A stretch of 64,000 nucleotides of DNA from Mycoplana azooxidifex. Lineage in GTDB: Bacteria > Pseudomonadota > Alphaproteobacteria > Rhizobiales > Rhizobiaceae. Shown here one piece after another: positions 1 through 64,000 of the stretch. The position numbers were made by a program, and so were the translations under genes. How positions within the stretch are numbered: the stretch's first letter is position 1; every line of letters begins with the position of its first letter. The notes beneath the pieces are model-generated. The model searched no databases, had not been told where the DNA came from, and was given only the letters and a program-made list of their open reading frames with translations. The DNA lies in assembly GCF_014196765.1 (NCBI RefSeq), contig NZ_JACIEE010000008.1:62001-126000 (forward strand), written 5' to 3'.

Positions 1-299
1 GACGCCTCGGCCACCGCCTGTCCGTCGGGCATGGCGACCGCGGGCGCTGCGATCTCGCGGGGTGCGGCCCGCGCGGCGTTGCGCGCGCCCGCATTTCCGG
101 AGGGCGGCTGTCGGTCGTCCGTGCTCCGGGCGGGCGCATCGCCGCTGCCCTGTCGGGCGGCATGGGCTGCCCGCATCGCCTCGAACTCGGCAATGCGGTC
201 GACCGGTTGGTCCTCGAGCAGCCATTCGACCCCCGCATCGGCGTGGAACGCGAGCAGGGCGGCCAGTTCGGCGGCTTGAAGGTCAGCGGCGGAGATCAT
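1..299 (-). CDS. Uracil-DNA glycosylase, family 4 (N-terminal part only)
   Basis: The first 99 codons of a gene that runs off the left edge of the window. The start ATG at 299 follows a TAGGG ribosome-binding site. The visible protein opens with an acidic helix containing AGVEWLLEDQPVDRIAEFEA, followed by an Ala/Pro/Arg-rich linker. I recognise this extension from rhizobial family-4 (Fe-S) uracil-DNA glycosylases, which remove uracil from DNA in base-excision repair. The catalytic and cluster-binding parts lie outside the window, so the assignment rests only on the N-terminal extension and could be wrong. Confidence 0.6.
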   Translation of the reverse strand, partial: MISAADLQAAELAALLAFHADAGVEWLLEDQPVDRIAEFEAMRAAHAARQGSGDAPARSTDDRQPPSGNAGARNAARAAPREIAAPAVAMPDGQAVAEA

Positions 300-376
300 G
301 CCCTAGCCATACAGGAACGGCCGCACCTGCCGCAAGGCCGCGGCCGGAATGGGCGCGCGCCGTTCGCGCATTCCGC

Positions 377-1165
377 TCAGGTCGACCGCGCAGCGCCGCC
401 GTCGCAGCGCACGAGCGTGCCGGTCACGTAGCTTGCGGGCTCGCTGCAGAGGAAGGCGGCCGTGGCGGCAAACTCTTCGACGCGGCCGTAGCGGCGGGCG
501 GGGATCTCCGCTTCGGACTCGGTCTGAACCGCCTCGATCGACCTGCCGCTGCGCTTGGCCGCCATCGCATCGAGGCTCTCCAGCCGATCGGTGCGGATGC
601 TTCCTGGCAGCAGCATGTTGGCGGTGATGCCGTATTGCGCCACCTCGCTTGCCAGCGTCTTCGACCAGCCGGCAAGCGCCGGGCGCAAGGTGTTGGAAAG
701 CGCCAGGCCGGGGATCGGCTCGATCACGCCGGAGGAGGCGACCGTCAGGATGCGGCCCCAGCGCTGCGCCTTCATCTGCGGCAGCAGACGGTTGGTGAGT
801 GTGATCAGGCGCAGGACCATCGCGTTGAAATAGGTCGCAAGCGTCTCCGGCGTCATATCCTCGGTCGATCCTGGCGTCGGGCCGCCGGAGTTGTTCACCA
901 GAATGTCGATCCCGCCGAGCTTTTCGGCGACCGCCGCCTCGAGCTTTTCAACCACGTCGGCGTCGAACAGGTCGGCGATGGCGAACGACGCGCGCCCCTG
1001 GCCTTCGGCGTTGATCGCGGCGCAGTTTTCCGCAAGGCTGTCGGCATTGCGTCCGCACAGCAGCACGTCCGCGCCTTCGCGCGCAAGTGCTGCGGCGATC
1101 CCGCGGCCGAGCCCGCGCGACGAGGCGAGCACCAGTGCTCTCTTTCCCTTGATGCCGAGATCCAT
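377..1165 (-). CDS. SDR-family oxidoreductase with degenerate active site (FabG-like)
   Basis: 262 residues with the Rossmann layout of short-chain dehydrogenases: a beta strand then ASSRGLG at residues 14-20, NNSGG near 91-95, and a C-terminal VTGTLVRCDGG typical of FabG-like proteins. The nucleotide-binding motif is ASSRGLG instead of the usual TGxxxGIG. At the place of the catalytic YxxxK the sequence reads LSNTLR (156-161), so Tyr is missing and Lys is replaced by Arg. This matches a known SDR subgroup described as beta-ketoacyl-ACP-reductase-like but lacking a proper catalytic tetrad. The ATG at 1165 follows GGAGAG. The gene is divergent from the ETF-QO gene. Substrate unknown. Confidence 0.85.
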   Translation of the reverse strand: MDLGIKGKRALVLASSRGLGRGIAAALAREGADVLLCGRNADSLAENCAAINAEGQGRASFAIADLFDADVVEKLEAAVAEKLGGIDILVNNSGGPTPGSTEDMTPETLATYFNAMVLRLITLTNRLLPQMKAQRWGRILTVASSGVIEPIPGLALSNTLRPALAGWSKTLASEVAQYGITANMLLPGSIRTDRLESLDAMAAKRSGRSIEAVQTESEAEIPARRYGRVEEFAATAAFLCSEPASYVTGTLVRCDGGAARST

Positions 1166-1617
1166 CTGTTCTCTCCTGCCAGCGCTGTTCGTCCCGAGGC
1201 GGTGCCGAGCGGGGCGCCTCGTATATGATCCGTCATGCCGGCGGGTGCCGGCGTGCAGATGGCTATAGTACGCTCGCCACAGCTTGCCAAACACGTATCC
1301 GACATTTCTCGGGTCGGCTGGCACTGATTCTGTCAAGAATAGTTCCGGGATCGTCAAGAGCGTTCGCGATATCGATCATAGGCTGCGACGTGCCCATCGG
1401 CCGGCGGCGGCCGCCGGGTGCGGGAGAAACGGCCTTCCGACGACATTCGTTGTTGACGTGCACGTCAATGCAAATAAATGTCTGCCCTCGGGCATGACGT
1501 CATGCGCAAATGCGGACACTCCCTGTCGCCCCTTGGCTCGACAGGGACTTGCGCATTTGTCATGAGGGCCGCAATAACCATTCAGCCGTCAAGGGACGGC
1601 AGCGGAGGCAGGAACGG
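1166..1617. other. Divergent intergenic region, SDR / ETF-QO
   Basis: This 452-base gap holds the promoters of two divergent genes. It contains a perfect 16-base palindrome at 1453-1468 and a hairpin at 1520-1547 (arms TCCCTGTCG and CGACAGGGA) in the probable leader of the ETF-QO gene. I see no convincing extra gene. Confidence 0.6.
1453..1468. promoter_or_regulatory. Perfect palindrome, candidate operator
   Basis: TTGACGTGCACGTCAA is a perfect inverted repeat with an ACGT-NN-ACGT core, 149 bases upstream of the ETF-QO start codon. From memory, this core resembles operators reported for MerR-type LiuR regulators of branched-chain amino acid and acyl-CoA catabolism, pathways that feed electrons to ETF-QO. 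The palindrome is seen directly. The regulator is inference. Confidence 0.45.
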
Positions 1618-3282
1618 ATGAGCGAGGCGATGGAACTTCCCGAACGCGAGAGCATGGAGTTCGACGTTGTGATCGTCGGCGCGGGGCCGGCGGGCCTCGC
1701 CGCGGCCATCCGGCTGAAGCAGGTCGATCCCGATCTCACCGTCGTCGTGCTCGAGAAGGGCGCGGAAGTCGGAGCGCACATCCTCTCCGGTGCCGTCGTC
1801 GATCCGATCGGCATCGACCGTCTGCTGCCCGACTGGCGCGAGGACGACAGCCACCCCTTCAAGACCGAGGTGAAGGACGATCATTTCCTCCTGCTCGGCC
1901 CGGCCGGCTCCATTCGCCTGCCGAATTTCGCCATGCCGCCCCTGATGAACAACCACGGCAACTACATCGTCTCGCTGGGCAATGTCTGTCGATGGCTCGC
2001 CACCAAGGCGGAGGAACTTGGTGTCGAGATCTATCCGGGCTTTGCCGCGACCGAGGTGCTCTACAACGACGAGGGCGCGGTGATCGGCGTCGCCACCGGC
2101 GACATGGGCATCGAGCGCAACGGCGAGCCGGGCCCGAACTATACCCGCGGCATGGCGCTGCTCGGCAAGTACACCCTGATCGGCGAGGGCGTGCGCGGTT
2201 CGCTTGCCAAGCAGTTGATTTCGAAGTTCGACCTATCGAAGGGCCGCGAGCCCCAGAAGTTCGGCATCGGCCTGAAGGAACTCTGGGAGGTCAAGCCGGA
2301 GCACCACAGGCCCGGCCTCGTCCAGCATTCCTTCGGCTGGCCGCTCGGCATGAAGACCGGCGGCGGCTCGTTCCTCTATCACCTGGAGGACAATCTGGTG
2401 GCCGTCGGCTTCGTCGTCCACCTGAACTACAAGAACCCCTGGCTCTATCCGTTCGAGGAGTTCCAGCGGTTCAAGACGCATCCCGCCATCCGGGGCACCT
2501 TCGAGGGCGGCAAGCGTCTCTCCTACGGCGCCCGCGCCATCACCGAGGGCGGCTACCAGTCGGTGCCGAAGCTGTCCTTCCCCGGCGGCGCGCTGATTGG
2601 CTGCTCGGCCGGCTTCGTCAACGTGCCCCGCATCAAGGGCAGCCACAATGCGGTCCTCTCCGGCATCCTCGCCGCCGAGAAGCTGGCCGATGCCATCGCT
2701 AGCGGTCGCGCCCATGACGAGCCGATCGAGATCGAGCGCGGCTGGCGCGACAGCGCGATCGGCGCCGACCTGAAGAAGGTCAGGAACGTCAAGCCGCTCT
2801 GGTCGAAGTTCGGCACGGCGGTCGGCGTCGCCCTCGGCGGGCTCGACATGTGGACCAACACGCTGTTCGGCCTCTCCTTCTTCGGCACGCTGAAGCACGG
2901 CAAGACCGACGCGCAGAGCCTCGAGCCGGCCGAGAAGCACCAGAAGATCGACTATCCGAAGCCCGACGGTGTGCTCACCTTCGACCGCCTTTCTTCGGTG
3001 TTCCTGTCCAACACCAACCACGAGGAAGACCAGCCGATCCATTTGCAGGTCAAGGATCCGGAGTTGCAGAAGACCTCGGAACTCGACGTCTATGCCGGCC
3101 CGTCGACCCGCTACTGTCCGGCGGGCGTCTACGAGTGGGTTCAGAAGGACGGCAAGGACGTCTTCGTCATCAACGCCCAGAACTGCGTCCACTGCAAGAC
3201 CTGCGACATCAAGGACCCCAACCAGAACATCAACTGGGTGCCGCCACAAGGCGGCGAAGGGCCGGTCTATCCGAACATGTAG
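1618..3282 (+). CDS. Electron transfer flavoprotein-ubiquinone oxidoreductase
   Basis: This 554-residue membrane-associated flavoprotein passes electrons from ETF, reduced by acyl-CoA dehydrogenases, to ubiquinone. It has the FAD dinucleotide-binding motif GAGPAG at residues 21-26, the central ubiquinone-binding region, and a C-terminal 4Fe-4S site with Cys500, Cys523, Cys526 and Cys529 (YCPAG and NCVHCKTC). The length matches the family. The ATG at 1618 was chosen because it follows AGGCAGGAACGG and gives the usual N-terminus; longer in-frame starts upstream lack a ribosome-binding site. It acts functionally with the glutaryl-CoA dehydrogenase gene at 24.3 kb, although the two are far apart. 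Confidence 0.96.
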   Translation: MSEAMELPERESMEFDVVIVGAGPAGLAAAIRLKQVDPDLTVVVLEKGAEVGAHILSGAVVDPIGIDRLLPDWREDDSHPFKTEVKDDHFLLLGPAGSIRLPNFAMPPLMNNHGNYIVSLGNVCRWLATKAEELGVEIYPGFAATEVLYNDEGAVIGVATGDMGIERNGEPGPNYTRGMALLGKYTLIGEGVRGSLAKQLISKFDLSKGREPQKFGIGLKELWEVKPEHHRPGLVQHSFGWPLGMKTGGGSFLYHLEDNLVAVGFVVHLNYKNPWLYPFEEFQRFKTHPAIRGTFEGGKRLSYGARAITEGGYQSVPKLSFPGGALIGCSAGFVNVPRIKGSHNAVLSGILAAEKLADAIASGRAHDEPIEIERGWRDSAIGADLKKVRNVKPLWSKFGTAVGVALGGLDMWTNTLFGLSFFGTLKHGKTDAQSLEPAEKHQKIDYPKPDGVLTFDRLSSVFLSNTNHEEDQPIHLQVKDPELQKTSELDVYAGPSTRYCPAGVYEWVQKDGKDVFVINAQNCVHCKTCDIKDPNQNINWVPPQGGEGPVYPNM

Positions 3283-3353
3283 TGTTCGGGGAGCCGGACC
3301 GCATGGACCCCCGCACAGAAGAGCGGGCGAGGGGCCGGTCTATCTGAACATGT
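3253..3353 (+). repeat. Duplicated 3' tail of the ETF-QO gene
   Basis: The last 28 bases of the coding region (3253-3280) recur at 3326-3353 with only two mismatches, 73 bases downstream. The second copy would encode the same GPVY(P/L)NM tail, but it lies past the stop codon. Upstream of each copy the similarity fades. This looks like an old local duplication of the gene end. Confidence 0.7.
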
Positions 3354-3541
3354 GAGGGAGGGCGTCCGTCGGATCAATCGGACGGACCCCAACTGCCATC
3401 AGGATTCCATCTGTTCCACGGCGGTGCCTCCGCGTCAGTTGACGCATTCGTGATCACTTTCCCGAACGCAACTTTATCAATTCATTAACCATAATCTCAA
3501 TAAACCTTGGGTCGTCATATTGACTTGCCAAGGACACATTC

Positions 3542-4156
3542 ATGCCGATTTCCCGCCGAGGCCTTCTGCTGGGCATGTCCGCTCTGCTTGCCGGCTGCTC
3601 CACCAATGCACCGAGCCACGTTGCCAACTATGCCGCCATTCCGGACGAGAAATTCCCGCTCAAGGCCATGCCGCTGGACAAGATCAAGCCCGAGTTGCGC
3701 CGCCAGGAGGTTGCCTATGAGGGGCCGCACAAGGCTGGAACCGTCGTCGTCGATACCCCCGCGCGCCGGCTCTACTACGTGCTCGGCGAGGGCAGGGCGA
3801 TGCGCTACGGCGTCGGCGTGGGCCGCGAGGGGCTGGCCTTTGCCGGCAACGCCTATGTCGGCCGCAAGGCGGACTGGCCGCGCTGGACGCCCACCCAGAA
3901 CATGATGCGTCGCGAGGAGCGCTACCGCAAGCTCGCCGGCGGCATGGAGGGTGGCCCGTGGAACCCGCTCGGCGCACGCGCCATGTATCTCTATCGCGGC
4001 GGCAACGACACGCATTTCCGCATCCACGGAACCAACCAGCCGGAATCGATCGGCCTTGCCATGTCGAGCGGCTGCGTGCGCATGCTGAACCACGATGTCA
4101 TTGACCTTTACGAACGCGTCAAGGTTGGCGACCGGGTCGTGGTGGTGCAGGCCTGA
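3542..4156 (+). CDS. L,D-transpeptidase (YkuD domain) lipoprotein
   Basis: A 204-residue peptidoglycan-modifying enzyme that forms 3-3 cross-links or attaches proteins to peptidoglycan. The N-terminus PISRRGLLLGMSALLAGC has an Arg-Arg pair, a hydrophobic core and a lipobox ending at Cys19, so it is probably exported and lipid-anchored. The YkuD domain follows, with the catalytic signature HGT at 162-164 and SSGCVRM at 175-181, where Cys178 is the nucleophile. It is a single-gene unit, with about 260 bases before it and 305 after. Rhizobiales are known for L,D-transpeptidase-rich, polarly growing cell walls. Confidence 0.93.
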   Translation: MPISRRGLLLGMSALLAGCSTNAPSHVANYAAIPDEKFPLKAMPLDKIKPELRRQEVAYEGPHKAGTVVVDTPARRLYYVLGEGRAMRYGVGVGREGLAFAGNAYVGRKADWPRWTPTQNMMRREERYRKLAGGMEGGPWNPLGARAMYLYRGGNDTHFRIHGTNQPESIGLAMSSGCVRMLNHDVIDLYERVKVGDRVVVVQA

Positions 4157-4461
4157 TTCGGCTGTGCACTGAAAAAAAGCTGAATGCTATCATCCGATTA
4201 GCGCAGCACCCGCATAACGGGCGGCGCTGGTCGCGGTGCAGCCGGTCTCTCGCGGCGATTTGATGGCGATGGCGCAATGGGGCCAGTCTCGGGCGCATTC
4301 TGAGCGACATTCCCCCGCACTCCTGCAAAACTCGGGACTGTGCATCCGAGCCGTTCCGACCGCTGCCGTCGGGCCGGTCCGATGCTTCCAATCGCGATGC
4401 CGGTTGCGGCGGTGCAGTCGGACATTGGGGCGAAATCGCCGCCGGATAGAGGGAACCGACA
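4157..4461. other. Intergenic region upstream of the betaine-type binding protein gene
   Basis: 305 bases without a convincing gene. It presumably holds the promoter and a long leader of the binding-protein gene. I see no clear operator. Confidence 0.4.
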
Positions 4462-5460
4462 ATGAAGAAGCTTCTTGCAACCACGTGTCTCGCCTTCGGC
4501 CTGTTCGGCCTTGCGGGTGCGGCAAACGCCGAATGCGGCGACGTGACGATCGCCAGCATGAACTGGCAGAGCGCCGAGGTCCTGGCAAGCCTGGACAAGA
4601 TCATCCTGGGCGAGGGCTATGGCTGCAACGCCGATGTCATCGTCGGTGACACCGTTCCCACCATCACCTCGATGATCGAGAAGGGCGAGCCGGATCTGGC
4701 GCCGGAAGGCTGGGTCGACCTGCTGCCGGACGTCGTCAACCGCGGCCTCGAAGAGGGCAAGCTCGTCGGCGCCGCCGTGGCGCTGTCGGACGGTGCGGTC
4801 CAGGGCTGGTGGATCCCCAAATACCTCGCCGACGCCAATCCCGAGATCAAGACGATCGACGATGCCCTGAAGCATCCCGAATTGTTCCCCGATCCGGAAG
4901 ATTCCTCCAAGGGCGCCGTTCACAACGGCCCGCAGGGCTGGGGCGGCACCGTCGTCACCGCGCAGCTGTTCAAGGCCTATGGCGGTGAGGCAGCCGGCTT
5001 CAGCCTGCTCGACACCGGCTCGGCCGCCGGCCTCGACGGCTCGATCGCCAAGGCCTACGAGCGCAAGGAAGGCTGGGTCGGCTACTACTGGGCCCCGACG
5101 GCATTGCTCGGCAAATACGAGATGGTCAAGCTCGAGCACGGCGTCCCGGCCGATGCGGCCGAGTGGAAGCGTTGCAACACCGTAGCCGATTGCCCCGACC
5201 CGAAGAAGAACGACTGGCCGAAGGACAAGGTGCAGACGCTGGTGACGAAGAGCTTCGCCGACCGCGCCGGTTCCGATGTCATGGACTACCTCAACAAGCG
5301 CGCCTGGACCAACGAGACGGTCAACAAGCTGATGGCCTGGATGACCGACAACCAGGCGAGCGGCGAGGACGGCGCCAAGCACTTCCTGCAGGAAAACGAA
5401 GCCCTGTGGACCCCCTGGGTTTCGCCGGAAGCTGCCGAGAAGGTCAAGGCTTCGCTCTGA
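4462..5460 (+). CDS. ABC transporter substrate-binding protein, betaine/proline/choline type (ProX/OpuAC)
   Basis: 332 residues with a classical signal peptide (MKKLLATT... to AANA at residue 23). The mature part belongs to the OpuAC/ProX fold that captures quaternary amines such as glycine betaine, choline or proline betaine. Aromatic residues that could form a cation cage are visible (NWQSAEV, EGWVD, QGWW, GYYWAP). The permease gene follows after a hairpin and 117 bases. Ligand identity cannot be read from sequence. Rhizobial homologues serve osmoprotection or choline catabolism. Confidence 0.88.
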   Translation: MKKLLATTCLAFGLFGLAGAANAECGDVTIASMNWQSAEVLASLDKIILGEGYGCNADVIVGDTVPTITSMIEKGEPDLAPEGWVDLLPDVVNRGLEEGKLVGAAVALSDGAVQGWWIPKYLADANPEIKTIDDALKHPELFPDPEDSSKGAVHNGPQGWGGTVVTAQLFKAYGGEAAGFSLLDTGSAAGLDGSIAKAYERKEGWVGYYWAPTALLGKYEMVKLEHGVPADAAEWKRCNTVADCPDPKKNDWPKDKVQTLVTKSFADRAGSDVMDYLNKRAWTNETVNKLMAWMTDNQASGEDGAKHFLQENEALWTPWVSPEAAEKVKASL

Positions 5461-5479
5461 TCCTGCAACTGTTAAACTC

Positions 5480-5508
5480 GGCGGCGCGTCCGGACAGGGC
5501 GCGCCGCC
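5480..5508 (+). terminator. Hairpin between binding protein and permease genes
   Basis: Perfect 9-bp stem GGCGGCGCG / CGCGCCGCC (5480-5488 and 5500-5508) with an 11-base loop and a short T-run at 5515-5518. In ABC operons such a hairpin often stabilises the upstream message or attenuates transcription, so that binding protein exceeds permease. Confidence 0.6.
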
Positions 5509-5577
5509 TGTCGGTTTTCCGGCGGCCTCCGGCAGCACGGCCGGTGGCGCAGAGAGGCAAGAAGAAGGGGAACGGGC

Positions 5578-6465
5578 ATGGAATGGCTCACCAAATTTCC
5601 GCACATGAACGACAATTCGCTGCGCGATCTGAAAAAGGCGATCGACGAGGGCTTTCGCGCGTTCACGCGTGCCTATGGTGACACGATCGAGAGCTTCTTC
5701 GATCCGCTGCAGTTCTTCCTGATCCAGTCCGAGCGGCTTCTGACGCGCACGCCCTGGCCGATCGTCATCCTCGCGATCGCACTGATCGCCTGGCTCGCCA
5801 GCCGCAACTGGAAGATCGTCGCCGGCTGCGTCGCCACGCTGCTCCTCATCGGTTACTTCGACATGTGGGACGACACGATGAAGACGATCTCGATGATCTT
5901 CGTCTGCACCGTGCTGTCAATCGCGGTCGGCATTCCGATCGGCATCGCCATGTCGCGCTCCGACCGGCTCCAGAACCTGATCAATCCCGTGCTCGACGTG
6001 ATGCAGACGATGCCGAGCTTCGTCTATCTCATCCCCGTCGTCATGCTGCTCGGCATCGGCAAGGTGCCGGGCTTGATCGCCGTCGTCATCTACGCCATCC
6101 CGCCGATGATCCGCCTGACCAATCTCGGCATCCGCCTCGTCGACAAGGACGTGCTGGAAGCCGCCGACGCTTTCGGTTCGTCGGGCTGGCAGAAATTGAA
6201 GAACGTACAGATGCCTCTGGCGCTCCCCACCATCATGGCCGGCATCAACCAGACAATCATGATGGCGCTGGCGATGGTGGTGATCGCATCGATGATCGGC
6301 GTCCAGGGCCTCGGCCAGCCGGTGCTGAAGGCGATCTCCAACCAGTATTTCACCCTCGGCATCTTCAACGGGCTCGCCATCGTCGGCATCGCCATCATCT
6401 TCGACCGCGTCAGCCAGGCCTATGGCAAGCGCCTGCAGCGCCACCGCGAGATCGTGCACGGCTGA
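5578..6465 (+). CDS. ABC transporter permease, glycine betaine/proline type (ProW-like)
   Basis: A 295-residue inner-membrane protein with at least six hydrophobic segments. The cytoplasmic EAA loop, which contacts the ATPase, is present (EAADAFGSSGWQKLKNVQMP). It partners the binding protein encoded upstream. The start at 5578 follows AGAAGGGGAACGGG. No gene for the ATP-binding subunit follows: a strong terminator comes 26 bases after the stop, and the next gene is on the other strand. The ATPase must be encoded elsewhere, or the pair is incomplete. Confidence 0.9.
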   Translation: MEWLTKFPHMNDNSLRDLKKAIDEGFRAFTRAYGDTIESFFDPLQFFLIQSERLLTRTPWPIVILAIALIAWLASRNWKIVAGCVATLLLIGYFDMWDDTMKTISMIFVCTVLSIAVGIPIGIAMSRSDRLQNLINPVLDVMQTMPSFVYLIPVVMLLGIGKVPGLIAVVIYAIPPMIRLTNLGIRLVDKDVLEAADAFGSSGWQKLKNVQMPLALPTIMAGINQTIMMALAMVVIASMIGVQGLGQPVLKAISNQYFTLGIFNGLAIVGIAIIFDRVSQAYGKRLQRHREIVHG

Positions 6466-6490
6466 GCGGAATATCACCCGAAGGAAACGA

Positions 6491-6530
6491 AGAGGCCCCG
6501 GCGTGTCGCGCCGGGGCCTCTCTCTTGTTC
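6491..6530 (+). terminator. Rho-independent terminator of the transporter operon
   Basis: Perfect 13-bp stem AGAGGCCCCGGCG / CGCCGGGGCCTCT (6491-6503, 6509-6521) with a 5-base loop, then a T-rich tract. It closes the binding protein-permease unit. Confidence 0.85.
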
Positions 6531-6574
6531 TCTTGTTTTCTGTTCTCTTGGGCTCTGCGAGCCGGACCGATCGG

Positions 6575-6666
6575 GGACGCCGCCCCGGGAGTTGGGGGGC
6601 GGGGCGGCGTCCCTTTGCCGCTACGCCGTAGCGGCAAACCGGTCGGGATGGGCGGACGTCCAGGCA
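6575..6666 (-). repeat. Extra copy of the doxX 3' end and its terminator hairpin
   Basis: A segment of about 92 bases almost identical to 6717-6808. The other copy contains the last codons of the doxX-like gene and a 12-bp GC hairpin. This copy has no upstream reading frame, so it is a local direct duplication 142 bases away. It retains the hairpin (6575-6586 with 6601-6612). Confidence 0.85.
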
Positions 6667-6716
6667 CGCCATGGAGCGCCGAAGGTTCCGTCATTTGTGA
6701 AAAATGGGCGCGATCA

Positions 6717-6754
6717 GGACGCCGCCCCGGGAGTTGGGGGGCGGGGCGGCGTCC
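6717..6754 (-). terminator. Terminator hairpin of the doxX-like gene
   Basis: Stem GGACGCCGCCCC / GGGGCGGCGTCC (6717-6728, 6743-6754), eight bases past the doxX stop on the minus strand. Five T residues (minus strand) follow about 12 bases later. Confidence 0.65.
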
Positions 6755-6762
6755 CTTTGCCG

Positions 6763-7182
6763 CTACGCCGCAGCGGCAAACCGGTCGGGATGAGTGGACT
6801 TCCAGGCAACGACCATCAGCGCTCCGATGACGGTCACGTGCTCCATGACGACATAGAACTCGAGGGTACGGAACGGTTCTTCCATCGCCCAGAAGCCGTG
6901 CGCGATCGGGATCGTGAGTGCGGTGAAGACCGCGAGCATGCCGGCGCCGAGCCAGGTGAAGCGGTTGGCGATGATGAAGGCCGATCCAAACAACTGCGTC
7001 AGCGCGACGGCGGCGGTGAAGAACGGGGCGGGTTCCAGTCCGAAATGCGCCATCTCGGCAACGCCGGCATCGAAGTCGATCAGTTTGGCCAGGCCGCTCA
7101 TCCAGAACATGGAGGTCAGCACCGTGCGGGCGAGGTAGCCGAACCAGTCGGAACCGGTCAGGGAATCGATAAAGCGAGGCAT
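6763..7182 (-). CDS. DoxX-family small membrane protein
   Basis: 139 residues with four hydrophobic segments, the usual DoxX layout (FGYLARTVLTSMFWMSGLAKLIDF at the first segment, then three more). DoxX proteins are inner-membrane proteins often linked to thiol or oxidative stress; the precise role is not settled. The ATG at 7182 follows CGGAGACTGAA. A longer upstream in-frame reading is possible but has low-complexity composition and no ribosome-binding site. The 3' end and terminator are duplicated just downstream. Confidence 0.85.
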   Translation of the reverse strand: MPRFIDSLTGSDWFGYLARTVLTSMFWMSGLAKLIDFDAGVAEMAHFGLEPAPFFTAAVALTQLFGSAFIIANRFTWLGAGMLAVFTALTIPIAHGFWAMEEPFRTLEFYVVMEHVTVIGALMVVAWKSTHPDRFAAAA

Positions 7183-7507
7183 TTCAGTCTCCGAAACACA
7201 TGTTGGATCTTCCGGCGCCGTCCCGGCTTCCGGTCCGACCCGCCCCGATCCTTTCGGTTCGTTCGGCGGGCCGCTGGAGACATCTCTACCAGAGCGCGTG
7301 TCGGAAGGTGTCACCTCGGTAACACCCTTGTGCGCATGCGCGACTGCCGGTCGCCGGGCGCAACCGTGCAAGGTCGCGCACGGCCGGCGGGCCTGCGATG
7401 CGGGTGCCTGGAGGCGGGATAGGGAAGGGGAATTCGACGGATTCTATGCGCAGTGGCGCGCCGCATTCCTGCGGCCGCGCGCTCAACCTCGACCGGAGGT
7501 CAGCCGG
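7183..7507. other. Intergenic region upstream of doxX, with an imperfect dyad
   Basis: 325 bases between two leftward genes. It contains the dyad GGTGTCACC-TC-GGTAACACC at 7307-7326 (one mismatch between the arms), about 125 bases upstream of the doxX start. This is a candidate operator. No gene seen. Confidence 0.45.
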
Positions 7508-8752
7508 TCATTCCGCCGGGACGATCGCAGCCGGAACCTGCCGGTCGCGCCGGTCGAGCGCCACCGACGTCGCAAACACCAGCATGCCGCAGATTGCCAT
7601 GATGGCGCCGACGAAGCCCATCGAGCCGTAGCCGTAGCCAAGGTCGATGGCGATGCCGCCGAAAAGGGCGCCTAGTGCATTGGCGACGTTGAAGGCCGAG
7701 TGGTTCAGGGCCGCGGCAAGCGTCTGGGCATTGCCGGCGACATCCATCAGTCGCGTCTGCAACGCTGGCCCGACGACGAAGCTGCAGCCGATCAGGAAAC
7801 AGCAGACAAACAGCATGGCCGGGATGTGCGCGGTCAGGGAGAGCGTGACGAGCACGAAGAAATAGACCGTCAGCGACCAGCCGATCGTGCGCATCAGCGA
7901 CAGGTCGGCGAGCTTGGCGCCGAAGATGTTGCCGACGATCATGCCCGAGCCGAAGACGGCCATGATGACCGGAACCATCGACAGGTCGAGCCGGGCGACC
8001 TCGGTGACGATCGGCGAGATATAGGTGAAGACGGCGAACATGCCGCAGAAGCCGGTGGCGGCGATGCCGAGCGTCAGCCACACCTGCTTGCGCTTCAAGG
8101 CCTCCAGTTCGGTAAAGGCGTTGATGCCGACCGGCGCCCTGTCGCGCGGCAGGAAGACGGCGATGAGGCCCACCGTCAGCACGCCGGTGACGCCGACGGC
8201 CGAAAACAGGAACTGCCAGTCGAGGATCTGGCCGAAGAAGGCGGCAAGCGGGGTGCCGATGAGCGTCGCGAGCGTCAGGCCGAGCATCACCTTGCCGACG
8301 GCCTGCGTGCGCCTGTTGACCGGTACCATCGAGGCGGCGACGAGGGCTGCCACGCCGAAATAGGCGCCGTGCGGCAAGCCGGTCAGGAAGCGCATCACGA
8401 TGAAGCTCTCGAAGGTCGGCGCCAGGGCGCTGGCGATATTACCGATCGCAAACACGCTCATCAGCGCCAGAAGCAGGTCGCGCCGGCGGAAGCGCGCCCC
8501 GATGACCGCCAGCAGCGGCGCGCCGACGACGACCCCGAGCGCATAGGCGCTGATGACATAGCCAGCCTGCGCATTGGAGACGCCGAAGGTGGTGGCGACG
8601 TCCGGCAGGAGGCCCATGATGGCGAATTCGCCCGTGCCGATGCCGAAGCTGCCGACGGCGAGCGCGAGGATGATGAGCGACACCGTGAGCGGCGAGACGC
8701 GGGGCTGGTCGGCAAGGGAGGCGGCGTTTGCGGCGGGATGCATTTCGGACAC
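7508..8752 (-). CDS. MFS exporter, DHA1 family (AraJ/YdhP-like)
   Basis: About 414 residues with twelve predicted membrane segments, a drug:H+ antiporter-1 layout and the N-terminal signature GTGEFAIMGLLPDVA found in AraJ/YdhP-type arabinose or drug exporters. The central loop carries FLPRDRAP between helices 6 and 7. The start is ambiguous: GTG at 8752 has GAGAAG five bases upstream, while ATG at 8743 lacks a good site. I chose the GTG. The substrate is not predictable. It is transcribed divergently from the lipid-kinase gene. Confidence 0.9.
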   Translation of the reverse strand: MSEMHPAANAASLADQPRVSPLTVSLIILALAVGSFGIGTGEFAIMGLLPDVATTFGVSNAQAGYVISAYALGVVVGAPLLAVIGARFRRRDLLLALMSVFAIGNIASALAPTFESFIVMRFLTGLPHGAYFGVAALVAASMVPVNRRTQAVGKVMLGLTLATLIGTPLAAFFGQILDWQFLFSAVGVTGVLTVGLIAVFLPRDRAPVGINAFTELEALKRKQVWLTLGIAATGFCGMFAVFTYISPIVTEVARLDLSMVPVIMAVFGSGMIVGNIFGAKLADLSLMRTIGWSLTVYFFVLVTLSLTAHIPAMLFVCCFLIGCSFVVGPALQTRLMDVAGNAQTLAAALNHSAFNVANALGALFGGIAIDLGYGYGSMGFVGAIMAICGMLVFATSVALDRRDRQVPAAIVPAE

Positions 8753-9058
8753 GGAGGCTTCTCGGTGGGCAGCGCAGTGCAAGGGCAGAAGTGCGCGCGA
8801 CCACCCTCCCAGGTGCGGTGCAGGCGTTCCGGCCGACGGCCATGCGTTGAATGAACGACAGGGTTGGACTCTGCGAACAAGCGCGGAGCTTGACGAACGT
8901 TAACATCGTCTGGCGGATTCAGTATTCGCATTTTTGCATGGCAGCACCGCGCCCCATGCGCAGGTGATCGAAGTGGGCTGCCGCTGTTATTTCGCCGCTT
9001 TGCAACTATCTAATGCGGAGCACGTTTGGGGAGGGCGCGAGAAGGACCGGAGAACCCG
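8753..9058. other. Divergent intergenic region, MFS exporter / lipid kinase
   Basis: 306 bases containing promoters for both flanking genes. I see no regulator gene and no obvious dyad. Confidence 0.4.
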
Positions 9059-9997
9059 ATGCGGATTCAGGCGATATTCAACAAGGATGGCGGCACCTTC
9101 CGCACCACCGACATGGAAGCCTATGTCCGCCATGCCGAAAAGGTGTTCGGCGATGCGGGCCACCATCTGGATTGCGACGTCGTCGAGGGGGCCGATATCG
9201 AGATGGCGCTGCGCCGCTGCGCCGACCGCACCGACCTCGACGCCATGCTCGCCGGCGGCGGCGACGGCACGATCTCGGCGGCAGCCGGTTTCGCCTGGGA
9301 AAGCGGCATCTCGCTGGGTGTCGTCCCGGCCGGCACCATGAACCTCTTCGCCCGCTCGCTGCGCATACCGCTCAACATCTGGCACGCGCTCGACGCGCTC
9401 GCCGAAGGCACCGTGGCCGAAGCCGACATCGGCAGCGCCAACGGCCGCGCCTTCGTCCACCAGTTCTCCGCCGGCATGCACGCGCGCATGGTGCGGCTGC
9501 GCAATGCGATGACCTACCGCTCGCGGGTCGGCAAGATGGCGGCCAATGTGCGCGCCGCCATCGGTGTCATGCTGGATCCGCCGGAATTCGAGGTCGAGTT
9601 CGACGTCGACGGCGTGCGCGAGCATCGCAGCGTCTCGGCGATCAACGTCTCCAACAACCGCTTCGGCAACGACGGGCTGCTCTATGCCGAAGACGTGACC
9701 GGCGGCCATCTCGGCTTCTACGTCGCCAATCCGCTGACGTCCCGCGGCGTGGCCAGGCTCGCCGCCGACATCATGCGCGGCAAGCTGCGCGAGAACGCGG
9801 ACGTGACCGAGATGACCGGCAGCGCCGTCGACCTGCACTTCCCCAAGATCGACCGCGCCGTCAATTGCGTCATCGACGGCGAGCTCCTGCCGATGGGCAA
9901 GGACGTCTCCCTGCGCCTGCATGCCGGCGAACTGAAGGTGATCGTCCCGCGCGTCGAGGCGCAGCAGTCCTCGCCGACCACCGAGGCGGCGGCGTGA
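9059..9997 (+). CDS. Diacylglycerol/sphingosine-kinase-family lipid kinase
   Basis: 312 residues of the DAGK-catalytic family. The nucleotide-binding GGGDGT is at residues 66-71, followed by GVVPAGTMNLFAR, the family's second conserved loop. Members phosphorylate diacylglycerol or related lipids at the inner membrane (YegS, DgkB type). The C-terminal half keeps the beta-sandwich pattern ending in ...CVIDGELLPMG. The ATG at 9059 follows GGAGAACCCG. It ends 12 bases from the convergent glutamine-synthetase-like gene. The lipid substrate is not known. Confidence 0.87.
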   Translation: MRIQAIFNKDGGTFRTTDMEAYVRHAEKVFGDAGHHLDCDVVEGADIEMALRRCADRTDLDAMLAGGGDGTISAAAGFAWESGISLGVVPAGTMNLFARSLRIPLNIWHALDALAEGTVAEADIGSANGRAFVHQFSAGMHARMVRLRNAMTYRSRVGKMAANVRAAIGVMLDPPEFEVEFDVDGVREHRSVSAINVSNNRFGNDGLLYAEDVTGGHLGFYVANPLTSRGVARLAADIMRGKLRENADVTEMTGSAVDLHFPKIDRAVNCVIDGELLPMGKDVSLRLHAGELKVIVPRVEAQQSSPTTEAAA

Positions 9998-10009
9998 TCT
10001 GCTGAAGCC

Positions 10010-11368
10010 TCAGATCCGCGGCAGATACGTCTGGTAGTCGAAGTCCGAAACCGTGCGCAGGTAGGTGATCGCTTCCTTGCGCTTGGTGTCGCCGTAGAGC
10101 TTGCGGTAGGGCTCGCCGAACACGTCGGCGATGAAGGGAGAGGCGGAGAATTCATCCACGGCGGTGAGAAAGTCGTGCGTCAGCCGCGGCACGCCGATCG
10201 GGTCCTTGCCGGGTTCCGTCGCCGGGCCCGGATCGAGGTCGTCGTCGAGGCCGAGCAGGATGCCGCCGAGGATGGCGGTCAGAAGCAGGTAGGGATTGAC
10301 GTCGGCGCCGGCGACGCGGTGCTCGACGCGGGCGGCCGGGCCGTCCTTGTCGGGAATGCGGATCGCAGTCCCGCGGTGGCCGAAGCCCCAGTCGATATCC
10401 ACCGGCGCGAACGAACCCGGCTGGAAGCGGCGATAGGAATTGGCGAACGGGGCGAAGATCAACTGCGCCTCGCGCATCGTCTTCAGCATGCCGGCCGTGA
10501 CCGATTTCAGCTTCGCCGGATCCCCGCCCTTGGCGTCGAGGATGTTGCGGCCGTCCCTGTCGAGAATGCTCGCATGCACGTGCAGGCCGGAGCCCGCCTG
10601 GTCGGCATAGGGCTTGGCCATGCAGGTGGATTTCAGCCCGTGCCGGCGGGCGGCCTGCTCGACCACGCGCTTCAGGTAGATGCAGTCGTCGGCAGCCGCC
10701 AGCGCGTCCGGCCGGTGCAGCAGGTTGATCTCGAACTGGCCGTGGCCGAATTCTGCTGTCGTCGCATCCGCCGGCAGCTCCATCTCGCGCGCATAGGCCC
10801 GCACCGTCTGCAGGTAGTCGTCCAGCGCGTCGACCGCGCTCATGTCGTAGAGCTGGAAGCCGTTAGGCTGGTCACGATACATCAGCCGTTCCGGCGGTCG
10901 CGGCTTGCCGGTGGTGCGCCAGTCGTCCTGCACCACGTAGAATTCCAGCTCGGTCGCCACCACCGGCGTCAGCCCGCGCTCCTCGAAGCGTTTCAGCAGG
11001 TTCGACAGGATCGCGCGCGGGCACATGAAGCTCGGCGTGCCGTCGAGTTCGTGCATGGTCGCCAGCACCTGCTTCGAGCCGGTCGGCGCCCAGGGCATGG
11101 CGGCGAGCGAGCGGCGGTCGGGCACGCATTCGCCGTCCGGGTCGCCCACCGAAAGCGACAGCCCGGTGATGTCGTCGTTGTCGTCGCCCCAGATGTCGAG
11201 CGACTGGGTGGAGGAGGGCAGGCGCACGGTGCCGTCCCAGACCTTCTTCTCCGCCTCCAGCGGGATCTGCTTGCCGCGCAGGTCGCCGTTCATGCCGACC
11301 AGCAGGATTTCGATACGGGGCGGGGCATTGGCGGGCACGTTGGTGCGCGCCGGGATGTCGTTGGTCAT
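10010..11368 (-). CDS. Glutamine-synthetase-family enzyme, gamma-glutamyl-polyamine synthetase type
   Basis: 452 residues with the GS catalytic fold: ATELEFYVV carries metal-binding Glu residues, GHGQFEINLL and AGSGLHVHASI are the classic GS blocks, and RVEHRVAGADVNPYL is the ATP/substrate Arg block. The N-terminal domain is of the PuuA/SpuI/GlnT type, not that of the housekeeping GlnA, which is about 470 residues and carries an adenylylation Tyr block. Such enzymes ligate glutamate to putrescine or another amine. The divergent class III aminotransferase gene supports a polyamine catabolic role. Exact amine unknown. Confidence 0.85.
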   Translation of the reverse strand: MTNDIPARTNVPANAPPRIEILLVGMNGDLRGKQIPLEAEKKVWDGTVRLPSSTQSLDIWGDDNDDITGLSLSVGDPDGECVPDRRSLAAMPWAPTGSKQVLATMHELDGTPSFMCPRAILSNLLKRFEERGLTPVVATELEFYVVQDDWRTTGKPRPPERLMYRDQPNGFQLYDMSAVDALDDYLQTVRAYAREMELPADATTAEFGHGQFEINLLHRPDALAAADDCIYLKRVVEQAARRHGLKSTCMAKPYADQAGSGLHVHASILDRDGRNILDAKGGDPAKLKSVTAGMLKTMREAQLIFAPFANSYRRFQPGSFAPVDIDWGFGHRGTAIRIPDKDGPAARVEHRVAGADVNPYLLLTAILGGILLGLDDDLDPGPATEPGKDPIGVPRLTHDFLTAVDEFSASPFIADVFGEPYRKLYGDTKRKEAITYLRTVSDFDYQTYLPRI

Positions 11369-11594
11369 GATCAGTATTCGCCTCGGGCAGGTTCCTGCAG
11401 GACATCAAGGTTTAGGCGATTCTCGCGTCGCTCTCTTGCCAAATGCCTGTTACATGGGCATTTTCCTAGCCTATTCTGACCCGCCGTTCAATGAGTGCGG
11501 TCGCTTTCGCAGGCTTTGGGGAGAAGCCGGCGAAACCCCGCAGTTCCCCGCAACGTCCCCGTGGGCATCCGCCTGAAGACCGAGGAAATCTTCC

Positions 11595-12965
11595 ATGTCG
11601 AACCTGTCTGCCGCCGCCTCCAATCTCGGTGCGCTCGATGCCGCCCACCACATCCATCCCTTCTCGGACATGCAGAAGCTGAACGCCGCCGGCACCCGCA
11701 TCATCGAGCGCGGCGAGGGCTGCTACATCTTCGACAACCACGGCAAGAAGTATCTGGACGGCTTCGCGGGGCTCTGGTGCGTCAACGTCGGCTACGGCCG
11801 CAAGGAGATCACCGAGGCGGTGATGCGGCAGATGAACGAACTACCCTACTACAACACCTTCTTCGGCACCACGACGCCGCCGACGGTGCTGCTGGCGCAG
11901 AAGATCACGTCCCATGCCGGTCCGAACATCAACCGCGTCTTCTTCACCGGCTCCGGCTCGGAGGCCAACGACACCTGGTTCCGTATGGCCCGCGTCTACT
12001 GGGCGACCCTCGGCAAGCCGGAAAAGAAGATGGTGATCGCCCGGCGCAACGGCTATCACGGCTCCACCGTGGTCGGCGCCTCGCTGGGCGGCATGAAATA
12101 CATGCACGAGCAGGGCGCGCTGCCGATCGAGGGCATCGTCCATATCGGCCAACCCTACTGGTACGGCGAGGGCGCCGATCTTTCGCCGGCGGAATTCGGC
12201 CTGAAAGTCGCACGCGAGCTGGAGGCCAAGATCGACGAACTCGGCGAGGACAATGTCGCAGCCTTCGTCGCCGAGCCGATCCAGGGTGCCGGCGGGGTCA
12301 TCGTGCCGCCGGAAACCTACTGGCCGGAGATCGCCCGCATCTGCAAGGCGAGGAACATCCTGCTCGTCGTCGACGAGGTCATCTGCGGCTTCGGCCGCAC
12401 TGGCCAGTGGTTCGGCCACCAGCATTTCGGCGTCGAGCCGGATCTGGCGCCGATCGCCAAGGGCCTGTCGTCCGGCTACCTGCCGATCGGCGGCGTCATG
12501 GTCTCCGATCGCGTCGGCGAGGTGCTGGTCAACGAGGTCGGCGACTTCAACCACGGCTTCACCTATTCCGGCCACCCGGTCTGTGCCGCCGCAGCGCTGG
12601 AAAACCTGCGCATCATCGAGGACGAGAAGCTGGTTGAGCGCGTCCGCGACGACGTCGGCCCCTATCTCGCAGCCGGTCTGAAGTCGCTGGAGGATCACCC
12701 GATGGTCGGGCAGACCCAGTGCGTCGGCCTGATGGCGGCCGTGCAGCTTGTCGAGGACAAGGCGGACCGCAAGCGCTTCGAAGACAAGGAGAAGGCCGGC
12801 ATCGAGGTGCGCAACCACTGCCTCGCAAATGGCCTCGTGCTCCGCGCCACCGGCGACCGCATGCTCTATTCCCCGCCGCTGGTGATTTCCCGCTCCGAGA
12901 TCGACGACATGATCACGATCACCCGCAACGGGCTGGATCACGCGTGGAAGGTGATGCAGGGGTGA
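11595..12965 (+). CDS. Class III (omega) aminotransferase, putrescine/polyamine:pyruvate type
   Basis: 456 residues, PLP-dependent fold type I. Visible are GSGSEANDTWFRMAR (PLP phosphate region near 120), NGYHGSTV, Asp260 in VVDEVICGFGRTG, and the Schiff-base Lys289 in PIAKGLSSGYLPIGG. It resembles SpuC/omega-amino-acid:pyruvate aminotransferases that convert putrescine or similar amines to aldehydes. It faces a GS-like polyamine-glutamylating enzyme across 226 bases, suggesting a shared divergent promoter region and two routes of polyamine degradation. Confidence 0.9.
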   Translation: MSNLSAAASNLGALDAAHHIHPFSDMQKLNAAGTRIIERGEGCYIFDNHGKKYLDGFAGLWCVNVGYGRKEITEAVMRQMNELPYYNTFFGTTTPPTVLLAQKITSHAGPNINRVFFTGSGSEANDTWFRMARVYWATLGKPEKKMVIARRNGYHGSTVVGASLGGMKYMHEQGALPIEGIVHIGQPYWYGEGADLSPAEFGLKVARELEAKIDELGEDNVAAFVAEPIQGAGGVIVPPETYWPEIARICKARNILLVVDEVICGFGRTGQWFGHQHFGVEPDLAPIAKGLSSGYLPIGGVMVSDRVGEVLVNEVGDFNHGFTYSGHPVCAAAALENLRIIEDEKLVERVRDDVGPYLAAGLKSLEDHPMVGQTQCVGLMAAVQLVEDKADRKRFEDKEKAGIEVRNHCLANGLVLRATGDRMLYSPPLVISRSEIDDMITITRNGLDHAWKVMQG

Positions 12966-13002
12966 GGGGAGCGGGCGTCGCGCGAACAAGTCGCCAACGT
13001 TT

Positions 13003-13120
13003 CCGTCATGCCGGACTTGATCCGGCATCCAGTCGCGCCGCGTCTGCGGCGCGGGAAACGCTCTTCACGCGCAAGGACTTGCGCGGGCTGGATCCCGGGT
13101 CAAGCCCGGGATGACGGCGG
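13003..13120. repeat. RIME-like intergenic mosaic repeat, copy 1
   Basis: About 115 bases made of nested palindromes: CCGGACTTGATCCGG, GCGCCGCGTCTGCGGCGC, GCGCAAGGACTTGCGC and CCCGGGTCAAGCCCGGG, bounded by GTCAT ... ATGAC ends. This is the pattern of Rhizobium-specific intergenic mosaic elements. It sits between convergent genes. A second copy in opposite orientation is at 20573-20690. Confidence 0.8.
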
Positions 13121-13205
13121 AGTGAGTTGCTGCGCCTCACGCTGCGGCCGGCTGGGAAAACATTGGCGGCTCCGGTCACAGCCGCCACGCGGGCCGTTCC
13201 GGCGC

Positions 13206-14708
13206 CTATTCCCCCGCCGGGTATACCCACGCATAGCTGATGCTGTAGCGGTCGCCGTCGTGGCCGAAATGGTAGGGCAGCTCCATCCGGTGCAGGTCCG
13301 GGGCGGCCGCCGGCTTGCCCTTGCCGAAGCGGGCGGCATCGTCGAGAATTTCCTGCGCCACCTCGGCCGCCGTGCCGTCTTCGTTGCGCCAGACGACCAA
13401 GACCGGCGACTGTGCGCTCCAGGCTGCGTCGGGCGCGAAGCCGGCATAGTCCTCCGAGACGACCGGCACGCCGGGAAACTGCAGGCGCAGGTTGCCGGCC
13501 AGGTGGGTGTCGTCGGCGAGGATGACCGCCGGCGTGATGCCCTCTTCGGCGATATGCCGGGCGAAGGCATCGTAGGGGACATTCAGTTTCTGGTAGTCGC
13601 CGGTCAAGCCTGCCGCCGCGACACGGCCGAACAGGATCGCCGGAACGGCGATCATCACCGCCGCCGCGAACGGCGCAAAGCGCTTCAGCTGCAGCGGATC
13701 GGCACGGCCGGCGGCTTCCACCTTCAGGCAGAGATAGAGCGGCAGCACCAGCAACAGCGGCGTCAGCCAGCGGTCCTTGATGTGCGCCGCCCCGGCAAAG
13801 AGGATCAGCAGCAGCAGCGCCAGAAGGAAAAAGGCCATCATCAATTCGATCAGCCCCGTCCAGCGGTTGCCGGCAGACAGCGCCTTCCACAGGTCGCTTC
13901 GAAAGACGATCGCGAACACCGCCACGGTCACTGCCGAGAAGCCGAGGACCGCCGTGACGAGCGACAGCAGGCCCTCGATGATTTGCGAGGAAATCCCCGT
14001 GCTGCCGTCTGACAGCTTGTCCATCGTGCCCCCCGAGGCGAGCGTGAGGTGATCGAGCAGCCACAGCGCATGTGGTGCCACGATGGCGAGGCTGGCAATG
14101 GCCGTCAGAAGCAGCCGCCAGTCGAACAGCCGCTGCCGCCACTCGCGGTCGAACACGATGGCCAGAAGGCCGGCGGCCGGAAGCAGGGCGAAATTGTACT
14201 TCGCGATCATGCCGATGCCGATGGCAATGCCGGTCACGAGGTAGGAGAGGGCGGTCGGCGCGGCGAGCGTGCGCAGGAACCCGTAGAGGAACAGTGCTGA
14301 GGCAAAGACGACGGCGACGGTGTGGGTGAGGTCGCGCTGCGCCTCAAAGGCGATCTGCGGGATCGTCAAGAGCGACAGGGTCGCGATGATCGCGAGGTCG
14401 CGCTCCTTCAGGACCGTGCGGGCCGCGAGCCCGTAGGCGAGATAGGCGGCAAACAGCATCAGGTTCTTCAGGAGGCTGATCGCGAAGACGCCCGGCCCCG
14501 TCACCTGGATCAGCGCGTATTGCAGCCAGTTGTAGAAGGGCGGCTGGGTGTCGTAGCCGGCGGCGAGCCATTGCGACAGCAGGATCTGCTGCGCCTCGTC
14601 GCGCTCAAGCGAATCCGGCAATGCCATCCGCACCAGGAAATTGACGGCAAAGTACGCCGCCAGCAGGACGAAGACGGCGTTCGGCGTCGCGCGCAGGAAG
14701 CGGGTCAT
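13206..14708 (-). CDS. Glycosyltransferase family 39-like membrane protein (ArnT/dolichyl-P-mannose mannosyltransferase type)
   Basis: A 500-residue multi-span membrane protein. The first periplasmic loop has the acidic motif SLERDEAQQ, expected for GT-C enzymes that transfer a sugar from a polyprenyl-phosphate donor, and QPPFYNWLQY is also typical of this family. A soluble C-terminal periplasmic part ends in YSISYAWVYPAGE. Its start codon lies one base after the stop of the GT2 gene (GTGAGATG), so the two are surely co-translated. Together they would make and use an undecaprenyl-phosphate sugar. The acceptor could be lipid A, another lipid or a polysaccharide. Confidence 0.87.
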   Translation of the reverse strand: MTRFLRATPNAVFVLLAAYFAVNFLVRMALPDSLERDEAQQILLSQWLAAGYDTQPPFYNWLQYALIQVTGPGVFAISLLKNLMLFAAYLAYGLAARTVLKERDLAIIATLSLLTIPQIAFEAQRDLTHTVAVVFASALFLYGFLRTLAAPTALSYLVTGIAIGIGMIAKYNFALLPAAGLLAIVFDREWRQRLFDWRLLLTAIASLAIVAPHALWLLDHLTLASGGTMDKLSDGSTGISSQIIEGLLSLVTAVLGFSAVTVAVFAIVFRSDLWKALSAGNRWTGLIELMMAFFLLALLLLILFAGAAHIKDRWLTPLLLVLPLYLCLKVEAAGRADPLQLKRFAPFAAAVMIAVPAILFGRVAAAGLTGDYQKLNVPYDAFARHIAEEGITPAVILADDTHLAGNLRLQFPGVPVVSEDYAGFAPDAAWSAQSPVLVVWRNEDGTAAEVAQEILDDAARFGKGKPAAAPDLHRMELPYHFGHDGDRYSISYAWVYPAGE

Positions 14709-14709
14709 C

Positions 14710-15732
14710 TCACGGACCGCGGAATGTCTGCCGCACGATGTAGTTCGGCGTGTCGTCGTCGCGGAAATAGGTCCGCGCGATCATTTCCGACAGGATGCCG
14801 GTGGTGATCAACTGGACCGACGACAGGAACAGCATGACCCCGACGATGAGCAGCGGACGGGTGCCAATGTCGTGGCCGAAGAGGAACTTGTCGACGAACA
14901 GATAGGCGAGGATCAACGAACTCAGCGCCCCGGTGGCAAGCCCGATCGAGCCGAAGAAGTGCCCCGGCCGCGCCTTGTAGCGCATGAAGAACAGCACGGA
15001 GAGAAGGTCGAGGATCACCCGGAAGGTCCTCGAGATGCCGTATTTCGAGGTGCCGAGCGTGCGCGGGTGATGGGTGACGACCATCTCGCCGATGCGCGAG
15101 CTCGGCACGACGCCGGCGACCCAGGCGGGGATGAAGCGGTGCATCTCGCCCATCAGCTTGACCTGCTTGATGATCGAGGCGCGGTAGATCTTCAGGCTGC
15201 AGCCGTAGTCGTGCAGGCGCACGCCGGTGATCCGCCCGATCAGCGCATTGGCGCACCACGAAGGGATCTTGCGCAGAAACAGCCCGTCCTTGCGATTCTT
15301 GCGCCAGCCGACGAGCAGGTCGAGCTGGCGGTCTTCGAGCGCCTTGGCCATGGCGCGGATGTCGGCCGGGTCGTTCTGCAGGTCGCCGTCGAGTGTGGCG
15401 ATCAGGCGTCCGCGGGCGGCGTCGATGCCGGCCTGCATGGCCGCCGTCTGGCCGAAATTGCGCTGGAGTTCGACGATCGCCATGTTCAGGTCGGGAAGGA
15501 CGAGCGCTTCGCGCGCCTTCAGGAGCGTGGCGTCGGTACTGCCGTCGTCAACGAGGATCAGTTCCCACGAATGTTCGTAGCCGGCCATCGCCTCGCGGAT
15601 GCGCGCGATCAGAGGCCCGACGCTCTCTTCTTCGTTGAACACGGGAACGACGAGCGAAATCTCGATGCCGGCCGGCTGAAGCTCGACCGCGGCGATGGTG
15701 TGTGGATTTTCCTGCAACGCTTCTTTCTCCAC
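14710..15732 (-). CDS. Family 2 glycosyltransferase (ArnC/DPM1-like, undecaprenyl-phosphate glycosyltransferase)
   Basis: 340 residues. The N-terminal GT-A domain shows VVPVFNEEESV, LVDDGSTD (61-68) and TLDGDLQNDP (the metal-binding DxD near 115-117). Two C-terminal membrane segments follow, as in ArnC, GtrB and DPM1-type enzymes that load a sugar onto undecaprenyl phosphate. The start is uncertain: GTG at 15732 gives the longest form, while a TTG ten codons on sits behind a better GGAGAAAG site. It is followed immediately by the GT39-like gene and is divergent from the flippase-like gene. Confidence 0.9.
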   Translation of the reverse strand: MEKEALQENPHTIAAVELQPAGIEISLVVPVFNEEESVGPLIARIREAMAGYEHSWELILVDDGSTDATLLKAREALVLPDLNMAIVELQRNFGQTAAMQAGIDAARGRLIATLDGDLQNDPADIRAMAKALEDRQLDLLVGWRKNRKDGLFLRKIPSWCANALIGRITGVRLHDYGCSLKIYRASIIKQVKLMGEMHRFIPAWVAGVVPSSRIGEMVVTHHPRTLGTSKYGISRTFRVILDLLSVLFFMRYKARPGHFFGSIGLATGALSSLILAYLFVDKFLFGHDIGTRPLLIVGVMLFLSSVQLITTGILSEMIARTYFRDDDTPNYIVRQTFRGP

Positions 15733-15807
15733 TCCGGCGGAGTTCTTTCATCATGCGGATCGTGATAACACGCGCCCGCAACCTGACGAGGGAAACCCAG
15801 CACTTAT

Positions 15808-16788
15808 ATGAGTTCCGCGCCGAATTCCAGCCGACCGTCCGGGCTATCCCGTCTCGCACGCCGCCATGCCATGACGCTGCTGACGCTCGCCTGCCTTGTC
15901 GCCTATCTCGCCTTCGTCGAGTGGCAGTGGGGCTGGAGCCGGCTGCTGGTGCAATGGGAGAAGGTCGGCGCCTGGACGACGCTCGCCGCCCTCTCGCTGC
16001 TGACGGCCACCTATCTCGTGCGCACCCAGCGCATCTACGACTACTTCCCGGCCGAGACGGCGGGGCAATTTCTCAAGCTGTTCCGGCTGACCCAGGTTCA
16101 CAACCTGCTCAACATCATGCTGCCGTTCCGGGCCGGGGAGACCAGCTTCCCGATCCTGATGCGATCGCAGTTCGCAGTCCCCCTGCCGCGGGCGACGGCG
16201 GCGTTACTGGTCATGCGGCTGCTCGACCTGCACGCCCTTTGTGTCGCCGCCGGCATCGGGCTGGTGCTCAACGCCGGCAACCATGCGCTCGCCTGGCTGC
16301 TCTGGGCGCTCTTCCTCGTCTGCCCGCTCGCCTTCTTCGCCGCCAAGGGGCCGATCTTCCGGCTGCTGAAAGGCCACCTGTCCGGCAAGCTGGAGCGGTT
16401 GCTGGACGAGGTCGAGGCCGGCGTTCCAGCCGATACGCGCGGCTTCGTCCGCGCCTGGGGCTTCACCGTGCTGAACTGGGGCGTCAAGGTGCTGGTGCTC
16501 GCCTGGGTGCTGGGCTTGCTTGGCGTCTCGCCCTTCGCTGCCACCTTCGGCGGCGCGCTCGGCGGCGAGCTGTCTTCCGTGCTTCCCTTCCATGCGCCGG
16601 GCGGCGTCGGCACCTATCCCGCCGGCATCACCGCCGGTGCCCTGGCCTTCGGTGCCGACGGCGGCCGGGCGGCACTGTCATCGATGGCGGAGGCCGCAAT
16701 CAACGCGCACCTGATGATCGTCGCCAGCGCCTGCCTCGGCACGGCGCTGTCGGTGGTGTTGTCATGGATCCCGGCAAAGGCCCACTGA
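15808..16788 (+). CDS. Lysylphosphatidylglycerol-synthase-like TM protein (UPF0104, flippase-like)
   Basis: A 326-residue polytopic membrane protein of the UPF0104/AglD2-like family with the conserved FRAGETSFPILM block and the GGVGTYPAG block near the end. Homologues beside GT2 and GT39 genes are thought to take part in lipid-linked sugar translocation or regulation; no biochemical function is firmly established. It diverges from the GT2 gene across 75 bases, forming a compact three-gene module. Confidence 0.82.
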   Translation: MSSAPNSSRPSGLSRLARRHAMTLLTLACLVAYLAFVEWQWGWSRLLVQWEKVGAWTTLAALSLLTATYLVRTQRIYDYFPAETAGQFLKLFRLTQVHNLLNIMLPFRAGETSFPILMRSQFAVPLPRATAALLVMRLLDLHALCVAAGIGLVLNAGNHALAWLLWALFLVCPLAFFAAKGPIFRLLKGHLSGKLERLLDEVEAGVPADTRGFVRAWGFTVLNWGVKVLVLAWVLGLLGVSPFAATFGGALGGELSSVLPFHAPGGVGTYPAGITAGALAFGADGGRAALSSMAEAAINAHLMIVASACLGTALSVVLSWIPAKAH

Positions 16789-16838
16789 CGGCACAGCTTT
16801 TCGGACCTTGGCAATCACAGCACTCGGCGGTTGCCTCT

Positions 16839-16994
16839 ACCCCCCTCTGCCCTGCCGGGCATCTCCCCCTCAAGGGGGGAGATCGAACCGCGGCACCGTC
16901 TCGCCCAAGACAGGTCTTGCTATCGGAATGGCACCGGCGCGCCTTGCTGATCTCCCCCCCTGAGGGGGAGATGCCCGGCAGGGCAGAGGGGGGT
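16839..16994. repeat. Long inverted repeat between convergent genes
   Basis: Arms of 46 bases (16839-16884 and 16949-16994) are near-perfect inverted copies built from CCCTCTGCCCTGCCGGGCA and CTCCCCCTCAAGGGGG modules. They enclose 64 unrelated bases. The same CCTGCCGGGCA module forms the ends of the element at 30120-30413. Each arm can also fold on itself. Confidence 0.85.
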
Positions 16995-17046
16995 ATTCCG
17001 AATTCGTCGTGTACCGTGGAACTTCCCGATTTCGGGATGATATCTC

Positions 17047-18582
17047 CTACTGGAACGCCGTCTCGAAGAAGCTCCTGAGCTTGCGCGAATGCAGCTTCTC
17101 CGTCGGCATGCCGGCGAGCTTCTCCAGCGCCCGGATCCCGATGCGCAGGTGCTGGTTGACCTGGGTGCGGTAGAAGGCCGTCGCCATGCCGGGCAGCTTC
17201 AGTTCGCCGTGCAGCGGCTTGTCGGAGACGCAGAGCAGCGTGCCGTAGGGCACGCGGAAGCGGAAGCCGTTGGCGGCGATCGTCGCCGATTCCATGTCGA
17301 GCGCGATCGCGCGCGACTGCGACAGCCGCTTCACCGGCCCGCGCTGGTCGCGCAGTTCCCAGTTGCGGTTGTCGATGGTGGCAACGGTGCCGGTGCGCAT
17401 GATCCGCTTCAGGTCATAACCCTCGAGCCCGGTGACCTCGGCGACCGCACTTTCCAGCGCCACCTGCACTTCGGCCAGGGCCGGGATCGGCACCCAGACC
17501 GGCAGGTCGTCGTCGAGCACGTGGTCCTCGCGCACATAGGCGTGGGCCAGCACGTAGTCGCCGAGCGTCTGGCTGTTGCGAAGCCCGGCGCAGTGGCCGA
17601 GCATCAGCCAGGCATGCGGGCGCAGCACCGCGATATGGTCGGTAATCGTCTTGGCGTTGGAGGGGCCGACGCCGATATTGACCAGCGTGATGCCGCCATG
17701 GCCCTTGCGTTTGATGTGATAGGCCGGCATCTGCGGCAGCCGGGCGAGCATCAGGTCGGTGTCCGGCTTGTCGTTGCCGGCCTGGGTGACGACGTTGCCG
17801 GGCTCGACGAAGGCGGTGTAGCCGTTGCCGCCCTCGGCCATCTGCAGCCGCGCCCAGGCGCAGAACTCGTCGACATAGAACTGGTAGTTGGTGAAGAGCA
17901 CGAAGTTCTGGAAGTGGTTGGCGCTGGTGGCCGTGTAGTGGCTGAGGCGAGCCAGCGAATAGTCGACGCGCTGGGCGGTGAAGGCCGCAAGCGGCGAGGC
18001 TTCGCCGGGACCCGGCTCGTAGGAGCCGTTGGCGATCTCGTCGTCGGTGTTGGTCAGGTCGGGCGCGTCGAACAGGTCGCGCAGCGGCACGGTGATGTTC
18101 TCCGCAACCTCCGCCTCCACGTAAGCGCCCTCGCCGAAGGCGAAATGCAGCGGGATCGGCGTTGCCGATTCGGAGACGGTGACGACGATGCCGTGGTTGC
18201 GCATCAGGTGACCGAGTTGCTCCTTCAGATAATGACGGAACAGCTTCGGCCGGGTGATGGTGGTCGAGTAGATCCCGGGCGAGGCGACATAGCCGTAGGA
18301 CAGGCGCGAATCGACATGGCCGAAGCTCGTCGTCTGCACGCTCACCTGGGGATAGCAGGCCCGGTAGCGGCAGTCCGGCGCGCCGATCTTCGCCAGTCCC
18401 GTAAAGGCGTCGGTGAGAAACTGCGTGTTGCGCTCGTAGAGCGCTTCCAGGCAATCGACCGCCGCGACCGCGTCGTCGAAGGTGCGGGGCTCGAAGGGCT
18501 CGGGCGTGGAGAAGGGAAGGGCGGTGGGCGACAAATTATTCTTGCTCGTGAATCGTTGAGGTCCTGCCAATTCTGCACGCAA
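17047..18582 (-). CDS. amn: AMP nucleosidase
   Basis: About 500 residues. The enzyme hydrolyses AMP to adenine and ribose 5-phosphate, controlling adenylate pools. The N-terminal regulatory domain (FLTDAFTGLAKIG ... YPQVSVQT) is followed by a nucleoside-phosphorylase-like catalytic domain with LVNIGVGPSNAKTITDH, GHCAGLRNSQ and the substrate-binding ALDMESATIAANG. The start is unclear: no ATG fits, and TTG codons at 18582 and 18570, or one further in, are candidates; the longest form is given. It is separated from ynfA by 61 bases. Confidence 0.92.
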   Translation of the reverse strand: MRAELAGPQRFTSKNNLSPTALPFSTPEPFEPRTFDDAVAAVDCLEALYERNTQFLTDAFTGLAKIGAPDCRYRACYPQVSVQTTSFGHVDSRLSYGYVASPGIYSTTITRPKLFRHYLKEQLGHLMRNHGIVVTVSESATPIPLHFAFGEGAYVEAEVAENITVPLRDLFDAPDLTNTDDEIANGSYEPGPGEASPLAAFTAQRVDYSLARLSHYTATSANHFQNFVLFTNYQFYVDEFCAWARLQMAEGGNGYTAFVEPGNVVTQAGNDKPDTDLMLARLPQMPAYHIKRKGHGGITLVNIGVGPSNAKTITDHIAVLRPHAWLMLGHCAGLRNSQTLGDYVLAHAYVREDHVLDDDLPVWVPIPALAEVQVALESAVAEVTGLEGYDLKRIMRTGTVATIDNRNWELRDQRGPVKRLSQSRAIALDMESATIAANGFRFRVPYGTLLCVSDKPLHGELKLPGMATAFYRTQVNQHLRIGIRALEKLAGMPTEKLHSRKLRSFFETAFQ

Positions 18583-18643
18583 ACGCGACGAAAGTAACGC
18601 CCGCGCAAGGGAATAGGCAGGTTTTCGGCGGGATAGTTTCCCG

Positions 18644-18964
18644 TCAGCGCGGTGCGGCGAGGATCACCAGCGTGCCGGCGAGCGCGATGCCGGCGCCGGC
18701 AAGGTCGAAACGGTCGGGAGAAACACCTTCCGCAAGCCACAGCCACAGCAGCGAGGCTGCGATGTAGACGCCGCCATAGGCTGCGTAGGCGCGGCCTGCC
18801 GCACTTGTGTCGATCAGCGTCAGCAGCCAGGCGAAGGCGGCCAGCGCCGCCATGCCCGGGATCAGCCACAGTGCCGACTTCTCCAGCCGCAGCCAGGCCC
18901 AGAAGGCGAAACAGCCGGCGATTTCTGCAAGGGCGGCGGCGGCATAGACGAGGAAGGACTGCAT
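18644..18964 (-). CDS. ynfA: YnfA-family (UPF0060) small membrane protein
   Basis: 106 residues, four membrane helices, with the family motif [20 protein letters not shown] and the N-terminal [14 protein letters not shown]. YnfA proteins resemble small multidrug-resistance pumps, and some have been reported to export cationic compounds. Length matches the family exactly. Single gene. Confidence 0.93.
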
Positions 18965-19035
18965 GGCGGCTCCGTGGGCTGGAGCCTGATCCTTAGCGGA
19001 AGCTGCCGGAAAGCGGAAATCGCTTTGGCGTGCAG

Positions 19036-19143
19036 CTAGAGCATGTCGCGCAAAAGTGTGCGGCGGTTTTGCGACTACGACATGCGAAAAAACAAGAACT
19101 TAAAGCGCGTAAGGCGAATCCGAAGGATCGCGACGCGCTTTAG
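19036..19143. repeat. Cruciform-forming rhizobial intergenic element
   Basis: About 108 bases with two stems: GCATGTCG...CGACATGC, containing an inner CGCAAAA / TTTTGCG stem, and TAAAGCGCG...CGCGCTTTA. I recognise this arrangement as a common dispersed intergenic element of Rhizobiaceae genomes. I see only one copy in this window. Confidence 0.65.
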
Positions 19144-19176
19144 GCATTTCACGCAACTCTGTGGAGCGCGCGGCCG

Positions 19177-19353
19177 TCAGATCATCGCCTGGCGCTGGAG
19201 AGTGACGAAGAGCACGAGCCCCACGCCCTGCTTGCCGATGCCGAGGCTGGTGCCGTTGGCAAGCGATACCGCGGCGAGCGGTGCGACCATCAGGCCGGCC
19301 AGGAGAAGGATGCGAAGGCTGACGGCGAGACCGGAGACGAGCACGAGCGGCAT
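19177..19353 (-). CDS. Small hydrophobic protein
   Basis: 58 residues, essentially one or two hydrophobic segments (LVLVSGLAVSLRILLLAGLM then GVGLVLFVTL). The ATG at 19353 is preceded at good spacing by AAAGGGA; an ATG nine bases upstream is possible. It lies 34 bases after another small secreted-protein gene on the same strand, so the two may be one unit. Family not recognised; coding status is likely but not certain. Confidence 0.5.
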   Translation of the reverse strand: MPLVLVSGLAVSLRILLLAGLMVAPLAAVSLANGTSLGIGKQGVGLVLFVTLQRQAMI

Positions 19354-19387
19354 GGGACGCATCCCTTTCGGGCGGTTGGGGGTCGGC

Positions 19388-19555
19388 TCAGAGAGCTGCG
19401 GGGCAGAGGGCGGGAATGGCGCAGGCGCTGGCCGTGCCGTAGCGCTGCTTCTGCTCTTGGCGACGCGCGTCGGTTTCCACGGCGGCAGCCACGGAGACCG
19501 CGAAAACGGTCATGAGCAGCGAGATGATCGTCAGTCGGCGAGCCAGAATTTCCAT
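19388..19555 (-). CDS. Small secreted protein of unknown function
   Basis: 55 residues. The N-terminal 24 residues form a clear signal peptide (EILARRLTIISLLMTVFAVS then VAAA). A short mature part follows with Arg/Gln-rich DARRQEQKQR and two Cys near the C-terminus (SACAIPALCPAAL) that could pair in the periplasm. The ATG at 19555 follows GGGGAACAACG. Probable two-gene unit with the small hydrophobic protein downstream. Confidence 0.55.
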   Translation of the reverse strand: MEILARRLTIISLLMTVFAVSVAAAVETDARRQEQKQRYGTASACAIPALCPAAL

Positions 19556-19805
19556 CGTTGTTCCCCTTGGGCGTCGTATGATGATGGCCTTTTCGCATGC
19601 TGCGACTGAATGCCTCCTGAGAGGCCGGTTCATCTGGCGTTCAGGAAAGGTGCGGCGACACCTTGAAGAGGCCGGTCGCGGCTTCTAAGTCAGTCTGGCC
19701 CTTGCTGCGCCGCATGCCGTGCGGAGCGCGGGTGCAGGAGCAAGCTGAACGCGTGCATGCCGCCGCAGGAGCCTTCCGGTGGGGCGTGCCTCAAGGGAGA
19801 ACCGG

Positions 19806-20507
19806 ATGACCAAGCCGATCGAACTGTTTTTCTGGCCGACGCCCAATGGCTACAAGATCACCATCATGCTGGAGGAACTCGGCGTTCCCTACGAGGTGAA
19901 GTACATCAACATCGGCAAGGGCGAGCAGTTCGCGCCGGATTTCCTCAAGATCGCACCGAACAACCGCATGCCGGCGATCATCGATCCGGACGGCCCCGGC
20001 GGCGCCCCGATCTCGGTCTTCGAGTCCGGCGCCATCCTGCAGTATCTCGGCCGCAAGTACGGCCGCTTCTACCCGAAAGACGAGCGCGTCCGCGTGCAGG
20101 TCGAGGAATGGCTGTTCTGGCAGATGGGCGGGCTCGGACCGATGGCCGGCCAGGCGCACCATTTCCGCCAGTACGCGCCGGAGAAGATCGAATACGGCAT
20201 CGACCGCTATACCAATGAGGTCAATCGCCTCTACGGCGTCATGGACCGGCGGCTGGCGGATCACGAATATCTCGCCGGCGACTACTCGATCGCCGACATG
20301 GCCAGCATCGGCTGGGTGCGCCCCTATGAGAACCAGGGCCAGACGCTCGAGGATTTCCCCAACCTCAAGCGCTGGTTCGACGCCATCCTCGCCCGCCCCG
20401 CCGTCCAGCGCGGCATCGAGGTCGGCAGGGAAGAACGCGAGCGCCAGGCAAGCCTTGCCGACGACAAGGAAGCCCAGAAGATCCTGTTCAACCAGCGGGC
20501 ACGGTAG
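19806..20507 (+). CDS. Glutathione S-transferase, Ure2/YghU-like
   Basis: 233 residues with thioredoxin-fold N-terminus (FFWPTPNGYKITIMLEELG, glutathione site FESGAILQYLG) and an all-helical C-terminal domain. The N-terminal TPNGYK block places it in the nu/YfcG-YghU-like group, which often acts as a disulfide-bond reductase with two GSH. The ATG at 19806 follows AAGGGAGAACCGG. Single gene, followed by a repeat element. Confidence 0.9.
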   Translation: MTKPIELFFWPTPNGYKITIMLEELGVPYEVKYINIGKGEQFAPDFLKIAPNNRMPAIIDPDGPGGAPISVFESGAILQYLGRKYGRFYPKDERVRVQVEEWLFWQMGGLGPMAGQAHHFRQYAPEKIEYGIDRYTNEVNRLYGVMDRRLADHEYLAGDYSIADMASIGWVRPYENQGQTLEDFPNLKRWFDAILARPAVQRGIEVGREERERQASLADDKEAQKILFNQRAR

Positions 20508-20572
20508 ACTTTGTCCGCGTCGGCGTAATCTTTCGGCTTGCGTCGAAGAGTAACCGGGCGTTGCCTCCCCTT

Positions 20573-20690
20573 CCGTCATGCCGGCCTCCGAGCCGGCATC
20601 CAGCGCGCGCAAGTCCTTGCGCGGAAAGAGCATTCTCCGCACCGCAGACGCGGTGCCGCTGGATCCCGGATCTAGTCCGGGGAGACGGGG
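20573..20690. repeat. RIME-like intergenic mosaic repeat, copy 2 (inverted)
   Basis: Reads on the minus strand as the same order of palindromes found at 13003-13120: CCGCGTCTGCGG, a GGAAA-type spacer, GCGCAAGGACTTGCGC, then CCGGCT...CCGGCAT at the end. It lies between the convergent GST and DUF2147 genes, probably replacing or adding to their terminators. Confidence 0.78.
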
Positions 20691-20723
20691 ACTGGTATCG
20701 CTTGCGTCAGAGGCAGACGCTTC

Positions 20724-21065
20724 CTAAAGCCGCGACCAGGTCTGCGACTTGCAGAAGACCTTCAGCATGCAGCCCTTCATCTTCAGCGAATTGCCGTCGA
20801 CCGAGCCGGAACCGCCATAGGTCTTGTCTTCGGCGGGGTCGGTGATCGATCCGCTGTATTCGCCGCCGTTCCCTTCGAGTTGGCCGATCCGCTTGCCGGC
20901 GAACTTGCCCGTCTTGAGCGTGATGCAGAAGCCACCGCCGCACTTTTCGATGGCCGCAGTCTCGCCGCTTGCGGTCTTCCAGTTTCCTTCGATCGGCTCG
21001 GCCGCGAATGCGCCGCCGCAAGCGCCAAGGCACAGCGCCATGGCCGCAACGAACCTGCGTATCAT
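20724..21065 (-). CDS. DUF2147-family secreted protein
   Basis: 113 residues, with a signal peptide to about residue 22 (AMALCLGACGGAFA) and then a lipocalin-like DUF2147 domain (IEGNWKTASGETAAIEKCGGGFCITLKTG). Cys pairs at GGGFC and KGCMLKVFCK are typical of the family. Function unknown; predicted periplasmic. The ATG at 21065 follows GGGAGGAAGACAA. An ACGTATACGT palindrome lies about 85 bases upstream. Confidence 0.85.
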   Translation of the reverse strand: MIRRFVAAMALCLGACGGAFAAEPIEGNWKTASGETAAIEKCGGGFCITLKTGKFAGKRIGQLEGNGGEYSGSITDPAEDKTYGGSGSVDGNSLKMKGCMLKVFCKSQTWSRL

Positions 21066-21576
21066 TTGTCTTCCTCCCGATGCCGGGCTGCCCTCGTTTG
21101 AATGGCGCAGTTGTCGCGCGCCTTGAGCCCGATGCCGCGGAATTTATCTGACGTATACGTAAAGGTAAAGAATCGAAAAGCCGGAATCCGCCGGTTTTTG
21201 GAGGCGGTGTGCGGCGTGGCGATGTCGGCATCTTTCGGGCGCTGAACATTCCGACCGGTTTGCGTGGTTAGCGATCGGTTTAAATCGCCGGTTGAATTTT
21301 TCGTAAACTTTGAAGCAAATCCGCGGCATTCCAGCCGGTCCGATGCTTAACGAAAACCCAAGTTTACCAAGCGTTTGAACTTTGTTTGTCGCAAATTAAG
21401 CATGCATTTTAAGCGTCCCTTGAAGGCCCGATGGCATAGTGAAGCCATAAAACGAGCACGGAAAACAACCGGCCGGACAAACCTTCGAAGATCAACGACC
21501 GCAAAGACGGAAGGGCTTCGAAAGGCAGACAAAACAGGGCGATACGAAAAGAAGAAACCAGGACAGGGACAAGACA
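21066..21576. other. AT-richer divergent intergenic region, DUF2147 / Sel1-like
   Basis: 511 bases, noticeably richer in A and T than the surrounding genes. It holds the ACGTATACGT palindrome at 21151-21160, which shares the ACGT-NN-ACGT core of the palindrome at 1453. No convincing gene is seen. The last 200 bases are probably a leader of the downstream small gene. Confidence 0.5.
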
Positions 21577-21846
21577 ATGGCACGCTTCGAAATCCAGAAC
21601 TCGGAAAATGCCGCCATGACGGGCGGCGAGACCCGCGCCGATGCGCTGCGCGAGATGGGGCTGATGTATGCGACCGGTCGCGGCTGTGCCGTCGACCTCG
21701 TCGCAGCCCACAAGTGGCTCAACATCGCTGCCATCAAGGGTTGTGATCGGGCCGCCGAACTGCGCGCCGACCTCGCCGCCACCATGAGCAAGACCGATCT
21801 TGCCCAGGCGCTGCGGGCCGCTCGCGAATGGATGACGGTGCATTGA
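21577..21846 (+). CDS. Small Sel1-repeat-like protein
   Basis: 89 residues containing one Sel1/TPR-like motif: LREMGLMYATGRGCAVDLVAAHKWLNIAAIKG, in which GLMYATGRG and AHKWLNIAA match the Sel1 helix pair. It is followed by a helical C-terminus. Sel1-like repeats mediate protein-protein contacts. It starts after GGGACAAGACA. It is convergent with hisC across an inverted repeat. Specific role unknown. Confidence 0.8.
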   Translation: MARFEIQNSENAAMTGGETRADALREMGLMYATGRGCAVDLVAAHKWLNIAAIKGCDRAAELRADLAATMSKTDLAQALRAAREWMTVH

Positions 21847-21866
21847 CCGGCGAGGCAACGCCAATG

Positions 21867-21944
21867 GGCAGTCGGCAGTAGGGTTCCAATAACAACAAAG
21901 CCTTGCGGAAGACGATGCTGTCCGCAACCCTACTGCCGACTGCC
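21867..21944. terminator. Bidirectional terminator-type inverted repeat
   Basis: Perfect 19-bp arms (21867-21885 and 21926-21944) reading GGCAGTCGGCAGTAGGGTT and its complement, separated by 40 bases, between two convergent genes. The right arm touches the stop codon of the hisC-like gene. The loop contains no T-run, so termination is inferred from position. Confidence 0.55.
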
Positions 21945-23056
21945 TATTTCACCGCCTTCAGGACCTTCGGCAACACGGCCTCGAACAGGTCGAGGTCCGC
22001 ATCGGGCCCGGCGCTGACGCGGATACAGCGGTTCAGCGGCGCGACACCCGGCATGCGGATGAAGACGCCGTGGTCCATCAATCCGTCGACGATCCCGCGC
22101 GCGCGCACGCCGTCGCCTCCGCAGTCGATCGCGACGAAGTTAGTGGCCGAGGGCAGGGGCGAGAGCCCGTTCTGCCTGGCGATCGCCGCGATCCGTTCGC
22201 GTGCCGCTGCAATGCGCCCCACCACGTCGCGCAGATACGCCTGATCCTCCAGCGCAGCCAGGGCTGCAACCGTGGAGATGCGCGCCATGCCGAAATGGTT
22301 GCGGATCTTGTCGAAGGCCTGCGCATTGCCGAGCGTGCCGATCGCATAGCCGACGCGGGCGCCGGCCAGGCCGTAGGCCTTGGAGAACGTGCGCATCCGC
22401 AGCACGTTGGGCTGGCCGATCAGCGCGTCGACCGGTGGCGTGGAACCGGCGGGCGCCGTCTCGCAATAGGCTTCGTCGAGAATGAGGAGGCTGCCGTCGG
22501 GCAGGGCGCGCGCGAACGCCGTAACGCTGTCGGCATCCCACCAGCTTCCCATCGGGTTGTCGGGATTGGCAAGGTAGACGAGCGGGGCGTCCTCGCGCTT
22601 CGCCGCAGAAAGCAGCCCGTCCAGGTCCTCCCGGTCGTTGGCATAGGGCGTGGTCACCAGCCGCCCGCCATAGCCGTTCACATGATAGTTGAAGGTCGGA
22701 TAGCCGCCGAGCGAGGTGACGACCGGCGTGCCCGGCTCGACCACGAGGCGCACGATCTCGCCGAGCAGCCCGTCGATGCCGCAGCCGATGGCAATGTTCT
22801 CGCGCGAGACGCCATGGTGAAGCGCAATCGCCTCGCGCAGCTCGAAACTCTCCGGATCGCTGTACATCCAGGTCTCGCCGGCCTGCTCGCGGATCGCCTT
22901 GAGGACCGAGGGCGCGGGACCGAAGCCGCTCTCGTTGGCACCGATCCGCGCGCGCAACTTCCGTCCGCGCTGGCGCTCGATCGCTTCCGGCCCCACGAAG
23001 GGAACGGTGGACGGCAGCGCGTTGGCGAGGGGCGTGAAGCGGGAGAAGCCGGACAT
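21944..23056 (-). CDS. Histidinol-phosphate aminotransferase-like PLP enzyme
   Basis: 370 residues, fold type I aminotransferase. ANESGFGPAP, YSDPES, NPDNPMG, Asp194 in LDEAYCE and the PLP Lys226 in TFSKAYGLAGARVGY are all HisC-family hallmarks. Rhizobial genomes carry several HisC paralogues, used for histidine synthesis or for aromatic amino acids. No his or aro genes are adjacent, so the physiological substrate is open. Confidence 0.88.
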   Translation of the reverse strand: MSGFSRFTPLANALPSTVPFVGPEAIERQRGRKLRARIGANESGFGPAPSVLKAIREQAGETWMYSDPESFELREAIALHHGVSRENIAIGCGIDGLLGEIVRLVVEPGTPVVTSLGGYPTFNYHVNGYGGRLVTTPYANDREDLDGLLSAAKREDAPLVYLANPDNPMGSWWDADSVTAFARALPDGSLLILDEAYCETAPAGSTPPVDALIGQPNVLRMRTFSKAYGLAGARVGYAIGTLGNAQAFDKIRNHFGMARISTVAALAALEDQAYLRDVVGRIAAARERIAAIARQNGLSPLPSATNFVAIDCGGDGVRARGIVDGLMDHGVFIRMPGVAPLNRCIRVSAGPDADLDLFEAVLPKVLKAVK

Positions 23057-23260
23057 GTCTGCGAACCTTCAATCGAGCGGCGCGGGAGGTGCGCGGGCGA
23101 CGCTCGGCCGCCCGGCACATGCGGCCGGCACCCTACTGCAGAATCAGGAAAACGGGAATTGGTTTTCAGCGGGATAGTGCGCGGAATTCAAGGCGTTACA
23201 TTTTGCAGGTGTACGCCGGCGGGCAGGCCGGGGAACGCCGCACGCGATCCCCGCTTCCGG

Positions 23261-23686
23261 TCAGTTGCGCTGGGACGCGAGGCGCGGGCGCTCGACGCCG
23301 CGCATATAGTTGGCCGGCGCGTCCTTCTTCCTGGTGGTCTCACCGGTGAAGTAGTCGGCGCGGACGATCTGGTGCAGCAGCTCCTCATCGATCTCCTTGA
23401 TGAACTGCACGCCGACACGGTGTTCGTTGCGGTACATCTCCGCACACCCGACGCGGGCCATCAGGCCGACCACGGTGAGGTAGTAGTGCGGGCCGAGCCC
23501 GATCGTGGTGGTGACCGAGAAGCTGGCGCCGCCCTGCGAGATATCGATGATCTGACAGGTCCTGACCTTGGGAAGTGCCAGATCGAAGCCCACCGAGAGC
23601 AGCATGCCCTGGCGGTTGATCCTGAAGCGTTCCCACTTGCGTTCGTACAAGCCGCCGCTCTGCCGCTTGTCAACCAGCTCCACCAT
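23261..23686 (-). CDS. PilZ-domain protein
   Basis: 141 residues. PilZ is a c-di-GMP-binding beta-barrel; here IIDISQGGASFSV carries the DxSxxG half of the motif. The Arg half reads RFRINR, with Arg spacing that does not give the canonical RxxxR, so c-di-GMP affinity is uncertain. The C-terminal tail is basic. The ATG at 23686 follows CTGGAGAG. A second, more divergent PilZ-like gene is immediately upstream on the same strand. Confidence 0.82.
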   Translation of the reverse strand: MVELVDKRQSGGLYERKWERFRINRQGMLLSVGFDLALPKVRTCQIIDISQGGASFSVTTTIGLGPHYYLTVVGLMARVGCAEMYRNEHRVGVQFIKEIDEELLHQIVRADYFTGETTRKKDAPANYMRGVERPRLASQRN

Positions 23687-23837
23687 TGCAACTCTCCAGA
23701 AAGAAGCGGGACGTCATTCCCGTCACGATAGTTTTGCAACTATGTATTGGAATTGGTTGAAAGCAATTCCTCAAAATTTACACACCATATCATTGGGGTC
23801 CGGGCGCGGCGGAAGGGCAGCTTCGGGCAAGGTCGAA

Positions 23838-24173
23838 TCAGCGCGACATCACCAGCCTGAGATAGTCGGCGTCGAGGAACATGTTGAACCGGACCACCCT
23901 TTCGCAGCCCACCTTGCGGATCTGGGTGCAGCCGATTTCGTCCTGCATGCCGCCGATGCGCAGGAAGAAGCTTTCCGGAAGTTCGACCCGGCCGCTCAGA
24001 TCGATGATGGCGCCGGCAGACGAGATCGTGCGGACGATGCAGTCGTATTCGATTGTGGCGCTCAGGTGATGGCCGACAGGGATGACATGGCTCGCCCTGT
24101 CGATGCGATGCTGGACGAAGCTGCGCTTCTGGCTCTGGTGCCAGATGTGCTCGTGTGCGCCCTGAAGGGACAT
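23838..24173 (-). CDS. Divergent PilZ-like protein
   Basis: 111 residues. SFVQHRIDRASHVIP stands where the Arg motif would be, and TISSAGAIIDLSG where DxSxxG would be, with Thr in place of Asp/Asn. The beta-barrel pattern continues (RVELPESFFLRIGG ... IRKVGCERVVRFNMF). It is likely a PilZ-fold protein with a degraded ligand site. The ATG at 24173 follows GGGAGGACGCC. Longer starts upstream lack such a site. A 151-base AT-rich gap separates it from the other PilZ gene. Confidence 0.6.
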   Translation of the reverse strand: MSLQGAHEHIWHQSQKRSFVQHRIDRASHVIPVGHHLSATIEYDCIVRTISSAGAIIDLSGRVELPESFFLRIGGMQDEIGCTQIRKVGCERVVRFNMFLDADYLRLVMSR

Positions 24174-24291
24174 GGCGTCCTCCCGACCGATGACCTTGTC
24201 CGATCCTAGCCGGACGCGGTTGACGAAATGCAAAGACGGCGCCCTGCTTTTTCGCAAGCCGCCGCCAGGGCGATATCGGGGAGGGGCGGGC

Positions 24292-25512
24292 TTACTGGAA
24301 GGCCTGCAGGCCCGTCTGCGCCCGGCCGAGGATCAGCGCATGCACGTCGTGCGTACCCTCGTAGGTGTTGACCGCCTCGAGGTTCATGACGTGGCGGATC
24401 ACGCCGTACTCGTCGGAGACACCGTTGCCGCCGTGCATGTCGCGGGAGACGCGGGCGATGTCGAGCGCCTTGCCGCAGTTGTTGCGCTTCATCAGCGAGA
24501 TGAGCTCGGCCGAGGCGCGGTGCTCGTCGAACAGCCGCCCGAGACGCAGCGCGCCCTGCAGGCCGAGCGCGATCTCCGTCTGCATGTCGGCGAGCTTCTT
24601 CTGGACGAGCTGCATCTGCGCCAGCGGCTTGCCGAACTGCTTGCGGTCCATCGTGTACTGGCGGGCGGCATGCCAGCAGAATTCGGCAGCCCCCATGGCG
24701 CCCCAGGCGATGCCGTAGCGGGCGCGGTTGAGGCAGCCGAACGGACCGGCCAGCCCCGCCACCTCGGGAAGCAGGTTTTCCTCCGGAACGAACACGTCCT
24801 GCATCATGATCATGCCGGTGATCGAGGCGCGCAGCGAGAACTTGCCCTCGATCTTCGGCGTCTCGAAGCCCTTCATGCCGCGCTCGAGGATGAAGCCCTT
24901 GATCTTGCCGTCATGCGCGTCCGACTTGGCCCAGACGATGGCGATGTCGGCGATTGGCGAATTGGTGATCCAGTTCTTGGCGCCTGAGACGAGATAGCCG
25001 CCGTCGACCTTCTTCGCCCTTGTGATCATGGAGGAGGGGTCCGAGCCGTGGTCGGGCTCGGTCAGGCCGAAGCAGCCGACCCAGTCGCCCGACGCGAGCT
25101 TCGGCAGGTAGGTCTTGCGCTGCTCCTCGGTGCCGTAGGCGAAGATCGGATGCATGACGAGCGAGGACTGCACCGACATGGCCGAGCGATAGCCGGAATC
25201 GACCCGCTCCACCTCGCGGGCGACGAGCCCGTAGGAGACGTAGTTGGCGCCGACGCCGCCGTATTCCTCCGGGATGGTCGGGCCGAGCAGGCCGAGTGCG
25301 CCCATCTCGGTCATGATCTCGCGGTGGAAGATCTCGTGGCGGTTGGCTTCGGTCACCCGCGGGGCGAGCTTGTCGCGGCAGTAGGCGCGCGCCGCGTCGC
25401 GGATCATCCGTTCCTCGTCGGTCAGTTGGTCCTCGAGCAGGAAGGGATCCTCCCAGTCGAAGGCGGCCATCTTGGCGCGAGCCTGTTCCGGGGTCGCTTT
25501 GTGTGCACTCAT
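24292..25512 (-). CDS. gcdH: Glutaryl-CoA dehydrogenase (acyl-CoA dehydrogenase family)
   Basis: 406 residues. It oxidises and decarboxylates glutaryl-CoA to crotonyl-CoA in lysine/tryptophan breakdown, passing electrons to ETF. Family signatures are all present: [15 protein letters not shown] (FAD), the catalytic Glu385 in [18 protein letters not shown], and [19 protein letters not shown], distinctive of glutaryl-CoA dehydrogenases. The start at 25512 gives the normal length. Its electrons would leave via ETF and the ETF-QO encoded at 1.6 kb. Confidence 0.94.
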
Positions 25513-25761
25513 CGCTGGGTTTCCTCTCGCCGTCGCATTCTTCGGACGCTTCTCGGACAAGAGTGCTACATCAGGATGGCGCCGGCCGGAAGGGCGGGAA
25601 CAAATCGCCGGTCCCGACGCTTTACCTCTTTCCGCATGGCTTCATGCGCGCCACGAATGAAACGACAGGCCGACCCGATCCGGGTTTTCTCACGCCTTCG
25701 TCATCAATATGTCCGCTGCCGGTGGCACGAGGCACTTGCCAATTGTCAAGGAGACGCGAAC

Positions 25762-26790
25762 GTGCGTGACCGCTTCAAGCGATCGATGGAGAGTTTCTTC
25801 TTCGATCCGGAACGCTTCGGCGAACTGTTTCGGCCCTTCATTCCCGATTTCGAGCAGAAGGCCGCCACTGTCCGGCGGCGGCGAAACGCAGGGCCGGATC
25901 TGGTCGAGGTGAAGGGCTTCGGCTCCAATCCGGGCAACCTGCGGATGCTGGAATACGTGCCGGACGACCTGCCGGCCGATGCGCCACTCGTGGTCGTCCT
26001 GCACGGCTGTCGCCAGACGGCCGACAGCTACGACCGGGCGGCCGGCTGGGCGGCGCTGGCGCGCGAGCACGGCTTTGCGGTGCTCTATCCCGAGCAGCGG
26101 GAGGCGAACAACCCGCGCCGCTGTTTCAACTGGTTTCGCCCGAGCGAGGTGACGCGTGATCGCGGCGAACTGGCCTCCATCCGTCATATGATCGAGCACC
26201 TGCGCACCCGCACGCGCGCCGATCCCACCCGCATCTACATCACCGGGCTGTCTGCCGGCGGCGCGATGACGGCCGCAATGCTGGCCAGCTATCCGGAGCT
26301 CTTCGCCGCCGGCGCGATCATTGCCGGCCTCCCGTTCGGTGCGGCACGCGACGCTCGCCGGGCGCTTGCGGCCATGGAGCAGGTGCCGGATCGCAACGCC
26401 CGCGAATGGGGCGAACTGGTACGCGCGGCAGCACCTGCGCAGGGACGACTGCCGTCGGTCTCGGTCTGGCACGGCACGGCCGACCGGACGGTGTCGATCT
26501 CCAATGCCGAGGCGCTCGTCGCCCAATGGCTGGACGTCCACGGCCTCGATCCGGCCGCCTTTTCCGAGACCCGCGCCAAGGGCCGCCGCAGCCGCCGCTG
26601 GCGCGACGCCGACGGCCGAAGCCTGGTCAGCTTCCACCGCATCGCCGGCCTCGGCCACGGCACCCCCGTCACCCGCGGCAAGGGCGGCGGCTACGCCCTC
26701 CGCTCCGAGCCGTTCATGCTGGACGCCGGCTTTTCCTCGACGCTGGAACTCGCGCGGGAGTGGGGGGTGTTGCGGCCGAAGCGGCAGTAA
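25762..26790 (+). CDS. PHB-depolymerase-family esterase (extracellular-type, LpqC-like)
   Basis: 342 residues of the alpha/beta-hydrolase superfamily, PHB depolymerase group. Oxyanion region VVLHGCRQTADSYD, nucleophile Ser164 in GLSAGG (162-167), acid in WHGTADRTVS and base in IAGLGHGTP. The start is GTG at 25762 behind AAGGAGACGCGAAC; no signal peptide is visible, so a cytoplasmic esterase or intracellular depolymerase role is possible. Polymer specificity is not shown by the sequence. Confidence 0.87.
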   Translation: MRDRFKRSMESFFFDPERFGELFRPFIPDFEQKAATVRRRRNAGPDLVEVKGFGSNPGNLRMLEYVPDDLPADAPLVVVLHGCRQTADSYDRAAGWAALAREHGFAVLYPEQREANNPRRCFNWFRPSEVTRDRGELASIRHMIEHLRTRTRADPTRIYITGLSAGGAMTAAMLASYPELFAAGAIIAGLPFGAARDARRALAAMEQVPDRNAREWGELVRAAAPAQGRLPSVSVWHGTADRTVSISNAEALVAQWLDVHGLDPAAFSETRAKGRRSRRWRDADGRSLVSFHRIAGLGHGTPVTRGKGGGYALRSEPFMLDAGFSSTLELAREWGVLRPKRQ

Positions 26791-27054
26791 GATTTCACTG
26801 CGTCGGGCAGCAGGCCGCCCATAGGAACCGCGTCCTTTGCAACGGGCGCTAAGGATTGAAGCGACCTTGGGACGCTGGTAAAATTTCGCCTCTACCGCAC
26901 CCGGAAGTTGGAGCGGGCACCTAAGGCGAAGCGCGCGGGCGATGCAACGGCGCCGTTCCGCCACAGGATAAAGCCCACGACCGCGACATCAAAACGCGTG
27001 GCGTGAAGATCTGCCTTCTCCTGCAAGACGCAGCGGGTCAGGGAGGATCGGAAA

Positions 27055-27744
27055 ATGGCTGAACGATGGCTGTTCAAGAGCGAGACATATGACAACTGCA
27101 ATTGCGCGATGAATTACGGGTGCCAGTTCAACCTGCCGAGCACGCATGGCTATTGCCAGTCGGCCTTCGTCGGCAGCCTTGTCGAAGGCCACTTCGGCGA
27201 TACGCCGATCGCAGGCTTGAACTGGGCGGCGATGTACAAGTGGTCCGGCGAAATCAAGGACGGCAACGGCCGGCGCCTGATCGTGATCGACGAGCGTGCG
27301 GACGAGGCCCAGCGATTCGCGCTCGAAGCGATCATCTCAGGCGCGGCAGGCGAACCGGTAATCAACCTTTTCTCCGTATTCGCCACCACCTGTTCGCAAT
27401 TTTGCGAGACGTTGTTCCTGCCGATTCATCTCGAAGCCGATCTGGAACTGCGAACCGCCAGGGTGGAGATACCCGGCGTCATGCGCAGCAGCGGCAGGCC
27501 GATGATCAACGAATTCACCGGCGCGCCGTTCCACATCGCGCTGGCACGTCCGAGCGGCAGTTTCGAATTTACCTACGCGGAGATCGGCCTAGGCACCACC
27601 TCGGTCATCGGGGAGATGGACATGGCCTACGAAGATTCGTGGGCCCATTTTTGTGTTCACCACTTCAACCAGGACGGTCTGGTCCGGGAGAGGTCGAGGC
27701 TCACCGCGTGGCTCTACCGCATGAGCCCGCGCGCCCATCCATGA
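27055..27744 (+). CDS. DUF1326-family protein
   Basis: 229 residues. The N-terminus carries the family's Cys-rich block CNCAMNYGCQFN, which could bind a metal, followed by a beta-rich domain with GLNWAAMYKWSGEIKDGNGR and NEFTGAPF. Function unknown. The ATG at 27055 follows GGGAGGATCGGAAA. The gene and the 264 bases before it have lower GC than the neighbours, which could mean a more recent arrival. It is convergent with iolB. Confidence 0.82.
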   Translation: MAERWLFKSETYDNCNCAMNYGCQFNLPSTHGYCQSAFVGSLVEGHFGDTPIAGLNWAAMYKWSGEIKDGNGRRLIVIDERADEAQRFALEAIISGAAGEPVINLFSVFATTCSQFCETLFLPIHLEADLELRTARVEIPGVMRSSGRPMINEFTGAPFHIALARPSGSFEFTYAEIGLGTTSVIGEMDMAYEDSWAHFCVHHFNQDGLVRERSRLTAWLYRMSPRAHP

Positions 27745-27794
27745 TGCCGTGGCATGCGCCGTGCCGTTGGATTGAAGTCTGAAACCCGTCGACG

Positions 27795-28592
27795 CTATTG
27801 GTTCAGCAGCCATTCATGCTCCTCGGCGTTGTGGAACTTCCACACCCGCTTCGGCCCGGCCATGACGTTCAGGTAGTAGAGGTCGTAGCCGTGGCAGGTG
27901 GCGCAGGGGTGGTAGCCCTTCGGCACCAGCGTCACATCTCCATCCTCCACCGCCATCGCCTCGTCGAGCGAGCGGTCGTCGGTGTAGACGCGCTGGAAGG
28001 CGAAGCCCTGCGGCGGGTTGAGGCGGTGGTAGTAGGTCTCCTCCAGGAAGCTCTCGTTCGGCAGGTCGTCGCGGTCGTGCTTGTGCGGCGGGTAGGACGA
28101 GGTGTGCCCCTCCGGCGTGATCACCTCGACCACCAGCAGCGAATGCGCAGCCCCGTCGTCCTCCGGCATGATGTTGGTGACGTGGCGGACATTGCTGCCC
28201 TTGCCGCGGACGATCTGCGGATGGGTGCCGGGCGGGATCGCCCGTGCTGCGTGGCCTCCGCCGCCGGGCGCCGAACAGACCGCAAGCTCCAGTTCCGTCT
28301 CCGCCGTCACCGACCAGTTCGAGCCGGCCGGCACGTAGAGCGCATGCGGCTGCCCGTCGAACACGCTCATCCGCTCGCCGAGCACGCCGAAGTTCTCGCC
28401 CTCCGCCGTCGCGGTCCCCTTGCCGGTGACGAAGACCAGGCAGACCTCCCGGCTCCCCGTCTCCGCCGCCACGATCTCGCCGGGCTTCATGCGGTGCAGG
28501 TCGAAGCCCACATAGGTCCAGCCCGCATTGTCCGGCGTGACATGCGTCACCCGCCCATGGGTTCCGTTCGGCTTGACGAGCAGTTTCGGCAT
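27795..28592 (-). CDS. iolB: 5-deoxy-glucuronate isomerase
   Basis: 265 residues, a double-cupin enzyme converting 5-deoxy-glucuronate to 2-deoxy-5-keto-gluconate in myo-inositol breakdown. The metal-binding cupin block YPPHKHDRDD and the later FLEETYYHRLNPPQGFAFQRVY are diagnostic. The ATG at 28592 follows AAGGAGAGA. It is the last gene of the leftward iol group. 588 bases of palindromic repeats separate it from iolE, unusually far for operon partners. Confidence 0.95.
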   Translation of the reverse strand: MPKLLVKPNGTHGRVTHVTPDNAGWTYVGFDLHRMKPGEIVAAETGSREVCLVFVTGKGTATAEGENFGVLGERMSVFDGQPHALYVPAGSNWSVTAETELELAVCSAPGGGGHAARAIPPGTHPQIVRGKGSNVRHVTNIMPEDDGAAHSLLVVEVITPEGHTSSYPPHKHDRDDLPNESFLEETYYHRLNPPQGFAFQRVYTDDRSLDEAMAVEDGDVTLVPKGYHPCATCHGYDLYYLNVMAGPKRVWKFHNAEEHEWLLNQ

Positions 28593-29180
28593 CGGTGTCT
28601 CTCCTTGAGGTATGTGTCGTTCCAAGGCGTGCGCCCCTCACCCTAGCCCTCTCCCCGCAAGCGGGGAGAGGGGATTTTGGTCGTGGCCGGCGCTGCCGGC
28701 GCGACGCTCGTCCTTCTCCCCGTTCACGGGGAGAAAGTGCCGGCAGGCGGATGAGGGGCGGCAGCGCCCGCTCGCCTATGCTTCTTTCGGCAGGTGGCCG
28801 AGCCCAATCTCCCTCTTCTCCCCAGCGGGGAGAAGGTGGCCACTAGGGCCGGATGAGGGGGCAGCCGCGCCCCCAGCGCCCGTGGCCCCCTCATCGCCTC
28901 GCTTCGCTCGGCACTTCTCCCCGAGGGGAGAAGAGGCGCCTGCGGCGCGTCACCCCCACCCGCCGCGATCGCTGCCCATGTTTCTTCCGGCAGACGGCTG
29001 ACCCGACCTCCCTCTTCTCCCCAGCGGGGAGAAGGTGGCCCGAAGGGCCGGATGAGGGGGCAGCCGCGCCCGCAGTGCGTGCAGCCCTTACACCCTCCCC
29101 TTGAGGGGGAGGGTCGGCGCGCAGCGCCGGGGTGGGGTGACCGCCCGAACCTCGGCGCAAGGACTGCGCGCGTCAGCCCC
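28593..29180. repeat. Palindromic repeat cluster between iolE and iolB
   Basis: At least five hairpin modules: CTCTCCCCGCAAGCGGGGAGAG near 28650, CTTCTCCCCGTTCACGGGGAGAA near 28713, CTTCTCCCCAGCGGGGAGAAG near 28816 and again near 29014, CTTCTCCCCGAGGGGAGAAG near 28915, and CCCTCCCCTTGAGGGGGAGGG near 29095. They are linked by GGCCCGAAGGGCCGGATGAG-type spacers. It is a mosaic of dispersed rhizobial elements, with no gene inside. Confidence 0.85.
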
Positions 29181-30080
29181 TCATCCCCGGTCCAGCCCCG
29201 CCTCCCTCGCGAACGCCTTCAGCGCCTTCAGCCCCATCGACTGGTATTCGAACGGGTTGCGCACCAGCGGATCCTGTTCGGCCTCGATCACCAGCCAGCC
29301 GTCATAGCCATGCTCGGCGGCGATCTTCAGCACCGGCAGGAAGTCGACGCCGCCCTCCGGGTCGCCGGGGACGGTGAAGACGCCGCGGCGCACGCCTTCG
29401 AGGAACGACAGTCGCTCGCCCTCGACTTGCCTGCGGATCGCCGGCCGCACGTTCTTGGCATGGATGTGGCGCACCCGGTCCATGTATTTCCCCGCCAGCG
29501 CTGCCGGATCGGAGCCGCCGAACCAGGCGTGGCCTGTGTCGAGCAGGAGCTTCGTGGCCGGCCCGGTATGCGCCATCAGCCTGTCGATCTCCTCGCCGGT
29601 CTGAACCACGGTGCCCATGTGATGGTGATAGACGAGGTCGATGCCCTGGCCGGCGCAGTATTGCGCGATCGCCTCGATGTCGGCGCCGAATTTCGCCCAG
29701 GCAGCCTCGGGCAGCACCGGCTTGTCGGCCAGTGCGGTGCCGTCGTCGCCATGGATGGCGTTGGAAGTCTCGCAGACGATGCAGACCTTGCAGCCGTTCG
29801 CCTTCAGCATGTCGAGGTGCGGCTGGATCGCTCGTTTCTCCGCTTCGACGTCGTGATCGAGAAGGTTCAGCGAATGCCAGCCGGAAACGAAGACGAGCTT
29901 GTGCGCGGCCAGCACCTTTTTCAACTCCACGCCGTCGTTCGGCATCTTGTGACCCTTTTCGATGCCGTCGAAGCCGATCGTCTCGCAGTCGGACAGGCAG
30001 TCCTCAAGCGTCAGATGCGCCCCGATCGTCCGGTCGTCGTCATTGCTCCAGGCGATCGGGTTGGTGCCATAGCGGATCAT
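29181..30080 (-). CDS. iolE: Inosose dehydratase (myo-inosose-2 dehydratase)
   Basis: 299 residues, a TIM-barrel xylose-isomerase-like enzyme that dehydrates scyllo-inosose to 3D-(3,5/4)-trihydroxycyclohexane-1,2-dione, the substrate of IolD. The N-terminus [15 protein letters not shown] and the blocks [23 protein letters not shown] and HIHAKNVRP are characteristic; His, Asp and Glu in these blocks form the metal site. The ATG at 30080 follows GAGAGAACCAC. Repeats flank it on both sides. Confidence 0.95.
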
Positions 30081-30119
30081 GTGGTTCTCTCTTTCTCGAT
30101 ATAAATCCCGTACTCACAA

Positions 30120-30413
30120 ACCCCTCCCGCCCTGCCGGGCACCCTCCCCACAAGGGGGAGGGGGACCAAGCCGCCACACGGGCTCCCTCTTCTGCCCATC
30201 GGGGAGAAGGTGGCCCGAAGGGCCGGATGAGGGGGGCGCGGCAAACGCAGAGCTTGCGGCTCCCCCTCATCGCCTCGCTTTGCTCGGCACTTCTCCCCGA
30301 GGGGAGAAGAGGAAGTCGCCGCGATGCGTCGCCAAATGGTGAGGTCTGGCGAAGGTGGCGCCGCCCGTTTCCCTCCCCCTTGTGGGGAGGGTGCCCGGCA
30401 GGGCGGGAGGGGT
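30120..30413. repeat. Composite element with perfect 43-bp terminal inverted repeats, between iolD and iolE
   Basis: Bases 30120-30162 and 30371-30413 are exact inverted copies (43 of 43), built on CCTGCCGGGCACCCTCC and CCACAAGGGGGAGGG. The 208-base interior holds two more hairpin modules of the CTTCTCCCC type and the GGCCGGATGAG spacer. It occupies most of the 365-base gap between two iol genes. No coding frame is apparent, which gives it a miniature-transposon-like look. Confidence 0.85.
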
Positions 30414-30445
30414 CTTGATACACGCTCCCATGCCATCCATCAGCC

Positions 30446-32290
30446 TCACCGCTGCGCCTTCCGCGCCGCCTCGTATGCCTCCCGTGCGGCGTTCACCTGC
30501 GGCCTGGCGCTCACCTCGGGGACGGCCACGTCCCACCAGTGGCCGCCGGCTTCGGTGGTGACCAGCGGATCGGTGTCGATGACGATCACGGAGGTGCGGT
30601 CGTTGCCCTTGCTCTGGGCGATCGCCGTCTCCAGGTCGGCGATGGACGCGACCTTGACCGCAACCGCTCCCATGCTTTCCGCATGCGCGCGGAAGTCGAT
30701 GTCGGGCAGCGCCTCGATCCGTGCGTCCTTCAAAAGATTGTTGAAGTTGGCGCCGCCGGTCGCCATCTGCAGCCGGTTGATGCAGCCGTAGCCGCGATTG
30801 TCGAGCACCACGATCGTCAGCTTCTGCCCGAGCATGATCGAGGTCGAAAGCTCGGAATTGGCCATCATGTAGGAGCCGTCTCCCACCATGACGACGACGT
30901 CGGCCTCCGGGCGCGCCATCTTCACGCCGAGCCCGCCGGCGATCTCATAGCCCATGCAGGAGAAGCCGTATTCCATGTGGTAGCTGCCCGGATGACCGGC
31001 GTGCCAGAGCTTGTGCAACTCACCCGGCAGGCCGCCGGCCGCGCAGACGAGGATGGAGTTCTCGCCGCCGATGGCGCGCTGCACGGCGCCGATCACCTGG
31101 CCGTCGGAGGGAAGGGCGGCATTGGTCGCAGCCGTCGCCTGCCGCGACGCCTGGGTCCACTCGGCCTTGCGCCTGGCTGCGGCCGCCTCGACGGCGGACG
31201 GGGCGTTCCAGCCGCCGAGCGCTTCGGAGAGCAGCGTCAGCCCCTCGCGCGCATCGCAGACGAGCGGCAGCGCGTCATGCTTGGCGGCGTCGAAGGCGGT
31301 GGTGTTCAGCCCGACGATCCGGGCTTTCTCGTTCTTGAACAGCGCCCAGGAGCCGGTGGTGAAATCCTGCAGGCGTGTGCCGACGGCGAGGATCAGGTCG
31401 GCCTCCTCCGCAAAGGCATTGGCGGCAGAGGTGCCGGTCACGCCGATCGATCCCATGCACAGCGGATGATCGTCGGGGATCGCCGACTTGCCGGCCTGGG
31501 TGACGGCGACGGGAACGCCGTGCATGCCGGCGAATGCCTTGAGCTCTGCGGTGGCGCGCGAATAGAGAACGCCGCCGCCGGCGATGATCAGCGGCTTCTC
31601 GGCGTGCCGTATCGCCTCCAGCGCCGTGGCGAATTCGTCCGCATCCGGTCGCGGCCGCCGCTCCTTCCAGACGCGTTCGGCAAACAGGCTTTCGGGATAG
31701 TCGTAGGCCTCGGCCTGCACGTCCTGGCAGAGCGACAGCGTCACCGGGCCGCAATCGACCGGATCCGTCAGCACCTGCATGGCGCGCTTCAGTGCCGGGA
31801 TGATCTGCTCGGGCCGGGTGATGCGGTCGAAATAGCGCGACACGCAGCGAAACGCGTCGTTGACCGTCACCGTGCCGTCGCCGAAATCCTCGATCTGCTG
31901 CAGGACGGGATCGGGAATGCGGTTGGCGAAGACGTCGCCGGGCAGAAACAGCACGGGCAGGCGGTTCACATGTGCCACGCCCGCCGCCGTCACCATGTTC
32001 AGCGCGCCGGGGCCAATCGAGGTGGTGCAGGCCATGAAGCGCTGGCGGAAACTCGACTTGGCATAGGCGACTGCCGCATGCGCCATGCCCTGCTCGTTGT
32101 GGGCGCGAAACGTCGGCAGTTCGTCGCGCACCTGGTAGAGCGCCTCGCCCATGCCGGCGACGTTGCCGTGGCCGAAGATCGCCCAGACGCCGCCGAAGAT
32201 CGGCACTTTCCTGCCGTCCACGATCGTCATCTGGCTTTTAAGAAAATGCGCGACGGCCTGCGCCATCGTCAGCCGGATCGTCCTCGCCAT
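30446..32290 (-). CDS. iolD: 3D-(3,5/4)-trihydroxycyclohexane-1,2-dione hydrolase (ThDP-dependent)
   Basis: 614 residues, opening the inositol ring to 5-deoxy-glucuronate. It has the three-domain thiamine-diphosphate enzyme layout: the N-terminal Pyr domain with FRAHNEQGMAHAAVAYAK (ThDP-activating Glu), a central domain, and the C-terminal PP domain with the metal/ThDP motif VMVGDGSYMM ... NRGYGCIN. The ATG at 32290 follows GGAGGACCCG. A 404-base repeat-filled gap separates it from iolC upstream. Confidence 0.95.
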   Translation of the reverse strand: MARTIRLTMAQAVAHFLKSQMTIVDGRKVPIFGGVWAIFGHGNVAGMGEALYQVRDELPTFRAHNEQGMAHAAVAYAKSSFRQRFMACTTSIGPGALNMVTAAGVAHVNRLPVLFLPGDVFANRIPDPVLQQIEDFGDGTVTVNDAFRCVSRYFDRITRPEQIIPALKRAMQVLTDPVDCGPVTLSLCQDVQAEAYDYPESLFAERVWKERRPRPDADEFATALEAIRHAEKPLIIAGGGVLYSRATAELKAFAGMHGVPVAVTQAGKSAIPDDHPLCMGSIGVTGTSAANAFAEEADLILAVGTRLQDFTTGSWALFKNEKARIVGLNTTAFDAAKHDALPLVCDAREGLTLLSEALGGWNAPSAVEAAAARRKAEWTQASRQATAATNAALPSDGQVIGAVQRAIGGENSILVCAAGGLPGELHKLWHAGHPGSYHMEYGFSCMGYEIAGGLGVKMARPEADVVVMVGDGSYMMANSELSTSIMLGQKLTIVVLDNRGYGCINRLQMATGGANFNNLLKDARIEALPDIDFRAHAESMGAVAVKVASIADLETAIAQSKGNDRTSVIVIDTDPLVTTEAGGHWWDVAVPEVSARPQVNAAREAYEAARKAQR

Positions 32291-32694
32291 CGGGTCCTCC
32301 ACCCAGTGTTCTGTCGTCGTTCATTTTCCCCTCCCTGTCAGGGATGGGCAATAGCGTTGGCCGTCCCCCCTCATCCGGCCCTCCGGGCCACCTTCTCCCC
32401 GAGGGGAGAAGAGGAACTGCCGCGCCCTCTCGTCTCTCCTCTCCCCTCGGGGAGAGGTCCGCCAAGCGAAGCGGAGGCGGGGTGAGGGGGCATCTGCGCC
32501 TGCATTTTTCCCCTCCCGCCTTTGGATATTCCCCTCCCCAACCCCTCCCCACAAGGGGGAGGGGCTAACCTGGGGCCACCGCCCTGCCAAACGCATCCTT
32601 GCTTCATGTCCAGAGGTTGCGGAAGGGACAAGGACGGTACGGCAGGCCAAGCCCCTCCCCCTTGTGGGGAGGGGTTGGGGAGGGGACTTTCTAT
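32291..32694. repeat. Palindromic repeat cluster between iolC and iolD
   Basis: Contains a CTTCTCCCCGAGGGGAGAAG hairpin near 32392 and CTCTCCCCTCGGGGAGAG near 32439. An outer pair of perfect 36-bp inverted repeats at 32531-32566 and 32650-32685, built on CCCCTCCCCAACCCCTCCCC, encloses 83 bases. It is the third repeat-invaded junction of the iol group. No gene seen. Confidence 0.85.
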
Positions 32695-34629
32695 CTATTT
32701 CAACCCGCGAGTCTCCAACCACGCATCCGTCAGTTCGCCGAACCGCCCGGCCATCTCGGTGATCGCCGCCTCGTCTTCGATCCGACCGGCGAGCCATTCG
32801 CGTGCGGCATCGACGAAGATCGTGCGGCCCACCGCGAAGCCCTTCACGGCTGGGGCCGCCTTCGTCGCCTCGAAGGCCTTCACCAGTTCTTCCTTCGGCG
32901 CCTCGAGCCCCAGAAGGACGATGCCGCGGCAATAGGGGTCGTTTCGTTCGATCACCGCGTCGATGTTCTTCCACGCCTGCTGCGAAGCCTGCGGTTCCAG
33001 CTTCCACCAGTCCGGCTTGATGCCGAGGTCGTAGAGCTCCTGCAGTGCAGTCGAAACGGTCTCGGCCGTAAGCGGCCCGCTCTTGCCGGCGATGATCTCG
33101 ATCAGCAGTTCGCGCCCCACCCGCCGGGCTGCCTCGAACAGCGCGCGCAGTTTCTCCTGCTGCTCCGCCTTCAGCGCGGCCGGGTCGTCGGGATGATAGA
33201 AGCACAGGCACTTGATGCAATGGTTTACCGGCCACTCGACCAACTGCGAGCCGATGTCCTGGCTGAATTCGAATCGCAAGGGCCGGGAGCCTGGCAGTTC
33301 CACCGGCCGGCCGATCCAGGAGAAGCCCTTCCCGGCGGCGTCGAAGAAGGCGTCTCGGCCGAAGCGCTCGTCGATCAGCATGCCGTAGCCGGGCCGACCG
33401 CCGGCCACGCGCGCGGCAGCCTCCACCGTCAGCCTCTTGAAGGCGGAGATCTTCTCGTGCGGTGCGCCCGCCTGGTCGGCGAGGTCGACGAGCTGCATGC
33501 GGTGGTCGCAGGCGAGCGCCATCAGAAGCGGGATCTCGCCGCGCCGCGTCGTTGCCCAGTGGATGTTGTTGATCGCCTCGTCCTTGCGCAGCGCCCTGTG
33601 GCTGCTGCCGCGTTCGAGGAAATGGGACAGCTCCGCCCAGGTCGGATACTCGGGCGAGCAGAGCAGGCGGGAGACGGCGAAGGCGCCGCAGGCATTGGCC
33701 CAGGTGGCCGACGTCGCGTGATCCTCGCCCGAAAGCCAGCCGCGCAGGAAGCCTGACATGAAGGCGTCGCCGGCGCCGAGCACGTTGTAGACCTCGATCG
33801 GAAACCCCTGGCCGATGACGCCGTCCTCGAGGTCGTCGCTGATCGGCCCGTCATAGACGATGCAACCCATGGCGCCGCGCTTCAGCACGATCGTCGCCGC
33901 CGAGACGGCGCGGATCGCCTTCAGCGAGGACAGGACGTCGTCGGCGCCGGAGGCGATCATGATCTCCTCCTCGGTGCCGACGATCAGGTCGCAGTCCGGC
34001 AGAACCGACTTCATCAGGGCCGAGACCCGATCCGATTTGACATAGCGCTCGAAGCCTTCCGCGTGACCGGCAAGGCCCCAGAGATTGGGGCGATAGTCGA
34101 CGTCGAAGATGACCTTGCGGCCGACCGCCCTGGCGATACGGATCGCCTTGCGTTGCGCGGCCTCCGTGTTGGCCATCGAGAAATGCGTGCCCGAGACGAG
34201 GACGGCGCGCGACGAGCGGATGAAGGCCTCGTCGATGTCGTCCTCGCTGAGCGCCATGTCGGCACAGTCGGTGCGCACGAAGATCATCGGCGAGACGCCC
34301 TCGGCCTCGATCGCCAGCAGCACCAGCGCCGTCAGGCGCTGCGGGTCGGTGACGATGCCGGCGGTAGCGACACCCTCGCGGCCGCATTGCTCGCGGATGA
34401 AGCGGCCCATCTGCTCGTCGCCGACGCGGGTGATCAGGCCGGACTTCAGCCCGAGCCGCGCCGTGCCTATGGCGATGTTGGCCGGGCAGCCGCCCACCGA
34501 CTTGGCGAACGAGGCGATGTCCTCGAGCCTGCTTCCGAGCTGCTGGCCGTAGAGGTCCACGGAGGAGCGGCCGATCGCAATGACATCGAGCGTCGCATCC
34601 GCCAAGGTGTCTGGGTCTTCTGTCGGCAT
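32695..34629 (-). CDS. iolC: 5-dehydro-2-deoxygluconokinase fused to a DUF2090 domain
   Basis: 644 residues, about twice a single kinase. Residues 15-330 form a PfkB-type sugar kinase: GGCPANIAIG at 46-55, DVDYRPNLW, and the catalytic GAGDAF at 285-290. The rest, from about 340, is a DUF2090 domain (MALACDHRMQLVDL ... KCLCFYHPDD), a TIM-barrel-like module resembling the aldolase acting in the next step. The fused form is usual in rhizobia. The ATG at 34629 follows GGGAGGACCTC. It is the first gene of the leftward iol group, behind the operator-like dyads at 34.68-34.72 kb. Confidence 0.94.
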   Translation of the reverse strand: MPTEDPDTLADATLDVIAIGRSSVDLYGQQLGSRLEDIASFAKSVGGCPANIAIGTARLGLKSGLITRVGDEQMGRFIREQCGREGVATAGIVTDPQRLTALVLLAIEAEGVSPMIFVRTDCADMALSEDDIDEAFIRSSRAVLVSGTHFSMANTEAAQRKAIRIARAVGRKVIFDVDYRPNLWGLAGHAEGFERYVKSDRVSALMKSVLPDCDLIVGTEEEIMIASGADDVLSSLKAIRAVSAATIVLKRGAMGCIVYDGPISDDLEDGVIGQGFPIEVYNVLGAGDAFMSGFLRGWLSGEDHATSATWANACGAFAVSRLLCSPEYPTWAELSHFLERGSSHRALRKDEAINNIHWATTRRGEIPLLMALACDHRMQLVDLADQAGAPHEKISAFKRLTVEAAARVAGGRPGYGMLIDERFGRDAFFDAAGKGFSWIGRPVELPGSRPLRFEFSQDIGSQLVEWPVNHCIKCLCFYHPDDPAALKAEQQEKLRALFEAARRVGRELLIEIIAGKSGPLTAETVSTALQELYDLGIKPDWWKLEPQASQQAWKNIDAVIERNDPYCRGIVLLGLEAPKEELVKAFEATKAAPAVKGFAVGRTIFVDAAREWLAGRIEDEAAITEMAGRFGELTDAWLETRGLK

Positions 34630-34680
34630 GAGGTCCTCCCGTAGGCGCGACCCGGCTGGCCGGTTCCCGCACGCCGAAAT

Positions 34681-34724
34681 GAAACATCAATTCCAGACGT
34701 CAGTCAATTCGGAATATTTGTTCC
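34681..34724 (-). promoter_or_regulatory. Pair of IolR-type dyads upstream of iolC
   Basis: GGAATTGATGTTTC (34694-34681, minus strand) and GGAATATTTGTTCC (34711-34724) are spaced 30 bp centre to centre, about three helical turns. From memory, the motif reported for Sinorhizobium IolR is GGAA-N6-TTCC. The second dyad overlaps the last codons of iolR. They lie 52-95 bases upstream of the iolC start, as expected for repression of iolCDEB. Confidence 0.65.
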
Positions 34725-35630
34725 ATTGCGGTTCGCAGCCACAGCCTTGCCGCCGCGCCCGCGCTGGCGGCGCTTCTCGGCGATTGCGACCGGCAGCGCC
34801 ATGGCGAGCGCCATCGATGCGGACAGCGAGCGGAAGCCGCCGTAGTCCGCCTCCGTGACCTCGAACCAGTGCGTGGCGCAGCCCGAAAGCGGCGAGAAGG
34901 CCGAATCGGTGATCGCCACGATCGGCACGCCCCGTTCGCCGAGCGCCTGCGCCTGGCCGATGCTCTCGGCGGCATAGGGCGCGAAGCTCACTGCGATCGC
35001 CGCATCCCGTGGTGTCGCGAAGCCCGCGAGTTCCGCGTCGATCCCGTTCGGCGAGGCGATCATCTGGTGGCGGATGCCGAGCTTGCCGAAGGCATAGGCC
35101 ATGTGCGCGGTCAGCGGGTAGGAGCGGCGCTTGGCGACCAGGTAGATCGTCTCCGCCCCGGCGAGAAGCTCGACCGCCCGGGAAAAGACGTCCCTGTCGA
35201 TCGTCGCCGCGAGCCGTGCCACCGATTGGCTGGCTGCGGCGATGAAGCCGGTCAGCAACTCATCTTCCGCATCCGCGACTGAGCCCTGCTCCAGCGTCGC
35301 CAGCCGTTCCTCGTAGGTGAGCGTGCGGTCGCGCAGGCGCTCGCGGAAGACGGTCTGCAGGTCGGAAAATCCGTCGAAACCGAGATGGTGGGCGAGACGG
35401 ACGAGCGTGGACGGCTGCACCTCGGCGGCGGAAGCGATACTGGCCGCGGTTCCGAAGGCGATTTCGTCCGGGTGCCCGAGCGCATAGGCCGCCACCTGCG
35501 CCAGCCGCTTCGGCATCGCCGCCTTGCGCTCGATGATGACGCTGCGCAGACTGTCGAAGTCGCGCGGCACGCGGATCGGCCCGTCCTGCCTGGAATCCTC
35601 GTTCTGATGGTCGTCCTGATGATCGTCCAT
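34704..35630 (-). CDS. iolR: RpiR/MurR-family transcriptional repressor of inositol genes
   Basis: About 308 residues with an N-terminal helix-turn-helix (IASAAEVQPSTLVRLAHHLGFDGFSDLQ) and a C-terminal SIS sugar-phosphate-binding domain (AGAETIYLVAKRRSYPLTAHMAYAFG). Its place between iolC and a divergent inositol-type dehydrogenase matches the Sinorhizobium IolR repressor, whose inducer is an inositol-pathway intermediate. The start is ambiguous: ATG at 35630 (chosen) or GTG at 35663. Its last codons contain one of the dyads it probably binds. Confidence 0.88.
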   Translation of the reverse strand: MDDHQDDHQNEDSRQDGPIRVPRDFDSLRSVIIERKAAMPKRLAQVAAYALGHPDEIAFGTAASIASAAEVQPSTLVRLAHHLGFDGFSDLQTVFRERLRDRTLTYEERLATLEQGSVADAEDELLTGFIAAASQSVARLAATIDRDVFSRAVELLAGAETIYLVAKRRSYPLTAHMAYAFGKLGIRHQMIASPNGIDAELAGFATPRDAAIAVSFAPYAAESIGQAQALGERGVPIVAITDSAFSPLSGCATHWFEVTEADYGGFRSLSASMALAMALPVAIAEKRRQRGRGGKAVAANRNGTNIPN

Positions 35631-35672
35631 GCGCGATCCAAATCCCCGGTGCAGCGTCGTCACGTCGAAAGT

Positions 35673-35711
35673 GAAACATTTATTCCATGAAATGCAGAAA
35701 GTGTCACTTTC
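35673..35711. promoter_or_regulatory. IolR-type dyad and adjacent perfect palindrome in the iolR-iolY gap
   Basis: GAAACATTTATTCC at 35673-35686 (minus strand GGAATAAATGTTTC) is nearly the same sequence as the dyad at 34681-34694. Eleven bases on, GAAAGTGTCACTTTC (35697-35711) is a perfect odd palindrome. Both lie between divergent start codons, suggesting autoregulation of iolR and control of the dehydrogenase gene. Confidence 0.6.
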
Positions 35712-35762
35712 ATTCCGAAATATTCAGGTCCATCATCCAGGGCTTCGTCAGAAGGAGGAGAT

Positions 35763-36887
35763 ATGATGGCAGGCATCGGCGTCGGATTGATCGGTACGGG
35801 ATATATGGGCAAGTGTCACGCGCTCGCCTGGAACAATGTTGCAACCATTTTCGGCGATGTCGAGCGCCCGCGCCTGGTCCATCTCGCCGAACGCGACGCC
35901 GGGCTTGCGCAGGCGAGGGCGCGCGAATTCGGCTTCGCCAGGGCCACCTCCGACTGGCGCGAACTGCTGTCCGATCCCGACGTCGACGTCGTCTCGATAA
36001 CGACGCCGAACCAGTTCCACGCCGAGATGGCGATCGCGGCACTTCAGGCCGGCAAGCACGTCTGGTGCGAGAAGCCGATGGCGACCTCGCTCGCCGACGC
36101 CGAGCGCATGGAGGCGACGGCAAGGCGATCCGGCCGGGTCGCGATCATGGGCTACAACTACATTCAGAACCCGGTGATGCGCCACATCCGCACTCTCCTC
36201 GACGAGGGCGCGATCGGCACCGTCAACCAGGTTCGCGTGGAAATGGACGAGGACTTCATGGCCGATCCGCAGGCCCCGTTCTCGCCGCGCAGCGAGAAGG
36301 CCTCGGGCTACGGTGCGCTTGACGATTTCGCCGTGCACACGCTGTCGCTGTTGTGGAACCTGTTCGGCCATGCCGAAGCCGTCATGACGGATCTCGGCAA
36401 GCCCTATGCGGATCGTCCGCTCGAGGCCGGCGGGCGGCGCGCCGTCGAAAACCACGACCAGGCCAATGTCCTGCTGCGCCTTGCCGGCGGCATTTCCGCA
36501 GTCCTGATGGTCAACCGCGCCGCCTTTGGCCGCAAGGGACGGATCGCGCTGCAGATCTTCGGCTCGAAGGGCGCGATCCTCTACGACCAGGAGCGGATGA
36601 ACGAATTCCAGATTTATCGCGCCACCGACCGCGCAGGCGAGCAGGGCTTTGCCACCGTTCTCGCCGGCCCGCAGCATAGCCCCTATGGCAGCTTCGTGCC
36701 GGCCCCCGGCCACAGCCTGGGCTTCAACGATCTCAAGGTCATCGAATGCCGTGAACTTCTGGCCGCGATCGCAGGCAAGCCTTACCGTGCGGTGGATTTT
36801 TCCGAGGGGCTGCGGATCGAACGCTCGGTCCACGCCATGGCGCAGTCGTTTGCCGAGCGCCGCTGGGTGGACGTGGCCGCCGGGTGA
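35763..36887 (+). CDS. iolY: Gfo/Idh/MocA-family dehydrogenase, probably scyllo-inositol dehydrogenase
   Basis: 374 residues. NAD-binding GLIGTGYMGKCHA at residues 8-20 and the catalytic Lys104 in CEKPMATS are typical of inositol and sugar dehydrogenases; YGALDDFAVHTLSL supplies the usual Asp and His. In Sinorhizobium the gene at this position divergent from iolR has been reported to act on scyllo-inositol (iolY), and I transfer that name by context. Substrate not proven by sequence. The ATG at 35763 follows AGAAGGAGGAGAT. Confidence 0.8.
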   Translation: MMAGIGVGLIGTGYMGKCHALAWNNVATIFGDVERPRLVHLAERDAGLAQARAREFGFARATSDWRELLSDPDVDVVSITTPNQFHAEMAIAALQAGKHVWCEKPMATSLADAERMEATARRSGRVAIMGYNYIQNPVMRHIRTLLDEGAIGTVNQVRVEMDEDFMADPQAPFSPRSEKASGYGALDDFAVHTLSLLWNLFGHAEAVMTDLGKPYADRPLEAGGRRAVENHDQANVLLRLAGGISAVLMVNRAAFGRKGRIALQIFGSKGAILYDQERMNEFQIYRATDRAGEQGFATVLAGPQHSPYGSFVPAPGHSLGFNDLKVIECRELLAAIAGKPYRAVDFSEGLRIERSVHAMAQSFAERRWVDVAAG

Positions 36888-36969
36888 GGCGGGCGTCGCC
36901 GGGCCTATGGCCGACGTCATCGGCGGGCTCGACCGGTCAGGCCCGCGGATGACGCAGAAAAGGGCGGAG

Positions 36970-37001
36970 GGCAGGGCGCCGGTGATCACCGCCGCCCTGC
37001 C
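36970..37001. terminator. Convergent hairpin terminator, iolY / RTX gene
   Basis: Stem GGCAGGGCG / CGCCCTGCC (36970-36978, 36993-37001) around an inner GGTGATCACC palindrome, between two convergent stops. No long T-run, so termination is inferred. Confidence 0.5.
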
Positions 37002-37010
37002 GCATTCGGT

Positions 37011-38045
37011 TCAGAGGATGAAGTCGCTCGAATAGTACTTCGTCAGGTTGGCATCGATCTGGAAATCGGCCCGGCCGTCGCCGTCGACATCGCCGGAGAT
37101 GATGTGGCCGGAGTAGCGCAGCTCGCCCGCCTTGTCGTGGAAGGACTGGTTGCCGATGAAGGTGAAGGACTGGTTGCCGCTGCGATTGATGTTGGCGTCG
37201 ATGTTGCTGACGTCGATCTTGTCCTTCTCCGAGCGGTAGAAATCCTCGATCACGTCGCGGCTGCTGCCGACGACGGAATCCTTGATCGAATCGAAGATGA
37301 AGTGGTCCGATCCCGTACCGCCATCGAGAAAGTCGCGGCCGCGGCCGCCCACGAGGTCGTCGTTGCCGTTGCCGCCCAGGAGTTCGTCGCTGCCCGAGCC
37401 GCCGTAGAGGTAGTCGTTGCCGCTGCGCCCCGACAGGATGTCGTTGCCGCTGCCGCCTTCCAGGTCGTTGGCGCCGGAATTGCCGCGCAGGGTGTCGGCG
37501 AAGCCCGTGCCGATGGCGTTTTCGATGCTGGCGAAGGTTTCCTTGTTGGAGCCGACCTTCGCGTACTTGCTGTCGAGGTCCACGAGAACGCCGCGGCCTT
37601 CCAGGTCGCTGTCGTCCTGCAGTTCGTAGCTCAGCGTGTCGTTGCCGGAGCCGCCGCTGAAATAGTTGTCGTAGCCGGCCGAGAGGAACGTGTCGTCGTC
37701 GTCGCCGCCGTAGTAGTCGCTCTGCAGCGTCAGGACCTCGAACCAGTCGTCGCCCGAACCGCCATAGACCTTGTCGTAGTAGTCGTCGTCGATGGCGTAG
37801 CCGTCGTGGATATAGGTGTCGTTGCCCGAGCCGAGGTAGATCTTGTTGCCGCCCTCGAACGAGTTCTTCACATAGTCGTTGCCGCTGCCCGCCTCGACAT
37901 AGTTGAAGCCGCCATAGGAGCTGACGAGGTTGAGGTAGATCTTGTCGTTGCCGCCATAGGTGAAGATGTCCACTTCATCGCGGCTGTTCTGGGTGACAGT
38001 GTCGCGTCCGCTGGTGCCGTAGAAGGTGTAGCCGTTCCAACCCAT
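37011..38045 (-). CDS. RTX-type calcium-binding repeat protein
   Basis: 344 acidic residues. Nonapeptide Ca2+-binding repeats of the GGxGxDxLx type are densest at 195-250 (GGSGNDILSGRSGNDYLYGG...), with weaker ones at 50-140. A serralysin-like C-terminal region follows (HFIFDSIKD, VIEDFYRSEKDKIDVSNI) and then an EF-like DVDGDGRADF at about 319-328. There is no N-terminal signal peptide, so export would need a type I secretion system reading the C-terminus. None is encoded nearby. No enzymatic domain is recognisable; it may be a surface or matrix protein. Confidence 0.88.
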   Translation of the reverse strand: MGWNGYTFYGTSGRDTVTQNSRDEVDIFTYGGNDKIYLNLVSSYGGFNYVEAGSGNDYVKNSFEGGNKIYLGSGNDTYIHDGYAIDDDYYDKVYGGSGDDWFEVLTLQSDYYGGDDDDTFLSAGYDNYFSGGSGNDTLSYELQDDSDLEGRGVLVDLDSKYAKVGSNKETFASIENAIGTGFADTLRGNSGANDLEGGSGNDILSGRSGNDYLYGGSGSDELLGGNGNDDLVGGRGRDFLDGGTGSDHFIFDSIKDSVVGSSRDVIEDFYRSEKDKIDVSNIDANINRSGNQSFTFIGNQSFHDKAGELRYSGHIISGDVDGDGRADFQIDANLTKYYSSDFIL

Positions 38046-38252
38046 GATGCTCGTCCTCTTCCTTGCAATGATTCGTTGCTGGAGGGGAGCTTATGCATCT
38101 TTTTCTGAATGTGCGTTGAATGGAGCGTTCACGTCCGGGTGAAGAAACGGTCCCGCCGCCGCGGCCCGGCGAGGCGGCGCGCTAAAAATCCGGTCGGCTG
38201 CCGAAAGCAGTTGATTAGCGCGCGTCTTTTCTTTATCAGCCCCAGCGTGGAC

Positions 38253-38342
38253 GGAGAGGTGGCCGAGTGGTCGAAGGCGCTCCCCTGCTAAGGGAGTATA
38301 CCCGGAAGGGTATCGTGGGTTCGAATCCCATCTTCTCCGCCA
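38253..38342 (+). tRNA. tRNA-Ser (anticodon GCT)
   Basis: A 90-base class II tRNA including encoded CCA. The acceptor stem GGAGAGG pairs with CTTCTCC (38332-38338). The anticodon stem is CTCCC/GGGAG with loop CTGCTAA, anticodon GCT at 38287-38289. The long variable arm has a TACCC/GGGTA stem (TATACCCGGAAGGGTATC), and the T-loop is GTTCGAATC. It reads AGC and AGU codons. Confidence 0.97.
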
Positions 38343-38483
38343 TCCACAGCTCCTGATCGGGTCATCGATTTTTCGGGTGATCCGGGGCAATATATGCATC
38401 AGAATTCCCTTTCCCGGCTCCTCCCGCGGCGCGTCTGCGTTTTTGGGGGCGAGCGGTTTCATTTGATGCGGAGCGACGGGCCG

Positions 38484-38759
38484 ATGAGCAAGCGAGATCC
38501 GAAAATCGTCATGTCTCCACTGTCCTGCAAGTTCACGGCCGACGGGATGACGATCGATGTCGAGATCTATCAGTTGGAGGGCGCGGTGGGCTGGGTGCTC
38601 GAGCTGGCCGAAGCGGATGGCAGCTCGACCGTCTGGGAGGAGCTCTTCCCCACCGACCAGGCGGCATGGGAAGAATTTGAGCAGGGCGTCCGGGAGATCG
38701 GGCTGATCGCGCTCCTTGATGCTGACGAGGACGAGGACGGGCCGCCGACGCTGCATTGA
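38484..38759 (+). CDS. Conserved small acidic protein, unknown function
   Basis: 91 residues. The central part (CKFTADGMTIDVEIYQLEGAVGWVLELAE) looks like a compact beta sheet, followed by an acidic helical end (EEFEQGVREIGLIALLDADEDEDGPP). No known catalytic motif. The ATG at 38484 with GGAG ten bases upstream is preferred; an ATG at 38466 is also in frame. It may be cotranscribed with the next small gene. Confidence 0.65.
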   Translation: MSKRDPKIVMSPLSCKFTADGMTIDVEIYQLEGAVGWVLELAEADGSSTVWEELFPTDQAAWEEFEQGVREIGLIALLDADEDEDGPPTLH

Positions 38760-38930
38760 GATGCCGTCCAGGCTGCACCGGATTGCGGCGCTGCACGCCT
38801 TCGCTTTCGGCACCGATCGCGGGGCCGCTCCATGCTGGTTCGACGGAACCTTACGATGTGATACACTTGTTGATCGCTTGTGCCGCCAGGGCGGAGGGCG
38901 CACTGTTTTCCACCAGCTAGGGAGGTGTCG

Positions 38931-39155
38931 ATGATTACGCGCTTTATCCGAGCCGACGACTTCGTCGGGCCGGGTGATCTTGCCATGCTGCAGCGGGTCT
39001 TTGACGAACTCTGCAAGGAGTGCCTGCTGTCGCAGAGGTCCGCCGCCGCGGACGAACTCGCCAGGCAGGTCATCCAGCTCTACAAGGCCGGAGCTCGCGA
39101 ACCGGAGAAGCTCATCTCCATGGCCGGCAACCGCCTGCGGCGCCCGACGGGCTGA
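38931..39155 (+). CDS. Small conserved rhizobial-type protein, unknown function
   Basis: 74 residues, mostly helical (LAMLQRVFDELCKECLL ... ADELARQVIQLYKAG), with a clear ribosome-binding site GGAGGTGTCG directly before the ATG at 38931. I recall similar short proteins of this pattern in rhizobial genomes but no assigned function. Two Cys in CKEC could bind metal or pair. Confidence 0.65.
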   Translation: MITRFIRADDFVGPGDLAMLQRVFDELCKECLLSQRSAAADELARQVIQLYKAGAREPEKLISMAGNRLRRPTG

Positions 39156-39251
39156 ACCGCGCGAGGCCGCACCGGCAGGCCTGAACCGGCAGGCCGAACG
39201 GGCCGGGCTGAACCGGCCCCACCTGCATATCCGATAGACGCAAAACTGGCT

Positions 39252-39512
39252 TCAGGCGGGATCCGCAGCCGGCTTGGCGCGACGTTTTGCCGGTTGCTTC
39301 CCGGCGGGTTGCTTGGTGGCGGGCTTCTGTGTTGCCGGCTTCGCGGCCGCAACCTTCCGGGCGGCGGGTTTCCCGGTTGATGCGGGCGTTTCGACTTCTT
39401 CCTCGGCCTGCCGCCAGTGGCGCTCGTCCTGGCCCTGCGGCCGTCCTTCCGTCTCCCAGATCGCATAGGCCTTCTTGCGGATCAGTTCCTGCTTCTCGCT
39501 GCCGTTCGTCAT
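39252..39512 (-). CDS. DUF2934-domain protein with Lys/Ala/Pro-rich tail
   Basis: 86 residues. The first 40 carry the DUF2934 motif (LIRKKAYAIWETEGRPQGQDERHWRQAEEE), a short helical unit common in alphaproteobacteria. The remaining half is a low-complexity tail of KPA and KQPA repeats ending in AKRRAKPAADPA, strongly basic and similar in character to histone-H1-like tails. DNA or RNA binding is a reasonable guess, not shown. The ATG at 39512 follows AGGAGACAGCGA. Confidence 0.75.
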   Translation of the reverse strand: MTNGSEKQELIRKKAYAIWETEGRPQGQDERHWRQAEEEVETPASTGKPAARKVAAAKPATQKPATKQPAGKQPAKRRAKPAADPA

Positions 39513-39804
39513 TCGCTGTCTCCTAGTTTCCCAAGACACGGTTTCACAAGACACCTCAAGAGCGCCGCAGAGCGACAATGTTCCATGCTGCGCGATCCGT
39601 CCACCGTTTCGATGTCGCAGCCGTGCGGATGATCGGGCTGGACCGGCCTTGCCGTCCGGGCGCTCGACGACGTTGCACTGGCTCCTCCCGCGCCACGCAT
39701 GGCGTGGACGGGTCGGGACGCGGGCGGTGTTCACGAAACCGTTATCTCCGGTTGCGAAACAAATCCGCATGGCTCGCGCGTCTACGTAGAGTGGGTGGCT
39801 CAAA

Positions 39805-39990
39805 ATGGGGCAGGAGGCAGGCTTGCAGAAAAGCAACGGTCCGGAAAAGGCGGTCACGGTCGTCCAGCAGAGCGGCAAGTGGGTCGTCACGGTGCGTATC
39901 GACGACAGCACGATGCATTCGGCATTCGCGAGCGAGGACGAGGCAAGGAAATACGAGGCCTACCACCGCGACAGGCTGGGCCTGAGGTAG
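39805..39990 (+). CDS. Small hypothetical protein
   Basis: 61 residues with VTVVQQSGKWVVTVRIDDS (a likely beta hairpin) and EDEARKYEAYHRDRLGLR (a helix). Codon third positions are GC-rich as in real genes here. No good ribosome-binding site is seen before the ATG. Function unknown. Confidence 0.5.
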   Translation: MGQEAGLQKSNGPEKAVTVVQQSGKWVVTVRIDDSTMHSAFASEDEARKYEAYHRDRLGLR

Positions 39991-40298
39991 TCTCTCTTCC
40001 CGTTCGCAACAAGGCCCGGCATCCGGGGCCTGTCTCCGCTGCGCGCCGCATCGCGTCCGCGGCCTCGCCGTCGTGCCCGCTTTCCTGTTCATAGGCCGCG
40101 ATGGAAACCCTCCTGCCGGCAGAAAGTCACATTTTTCAGCTCTCTATGATTCGTGCGCGACTCGCTGGAGGGAACTGCCGGTTGCGTTCATTTGCGGCGG
40201 ACATCTGTTATCCAATATCTACGAACAGGGATGCGGTGATTCGCGATTGTCGTCAGGCTGGCAGCGTGACGCCCCCCGATGCTACGAGGAGACGAGAC
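39991..40298. other. Intergenic region upstream of ftsZ2
   Basis: 308 bases. AGGCCCGG-CAT-CCGGGGCCT at about 40012-40031 is a likely terminator hairpin of the preceding small gene (one bulge). The remainder presumably holds the ftsZ2 promoter. No gene seen. Confidence 0.45.
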
Positions 40299-41333
40299 AT
40301 GACGAATGCCCGGGCCCATGAGATCGCGGAAATGCGACCGAAGATCACGGTGATCGGCGTCGGCGGCGGTGGCGGCAATGCGGTGAACAACATGATCACC
40401 GAAGACCTCCAGGGCGCCGACTTCGTTGTCGCCAATACCGATGCCCAGGCGTTGGCCATGTCGAAGTCGACGCGGATCATCCAGCTCGGCTCCGACATCA
40501 CCGGCGGGCTCGGCGCGGGTGCGCACCCGGAAATCGGCCGGGCAGCGGCGGAAGAATCGATCGACGAGATCATGGACCACCTGTCCGGCACGCACATGTG
40601 CTTCGTCACCGCCGGCATGGGCGGCGGAACCGGCACGGGTGCGGCTGCCGTCATCGCCGAGGCGGCGCGAAAGGCCGGCATCCTCACGGTCGGCGTGGTC
40701 ACCAAGCCGTTCAGCTTCGAAGGCCGGCGCCGCATGCAGATGGCGGACGAGGGCATTACCCGCCTGCGCGAGAGCGCCGACACCGTCATCGTCATTCCCA
40801 ACCAGAACCTGTTCCGCGTCGCGACCGCCAACACCACTTTCGCCGATGCCTTCATCATGGCCGACCGGGTACTCTACTCCGGCGTCAGCTGCATCACCGA
40901 CCTGATCGTCAAGGAAGGCCTGATCAATCTCGACTTCGCCGACGTCCGCGCGGTCATGAAGGACATGGGCCGGGCGATGATGGGCACCGGCGAGGCATCG
41001 GGCGAGGGCAGGGCGATGAAGGCGGCAGAAGCCGCGATTGCCAACCCGCTTCTGGACGAGGCCTCGATGAAGGGCGCCCAGGGCGTGCTCATCTCCATTT
41101 CCGGCGGCACCGACATGACGCTGTTCGAAGTGGACGAGGCCGCCTCGCGCATTCGCGACGAGGTTCACCACGACGCCAACATCGTCGTCGGCGCGATCTT
41201 TGACAAGGACCTGGCCGGCACCTTCCGCGTCTCGGTCGTGGCGACCGGGCTCGGCGCCGGCGAGGTCGAGGAAGTCCAGCCGGGCACCGGCGCCGCCGTC
41301 GCGCCGGGCATGGTGGTCAATTTCCAGCGCTGA
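40299..41333 (+). CDS. ftsZ2: Short FtsZ paralogue (FtsZ2)
   Basis: 344 residues. Tubulin/FtsZ GTPase with [15 protein letters not shown] at 18-32, NTDAQAL at 46-52, and the GTP signature GGGTGTG at 108-114. The GTPase and C-terminal tubulin folds are complete, but the protein ends at VVNFQR. It lacks the long variable linker and the conserved FtsA/ZipA-binding tail of FtsZ1 (about 590 residues in Sinorhizobium). It matches the second, 36-kDa FtsZ known from Sinorhizobium, which is reported dispensable. The ATG at 40299 follows GAGGAGACGAGAC. No dcw cluster is nearby. Confidence 0.9.
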
Positions 41334-41540
41334 CAGCCGGCGTTGGCAGATATCACGGGCCCGGTTTCGCCGGGCCTCGACAGCGCCGGGATCCTTCCGG
41401 CTCGAAGGCGCAGCCCCTCTGTTTTTCCCTCGCAATTTTTCCCCGGCACTGGCAAAGCCGCATCATGTCTGCCGCGCGAGCATTTTTTCGCGTAAGGGCC
41501 TGTCGGCCATCCGGCCCAGCCGGCCAACCAGCCGGCATAT

Positions 41541-42581
41541 TCAGAAGCCGCGCTGGAAGCGGATCACCGCACCCCAGTCTTGCGCCTTCGGGCCGGCCTT
41601 CTCGTCCATGCGGTTGCGATAGTTGATTTCCGGGGTGACGGTGAAGCCGGGCACGACGGTGTAGCTAAGGTTCAGCGCCGCTTCCGCATCGCCGCCCTCG
41701 TCGAAGTTCGCGGACGCGTTCATCGTCGCCTTGTCCGTCATCTTGAACGAGCCGCCGACCCAGAGCGCCCAGTCGCCGCTCCACCGGGCGTAGTCGTTCG
41801 GCTCGTTTCCGCCGATGTTCCAGCCGCCCATGGCGAAGAGCTCGACCGGGCCGAGCATGCCGTCCACCCTCAGCTTGGCGGCGCCCGCCTCCATCTGCTC
41901 GTCATAGCCGCCGGCGGCGCGGATCCTGAAGCTGTCGGTGCCGTAACCCAGGGCTGCGACCAGGTCCGGCATGTAGCTGTCGGTTTCATCGTCGTCCTGG
42001 TTGCTGCTGTCCTCGGCGGAGAAGGCAAAGCTGAAACCCTTCTCGGCGCCGTAGGCGTAGCGGACCTGTGTGCGGCCGAAATCCCCGTAGTCGACATCGT
42101 AGAAGTCGTTGATGGTATTGCCGGCGTCCCCCATGAACTCGGTATAGAGAGTGTCGGAGAAGCCGACGCGCAGGCCGCCGAGCTCGATGTAGGCGTTTTC
42201 CACGTTGATCTCGGTCGGGCCGTTGTCGTCGTTCTGGATCTCGGCCTCGCTGTAGGTCGTCAGCGCACCGTATTCGGTATCGCCCGCCGTCGAGAAACGC
42301 AGCGCCAGCCGCGAGCGCGTCGACCACGAATCGCCGCCGCCGCCGGGGAACGTGTCCTGTTCGTTGGCGTCGCCCCCGGATGCCTCGACCCGCAGGTAGC
42401 CGCCGATCTTCAGGCATGTCTCCGTGCCGGGGATATAGAAGTAGCCGGCGCCGAACGCGTCGCAGACGCGGACATATTCCAACGGGCCGGCTTCGGCCGC
42501 GACGATCGCGTCCGCAGCATGGGCGCCCGTCGCCGCGGCTGTGGCCAGGAGGACTGCAGCGAGAAGACACTTCATGCGCAT
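41541..42581 (-). CDS. Rhizobial outer-membrane porin (RopA/Omp2b type)
   Basis: 346 residues with a signal peptide ending at about 23 (AAATGAHA). Mature protein has the porin-2 family head YVRVCDAFGAGYFYIPGTETCLKIGG, alternating beta strands, and a C-terminal aromatic residue (VIRFQRGF), the assembly signal for outer-membrane barrels. The two Cys in the head are conserved across the local paralogues. It is convergent with ftsZ2 and preceded by a porin-head gene 43 bases upstream. It is the most divergent of the three full porins here. Confidence 0.93.
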   Translation of the reverse strand: MRMKCLLAAVLLATAAATGAHAADAIVAAEAGPLEYVRVCDAFGAGYFYIPGTETCLKIGGYLRVEASGGDANEQDTFPGGGGDSWSTRSRLALRFSTAGDTEYGALTTYSEAEIQNDDNGPTEINVENAYIELGGLRVGFSDTLYTEFMGDAGNTINDFYDVDYGDFGRTQVRYAYGAEKGFSFAFSAEDSSNQDDDETDSYMPDLVAALGYGTDSFRIRAAGGYDEQMEAGAAKLRVDGMLGPVELFAMGGWNIGGNEPNDYARWSGDWALWVGGSFKMTDKATMNASANFDEGGDAEAALNLSYTVVPGFTVTPEINYRNRMDEKAGPKAQDWGAVIRFQRGF

Positions 42582-42624
42582 CGCCCGTTTGCCCTTGTCG
42601 CGGCAATCGCCGCGATCGTGGGAA

Positions 42625-42876
42625 TCAGTCTTTGGACGGCTCGCCGTTACGCGACGGGTCTCCGCCGCCGATGTCGACCCGGACGCTGCCGCCGATCTTC
42701 ATGCAGGTCTGCGTGCCGGCGAGCTTGAAATAGCCGGGGCCGAAGGACCGGCAGCTGTCTGTCTCGGTCGATTCGCGTGCGCCGTCGGGGACGATCGCCT
42801 CTTCGGCGGCGGCGGGTGCAGCCAGGGTGATCATCGCGCAGGCCAGCACGTAGAGATTGACGTTTCCGCGGCCCAT
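42625..42876 (-). CDS. Porin 'head' protein: signal peptide plus first porin strands only
   Basis: 83 residues. A signal peptide (VNLYVLACAMITLAAPAAA) is followed by CRSFGPGYFKLAGTQTCMKIGGSVRVDIGGGDPS, aligning with the first 40 mature residues of the adjacent porins, including both Cys. It then stops at ...NGEPSKD. No further porin sequence follows before the next gene. It is either a truncated, decaying porin duplicate or a genuine mini-protein. The ATG at 42876 was chosen over upstream starts because it directly precedes the signal peptide. Confidence 0.65.
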   Translation of the reverse strand: MGRGNVNLYVLACAMITLAAPAAAEEAIVPDGARESTETDSCRSFGPGYFKLAGTQTCMKIGGSVRVDIGGGDPSRNGEPSKD

Positions 42877-43446
42877 GCGCGTTGAACCTTCAGGTTTTAG
42901 ATGCCGTCTCCAAGTCATGTTCGCCGATCCTCCCGCCATAGGCAAGGCCGATCCACTGCCGCGAATCTGCGTGCCTCGCCGCCGCCATGCCGTTTTTTGT
43001 CCAGCCTGCTCCGGTCGATCGGCGTGTCTCCTGGTGTATTCTTCAGAGTTTCAGTATGCATAAGTATAAAATAGGATTAGTAGTCATAGATTACGAAAGA
43101 AATCTCATTGATCTAAATTTTGTAGCTCACATTCATAATAAAGATAAGGAACAATCGTGATACCAAGTATAAAATATGTTATCTGTAATCTTCGAAAATG
43201 CGATAAGAATCCGATAGATAGGGAAATTTCATTCAAAGTAGACGTGTTATTATTGCAACAATTATGACGATCTATTTTAAAACAGGGGAGGCTATTCAAT
43301 TTTGTTGGTTGCACGGCAGCGGTCTGGCTGCAATGTGGCTGCAGCAGGTCAGGGCTTCCCGTCCCGGACATGCGTCAGTCGGACGGATGGACGAGGAGTT
43401 CGCCCGCCGACGCAATCGGATCAGAATGTTTGACTGGAGGTCAAAA
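42877..43446. other. Regulatory region of the porin cluster with an AT-rich island
   Basis: 570 bases between divergent porin genes. Bases about 43045-43300 are very AT-rich compared with the genome, with several TATAAAAT-like and TTATTATT stretches suitable as promoters. I see no convincing coding frame. A small RNA gene or multiple regulated promoters are possible. Confidence 0.5.
43428..43446 (+). promoter_or_regulatory. Leader hairpin presenting the Shine-Dalgarno, first ropA-like gene
   Basis: TTTGACTGGAGGTCAAA can fold with TTTGAC paired to GTCAAA and GGAG in the loop, directly before the ATG. The same element precedes the second porin gene at 44994-45012, with one mismatch in the stem. 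Confidence 0.5.
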
Positions 43447-44505
43447 ATGAACATCAAGAGCCTGCTTCTTGGCTCCGCTGCGGCACTCGCAGCAGTTTCC
43501 GGCGCACAGGCTGCCGACGCTATCGTCGCTGCCGAGCCCGAGCCGATGGAATACGTTCGCGTCTGCGACGCGTTCGGCACCGGCTACTTCTACATCCCCG
43601 GCACCGAGACCTGCCTGAAGATCGGCGGCTACGTCCGCGTCGACGTTTCCGGCGGCGACGTCAACGGTCAGGACACCTTCCCCGGTGGCGGTGGCGACTC
43701 CTGGCGGACCCGCACCCGTGTAGCCCTGCGTCTGTCCTCGGCGACCGACACCGAATACGGTGCGCTGAAGACCTTCACCGAAGTCCGCTTCGACCGTGAC
43801 GACAACAGCGATTCCGACAGCTACCTGCAGGAAGGTTACATCGAGCTCGGTGGCTTCCTGGTCGGTTACACCGACTCGGCCTACTCGAGCTTCACCGGCT
43901 TCGGCAACAACAACATCAACGACTACTATGACGTTGACTACGGTGACTTCCAGGCCACGCAGCTGACCTACAAGTACGACACGGGCGCCGGCTTCACCGC
44001 CGTCATCTCGCTCGAAGACGGCAGCGACAGCAACGACGACGGCTACAACACCTACACCGACTATGACAGCTACGTACCCAACGTCATCGCCGGTCTCGGC
44101 TATAACGGCGGCGTATGGCAGCTCCGTGCAGTCGGCGCCTACGACGATTACGCCGAAGAAGGCGCAATCAAGGTTCGCGGCGATGTGACCTTCGGTCCGG
44201 TCTCGCTGTTCGCGATGGGCGGCTGGAACACCGACGGCGATGTCCAGAACAAGTATGCCCGTTGGGATGGCGACTGGGCTGTCTGGCTCGGCGGCACCTA
44301 CACGCTGACCGAAAAGGCAACCATCAACGCTGGTGTCAACTTCGACGACGGCGACAACGTCGAAGCGGCGCTGAACGTTGCCTACCAGGTCGTTCCGGGC
44401 TTCACGGTCATTCCGGAACTCAACTACCGCAGCGACATGGACGAGAAGGCCGGCGCCGACGCCGAAGACTGGGGCGGCGTCATCCGCTTCCAGCGCAACT
44501 TCTAA
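43447..44505 (+). CDS. ropA: Outer-membrane porin, RopA type (first of tandem pair)
   Basis: 352 residues. Signal peptide NIKSLLLGSAAALAAVSGAQ then mature start at ADAIVAAEPEP, 16-strand general porin pattern with the family head VCDAFGTGYFYIPGTETCLK and C-terminal VIRFQRNF. Synonymous codon use is more optimised than in neighbours, suggesting high expression. A terminator follows 22 bases after the stop. The ATG at 43447 sits after GACTGGAGGTCAAAA. RopA porins form the main diffusion channel of rhizobial outer membranes. Confidence 0.95.
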   Translation: MNIKSLLLGSAAALAAVSGAQAADAIVAAEPEPMEYVRVCDAFGTGYFYIPGTETCLKIGGYVRVDVSGGDVNGQDTFPGGGGDSWRTRTRVALRLSSATDTEYGALKTFTEVRFDRDDNSDSDSYLQEGYIELGGFLVGYTDSAYSSFTGFGNNNINDYYDVDYGDFQATQLTYKYDTGAGFTAVISLEDGSDSNDDGYNTYTDYDSYVPNVIAGLGYNGGVWQLRAVGAYDDYAEEGAIKVRGDVTFGPVSLFAMGGWNTDGDVQNKYARWDGDWAVWLGGTYTLTEKATINAGVNFDDGDNVEAALNVAYQVVPGFTVIPELNYRSDMDEKAGADAEDWGGVIRFQRNF

Positions 44506-45012
44506 GTCCTCTTCGAATCAGACTGGAAAGCCCGGCCGTCGGCCGGGCTTTTTTCGTCCCCGGCTGCGATGATTCTCGATTCGAGACAGAATCGGGTGTT
44601 GCCGGCAGGAGCGATCTCATGCCTCTGCGGCCGGTCATCGGCCCCCAAACATTCCCTCGCGCCCCACCAGTCAACGGCTTCCCTCGTGAATCAGCCTGTT
44701 CGCGCTCCGGCTCGGGCGTCTTTTGCGCTCTGCTAAGTGCTGGGATCGTAAGGCCTTTTATTAACGCATCGTAAATTTTTCTGTACCCCGGTTACAGTTT
44801 TGTGTCCTTTGCGCAACACGGTAACCGGAAGGGTGTGCCAAACGCGTGCTTCCGGCGGTTTCAAGATTGCACCAAGTTCCCCGTTTTGTATTTTCAACTC
44901 CGGAAGCAGGGGCGGTGATCGTCCGCTTCTTGAAATTGGGGATGGGGCAGGGAACGCTGTCCTTCAGCAAAAAGACCCAGACCCGAATGAAACTTTTGAC
45001 TGGAGGTCAGAA
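44506..45012. other. Intergenic region between tandem porin genes
   Basis: 507 bases. It starts with the terminator at 44528-44554. An AT-rich patch with TTTATTAACGCATCG at 44757-44771 and TAAATTTTTCTGTA just after suggests a promoter for the second porin, leaving a leader of about 220 bases. No gene seen. Confidence 0.5.
44528..44554 (+). terminator. Rho-independent terminator of the first ropA-like gene
   Basis: Perfect 10-bp stem AAGCCCGGCC / GGCCGGGCTT with a 3-base loop, followed by TTTT. Confidence 0.9.
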
Positions 45013-46116
45013 ATGAACATCAAGAGCCTTCTTCTCGGCTCCGCTGCGGCTCTCGCAGCAGTATCCGGCGCACAGGCTGCCGACGCTATCGTCGCCGCCG
45101 AGCCGGAGCCGATGGAATACGTTCGCGTCTGCGACGCGTTCGGCACCGGTTACTTCTACATCCCGGGCACCGAAACCTGCCTCAAGATCGGCGGCTACCT
45201 CCGCGTTGAATGGCGTGGTGGTGACATCGAAGCCACTGGTCAGGACACGTTCCCGGGCGGCGGCGGCGACTCCTGGCAGACCCGTACCCGTGCAACCGTC
45301 AAGTTCTCGACGGCTACGGACACCGAATACGGCGCCCTGAAGACCTACGCTGAAGTTGAGTTCCAGAAGGACAACAACAACGGCGGCAGCACCAACCTGG
45401 CGCACGGCTACATCGAATTCGCCGGCTTCCTGATCGGCTTCACCGATTCGCTCTTCGCTGGCGGCTACATCGGTGGCGGCAACTCGAACAACGACTACAT
45501 CTTCGTCAACTACGGTGATACGGCTCGCAACCAGATCCGTTACACCTACGGCGATACGGATGCTGGCTTCTCGTTCACGGCCGCTGTTGAAGACAGCAGC
45601 GACGATCACGACGACTTCCTGGGTTCGCACAGCAACGTCGACACCTACGTCCCGAACGTAGTTGGCGGTCTTAGCTACTCGACCGGCGGCTTCCAGGCAT
45701 TCCTCGTCGGCGGCTACGACGGTGTCGCCGAAGAAGGCGCCATCAAGGGCCGTATCAACGCTACCTTCGGTGCCTTCAGCGCCTACGTAATGGCTGGCTG
45801 GAACACCGACGGCGACTACCGCAACGACTACGCTCAGTGGTACGGCGATTGGGCTGTCTGGCTCGGTGCGACCTACCAGTTCACCGACAAGCTGGCCATC
45901 TACAGCGACTTCAACTTCATGGATCAGGGCGTTACGGACGCTGCTGGTGACTTCACCGACACCGCGAAGTTCGAAGCTACGGTCGGCCTTAACTACGCAG
46001 TTGTTCCGGGCTTCCGGATCCGTCCGGAAGTTAGCTACGTTGCCGATTACGACCAGATCGGTGGCGACGAAGCCCAGGATTGGGGCGGCATGATCCGCTT
46101 CCAGCGCGACTTCTAA
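45013..46116 (+). CDS. Outer-membrane porin, RopA type (second of tandem pair)
   Basis: 367 residues. The signal peptide and first 70 residues are nearly identical to the upstream porin, including the leader around the start codon, so the two arose by tandem duplication. The middle, which would form surface loops, has diverged (for example GGYIGGGNSNNDYIFVNYGD). The C-terminus is MIRFQRDF. Codon usage again suggests strong expression. It has its own terminator. Permeability may differ from that of the first copy. Confidence 0.94.
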   Translation: MNIKSLLLGSAAALAAVSGAQAADAIVAAEPEPMEYVRVCDAFGTGYFYIPGTETCLKIGGYLRVEWRGGDIEATGQDTFPGGGGDSWQTRTRATVKFSTATDTEYGALKTYAEVEFQKDNNNGGSTNLAHGYIEFAGFLIGFTDSLFAGGYIGGGNSNNDYIFVNYGDTARNQIRYTYGDTDAGFSFTAAVEDSSDDHDDFLGSHSNVDTYVPNVVGGLSYSTGGFQAFLVGGYDGVAEEGAIKGRINATFGAFSAYVMAGWNTDGDYRNDYAQWYGDWAVWLGATYQFTDKLAIYSDFNFMDQGVTDAAGDFTDTAKFEATVGLNYAVVPGFRIRPEVSYVADYDQIGGDEAQDWGGMIRFQRDF

Positions 46117-46144
46117 TCTGATCTGACCTCGGTCATATTGGAGG

Positions 46145-46172
46145 GAGCCCGGCCGCAAGGCCGGGCTCTTGC
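46145..46172 (+). terminator. Terminator of the second ropA-like gene
   Basis: Stem GAGCCCGGCC / GGCCGGGCTC (46145-46154, 46159-46168) with a stable GCAA tetraloop, followed by TTG. A short T-run only, but the position and stem are convincing. Confidence 0.8.
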
Positions 46173-46322
46173 CGTTTCAGGGGTGCCGGAGACCGCATTA
46201 GGCTCGACCTAACTAGCCTCGAGCGACGTTAGGCCTCAGCCGGCATCGGGCAGACAAGGCGTTGCCCGCCGCCTCACCGGAATGCCAGGCGAAGTGCTGC
46301 GCGGATCTTCGACCCATTGGCC

Positions 46323-47207
46323 TCAGACGGTCAGCAGGAAATCCTTGATGGCCGCAAGCACGTCCGGCTTGTGGAGAAGCGGCGCGTGACCCTGGCCGGC
46401 GGCCGTGAAGGTCGTAAGCCTCGGATGGCGCCTCGCCATCGCGGCCAGCGTTCCCGGTGACAGCAGCGAGGAGTGCTCGCCACGGATAGCCAGCATGGGA
46501 AACGGGCGGAACGCGTCGAACTGGGCCCAGAGATCGGGCAGGGGGCCGGTCAGGTCCACTGCCAGCAATTGCCGGGCAATCGCTGGGTCGAAGTCGGCAA
46601 CGATTGCGCCGTCGCGCTCGACATAGATCGCATGCGCCATGTCGTGCCAGTCGTCTTGCGACAGCGCGGGAAAGGCCGCGCCATGCGTGTTTCGCAGGAT
46701 CGCAGCGGCCTCCTCCCAGTTGCCCGGTGTCTGCGGCCGGTTGAGATAGGCGGCGATTTCCTGCAGGCCCTTCGGTTCGATCACCGGTCCAATGTCGTTC
46801 AGGATGACGCCCTTCAGCCTGTGGGGGGCGGCGACGGCGAGGAGGTGGAGGATGAGCCCGCCGCGGGAGGTGCCCACGAACACCGCGTTCTCGATGCCGA
46901 GCGCCTCCAGCGCCGTCTCGACGTCGGCGCATTCGACGGCAAGCGTGTAGTTCGCCTTGTTGGCGTCCACCTCCGAGCGTCCCCTGCCGCGGTAGTCGAG
47001 CGCGACGACACGCCGGCCGAGTTCATCTGCGATCGTGCAGGCAAACGGGTGGAAGTCGCGCGCATTGCGGCTCAATCCGGCAAGGCAGACGATCGGCGCC
47101 CGTGAGTCGTCGGGGATAGCGGGCGGGTAGTCGCGGGCATGGAGCCTGAGGCCGTCGCGCGCGAAGAAGAAGCGTTCCCGGTAGGGTTGCGAGGTCTCGG
47201 CCGTCAT
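46323..47207 (-). CDS. Alpha/beta-hydrolase
   Basis: 294 residues. Oxyanion motif VCLAGLSRNARDFHPFA, nucleophile in GTSRGGL (GxSxGG type), an acid in the LAIRGEHSSLL region and the base His in GQGHAPLL. It resembles 3-oxoadipate-enol-lactonase-like or esterase members, but the substrate is not predictable. The ATG at 47207 follows GGCGGAGACCGG; an ATG at 47228 in the same frame is an alternative. Neighbours give no pathway hint. Confidence 0.87.
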   Translation of the reverse strand: MTAETSQPYRERFFFARDGLRLHARDYPPAIPDDSRAPIVCLAGLSRNARDFHPFACTIADELGRRVVALDYRGRGRSEVDANKANYTLAVECADVETALEALGIENAVFVGTSRGGLILHLLAVAAPHRLKGVILNDIGPVIEPKGLQEIAAYLNRPQTPGNWEEAAAILRNTHGAAFPALSQDDWHDMAHAIYVERDGAIVADFDPAIARQLLAVDLTGPLPDLWAQFDAFRPFPMLAIRGEHSSLLSPGTLAAMARRHPRLTTFTAAGQGHAPLLHKPDVLAAIKDFLLTV

Positions 47208-47360
47208 CCGGTCTCCGCCTGGGGACATGCATTTTCCCCAATATGCCGCAAGGCAGGCTTGCGGGACAGCCAGTCGCGAAGCAAATACTGCCGGCCGCGT
47301 TAAAGTCGGACGCATGGCTAGAGCAGCGGAGCGCAGCCTCCCGCCGGTCCGGCTCCCGAC

Positions 47361-49430
47361 CTATGACCGGCCGATGCGCAGGTCGTGAACGATATCGGCC
47401 TTCTGGCCGAGCCGTGTCTTGTAGACCTGATAGTTTTCCATCACGCGCTGGACGTAGCTGCGCGTCTCGGAGAATGGAATTTTCTCGACCCAGTCCACCA
47501 CCTCGTCGATAGGCTTTCCGCGTGGATCGCCGTAGCGCGCGATCCACTGGCCGACGCGGCGTGGGCCTGCATTGTAGGCGATGAAGGTCAGGATGTAGGA
47601 GCCGTTGAAATCGCTGATCTGCTCCCCGAGGAAATGCGCACCCAGCGTCGCGTTGTAGGCGGCATCGCTCGTCAGTTTCTCGGCGGAGTAGGCAAGCCCG
47701 TAGCGCTTCGCCACGCCCTTGGCGGTGCCGGGCAGGAGCTGCAGCAGGCCGCGCGCATTGGCCGGCGATACGGCCGCGGGGTTGAAGGCGCTCTCCTGCC
47801 GGGCGATGGCGTAGGCGAGCGCCTTGCCGGAGCCGGAGATGTTTGCGCTGGCCGGGATGACGCCGACCGGAAAGGCGAGTGCTGCGACGTCGATGCCGCG
47901 GCCGAACGCGATCTTGCCGATCTGCAACGAAAGCTGGTGGTCGCCGCCGGTCTCCGACCGCGCGGCCAGCAGCGCCAGTTCGCCGGGGCTTTGCAGTTCC
48001 TCGGCCAGCGCGCGGTAGAGGCTCGCGGCCCGCCATCCATGGCCCGCCATGGCCAGCCGGTCGATCGCGCGGACGGCCTCGCGCGACTGAAAGCGCACCC
48101 GTTCCTCCTGGCTGGGGGTCGGATAGGCCACGTTCAGGCTGGTCTGCCCGATCCGGGCCGCGGCGAGCTGGCCATAGTAGGTGCCGCCGAAGTTCGCAGC
48201 CTTCACAAAGTACTCGTTCGCCTGGGCGGAACCCTCAGCCTCGGCTGCTCGGCCCATCCAGTACCAGGCGCGCGAAACGGCCAGCGGCCGGTTCGAGACG
48301 CGCAGGATTTTCTGGAAATGCGTCGAGGCGGTCTTCGGATCGTGCATTCCCCGCAGCGCATACCAGCCGGCATGGAACTCCGCCTCGACGGTGTCGGTCT
48401 CGCTCTGGGCGGCGTGATGGGCGACCAGCCGGTAGGCGGCCGCGTACTTGTCCTGCTCGACGAGCCCGCGGCTGGCGATGCGCTGTTCCACCCACCAGGC
48501 CGAGGAGGCGGCCTTGTCGTCCTTCCGCGGCGCGCCCCTGGACAGAAGCTCCGCGGCGAGCGCGTAGTTCTCCGCCCGGTTGGCAAGCTCCGCCCGCAGA
48601 AACGCATAGGCCGGATCCTTGTGCCACGAGGGATCGACGGCCTTGACCAGCGCCTCGGCATTCTTCGCCTTGCCGATGACGGCTGCCCAGGCGCGATAGA
48701 GGGACTGGGCCTCGGCGAGATCGCCGAAACGCTGCGCCTGCTGCGTCCGCTCCCGGTAAAGCAGCATCTCCAGGCGCCGGCGATGGTCGGCGACCGTCAG
48801 AAGCGGGCCGAATTCGGACAGGATCTTCGTTTCCGTGTCGCGGTCGAGCGCATCGGCATGCCAATAGGGCCTGAGCGCGTCGAGTGCGGCCGCCTTGTCG
48901 CCCTTGGTGATCTTCGCGCGCGCCAGCGCCATGGCGCCTTCCACCGTCTCCGCCCGCGTCGTGCCGAAGGCGGCGATGACGGCGTCGGGGGCGGGGTTTT
49001 CGCGCGCCAGTGCCCGCTCGGAATTGGCACGCAGCGCCTTCAGTCCGGGCCAGCCCTTCAATGTCTTCTGTGCCGTCGCGATCTCGTAGGAGGGCACGCC
49101 GGTCTGGCCGGATACGGCGATCGCCCAAGTCAGGATATGCCGGTCGAGGCTGTCCTGCTGCATGGTCCCACGGATGCGCAGCGCCTCGGTCGGATCCCTG
49201 TTTGCAAGGGCGTCGAGGCCGTCTTTCAGGCTTTCGGAGACCTCGTCGGTCCCGGTGGCGTTTTCGATCGCGCCCATCGCCTCATGCGCGGGCATGCCGG
49301 CGGCAAAGCCGAGCGGCCGGGTGCGGGGCAGGGGCAGCCTGTCGTCCGCCAAGGTACCGGCCTGCACCGACGAGGCCAGCGCCCCCGCCGCCAGCAGGAT
49401 GATCGCCGCATAGCTGTTGGTCCTGGTCAT
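47361..49430 (-). CDS. Soluble lytic murein transglycosylase (Slt70-like)
   Basis: 689 residues with a signal peptide (TRTNSYAAIILLAAGALASS). A long alpha-superhelical U/L region (about 60-520) is rich in TPR-like helices. The C-terminal SLT domain carries catalytic Glu546 in RQESAFNP, followed by ARGLLQLLPGTA and FIAYNAGPRRV. It cleaves peptidoglycan glycan strands to 1,6-anhydro products in the periplasm. It is transcribed divergently from dapA, whose product leads to diaminopimelate for the same polymer. Confidence 0.94.
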   Translation of the reverse strand: MTRTNSYAAIILLAAGALASSVQAGTLADDRLPLPRTRPLGFAAGMPAHEAMGAIENATGTDEVSESLKDGLDALANRDPTEALRIRGTMQQDSLDRHILTWAIAVSGQTGVPSYEIATAQKTLKGWPGLKALRANSERALARENPAPDAVIAAFGTTRAETVEGAMALARAKITKGDKAAALDALRPYWHADALDRDTETKILSEFGPLLTVADHRRRLEMLLYRERTQQAQRFGDLAEAQSLYRAWAAVIGKAKNAEALVKAVDPSWHKDPAYAFLRAELANRAENYALAAELLSRGAPRKDDKAASSAWWVEQRIASRGLVEQDKYAAAYRLVAHHAAQSETDTVEAEFHAGWYALRGMHDPKTASTHFQKILRVSNRPLAVSRAWYWMGRAAEAEGSAQANEYFVKAANFGGTYYGQLAAARIGQTSLNVAYPTPSQEERVRFQSREAVRAIDRLAMAGHGWRAASLYRALAEELQSPGELALLAARSETGGDHQLSLQIGKIAFGRGIDVAALAFPVGVIPASANISGSGKALAYAIARQESAFNPAAVSPANARGLLQLLPGTAKGVAKRYGLAYSAEKLTSDAAYNATLGAHFLGEQISDFNGSYILTFIAYNAGPRRVGQWIARYGDPRGKPIDEVVDWVEKIPFSETRSYVQRVMENYQVYKTRLGQKADIVHDLRIGRS

Positions 49431-49729
49431 GAGGCGTCCCGCCCGCTGATTGTCCCCTGCGCGAAAGGCGCTTGCGAATCCGTCTCTATGATTAGCGTCT
49501 CGTTCTGTTAATGAAGGGTTACCGGAGGCTTCGGACCAGACAATCAGCGTCGCTGAGCCGCCCCGCTTTCCACCGCAAGCGAGGCAGTCCGCGCTTGTCC
49601 GGAGGGAGTGGGAAAACGCCGCGTCCGCCGCTTGCCGCCCGACCGCCACATGACTATGGTGCGGCAGCTTTAATCAAGGAATACGGCCAAAGGATGGGGT
49701 TGCCGCCCCTCTGGCCTCAGGAGTTCTCG

Positions 49730-50614
49730 ATGTTCAAGGGGTCCATGCCCGCTCTCGTTACCCCCTTTGCCGAAAGCGGCGAGGTGGATGAAGCCGCCTT
49801 CGCAGCACACGTCGAGTGGCAGATCAAAGAGGGCAGCCACGGCCTGGTCCCGGTCGGCACCACGGGCGAATCCCCCACGCTCTCGCACGCCGAACACAAG
49901 CGGGTGGTCGAGCTCTGCATCGAGGTCGCAGCAGGCCGCGTGCCCGTGATCGCCGGCGCCGGCTCCAACAACACGCGCGAGGCGATCGAGCTTGCGGCGC
50001 ATGCCGAAAAGGCCGGCGCCGATGCGATCCTGGTCGTCACGCCCTACTACAACAAGCCGACGCAGAAGGGGCTCTTTGCCCACTATGCGGCGATTGCCGA
50101 AGCCGTGAAGCTGCCGATCGTGATCTACAACATTCCCGGCCGCTCCGTCGTCGACATGTCGCCGGAGACGATGGGCGCGCTGCACAAGGCCCATCCCTCG
50201 ATCATGGGCGTCAAGGATGCGACCGGCAGGATCGAGCGCGTTTCCGAACAGCGCATCGCCTGCGGCAAGGGTTTCGTGCAGCTGTCGGGCGAGGATGCCA
50301 CCGCGCTCGGCTTCAACGCCCATGGCGGCGTCGGCTGTATCTCGGTGACAGCCAACGTCGCTCCGAGGCTCTGTGCCGAGTTCCAGACCGCGACGCTCGC
50401 CGGAAACTATGCCAAGGCGCTGGAATACCAGGATCGGCTGATGCCGCTGCACAAAGCGATCTTCCTGGAACCCGGCCTGTGCGGTGCCAAGTACGGCCTG
50501 CACCGCCTGCGCGGCATGAGCCGCAAGGTGCGCTCGCCGCTGCTGTCGACGCTGGAGCCCTCGACCGAGGCGGCGATCGACGCGGCGCTGCGGCACGCCG
50601 GCCTGTTGAACTGA
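49730..50614 (+). CDS. dapA: 4-hydroxy-tetrahydrodipicolinate synthase
   Basis: 294 residues. It condenses pyruvate with aspartate semialdehyde, the first committed step to diaminopimelate and lysine. Catalytic Lys162 (GVKDATG) forms the pyruvate Schiff base. Tyr133 (VIYNIPGR) and Thr44/45 ([11 protein letters not shown]) complete the proton relay. Length is standard. The ATG at 49730 was chosen because it gives the family N-terminus [13 protein letters not shown]; a longer reading upstream has no support. smpB follows 5 bases after the stop. Confidence 0.97.
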
Positions 50615-50619
50615 GGTAA

Positions 50620-51102
50620 ATGATGGCGCTCAAGGCCAAGCCGACGACGGTGAAGAAGGTCGTTGCGGAAAACCGCAAGGCCCGCTTCAACTACGAGATC
50701 ATGGATACCTACGAGGCCGGCCTGGTGCTGACCGGCACCGAGGTCAAGTCGCTGCGCGAGGGCAAGGCCAACATCGCCGAATCCTACGCCTCCGACGAGG
50801 GCGGCGAGATCTGGCTGATCAATTCCTACCTGCCGGAATACCTGCAGGCCAACCGCTTCAACCACGAGACCCGCCGCCGCCGCAAGTTGCTGCTGTCCAA
50901 GCGCGAGATGCATCGGCTGCAGACCGCGATCAATCGTGAAGGCATGACGCTGGTGCCGTTGAAGATCTATTTCAACGATCGCGGCCGGGCGAAGCTGGAA
51001 CTGGCGCTGGCAAAGGGCAAGAAGCTGCACGACAAGCGCGAGACCGCCAAGGAACGCGACTGGAACCGCCAGAAGAGCAGGCTCCTGAAGGATCGCGGAT
51101 AG
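50620..51102 (+). CDS. smpB: SsrA-binding protein SmpB
   Basis: 160 residues. It binds tmRNA and brings it to stalled ribosomes for trans-translation. The OB-fold blocks [34 protein letters not shown] and the basic C-terminal tail ([20 protein letters not shown]) that enters the mRNA channel are complete. It probably shares a transcript with dapA. Start codon is one of two consecutive ATGs at 50620 and 50623. Confidence 0.97.
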
Positions 51103-51134
51103 CGGCGACCCTTCGATCTCTATGACGGGCAGTT

Positions 51135-51569
51135 CTAGAACTGCCGGTAGAGCTTGCTGACCAGCGATTCGGACGCCAACGCCGGGGCCGAAACCGGCTG
51201 CGGCGCAGGTGACGCCGGCGCGGCCTGCTTCGCGGCGGGGCCGGAGGATGCCATGAGCGAGGACAACAGCGCGGTCACCTGGGTGCTCTCCATCGTGAGC
51301 CTTGCAGAAGCGTCGCTTCCGCCTGCGGAAGCCGGCGCGGTCTGCGTCTGCTGCGGCGCCGGCGTGGCAGGATAGCCGGCCGGACCGTACAGGAAGGCAA
51401 GCGCCCCGCCGTCGTCGTCGAAGCTGTCGGAGACGGAGGGCAGGGGACGCGCAGGCGCCAGCGCCGCCAGAGCCGCAGCCGCGGCATCACTGCGCGAACT
51501 GCGTGGCTGCGATCGTTCCGCGGCCAGATGGTGGGCGGCACCATTGATGGTTGAAATTGCGCTCAGCAT
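51135..51569 (-). CDS. Hypothetical Ala/Pro-rich protein
   Basis: 144 residues, rich in Ala, Ser and Pro, largely predicted disordered (QTQTAPASAGGSDASARL ... PAAKQAAPASPAPQPVSAP), with a more ordered TMESTQVTALLSSLMASS segment and a C-terminal SLVSKLYRQF. No recognised domain. It lies convergent to smpB. The reading frame has normal GC-rich third positions; coding is likely, function unknown. Confidence 0.6.
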   Translation of the reverse strand: MLSAISTINGAAHHLAAERSQPRSSRSDAAAAALAALAPARPLPSVSDSFDDDGGALAFLYGPAGYPATPAPQQTQTAPASAGGSDASARLTMESTQVTALLSSLMASSGPAAKQAAPASPAPQPVSAPALASESLVSKLYRQF

Positions 51570-51721
51570 TTTCCGGGCGTGTCTCCTGCACAGGAGGCCT
51601 GCATATCATCTCTTCGTGGAAAAAGGATAAGCCGGATGCTTCGCATTTTATCGAGTTCGCCTTGTCGCGTTTTCCCTGCGGGCGACGGTTTCGCCCGCAT
51701 GGCGGCGAAGCGACCTGGCGG

Positions 51722-52303
51722 TCAGGTCTGCACGTCTTCCGCCGGGTGCGGCTCGGTCTGCCGCGGGGGGCGTTCGGACGGGTCGCGCCCGATTTCCGCC
51801 TTCAGCGAGACGAGGTCGATGAAGTAGTCGGCCTGCCGGCGCAGGTCGTCGGCAATCATCGGCGGCTGCGTCGACATCGTGGAGACGACCGACACCTTGC
51901 GGCCCCTGCGCTGCAGCGCTTCCACCAGCGTCGTAAAGTCGCCGTCGCCGGAGAAGATCACCAGGTGGTCGACGGTTTCGGACTGCTCCATGGCATCGAT
52001 GGCAAGCTCGATGTCCATGTTGCCCTTGATCTTGCGGCGCCCGAGGGAATCGGTGAATTCCTTGGCCGGCTTGGTCACGACCTTGTAGCCGTTGTAGTCC
52101 AGCCAGTCGATCAGCGGGCGGATCGAGGAGTATTCCTGGTCCTCGATCAGCGCGGTGTAATAATAGGCGCGCAGCAGGTATCCCCGCTTCTGGAAGGCCT
52201 TCAGCAGCTTGCGGTAGTCGATGTCGAACCCGAGTGTACGCGATGCGGCATAGAGGTTTGCGCCGTCGATAAAGAGTGCGATCTTTTCGCGGGGGTCAAA
52301 CAT
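51722..52303 (-). CDS. NYN-domain (LabA/DUF88-like) putative nuclease
   Basis: 193 residues. A PIN-like NYN fold with the acidic catalytic set: IALFIDGANLY (Asp14), IKGNMDIELAIDAME and FSGDGDFTTLVEALQRRG. LabA/DUF88 proteins are predicted metal-dependent RNases, some linked to transcription or stress control. The C-terminal 25 residues are disordered. It lies divergent to rpoZ, in the position usual for rhizobia. RNA target unknown. Confidence 0.9.
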   Translation of the reverse strand: MFDPREKIALFIDGANLYAASRTLGFDIDYRKLLKAFQKRGYLLRAYYYTALIEDQEYSSIRPLIDWLDYNGYKVVTKPAKEFTDSLGRRKIKGNMDIELAIDAMEQSETVDHLVIFSGDGDFTTLVEALQRRGRKVSVVSTMSTQPPMIADDLRRQADYFIDLVSLKAEIGRDPSERPPRQTEPHPAEDVQT

Positions 52304-52596
52304 TCATTCTTATCCTTTTTGCAGAAAGCGCTTGAAATATCTGCGTGAGTCGGGAAAAGGCCACGAATGTCCAACTCCCAAACATTACGAAGCGATGATA
52401 TACAGGATCTAGGGCAGGGCCTAGAAATTTCCAAGCAAACTTAGGTTGAATACGCTGAAATTGCGCGCTGATCCCCGCGCGACATGCCGTACCGGGTCGA
52501 CGAACGCGCCGGGCAAGGAAAAACTTGAATTTGCCGGCCATTGATTGTATCGGGGCATCCAAGCTCCAGAATTTCTAAGACCGCAAAGGACAGGCA

Positions 52597-53001
52597 ATGG
52601 CCCGTGTCACCGTTGAAGATTGCATTGACAAGGTGGACAACCGCTTCGAGCTGGTTCTCCTTGCAAGCCACCGCGCCCGCCTCATTTCCCAGGGCGCATC
52701 GATCACCGTCGACCGCGACAACGACAAGAACCCGGTCGTGGCGCTGCGCGAAATCGCCGACGAGATGCTTTCGCCTGACGACCTGAAGGAAGACCTCATC
52801 CACTCGCTGCAGAAGCATGTCGAGGTGGACGAGCCGGAACCCGATGCCGCCTCGGTCGCCGCTGCCGAAGAGACCGGCTTCGTGGCCGCCGAAGAGGACG
52901 TGGACCAGCCGGAAGTCGTGACCTTCGACCGCATGTCGGAAGAAGAACTGCTCGCCGGCATCGAAGGTCTTGTCCCTCCGGAGAAGAGCGACGATTATTG
53001 A
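52597..53001 (+). CDS. rpoZ: RNA polymerase omega subunit
   Basis: 134 residues. The N-terminal 65 residues are the omega fold ([36 protein letters not shown]), which clamps the beta' C-terminus and helps form the ppGpp site. The acidic C-terminal extension is typical of alphaproteobacteria. Its terminator follows, then the (p)ppGpp synthetase gene, the same functional pairing seen in many bacteria. Confidence 0.96.
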
Positions 53002-53036
53002 TGACGGCCTAGCCGTTACATATATGTGAAATGTGC

Positions 53037-53068
53037 AGTGCGCCGTCCTTATGATCGGCGCACTTTTT
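53037..53068 (+). terminator. Terminator of rpoZ
   Basis: Perfect 9-bp stem AGTGCGCCG / CGGCGCACT (53037-53045, 53056-53064) with a 10-base loop, followed by TTTT. Confidence 0.88.
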
Positions 53069-53186
53069 CGTTGCCGTGCATGATCTGGAGAGCGGTGGAC
53101 CGCTCTTTGGGTGATGCGCAAGACAGGGGAAGCGACTGCGCCCCTTGCCGTCCTCGGACGCCAGGCGCAGAGGGAGCTCAAGCAGG

Positions 53187-55409
53187 ATGATGCGCCAATA
53201 TGAACTCGTCGAGCGGGTTCAGAAATACAAGCCCGATGCGAACGAGGCCCTGCTGAACAAGGCCTACGTTTATGCCATGCAGAAGCATGGCCAGCAGAAA
53301 CGGGCCAGCGGCGACCCCTACATCTCCCATCCGCTCGAAGTGGCGGCCATCCTGACCGACATGAAGCTCGACGAGTCGACCATCGCCGTCGCCCTGCTGC
53401 ACGATACGATCGAGGACACGACGGCGACGCGCGCCGAGATCGACGAGATCTTCGGGGAGGATATCGGACGCCTCGTCGAGGGCCTGACCAAGATCAAGAA
53501 GCTCGACCTCGTCACCAAGAAGGCCAAGCAGGCCGAAAACCTGCGCAAGCTGCTTCTGGCGATCTCCGACGACGTGCGCGTGCTGCTCGTCAAGCTTGCC
53601 GACCGCCTGCACAACATGCGCACCCTCGATCACATGTCGCCGGAGAAGAAGGCGCGCATCTCCGAGGAGACGATGGACATCTATGCGCCGCTTGCCGGCC
53701 GCATGGGCATGCAGGACATGCGCGAGGAACTGGAAGACCTCGCCTTTCGCCACATCAACCCCGAAGCCTATGACACGGTGACGCGCAAGCTTGCCGAGAT
53801 GTCCCAGCGCAACGAGGGGCTGATCCGCAAGATCGAGGCCGAGCTCGGCGACCTGCTAATTGCAAACGGCCTGCCGTCGGCGATCGTCAAGGGCCGCCAG
53901 AAGAAGCCCTACTCGGTGTTTCGCAAGATGCAGTCGAAGTCGCTGTCCTTCGAGCAGCTCTCCGACGTCTATGCCTTCCGCATCCTCGTCGACGACGTGC
54001 CCTCCTGCTATCGCGCGCTCGGCATCGTCCACACCCGCTGGCGCGTCGTTCCCGGCCGCTTCAAGGACTATATCTCGACGCCGAAGCAGAACGACTACCA
54101 GTCGGTCCACACCACCATCATCGGCCCCTCGCGCCAGCGCATCGAGCTGCAGATCCGCTCCCGGCGCATGCACGAGATCGCCGAATACGGCATTGCCGCG
54201 CACGCGCTCTACAAGGACCGGGAGGCGGTCGTGAACGGCGAGAAGCCGCCGTCCAACGCCTATGCCCTTTTGCGCCGCACGATCGAGTCCCTGGCCGAGG
54301 GCGACAATCCCGAAGAGTTCCTGGAGCACACCAAGCTGGAGCTGTTCCAGGACCAGGTCTTCTGCTTCACGCCGAAGGGCCAGCTGATCGCGCTGCCGCG
54401 CGGGGCGACGCCGATCGACTTCGCCTATGCGGTCCACACCAATATCGGCGACACCTGCGTCGGCGCCAAGATCAACGGCCGGATCATGCCGCTGGTGACG
54501 CGCCTCAACAACGGCGACGAGGTGGAGATCATAAGGTCCGGCATCCAGGTGCCGCCGCCGGCCTGGGAAGAGATCGTGGTGACCGGCAAGGCGCGCGCCG
54601 CCATCCGCCGCGCCACGCGCGCTGCCGTGCGCAAGCAGTATGCCGGGCTCGGCTATCGCATCATCGAGCGCACCTTCGACCGCGCCGGAAGGCCGTTCTC
54701 GCGTGATGCGCTGAAGCCCGTCCTGCACCGGCTCGGCCAGAAGGAGGTCGAGGACGCGATCGCCGCCGTCGGTCGCGGCGAACTCTCCTCGCTCGACGTG
54801 CTGCGGGCGGTCTATCCCGACCACCAGGACGAGCGTGTCACCGTCAAGCCGAGCCAGGAGGAGGGGTGGTTTCCGATGCGCAGCGCGTCGGGGATGGTGT
54901 TCAAGCTGCCCGGCAAGTCCAAGGCCCAGCTCGACGCGGCGTTGGCCACGGCAGGCCCCGAGGCCCTGCCCATCCGCGGCCTCTCCGGCAACGCCGAGGT
55001 GCATTTCTCCGCCGGTGGCGCCGTCCCCGGCGACCGGATCGTCGGCATCATGGAGAAGGACAAGGGGATCACCATCTACCCGATCCAGTCGCCGGCGCTG
55101 CAGAAGTTCGACGACGAGCCCGAGCGCTGGATCGACGTCCGCTGGGACCTCGACGAGGCGAACAACACCCGCTTCATGGCCCGCATCGTCCTCAACGAAC
55201 TGAACGAACCGGGTTCGCTGGCGGAGGTGACGCAGGTGCTGGCGACAGGCGACGTGAACATCCGCTCGCTGACGATGAACAGGATCGCAGCCGATTTCAC
55301 CGAGGTGCAGATGGATCTCGAGGTCTGGGACCTGCGCCAGCTGAACCAGATCATCGGCCAGCTCAAGGAGCTTGCCTGCGTCTCGACGGTCAGCCGCGTC
55401 TTCGCCTGA
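53187..55409 (+). CDS. rel: Bifunctional (p)ppGpp synthetase/hydrolase (Rel/SpoT)
   Basis: 740 residues. The HD hydrolase domain comes first (SHPLEVAAILTDM, LLHDTIEDT at 71-79). The synthetase domain has GRQKKPYSVFRKMQSK, FRILVDDVP and YISTPKQNDYQSVHT. A TGS domain (FCFTPKGQLIALPRGATPIDFAYAVHT) and a C-terminal ACT domain (about 660-740) follow. Both catalytic domains look intact, as expected for the single long RSH enzyme of Rhizobiales. Two adjacent ATG codons (53187, 53190) could start it. It is separated from rpoZ by a terminator, so it has its own promoter. Confidence 0.97.
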   Translation: MMRQYELVERVQKYKPDANEALLNKAYVYAMQKHGQQKRASGDPYISHPLEVAAILTDMKLDESTIAVALLHDTIEDTTATRAEIDEIFGEDIGRLVEGLTKIKKLDLVTKKAKQAENLRKLLLAISDDVRVLLVKLADRLHNMRTLDHMSPEKKARISEETMDIYAPLAGRMGMQDMREELEDLAFRHINPEAYDTVTRKLAEMSQRNEGLIRKIEAELGDLLIANGLPSAIVKGRQKKPYSVFRKMQSKSLSFEQLSDVYAFRILVDDVPSCYRALGIVHTRWRVVPGRFKDYISTPKQNDYQSVHTTIIGPSRQRIELQIRSRRMHEIAEYGIAAHALYKDREAVVNGEKPPSNAYALLRRTIESLAEGDNPEEFLEHTKLELFQDQVFCFTPKGQLIALPRGATPIDFAYAVHTNIGDTCVGAKINGRIMPLVTRLNNGDEVEIIRSGIQVPPPAWEEIVVTGKARAAIRRATRAAVRKQYAGLGYRIIERTFDRAGRPFSRDALKPVLHRLGQKEVEDAIAAVGRGELSSLDVLRAVYPDHQDERVTVKPSQEEGWFPMRSASGMVFKLPGKSKAQLDAALATAGPEALPIRGLSGNAEVHFSAGGAVPGDRIVGIMEKDKGITIYPIQSPALQKFDDEPERWIDVRWDLDEANNTRFMARIVLNELNEPGSLAEVTQVLATGDVNIRSLTMNRIAADFTEVQMDLEVWDLRQLNQIIGQLKELACVSTVSRVFA

Positions 55410-55807
55410 CGCAGGCTCGCCGGCGTGAACCGGTCGTGTTGAGATGCATCAATGCCGGGCGGGCGGCGGCGAACTATAGTTTCCCCGGCTTCGAAGAAGC
55501 TCATCGAATCTGCTGCCCGCTCAGCGCATGGCAGGCCGTCCTTTTCGATGCAGGGGCGCGGCTGTGCTCCGTTCCTGCGCCGCCGCCGATTTGTCGGCCC
55601 CGCCGCAGCGCCCCGGATATCGGCCACACATCAGGTATTTTCTGTGCAGTCGCGGCCGCGGATGCCTGCGAAACATGCACGATTGCCTAAATGTTGGCGC
55701 ACGATATGCATAAATCGCATGGCTGAGGTCTGTTACTAACGCTGGTTGTTTTTGCTGCTTTTACTATCTTTGTACTCGGGAGGTCGAACCGAACAAGGGT
55801 TTTACCG
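55410..55807. other. Intergenic region between rel and a 50-codon gene
   Basis: 398 bases. The first 280 are GC-rich without a coding frame I trust. The last 100 are AT-richer (CTGGTTGTTTTTGCTGC, CTTTTACTATCTTTG) and probably contain the promoter and leader of the small gene. No riboswitch recognised. Confidence 0.4.
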
Positions 55808-55960
55808 ATGTTGAAGCAGATCAGAAATTTCACCCGCGCCCTGCGCGTACCGAGTGCCGCCGATCGTGAGACGGCCTACCTGAACGGCGCGATCGACCGC
55901 ATCGATCTCGAATACCGCCAGCGTCAGATCGACCGCGGCCTGTTCCGCAAGTTCTACTAA
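55808..55960 (+). CDS. Small DUF3563-like protein
   Basis: 50 residues: a basic N-terminal helix (LKQIRNFTRALRV) then AADRETAYLNGAIDRIDLEY and RQRQIDRGLFRKFY. The YLNxAxDxxDLExR pattern is that of the short DUF3563 family found in many proteobacteria, function unknown. ATG at 55808, TAA at 55958-55960. The ribosome-binding site is weak (AAGGGTTTTACCG). Short, but the conserved pattern makes coding likely. Confidence 0.65.
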   Translation: MLKQIRNFTRALRVPSAADRETAYLNGAIDRIDLEYRQRQIDRGLFRKFY

Positions 55961-56069
55961 GTCCATGCCGATCCGTGGCGCAACGAACTGATTGCGCCAC
56001 CATCTGGCCGTGTGCGGTTTCGCGTCGCGGTCATTGAAATGCCACCAATCGATCGGCTATGTCTGGACC

Positions 56070-56648
56070 ATGCTGTTTAGACGCCGCAAGCCGGCAACCT
56101 GGCGCGACCGGGTCCGAGATCTGTTCTGGCCCAGAAAGGGCCTCAGCCGCCCGTTCCGGTATCTCGGAAAACGGATCCTGAGGCTGTCCGCCTCTCCCCA
56201 TTCCGTGGCAACGGGCGTAGCCGTCGGCATGTTTTCCGCGCTGACCCCGTTCCTGGGCCTTCATGTCATCCTGGCGGTGGCCGTCTCCTACGTCCTGTCG
56301 GGCAATGTCATCGCCGCGGCCCTCGCGACCACGTTTGCCAATCCGCTGACCTTGCCCTTCATCTGGGCCGGAACGTTCCGGGCCGGCGAACTCGTGCTCG
56401 GGGCCGCATCGGAACATGGCGGCAGCCCCATTGACCTCGCGCATCTGCTCGACCATCTGACATTTTCAGACCTCTGGGCGCCGGTCATCAAGCCGATGCT
56501 CGTGGGCTCGCTCGTGCTAGGGGTGCCGCTGGCGGCCGCCGCCTACCTCGTAACCAGGTTTGGCGTCCGGGCATTCCGCAAGCGCCGCCTTCAAAGGGTT
56601 CTGGGTCGCGGCCTTGAGTCAGGATCGCCGCCGGCGACCTGCAAATGA
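56070..56648 (+). CDS. DUF2062 membrane protein
   Basis: 192 residues. A basic N-terminus precedes the DUF2062 block [24 protein letters not shown] and [18 protein letters not shown], with three or four hydrophobic segments. Function unknown. In rhizobia it commonly lies upstream of acpS. It ends 43 bases before acpS and may share a promoter with the acpS-lepB-rnc-era run. The start at 56070 lacks a strong ribosome-binding site; an upstream in-frame start at 55992 is less likely. Confidence 0.83.
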
Positions 56649-56691
56649 GGCGCCCGGCAACGCAGAACCGGACGGAAACAGGAAGAAGAGC

Positions 56692-57099
56692 ATGATCATC
56701 GGCATCGGCAGCGACCTGATCGACATCCGCCGCGTGGAGAAGTCGCTCGAACGCTTCGGCGAACGCTTCACCCATCGCTGCTTCACCGAGATCGAGCGAA
56801 GGAAGTCCGACGCGCGCAAGAATCGCGCGGCTTCCTATGCCAAGCGCTTCGCCGCCAAGGAGGCCTGCTCCAAGGCGCTGGGCACGGGGCTGGCGCAGGG
56901 GGTGTTCTGGAAGGACATGGGTGTCGTCAACCTTCCCGGCGGCAAGCCGACGATGAAGCTCACCGGCGGGGCCGGTGCGCGGCTGGAGGCGATGACGCCG
57001 CCCGGCCACCAGGCCCATATCCACATCACCATCACCGACGACTTCCCGCTGGCGCAGGCTTTCGTCATCATCGAGGCACTCCCCGTCACAGCACCGTGA
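56692..57099 (+). CDS. acpS: Holo-[acyl-carrier-protein] synthase
   Basis: 135 residues. It transfers 4'-phosphopantetheine from CoA to acyl carrier protein. The Mg-binding motif [13 protein letters not shown] (Asp8) and [14 protein letters not shown] (Glu) are both intact. The C-terminal [19 protein letters not shown] completes the trimeric fold. The ATG at 56692 follows GGAAGAAGAGC. First of the compact acpS-lepB-rnc-era group. Confidence 0.96.
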
Positions 57100-57176
57100 T
57101 GAGGCGCCGGCAACGGGCGGACGGCATTTTCGCCGCTCGCATTTCAATTCGACAGGACTTGGGTTAAGAGGGCGGC

Positions 57177-57947
57177 ATGGTTGCACAAGAGGACAAATCA
57201 GGCGTGACAGAGAAGACTAAGAAGGCCGAGAGCGGCCTGTGGGAAAACGTCAAGGTCATCATCCAGGCGCTCCTGCTCGCGGTGGTCATCCGCACCGTCC
57301 TTTTCCAGCCTTTCACCATTCCGTCGGGATCGATGATGCCGACGCTGCTGGTCGGCGACTACCTGTTCGTCAACAAGTTTTCCTACGGCTATTCGAAGTA
57401 TTCGCTGCCGTTTTCGCCCGACCTCTTCTCCGGGCGCATCTTCGGCAGCGATCCGGAGCGCGGCGACATCGTCGTCTTCCGCTTCCCGCCGAATCCGGAC
57501 ATCGACTACATCAAGCGCGTGATCGGCCTTCCGGGCGACCGCATCCAGGTCCGCGACAGCGTCCTCTTCATCAACGACAAGCCGGTGCCGCGCCAGCCGG
57601 CCGGCTTCTTCCGCGCCGACGGCCAGTATGACAACGGCGAGAACATCCCGGTCTTCCGCGAGACGCTGGACAACGACGTCTCCTTCGATACGCTCGACAC
57701 CCGCATCGGCACGATCGGCGACAACACCCGCGAGTTCATCGTGCCCGAGGGCCACTACTTCATGATGGGCGACAACCGCGACAACTCCGCCGACAGCCGC
57801 TTCGACGTCGGCTTCGTGCCGGCCGAGAACCTGATCGGCCGCGCCAGCCTCATCTTCTTCTCGCTCGGCAACGACACCGCCTTCCGCGAGATCTGGAAGT
57901 GGCCGACGAACCTGCGCTGGGATCGCCTGTTCAAGGTTGTCGAATGA
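57177..57947 (+). CDS. lepB: Signal peptidase I
   Basis: 256 residues. One N-terminal membrane anchor (VIIQALLLAVVIRTVLF), then catalytic Ser52 in PSGSMMPTL and general-base Lys113 in YIKRVIGLPGD. Box E GDNRDNSADSR is present. It cleaves signal peptides of exported proteins, such as the porins encoded at 41-46 kb. Its stop overlaps the start of rnc (ATGA), giving translational coupling. Confidence 0.97.
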   Translation: MVAQEDKSGVTEKTKKAESGLWENVKVIIQALLLAVVIRTVLFQPFTIPSGSMMPTLLVGDYLFVNKFSYGYSKYSLPFSPDLFSGRIFGSDPERGDIVVFRFPPNPDIDYIKRVIGLPGDRIQVRDSVLFINDKPVPRQPAGFFRADGQYDNGENIPVFRETLDNDVSFDTLDTRIGTIGDNTREFIVPEGHYFMMGDNRDNSADSRFDVGFVPAENLIGRASLIFFSLGNDTAFREIWKWPTNLRWDRLFKVVE

Positions 57948-58657
57948 AATCGGCCAAGCCGCTGAACGACGAAAATCGCGGCCGTCTCGAGGCCGCGATC
58001 GGATACGCCTTCACCAACAAGGAGCGGCTCGACCGGGCGATCACCCATGCGAGCGCCCGGCCGGCCAAGGGCAGCAACTACGAACGGCTCGAGTTCCTCG
58101 GTGACCGCGTCCTGGGCCTGTGCGTGGCGGAAATGCTGTTCCAGACCTTCCGCGAGGCGAGCGAAGGCGAGTTGTCTGTGCGGCTCAACCACCTCGTCAG
58201 CGCCGAGACCTGCGCGCAGGTCTCCGACGACCTCGGCCTGCACCAGTTCATCCGCACCGGCGCGGACGTGAAGAAGCTGACTGCCAAGCCGATGATGAAC
58301 GTGCGCGCCGACGTGGTCGAGGCGCTGATCGCGGCGATCTATCTCGACGGCGGCCTGGAGGCGGCGAGGGGCTTCATCCTGCGCAACTGGCAGGACAGGG
58401 CCAGAAGCGAGCACGGCGGCCGGCGCGACGCCAAGACCGAACTGCAGGAATGGGCGCACGCCAGGTTCTCGACGACGCCGGTCTACCGCATCGATGAGCG
58501 TACCGGCCCCGATCACGACCCGCGGTTCACCGTGACGGTCGAGATCGCCGGCGTGGCGCCCGCGACCGGCAGCGAGCGCTCCAAGCGGGCGGCCGAACAG
58601 GCCGCGGCGACGAAAGTGCTGGAGCGGGAAGGTATCTGGCAGAAGCCGGAAGACTGA
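57944..58657 (+). CDS. rnc: Ribonuclease III
   Basis: 237 residues. The endonuclease signature NYERLEFLGDRVLGL (45-59, catalytic Glu50 and Asp54) and a second acidic site in RADVVEALIAAIYLDGG are present. A C-terminal double-stranded RNA-binding domain follows (DAKTELQEWAHARF ... SKRAAEQAAATKVLE). It processes rRNA and structured mRNAs. Starts inside the lepB stop. The many long hairpins in this genome's intergenic regions are potential substrates. Confidence 0.97.
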   Translation: MKSAKPLNDENRGRLEAAIGYAFTNKERLDRAITHASARPAKGSNYERLEFLGDRVLGLCVAEMLFQTFREASEGELSVRLNHLVSAETCAQVSDDLGLHQFIRTGADVKKLTAKPMMNVRADVVEALIAAIYLDGGLEAARGFILRNWQDRARSEHGGRRDAKTELQEWAHARFSTTPVYRIDERTGPDHDPRFTVTVEIAGVAPATGSERSKRAAEQAAATKVLEREGIWQKPED

Positions 58658-58775
58658 ACCGGGGCCGGGACAGCCAGGGGCTGCCGGCCACAATGCCATT
58701 GGAAACGATTGAGTGCGGCCGCGACCTGTGCGCATCATGATGCGCGGCGCGAGCAGCCATAGAAACGGATTTGTC

Positions 58776-59705
58776 ATGACAGAACAAGAAAACGAAGCCA
58801 CTGAAGGCGGTGCACCGACCCGTTCCGGCTTCGTCGCCCTGATCGGCGCCACCAATGCCGGCAAGTCGACGCTGGTCAACCGCCTCGTCGGCGCCAAGGT
58901 CTCGATCGTCAGCCACAAGGTGCAGACGACCCGGGCGATCGTGCGCGGCATCGCCATCCATGACAACGCCCAGATCGTCTTCATGGATACGCCCGGCATC
59001 TTCAAGCCGCGCCGTCGGCTCGACCGCGCCATGGTCACGACCGCCTGGGGCGGGGCCAAGGATGCCGATTTCATCATGTTCCTGATCGACAGCGAGCGTG
59101 GCCTGAAGGGCGATGCCGAGACGATCCTGGAGGGACTGAAGGAGGTCAAGCAGCCGAAGATCCTGGTGCTGAACAAGGTCGACCAGGTTTCGCCGGAACA
59201 CCTCCTGGCGCTCGCCAAGGCCGCCAACGAGGTCGTGCCGTTCGAGCGCACCTTCATGATCTCGGCGCTGAACGGCTCGGGCTGCGATGACGTCATGGAC
59301 TATTTCGCCAAGGCGCTGCCGGAAGGCCCCTGGTACTATCCCGAGGACCAGATCTCCGACCTGCCGATGCGCCAGCTCGCAGCCGAGATCACCCGCGAGA
59401 AGCTGTTTCTCCGCCTGCACCAGGAGCTTCCCTATTCCTCCCACGTGGAGACGGAGAAGTGGGAGGAGCGCAAGGACGGCTCGGTGCGCATCGAGCAGGT
59501 GATCTATGTCGAGCGCGACAGCCAGAAGAAGATCGCGCTCGGCAAGAACGGCGACGCGATCAAGGCGATCTCCATGGCATCCCGCAAGGAGCTGTCGGAA
59601 ATCCTGGAGCAGCCGGTGCATCTCTTCCTGTTCGTCAAGGTCCGCGAAAACTGGGGCGACGACCCGGCGCGCTTCCGCGAGATGGGCCTCGATTTCCCGC
59701 ACTGA
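58776..59705 (+). CDS. era: GTPase Era
   Basis: 309 residues. G1 GATNAGKST (24-32), G3 DTPG, G4 NKVD and G5 SAL are all present, with a C-terminal KH RNA-binding domain (KWEERKDGSVRIEQVIYVE ... KNGDAIKAI). Era binds 16S rRNA and aids 30S assembly. It follows rnc by 118 bases in the standard lepB-rnc-era order. Convergent with the GGDEF-EAL gene. Confidence 0.97.
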   Translation: MTEQENEATEGGAPTRSGFVALIGATNAGKSTLVNRLVGAKVSIVSHKVQTTRAIVRGIAIHDNAQIVFMDTPGIFKPRRRLDRAMVTTAWGGAKDADFIMFLIDSERGLKGDAETILEGLKEVKQPKILVLNKVDQVSPEHLLALAKAANEVVPFERTFMISALNGSGCDDVMDYFAKALPEGPWYYPEDQISDLPMRQLAAEITREKLFLRLHQELPYSSHVETEKWEERKDGSVRIEQVIYVERDSQKKIALGKNGDAIKAISMASRKELSEILEQPVHLFLFVKVRENWGDDPARFREMGLDFPH

Positions 59706-59781
59706 CGCGCTGCGCGGATGACCGCTGCCGCGCCCGCAGAGGCGGGGCGGTCGCCGCAGCAGGCGTGCCGAACCGGCCGGC

Positions 59782-62160
59782 TCACGTCCGGCTGGTCTTG
59801 CGACCCTTTGCCGGCGCCTTGGCCCCGGCACTCTCGCGCGCCTGTTCGAGCAGGCGCTGCATCGCCCATATGCCGAGATCCTCGACGGTGCGCGGCTGGC
59901 TGATCAGGTAGCCCTGGTAGAGGTCGCAGCCCGCAGCCGCCAGCAGCGTCATCTTTTCCGTCGTGTCGACGCCCTCGGCCACGACCTGCATGTCCTGCGC
60001 GTGGCAGAGCGCGATCAGGGCGCGCAGCGTCGGCAGCGCTGACGAATTGGTCAGGCTCTCGACGAGCGCCCGGTCGAGTTTGATCGTCTCGGCCGGATAG
60101 TCGATGATCTGCTGGACCGAGGTGTAGCCGGCGCCGAAGTCGTCGATGGAGATGCGAAAGCCTTTCGACCTGAGCATGTCGATATTGCGCTGCGACTGGT
60201 CACCGAGCTTGACGGCGAAGGTCTCGGTCAGCTCGATCTCGATCGAGCGCGCCTCGACCGCGTGCCGGTCGAGTGCATCGCAGAAGCGATCGGCGATCGA
60301 GCGGTTATAGAGTTCCGCCGACGAGATGTTGATGCAGAGGATGGTTTCCGCGCCGAACAACTGCTTGATCCGGTGGCAATTGGCCATTGCCGTGTCGATG
60401 ACCCAGGAATCGACCTTGCTGAAGAGGCCGGTGGTTTCCGCAATGGGTATGAACTCGTCCGGCGTGACCCGGCCGAGCAGCGGCGACGTCCAGCGCAACA
60501 GCGCCTCGCAGGCCGTCACCTTGCCGTGGCCGTCGACGATCGGCATGAAGACGAGGTGCATCTCGTCGTCCGGGTTCATCGCCCGCAGTTCCTCCTCGAT
60601 GTGGCGCTGCCGCGTCCGCTTTTCGTGCAGGGAGCGCGAGTAGCGCGCCGAGCCGTTCTTGCCCTGCGCCTTGGCTTGGTACATGGCCGCGTCCGCATTG
60701 GCGATCAGTTCCGGCAGGTCGGCTGCATCCTCGGGGAAGACCGCGATGCCGATGCTGGCCGTGACCGGATAGGACTGTTCGAGCACTTCGAAGCCGCCGT
60801 CGAACAGCCGCACGATCGCTTCGGAGATCTCGCTGACGGTGCCGTCGCCCGGATGCGACTGCACCATGATCGCGAACTCGTCACCGGAGAGACGCGCCAC
60901 CAGCGCATCCGGCAGGACGCGGCGCTCCGTCACCGCCTTGACGCGCATTTCCAGCCTTGCTGCGAGCGTCGTCAGCAGTTCGTCGCCGACCTTGTGGCCA
61001 TACTTGTCGTTGACGAACTTGAAGTTGTCGACGTCGATGAACAGCAGCGTGCAGCCGGCGCTGGATGCGCGCGCCAGTTCCAGGATCTGGGTGGACCGGT
61101 CATTGAAATGCGCCCGGTTGGAGATGCCGGTCAGCGTGTCGGTCCACGACGCGGTCCGCACCAGCCCGAAGGATTCGACCGCATCGTCGTGAAGCTGCTT
61201 CATGTTGACCGAAAGCCGGCCGATCTCGCCGAGTTCCTCGACCGGCGTCAGTTCGCTGCGCTTGCCGGACATGACGTCGGTCAGCTGCCGGTCGAGGCGG
61301 GCGATCGGATTGGTGATGAACCGGCGCACCAGCAGCAGCACGAGGCCGATGGTGAAGAGGCTGAGGCCGATGGCGCCGACCGCGAGCAGCGCCTTCAGGT
61401 TCGCAAGCTTGTCATCGACATGGCCCTCGTGCGGCGTCAGGCGCGCGTATAGCATGGGGCCGAGCTTGGCCGTCGCGGACACGGCGCCGGTCGCGGTCAG
61501 CGGATGTGTCGAAACCTCGACTTCGGCGCCGTACTCCTGCTCGAGCTTCGCCTTCATTTCGAGGAACTGGCGCGGGCGGACGGCCGTCTGGATCAGGATC
61601 GAGCCGGCCTTGGCGCTGGAGACGGGGCGATTGAAGGTCTGCTGGTCGAGGAATTCCGAATGGACGATCAGCGGCTCCGCCCCTTGCGGCTTCAGATAGG
61701 TCCAGTCGGAGAGCTTGGGGCTGTCGATCAGCCGCCGCGCATGCTCGACCTGCACCTTCGGGATTTCCGCGAACGGATCGTCGCTGTTCTCGTAGTAGTA
61801 ATCGATCGAAAGCGGCGGGCGGATGACGGTCAGGGAGACGAAGCGGGTGGGATCGTCCGACAGCGACCTGATGCTTTCCTGCATCATCACGCCGATGGCG
61901 TTCGAGCGGTAGCCGGCATCCGGCTCGTTGACGAACAGGCGCATCGCCGTTCCCTCGACCAGCGAATAGATCAGGCTCTTGTTCTGCGTCACGTCGTTCT
62001 GGAATACCGCCCCCAGAAGGCCCAGTTGCTGCCACAGGCGCGCCCGCTCGAGCCCCCGGACGGAGGCGCTCTGGCTCATGTAGAGCAGGGTGGCGGCCAC
62101 GACGTAGCCTGCGAGGACGACCGGGAAGATGAGGAGGAAGGCGCGCTTACCGAGTGTCAC
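59782..62160 (-). CDS. Membrane-bound HAMP-GGDEF-EAL c-di-GMP enzyme with periplasmic sensor domain
   Basis: 792 residues. TM1 is at 7-27, a periplasmic domain at about 28-256, TM2 at 257-279, a HAMP-type linker at 280-335, GGDEF at 335-500 and EAL at 520-770. The GGDEF motif is SGDEF (425-429), with DTLTGISNR and FIDVDNFKFVND intact; I see no RxxD inhibitory site. EAL is complete: CEALLRW (Glu552), INISSAELYN, ELTE, DDFGAGYTS, IKLD, AEGVD, QGY. The start is GTG at 62160, inside the end of the upstream binding-protein gene, so the two are translationally coupled. Architecture matches Vibrio MbaA. Net activity, cyclase or phosphodiesterase, cannot be read from sequence. Confidence 0.9.
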   Translation of the reverse strand: MTLGKRAFLLIFPVVLAGYVVAATLLYMSQSASVRGLERARLWQQLGLLGAVFQNDVTQNKSLIYSLVEGTAMRLFVNEPDAGYRSNAIGVMMQESIRSLSDDPTRFVSLTVIRPPLSIDYYYENSDDPFAEIPKVQVEHARRLIDSPKLSDWTYLKPQGAEPLIVHSEFLDQQTFNRPVSSAKAGSILIQTAVRPRQFLEMKAKLEQEYGAEVEVSTHPLTATGAVSATAKLGPMLYARLTPHEGHVDDKLANLKALLAVGAIGLSLFTIGLVLLLVRRFITNPIARLDRQLTDVMSGKRSELTPVEELGEIGRLSVNMKQLHDDAVESFGLVRTASWTDTLTGISNRAHFNDRSTQILELARASSAGCTLLFIDVDNFKFVNDKYGHKVGDELLTTLAARLEMRVKAVTERRVLPDALVARLSGDEFAIMVQSHPGDGTVSEISEAIVRLFDGGFEVLEQSYPVTASIGIAVFPEDAADLPELIANADAAMYQAKAQGKNGSARYSRSLHEKRTRQRHIEEELRAMNPDDEMHLVFMPIVDGHGKVTACEALLRWTSPLLGRVTPDEFIPIAETTGLFSKVDSWVIDTAMANCHRIKQLFGAETILCINISSAELYNRSIADRFCDALDRHAVEARSIEIELTETFAVKLGDQSQRNIDMLRSKGFRISIDDFGAGYTSVQQIIDYPAETIKLDRALVESLTNSSALPTLRALIALCHAQDMQVVAEGVDTTEKMTLLAAAGCDLYQGYLISQPRTVEDLGIWAMQRLLEQARESAGAKAPAKGRKTSRT

Positions 62161-63214
62161 GGAACTGGACCAGGCTGCTGATGATGCGACGGCGGGATTG
62201 CACCGAGGGAACGCTGAGTTCCTCCTGATACTGGCTCTTCGCCAGGATCTCCGGTGCGGTGTAGATTTCGGCGTTCCCGCGCATGTCGGCGGGGATGAGT
62301 TCGAGCGCCGCCCGGTTCGCGGTCGGCATCTGGAGGGCGATGGCATTGCGCGCGGCACTTTGGGCGCCCGCGATGTGGTTCAGGAGATCCAGCGCGGCCT
62401 CGGTGTGCTTGGAGCGGGTGCTGATGGCCATGCAATCGAGCCAGAAGAGCGTCCCCTCGGACGGCACGGCATAGCGCCATAGCCGCTCCTTGCCGGTCAT
62501 CTCGTCCAGGACATGCTGGTCGCCGCTGTAGCCGAGCGCCAAGTGCACGTCGGGGCCGACATCCGGGTTCTGGATCGAGGTGATGACGTAGTCGTAGGTC
62601 AGCACGTAGGGCGCCTGCGCCTTCATCATCTGGAAGGCCTCCCGCAGCGTCGTCTCGTCGTTCGCGTTGATCGACTTGCCGAGCAGGACCAGCGCCGGCA
62701 CGAAGGCCTCGTTGTGGTCGTCGAACATGGCGATGTGGTGCCGCAGCGGCTCGCCGGGTTTCATCAGGTCCGCCCAGGAAGTCGGTGTCGTGGTGACCGC
62801 GTCCGACCGGTAGAGGATCCCCATAGTTCCCCAGAGATAGGGCACGCCGTATCCGCCGCAGCGCTTCGTCCAGCTTTCGTCGTACTCCGAAAGTGACGGA
62901 AGCGTGTCGGGCGAGAGCGCTTGCAGAATGCCGCGATCGCCGAAGAGCCTCGCCCCGTTCTCGCCGGTGACGACGAGATCGATATCGCTGCTGGGATTGG
63001 AAAGCACCTCGTCGCGTGCATCGCTGCTGTCATAGTAGGTCTGGTGGACGGCGATGCCCGTCCGTGCCGACCAGTCCGACAGGATCGACGGATCGATATA
63101 GGCCTGCCAGATCAGGAGGTTGATCGTTTCGGCAGCCTCTGCGGGCGGCGATGTCGACAGCGATATCGGCAGCGCGGCCGCCGCTGCTGCCGCCATCAGC
63201 ATGGATTTTCGCAT
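62147..63214 (-). CDS. PotD/PotF-like periplasmic polyamine-binding protein
   Basis: 355 residues with a signal peptide to about residue 28. It has the PotD/F fold: NLLIWQAYIDPSILSDW, VPYLWGTMGILYRSDAV, TSWADLMKPG and GTLFWLDCMAI. Residues corresponding to the polyamine pocket are kept: aromatic Trp36, Asp165/166 and Glu169 in MFDDHNEAF, Trp258 and Asp260 in FWLD. No permease or ATPase gene is adjacent. Its 3' end overlaps by 14 bases the start of a GGDEF-EAL gene. It is therefore more likely a sensor partner than a transport component. Ligand by analogy: a polyamine. Confidence 0.87.
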   Translation of the reverse strand: MRKSMLMAAAAAAALPISLSTSPPAEAAETINLLIWQAYIDPSILSDWSARTGIAVHQTYYDSSDARDEVLSNPSSDIDLVVTGENGARLFGDRGILQALSPDTLPSLSEYDESWTKRCGGYGVPYLWGTMGILYRSDAVTTTPTSWADLMKPGEPLRHHIAMFDDHNEAFVPALVLLGKSINANDETTLREAFQMMKAQAPYVLTYDYVITSIQNPDVGPDVHLALGYSGDQHVLDEMTGKERLWRYAVPSEGTLFWLDCMAISTRSKHTEAALDLLNHIAGAQSAARNAIALQMPTANRAALELIPADMRGNAEIYTAPEILAKSQYQEELSVPSVQSRRRIISSLVQFRDTR

Positions 63215-63383
63215 CCGCAAGCCCCGCGTTGCATCTAGGAGGGCAGGATAGGCAGCAAGAAATTGAGGAATTGTTACAAGGAAACCGCATGTTGCGCCTG
63301 TACAGGCCTGCGGGCGGGTTGCGTAGCGCCGGCAGATCGCTAGGCTCGCGCTCGCGTCGATGCCGACGGCAGGGGAACGACAT

Positions 63384-64000
63384 ATGGCTTCCGATTTTTC
63401 CGCAATGCTCGGCCGCGTGATCAGGACCGGCCAGTTGCAGGTCGTCGACGCGACAGGGGGCGTGGTTGCCTTTGGCGACGGCGCCGGCCGTCCGTTGCGC
63501 ATCCGCCTTGCCGACGACACCGTGGGAGGCGAGATCGCCGCCGATCCGGCCCTGAAGTTCGGCGAGGCCTATATGGATGGGCGGCTGGTCGTGGAAGAGG
63601 GCGACATCTTCGAGATGCTCTCGCTCCTGCGCCGCAACGGCATCCGCCGCGCCGCGACGCCGGGCCTCAAGGCGAAGTCGCTGCTGCGGCTTCTGGCCTA
63701 CCAGTTCTCCGCCCGCGTCCCCGTCAACCGAAACCGCCGCAACGTCGCCCATCACTATGACCTCGATGCCAGGCTGTTCGACCTGTTCCTGGATCACGAC
63801 TGGCAATATTCCTGTGCCTATTTCCAGCCGCGCGGCATTTCGCTGGAGGAGGCGCAGACCGCCAAGAAGCGGCACATCACTGCCAAGCTTCTGCTTCAGC
63901 CGGGCCAGCGGGTGCTGGAGGTCGGCTCCGGCTGGGGCGGGCTCGGCATGTACATGGCCGAAAGCTCCGGCGTCGACGTCACCGGCATCACGCTCAGTGA
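63384..64000 (+). CDS. cfa: Cyclopropane-fatty-acyl-phospholipid synthase (5' part)
   Basis: The first 205 codons; the gene continues past the window. The N-terminal domain (GRVIRTGQLQVVDATG ... KFGEAYMDGRLVVEEGDIFEML) and the start of the SAM-binding domain (NVAHHYDLDARLFDLFLD, YSCAYF, VLEVGSGWGGLGMY) are characteristic. The enzyme adds a methylene group from SAM to unsaturated acyl chains of membrane phospholipids, typically in stationary phase or acid stress. ATG at 63384 after AGGGGAACGACAT. Divergent from the binding-protein gene. Confidence 0.94.
   Translation, partial: MASDFSAMLGRVIRTGQLQVVDATGGVVAFGDGAGRPLRIRLADDTVGGEIAADPALKFGEAYMDGRLVVEEGDIFEMLSLLRRNGIRRAATPGLKAKSLLRLLAYQFSARVPVNRNRRNVAHHYDLDARLFDLFLDHDWQYSCAYFQPRGISLEEAQTAKKRHITAKLLLQPGQRVLEVGSGWGGLGMYMAESSGVDVTGITLS

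Follow-up and report, generated by a model that had tools for sequence, protein, structure and literature searches.

A gene for a PotD-type solute-binding protein overlaps a gene for a membrane GGDEF-EAL protein in Mycoplana azooxidifex (Rhizobiaceae). Do the two products form a signalling pair of the NspS-MbaA kind, or does the binding protein serve an ABC transporter encoded elsewhere? The locus adjoins era in the window, the 64,000-nucleotide stretch of DNA analyzed here. Our results showed that it is real, but not new: it is a rhizobial version of a sensor known from Vibrio cholerae and Sinorhizobium meliloti. We consider it very likely that the locus encodes a rhizobial NspS-MbaA signalling pair, as a first-pass annotation had suggested from its likeness to the V. 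cholerae system, because gene pairing, phylogenetic placement, the orphan status of the binding protein and the motifs all agree.

Gene layout and domains of the MbaA-like protein

The features of the locus are as follows.

62147..63214, minus strand: nspS-like gene, PotD-type solute-binding protein of 355 aa (ORF and SBP_bac_8)
63131..63214, minus strand: likely signal peptide, residues 1–28 (called by eye from the sequence)
62147..62160, minus strand: overlap of the nspS end with the mbaA GTG start, 14 nt including the stop codon
59782..62160, minus strand: mbaA-like gene, membrane GGDEF-EAL protein of 792 aa (ORF and Pfam)
62086..62142, minus strand: transmembrane helix 1, about residues 7–25 (hydropathy)
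61393..62085, minus strand: periplasmic ectodomain, residues 26–256 (AlphaFold mean pLDDT 89.4; weak dCache/CHASE4-like fold matches)
61321..61392, minus strand: transmembrane helix 2, about residues 257–280 (hydropathy)
60655..61146, minus strand: GGDEF domain, residues 339–502 (Pfam PF00990, 3.4e-37)
60874..60888, minus strand: SGDEF motif, residues 425–429 (motif search)
59893..60582, minus strand: EAL domain, residues 527–756 (Pfam PF00563, 4.8e-62)

The nspS-like frame runs from an ATG at 63214 to a stop at 62147, and the mbaA-like frame from a GTG at 62160 to a stop at 59782. The coordinates of the pair, the 14-nt overlap and the GTG start given at first pass are exact. The start is further supported because the MbaA alignment begins at the identical residue in 29 relatives' loci (L018–L046), with GTG as the start codon in 28 and ATG in one. 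In the structure model of NspS, segments 1–19 and 21–25 have a pLDDT below 50. A promoter scan gave no sigma-70-like match at the locus, and a terminator scan returned two sites against 2.3 expected.

The earlier description of MbaA was borne out for its two membrane helices, the periplasmic domain of about 230 residues, the SGDEF motif and an intact EAL domain. With 19-residue windows above 1.6 taken as hydrophobic, two segments were found, within residues 3–29 and 252–286, and they flank the ectodomain. The best Foldseek match of the ectodomain is the KinD sensor domain (E 6.7e-4, weak). A second ligand pocket in this domain was considered; since the sensor-domain fold matches are weak (query TM-score at most 0.55 among the 50 matches listed), we make no claim for it. 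Upstream of SGDEF, there is no RxxD at its usual place. The EAL domain, which was aligned to solved GGDEF-EAL proteins, carries all the blocks looked for, presumably the catalytic ones: EALLRW (residue 552), INISSAEL, ELTET, IDDFG, IKLD, AEGVDT and YQGYLIS. The HAMP domain that had also been announced was not reproduced by Pfam at E ≤ 0.1. For S. meliloti 4H41 (E ≤ 0.01) Pfam likewise gives none, and one Vibrio homologue has a match at 2.8e-4, below the cut-off. In the published work on NspS-MbaA, a putative HAMP was placed by Prosite (PMC9993111).

Pairing in the Rhizobiaceae and transporter linkage

An MbaA-like protein was found in 33 of 297 sampled family genomes, host included (E ≤ 1.8e-101), and an NspS-like protein in the identical 33 (E ≤ 1e-50), with at most three MbaA-like and six NspS-like candidates scored per genome. 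The two genes are neighbouring and overlapping in all 33 carriers. The arrangement is not chance, because pairing and overlap recur in every genome with either gene, and the pairing whose conservation the first-pass annotation had put forward for checking is indeed conserved. The MbaA matches in 32 of the 296 other genomes are near full length in 31, and in one (G088) extend over residues 1–503 only. Among loci drawn from the best 80 of at least 566, the 14-nt overlap also occurs in Mycoplana and Shinella. In the sampled Rhizobiaceae, then, neither gene occurs without the other, and the pair exists in two forms, distinguished by overlap length and genomic place.

The distance matrix of the NspS proteins was also correlated with those of the MbaA parts. 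Over 38 pairs the correlation was 0.944 for the ectodomain and 0.968 for the cytoplasmic part; among 23 rhizobial rows the values were 0.865 and 0.850. The ectodomain was thus tracked no better than the cytoplasmic part over the 38 pairs, and the comparison lends no separate support to an NspS-MbaA contact. The MbaA alignment (A2) comprised the window and 34 of 47 MbaA proteins, omitting a longer-ectodomain class and three near-copies.

The binding protein was expected to lack transporter partners, and family searches of the host genome found no permease or ATPase match linked to it. Of the 38 SBP_bac_8 matches in the host, 36 have a permease match no more than 5.3 kb away, while the window NspS is 47 kb from its nearest (150 of 166 candidate permeases scored). 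The five closest host paralogues are each near permease matches and a match to TOBE_2, a transport ATPase family. These neighbourhoods were read by family searches; a longest-ORF listing was dropped for its spurious frames.

Class and pocket of the NspS-like protein

Window NspS matches SBP_bac_8 at 1.9e-23, in agreement with its earlier assignment to the PotD type, and scores 122.6 bits against the NCBIfam PotD profile, under the equivalog cut-off of 582. In a tree of 62 binding proteins it falls inside a rhizobial clade of 24 rows (support 100/100), nested in a clade of 39 rows (100/99) that also takes in Vibrio rows and three from gammaproteobacterial MAGs. This larger clade includes NspS of S. 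meliloti and of Vibrio and is separate from seven PotD-like rows and four host paralogues. The loci behind the tree and the overlap and residue tables are the best 80 of at least 566 confirmed, of which 57 were used and 23, PotD-like, omitted; the NspS alignment (A1) holds 24 of 30 relatives' loci.

Eight norspermidine contacts are listed for the V. cholerae NspS model (PMC9993111) and were mapped by spacing via Vibrio homologues. Window NspS keeps six of them (W36, D65, Y229, D232, W258 and D260) and differs at two, where V. cholerae D90 and F131 correspond to G84 and L127; norspermidine therefore need not be its ligand. Both positions are changed in 23 of the 31 rhizobial genomes tabulated (the 33 carriers without G231 and G088, for which no locus was given) and in none of 12 Vibrio loci from the best 80 of at least 566. 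Besides the kept contacts, the protein carries D166 and E169, at the positions of PotD ligand carboxylates. A cysteine pair, C119 and C261, is typical of the NspS class and missing from the PotD-like rows; C261 adjoins the ligand aspartate D260.

A tie between pocket D90 and polyamine biosynthesis was also considered. Among the 31 rhizobial genomes, a long nspC-like decarboxylase match (above 390 bits; family cut-off 409) is present in 3/3 with D and in 11/28 without it, and the window genome has an nspC-like match, yet G at this position. We therefore propose no rule.

By analogy with V. cholerae and S. meliloti, NspS would be exported and take a polyamine in the periplasm, and loaded NspS would dock onto the MbaA ectodomain. 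Docking, relayed by the second membrane helix and its linker, would shift the balance between SGDEF cyclase and EAL phosphodiesterase, and the resulting c-di-GMP level would act on exopolysaccharide, biofilm and motility. From the same work we infer the ligand and the direction of control in the host, with undocked MbaA probably a net phosphodiesterase. Tentatively, and with considerable doubt, we suggest that most rhizobial NspS outside the S. meliloti group, the window's included, sense a polyamine other than that of V. cholerae (G or N at D90, mostly L at F131), and that the NspS-only pair C119/C261 stabilizes or redox-gates the signalling form. If so, S. meliloti, the sole rhizobial system tested so far, would be atypical of its branch. 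G84, L127 and the class-specific cysteine pair offer concrete positions for asking how NspS discriminates near-identical polyamines.

Could the binding protein instead deliver polyamines to an ABC transporter encoded far away, so that its gene overlaps the GGDEF-EAL gene for co-regulation only? It resembles PotD/PotF structures by sequence and by fold, and ABC permease matches are numerous in the host (150 scored). This reading is nevertheless disfavoured and, in our view, very improbable: the closest paralogues all sit beside transporter matches of their own, the NspS clade stands apart from PotD-like rows, and at E ≤ 1e-50 the binding protein never occurs without an MbaA-like protein in 297 genomes.

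A true NspS-MbaA pair might also respond to an amine other than a classical polyamine. The two changed contacts would fit this, as would the same overall fold binding opines in Agrobacterium MotA, although that match is weaker (ranks 33 on) and each of the top 30 by fold bears the title of PotD, PotF, SpuD, SpuE or a putative spermidine/putrescine binding protein. As the polyamine site retains its tryptophans and carboxylates throughout 25 aligned rhizobial rows, and the S. meliloti orthologue mediates polyamine responses (PMC9993111), we regard such a ligand as unlikely. MbaA, for its part, is most likely an enzyme steered by NspS to raise or lower c-di-GMP. That it lacks catalytic activity, or acts as a c-di-GMP receptor instead, is extremely unlikely. 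In favour of this reading, its cyclase motif is SGDEF rather than GGDEF, and PMC8079147 reports phosphodiesterase but no cyclase activity for the isolated cytoplasmic part of V. cholerae MbaA in vitro; against it, the same source describes SGDEF as required for the V. cholerae response, and every EAL block looked for is present in the window protein.

Comparison with known systems

The polyamine ABC transporter proteins PotD and PotF share fold and core ligand residues with window NspS, which differs from them by its unlinked position and its place in the tree. It has Y at position 229, where four host paralogues have W, and it carries the cysteine pair.

In V. cholerae, NspS-MbaA (VC0704-VC0703) controls c-di-GMP, according to PMC8079147. 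Other Vibrio homologues are like the window pair in architecture, short overlap, SGDEF, cysteine pair and core polyamine site. Their overlap is 17 nt in 12 loci (from the best 80 of at least 566) against 14 nt in the window, and identity to the window is 27–31% for NspS (four rows) and 30–33% for MbaA, with 18–21% in the ectodomain (12 rows). V. cholerae MbaA has EVL where the window has EAL, as given in PMC9993111 and PMC8079147.

The first-pass annotation knew of no described equivalent in Rhizobiales. The S. meliloti system (SMc00991-SMc00992) was, however, published in 2023 with nspS mutants, and pairs in Sinorhizobium, Ensifer and Shinella were listed (PMC9993111). In strain 1021, putrescine or spermine lowers biofilm and EPS, an effect lost in the nspS mutant (PMC9993111). 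The support from S. meliloti is nonetheless incomplete. According to PMC9993111, polyamine effects are strain-dependent, those in Rm8530 being NspS-dependent in part only; aggregation (1021) and swimming are barely changed in the mutant; polyamines with opposite effects were not found; and mbaA, too, is almost certainly knocked out by the insertion in nspS.

Two named Shinella have a 14-nt overlap by our count (13 bp in a few Shinella as counted in PMC9993111) and, like the window, place the locus beside era; they differ in having N or S where V. cholerae has D90, and no cfa match was found in their 4-kb flanks. S. meliloti shares gene order, gene overlap, the two-helix protein with an ectodomain of about 230 aa, SGDEF and a canonical EAL. 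Strain 4H41 is 56% identical to the window in each protein (NspS 183/328, MbaA 441/788) and differs from it by a 4-nt overlap, by D and F in place of G84 and L127, and by era not being found in its 4-kb flanks. With the window locus, the known range of this published polyamine-sensing c-di-GMP system grows to include a genome of the Mycoplana group.

Organization of the gene pair

The two genes lie on the reverse strand, flanked by two putative genes that we read by eye:

62147-63214, reverse strand: nspS-like gene, 355 aa, ATG start at 63214, end at 62147
59782-62160, reverse strand: mbaA-like gene, 792 aa, GTG start at 62160, end at 59782
start at about 63360, divergent, upstream of the pair: putative cyclopropane-fatty-acid synthase gene
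downstream of the pair, convergent: open reading frame, putative era

Our analysis showed that nspS and mbaA overlap by 14 nt. NspS matches the Pfam family SBP_bac_8 and, by sequence search, the structures of PotD and PotF; the 30 best fold matches of its predicted model (mean pLDDT 88.3) are all PotD/PotF/Spu-type proteins. MbaA presents two hydrophobic segments in the hydropathy profile as well as GGDEF and EAL domains (Pfam), with an SGDEF motif at residue 425. All the EAL blocks searched for are present and no RxxD was found at its usual place upstream of SGDEF, the blocks and this position being those we take to be typical. Pfam returned no HAMP domain in MbaA at E <= 0.1. The first-pass annotation had seen and named an NspS-MbaA-like pair correctly. 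Residues 26-256 of MbaA form the ectodomain; in its predicted model (mean pLDDT 89.4), a long helix at the N-terminus leads into mixed alpha-beta units. Its best PDB fold matches include the sensor ectodomains of KinD, DctB, PctC and PA2072 (CHASE4). All these matches are weak, with E reaching 6.7e-4 at best and TM-scores (by query) between 0.34 and 0.55.

Transporter linkage and conservation of the pair

In the host genome (5.9 Mb, Rhizobiaceae, Mycoplana group), we compared 38 SBP_bac_8 matches (two being neighbouring pieces on contig C13) with 150 scored permease matches (166 candidates), each distance ending at the first coordinate of the permease match. Thirty-six of the 38 lie within 5.3 kb of a scored permease match, and the five nearest paralogues of NspS all have permease and TOBE_2 matches close by. 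For the window NspS, the nearest scored permease match is 47 kb off. A second SBP_bac_8 match far from scored permeases (57 kb) is found on host contig C4 (G000:C4:228649-229422; L163:4003-5106). By eye, it is flanked by an apparent tripartite tricarboxylate-type transporter and, divergently on the other side, by a response regulator and a sensor kinase; it is possibly another binding protein with a role in signalling.

Conservation was analyzed in 297 Rhizobiaceae genomes, host included. The MbaA query matched 33 of them at E <= 1.8e-101, the next match (4.2e-78) covering the enzyme part only, and NspS at E <= 1e-50 retrieved the identical set. Conservation of the overlap in rhizobia, proposed as a check in the first-pass annotation, was borne out: match coordinates place the two genes next to each other, with an overlap, in each of the 33 genomes, one of which (G231) has 9% contamination. 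Thirteen genomes have an overlap of 14 nt and the other 20 one of 4 nt, the junction sequence having been inspected for 30 MbaA starts and 31 NspS ends. Among the loci of 29 relatives (1.5-kb flanks), era adjoins the pair in all ten with the 14-nt overlap; no era was found beside the 19 pairs that overlap by 4 nt.

Among named genomes in the best 80 of 566 confirmed loci, the 14-nt overlap occurs in the Mycoplana group, Shinella and three gammaproteobacterial MAGs, the 4-nt overlap in Ensifer, Sinorhizobium, Rhizobium, Pararhizobium and Xaviernesmea, and a 17-nt overlap in 12 Vibrio loci. PMC9993111 gives 13 bp for a few Shinella, 3 bp for Sinorhizobium and Ensifer, and 16 bp for Vibrio, each one below our values, probably because of different counting.

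Two shortened mbaA frames were observed. In G088 (L164, contig C3), one of the 33 genomes, MbaA is reduced to about 512 aa in the frame read, with a stop after the GGDEF domain, and no EAL-like motif was found downstream within the 7 kb taken; this is perhaps a cyclase-only form. In Rhizobium sp. RCAM05350 (L096, start 4973), the mbaA frame spans just 216 aa while nspS is open, which we ascribe to decay or a sequencing error.

Phylogeny and ligand pocket of NspS

We built a maximum-likelihood tree of 62 binding proteins (the window NspS, 57 from the best 80 of 566 loci and four host paralogues). The window protein groups with Mycoplana and Shinella within a 24-row rhizobial clade (100/100). 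This clade is nested in one of 39 rows (100/99) that also takes in Vibrio and three rows from gammaproteobacteria. Outside it stand seven PotD-like rows and the host paralogues, all four of which have unsure positions because of long branches (program warning).

The sister group of the NspS clade is a second class of 12 NspS-like proteins (L112, L115-L120, L122-L126; Halomonas, Shewanella, Granulosicoccus, Chromatiaceae and others). The following gene carries a GGDEF motif in 8 of 12, and is a kinase in two, another ORF in one and incomplete in one; the ectodomains measure about 270 aa. These kinases (L119:4993-7809, a SAR324 MAG; L123:5030-8332, Desulfopila) are hybrid histidine kinases that carry HAMP, receiver and Hpt domains and also match dCache_1, in L123 at a score below cut-off. 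As they replace the GGDEF-EAL enzyme, one sensor type seems wired to two output classes.

Eight modelled norspermidine contacts of V. cholerae NspS are listed in PMC9993111. Mapped by spacing through Vibrio homologues rather than the V. cholerae sequence itself, six of the eight are kept in the window NspS, D90 and F131 being replaced by G84 and L127. At these two positions, 31 of the 33 rhizobial genomes have G/L (23), N with L or F (4), D with L or F (3) or G/F (1); Vibrio has D/F in 12/12. The cysteine pair C119/C261 is complete in all 69 NspS-class rows (63 distinct) and absent from the 12 second-class and 11 PotD-like rows. Among the papers searched, none of those matched for NspS, disulfide and norspermidine has NspS as its subject, judged by title, and we found no discussion of this pair.

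Comparison with the Vibrio and Sinorhizobium systems

The first-pass annotation knew of no described equivalent in Rhizobiales; this does not hold, since the S. meliloti system was published in 2023 (PMC9993111), in a paper that includes Shinella pairs with the same overlap as the pair described here. By title, it was the only paper on this system found for polyamine, c-di-GMP and periplasmic binding proteins in rhizobia, and a search on Mycoplana and c-di-GMP found only a lysine-acylation review.

In the V. cholerae model, which PMC8079147 supports, norspermidine-loaded NspS binds MbaA, which suppresses the phosphodiesterase and favours the cyclase; when NspS is missing, MbaA stays fixed in its phosphodiesterase state. 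According to PMC9993111, S. meliloti 1021 nspS mutants lose the putrescine/spermine-induced decrease in biofilm and EPS, mbaA expression being almost certainly also absent according to the authors, who hypothesize that undocked MbaA is a phosphodiesterase. The same paper describes effects that are weaker in Rm8530 and vary with the strain; swimming differed little with nspS, and no polyamines acting in opposite directions were identified. The window pair would most likely follow the same scheme as these two pairs. We infer with good support that its ligand is a polyamine. It is a further member of the already published NspS-MbaA type.
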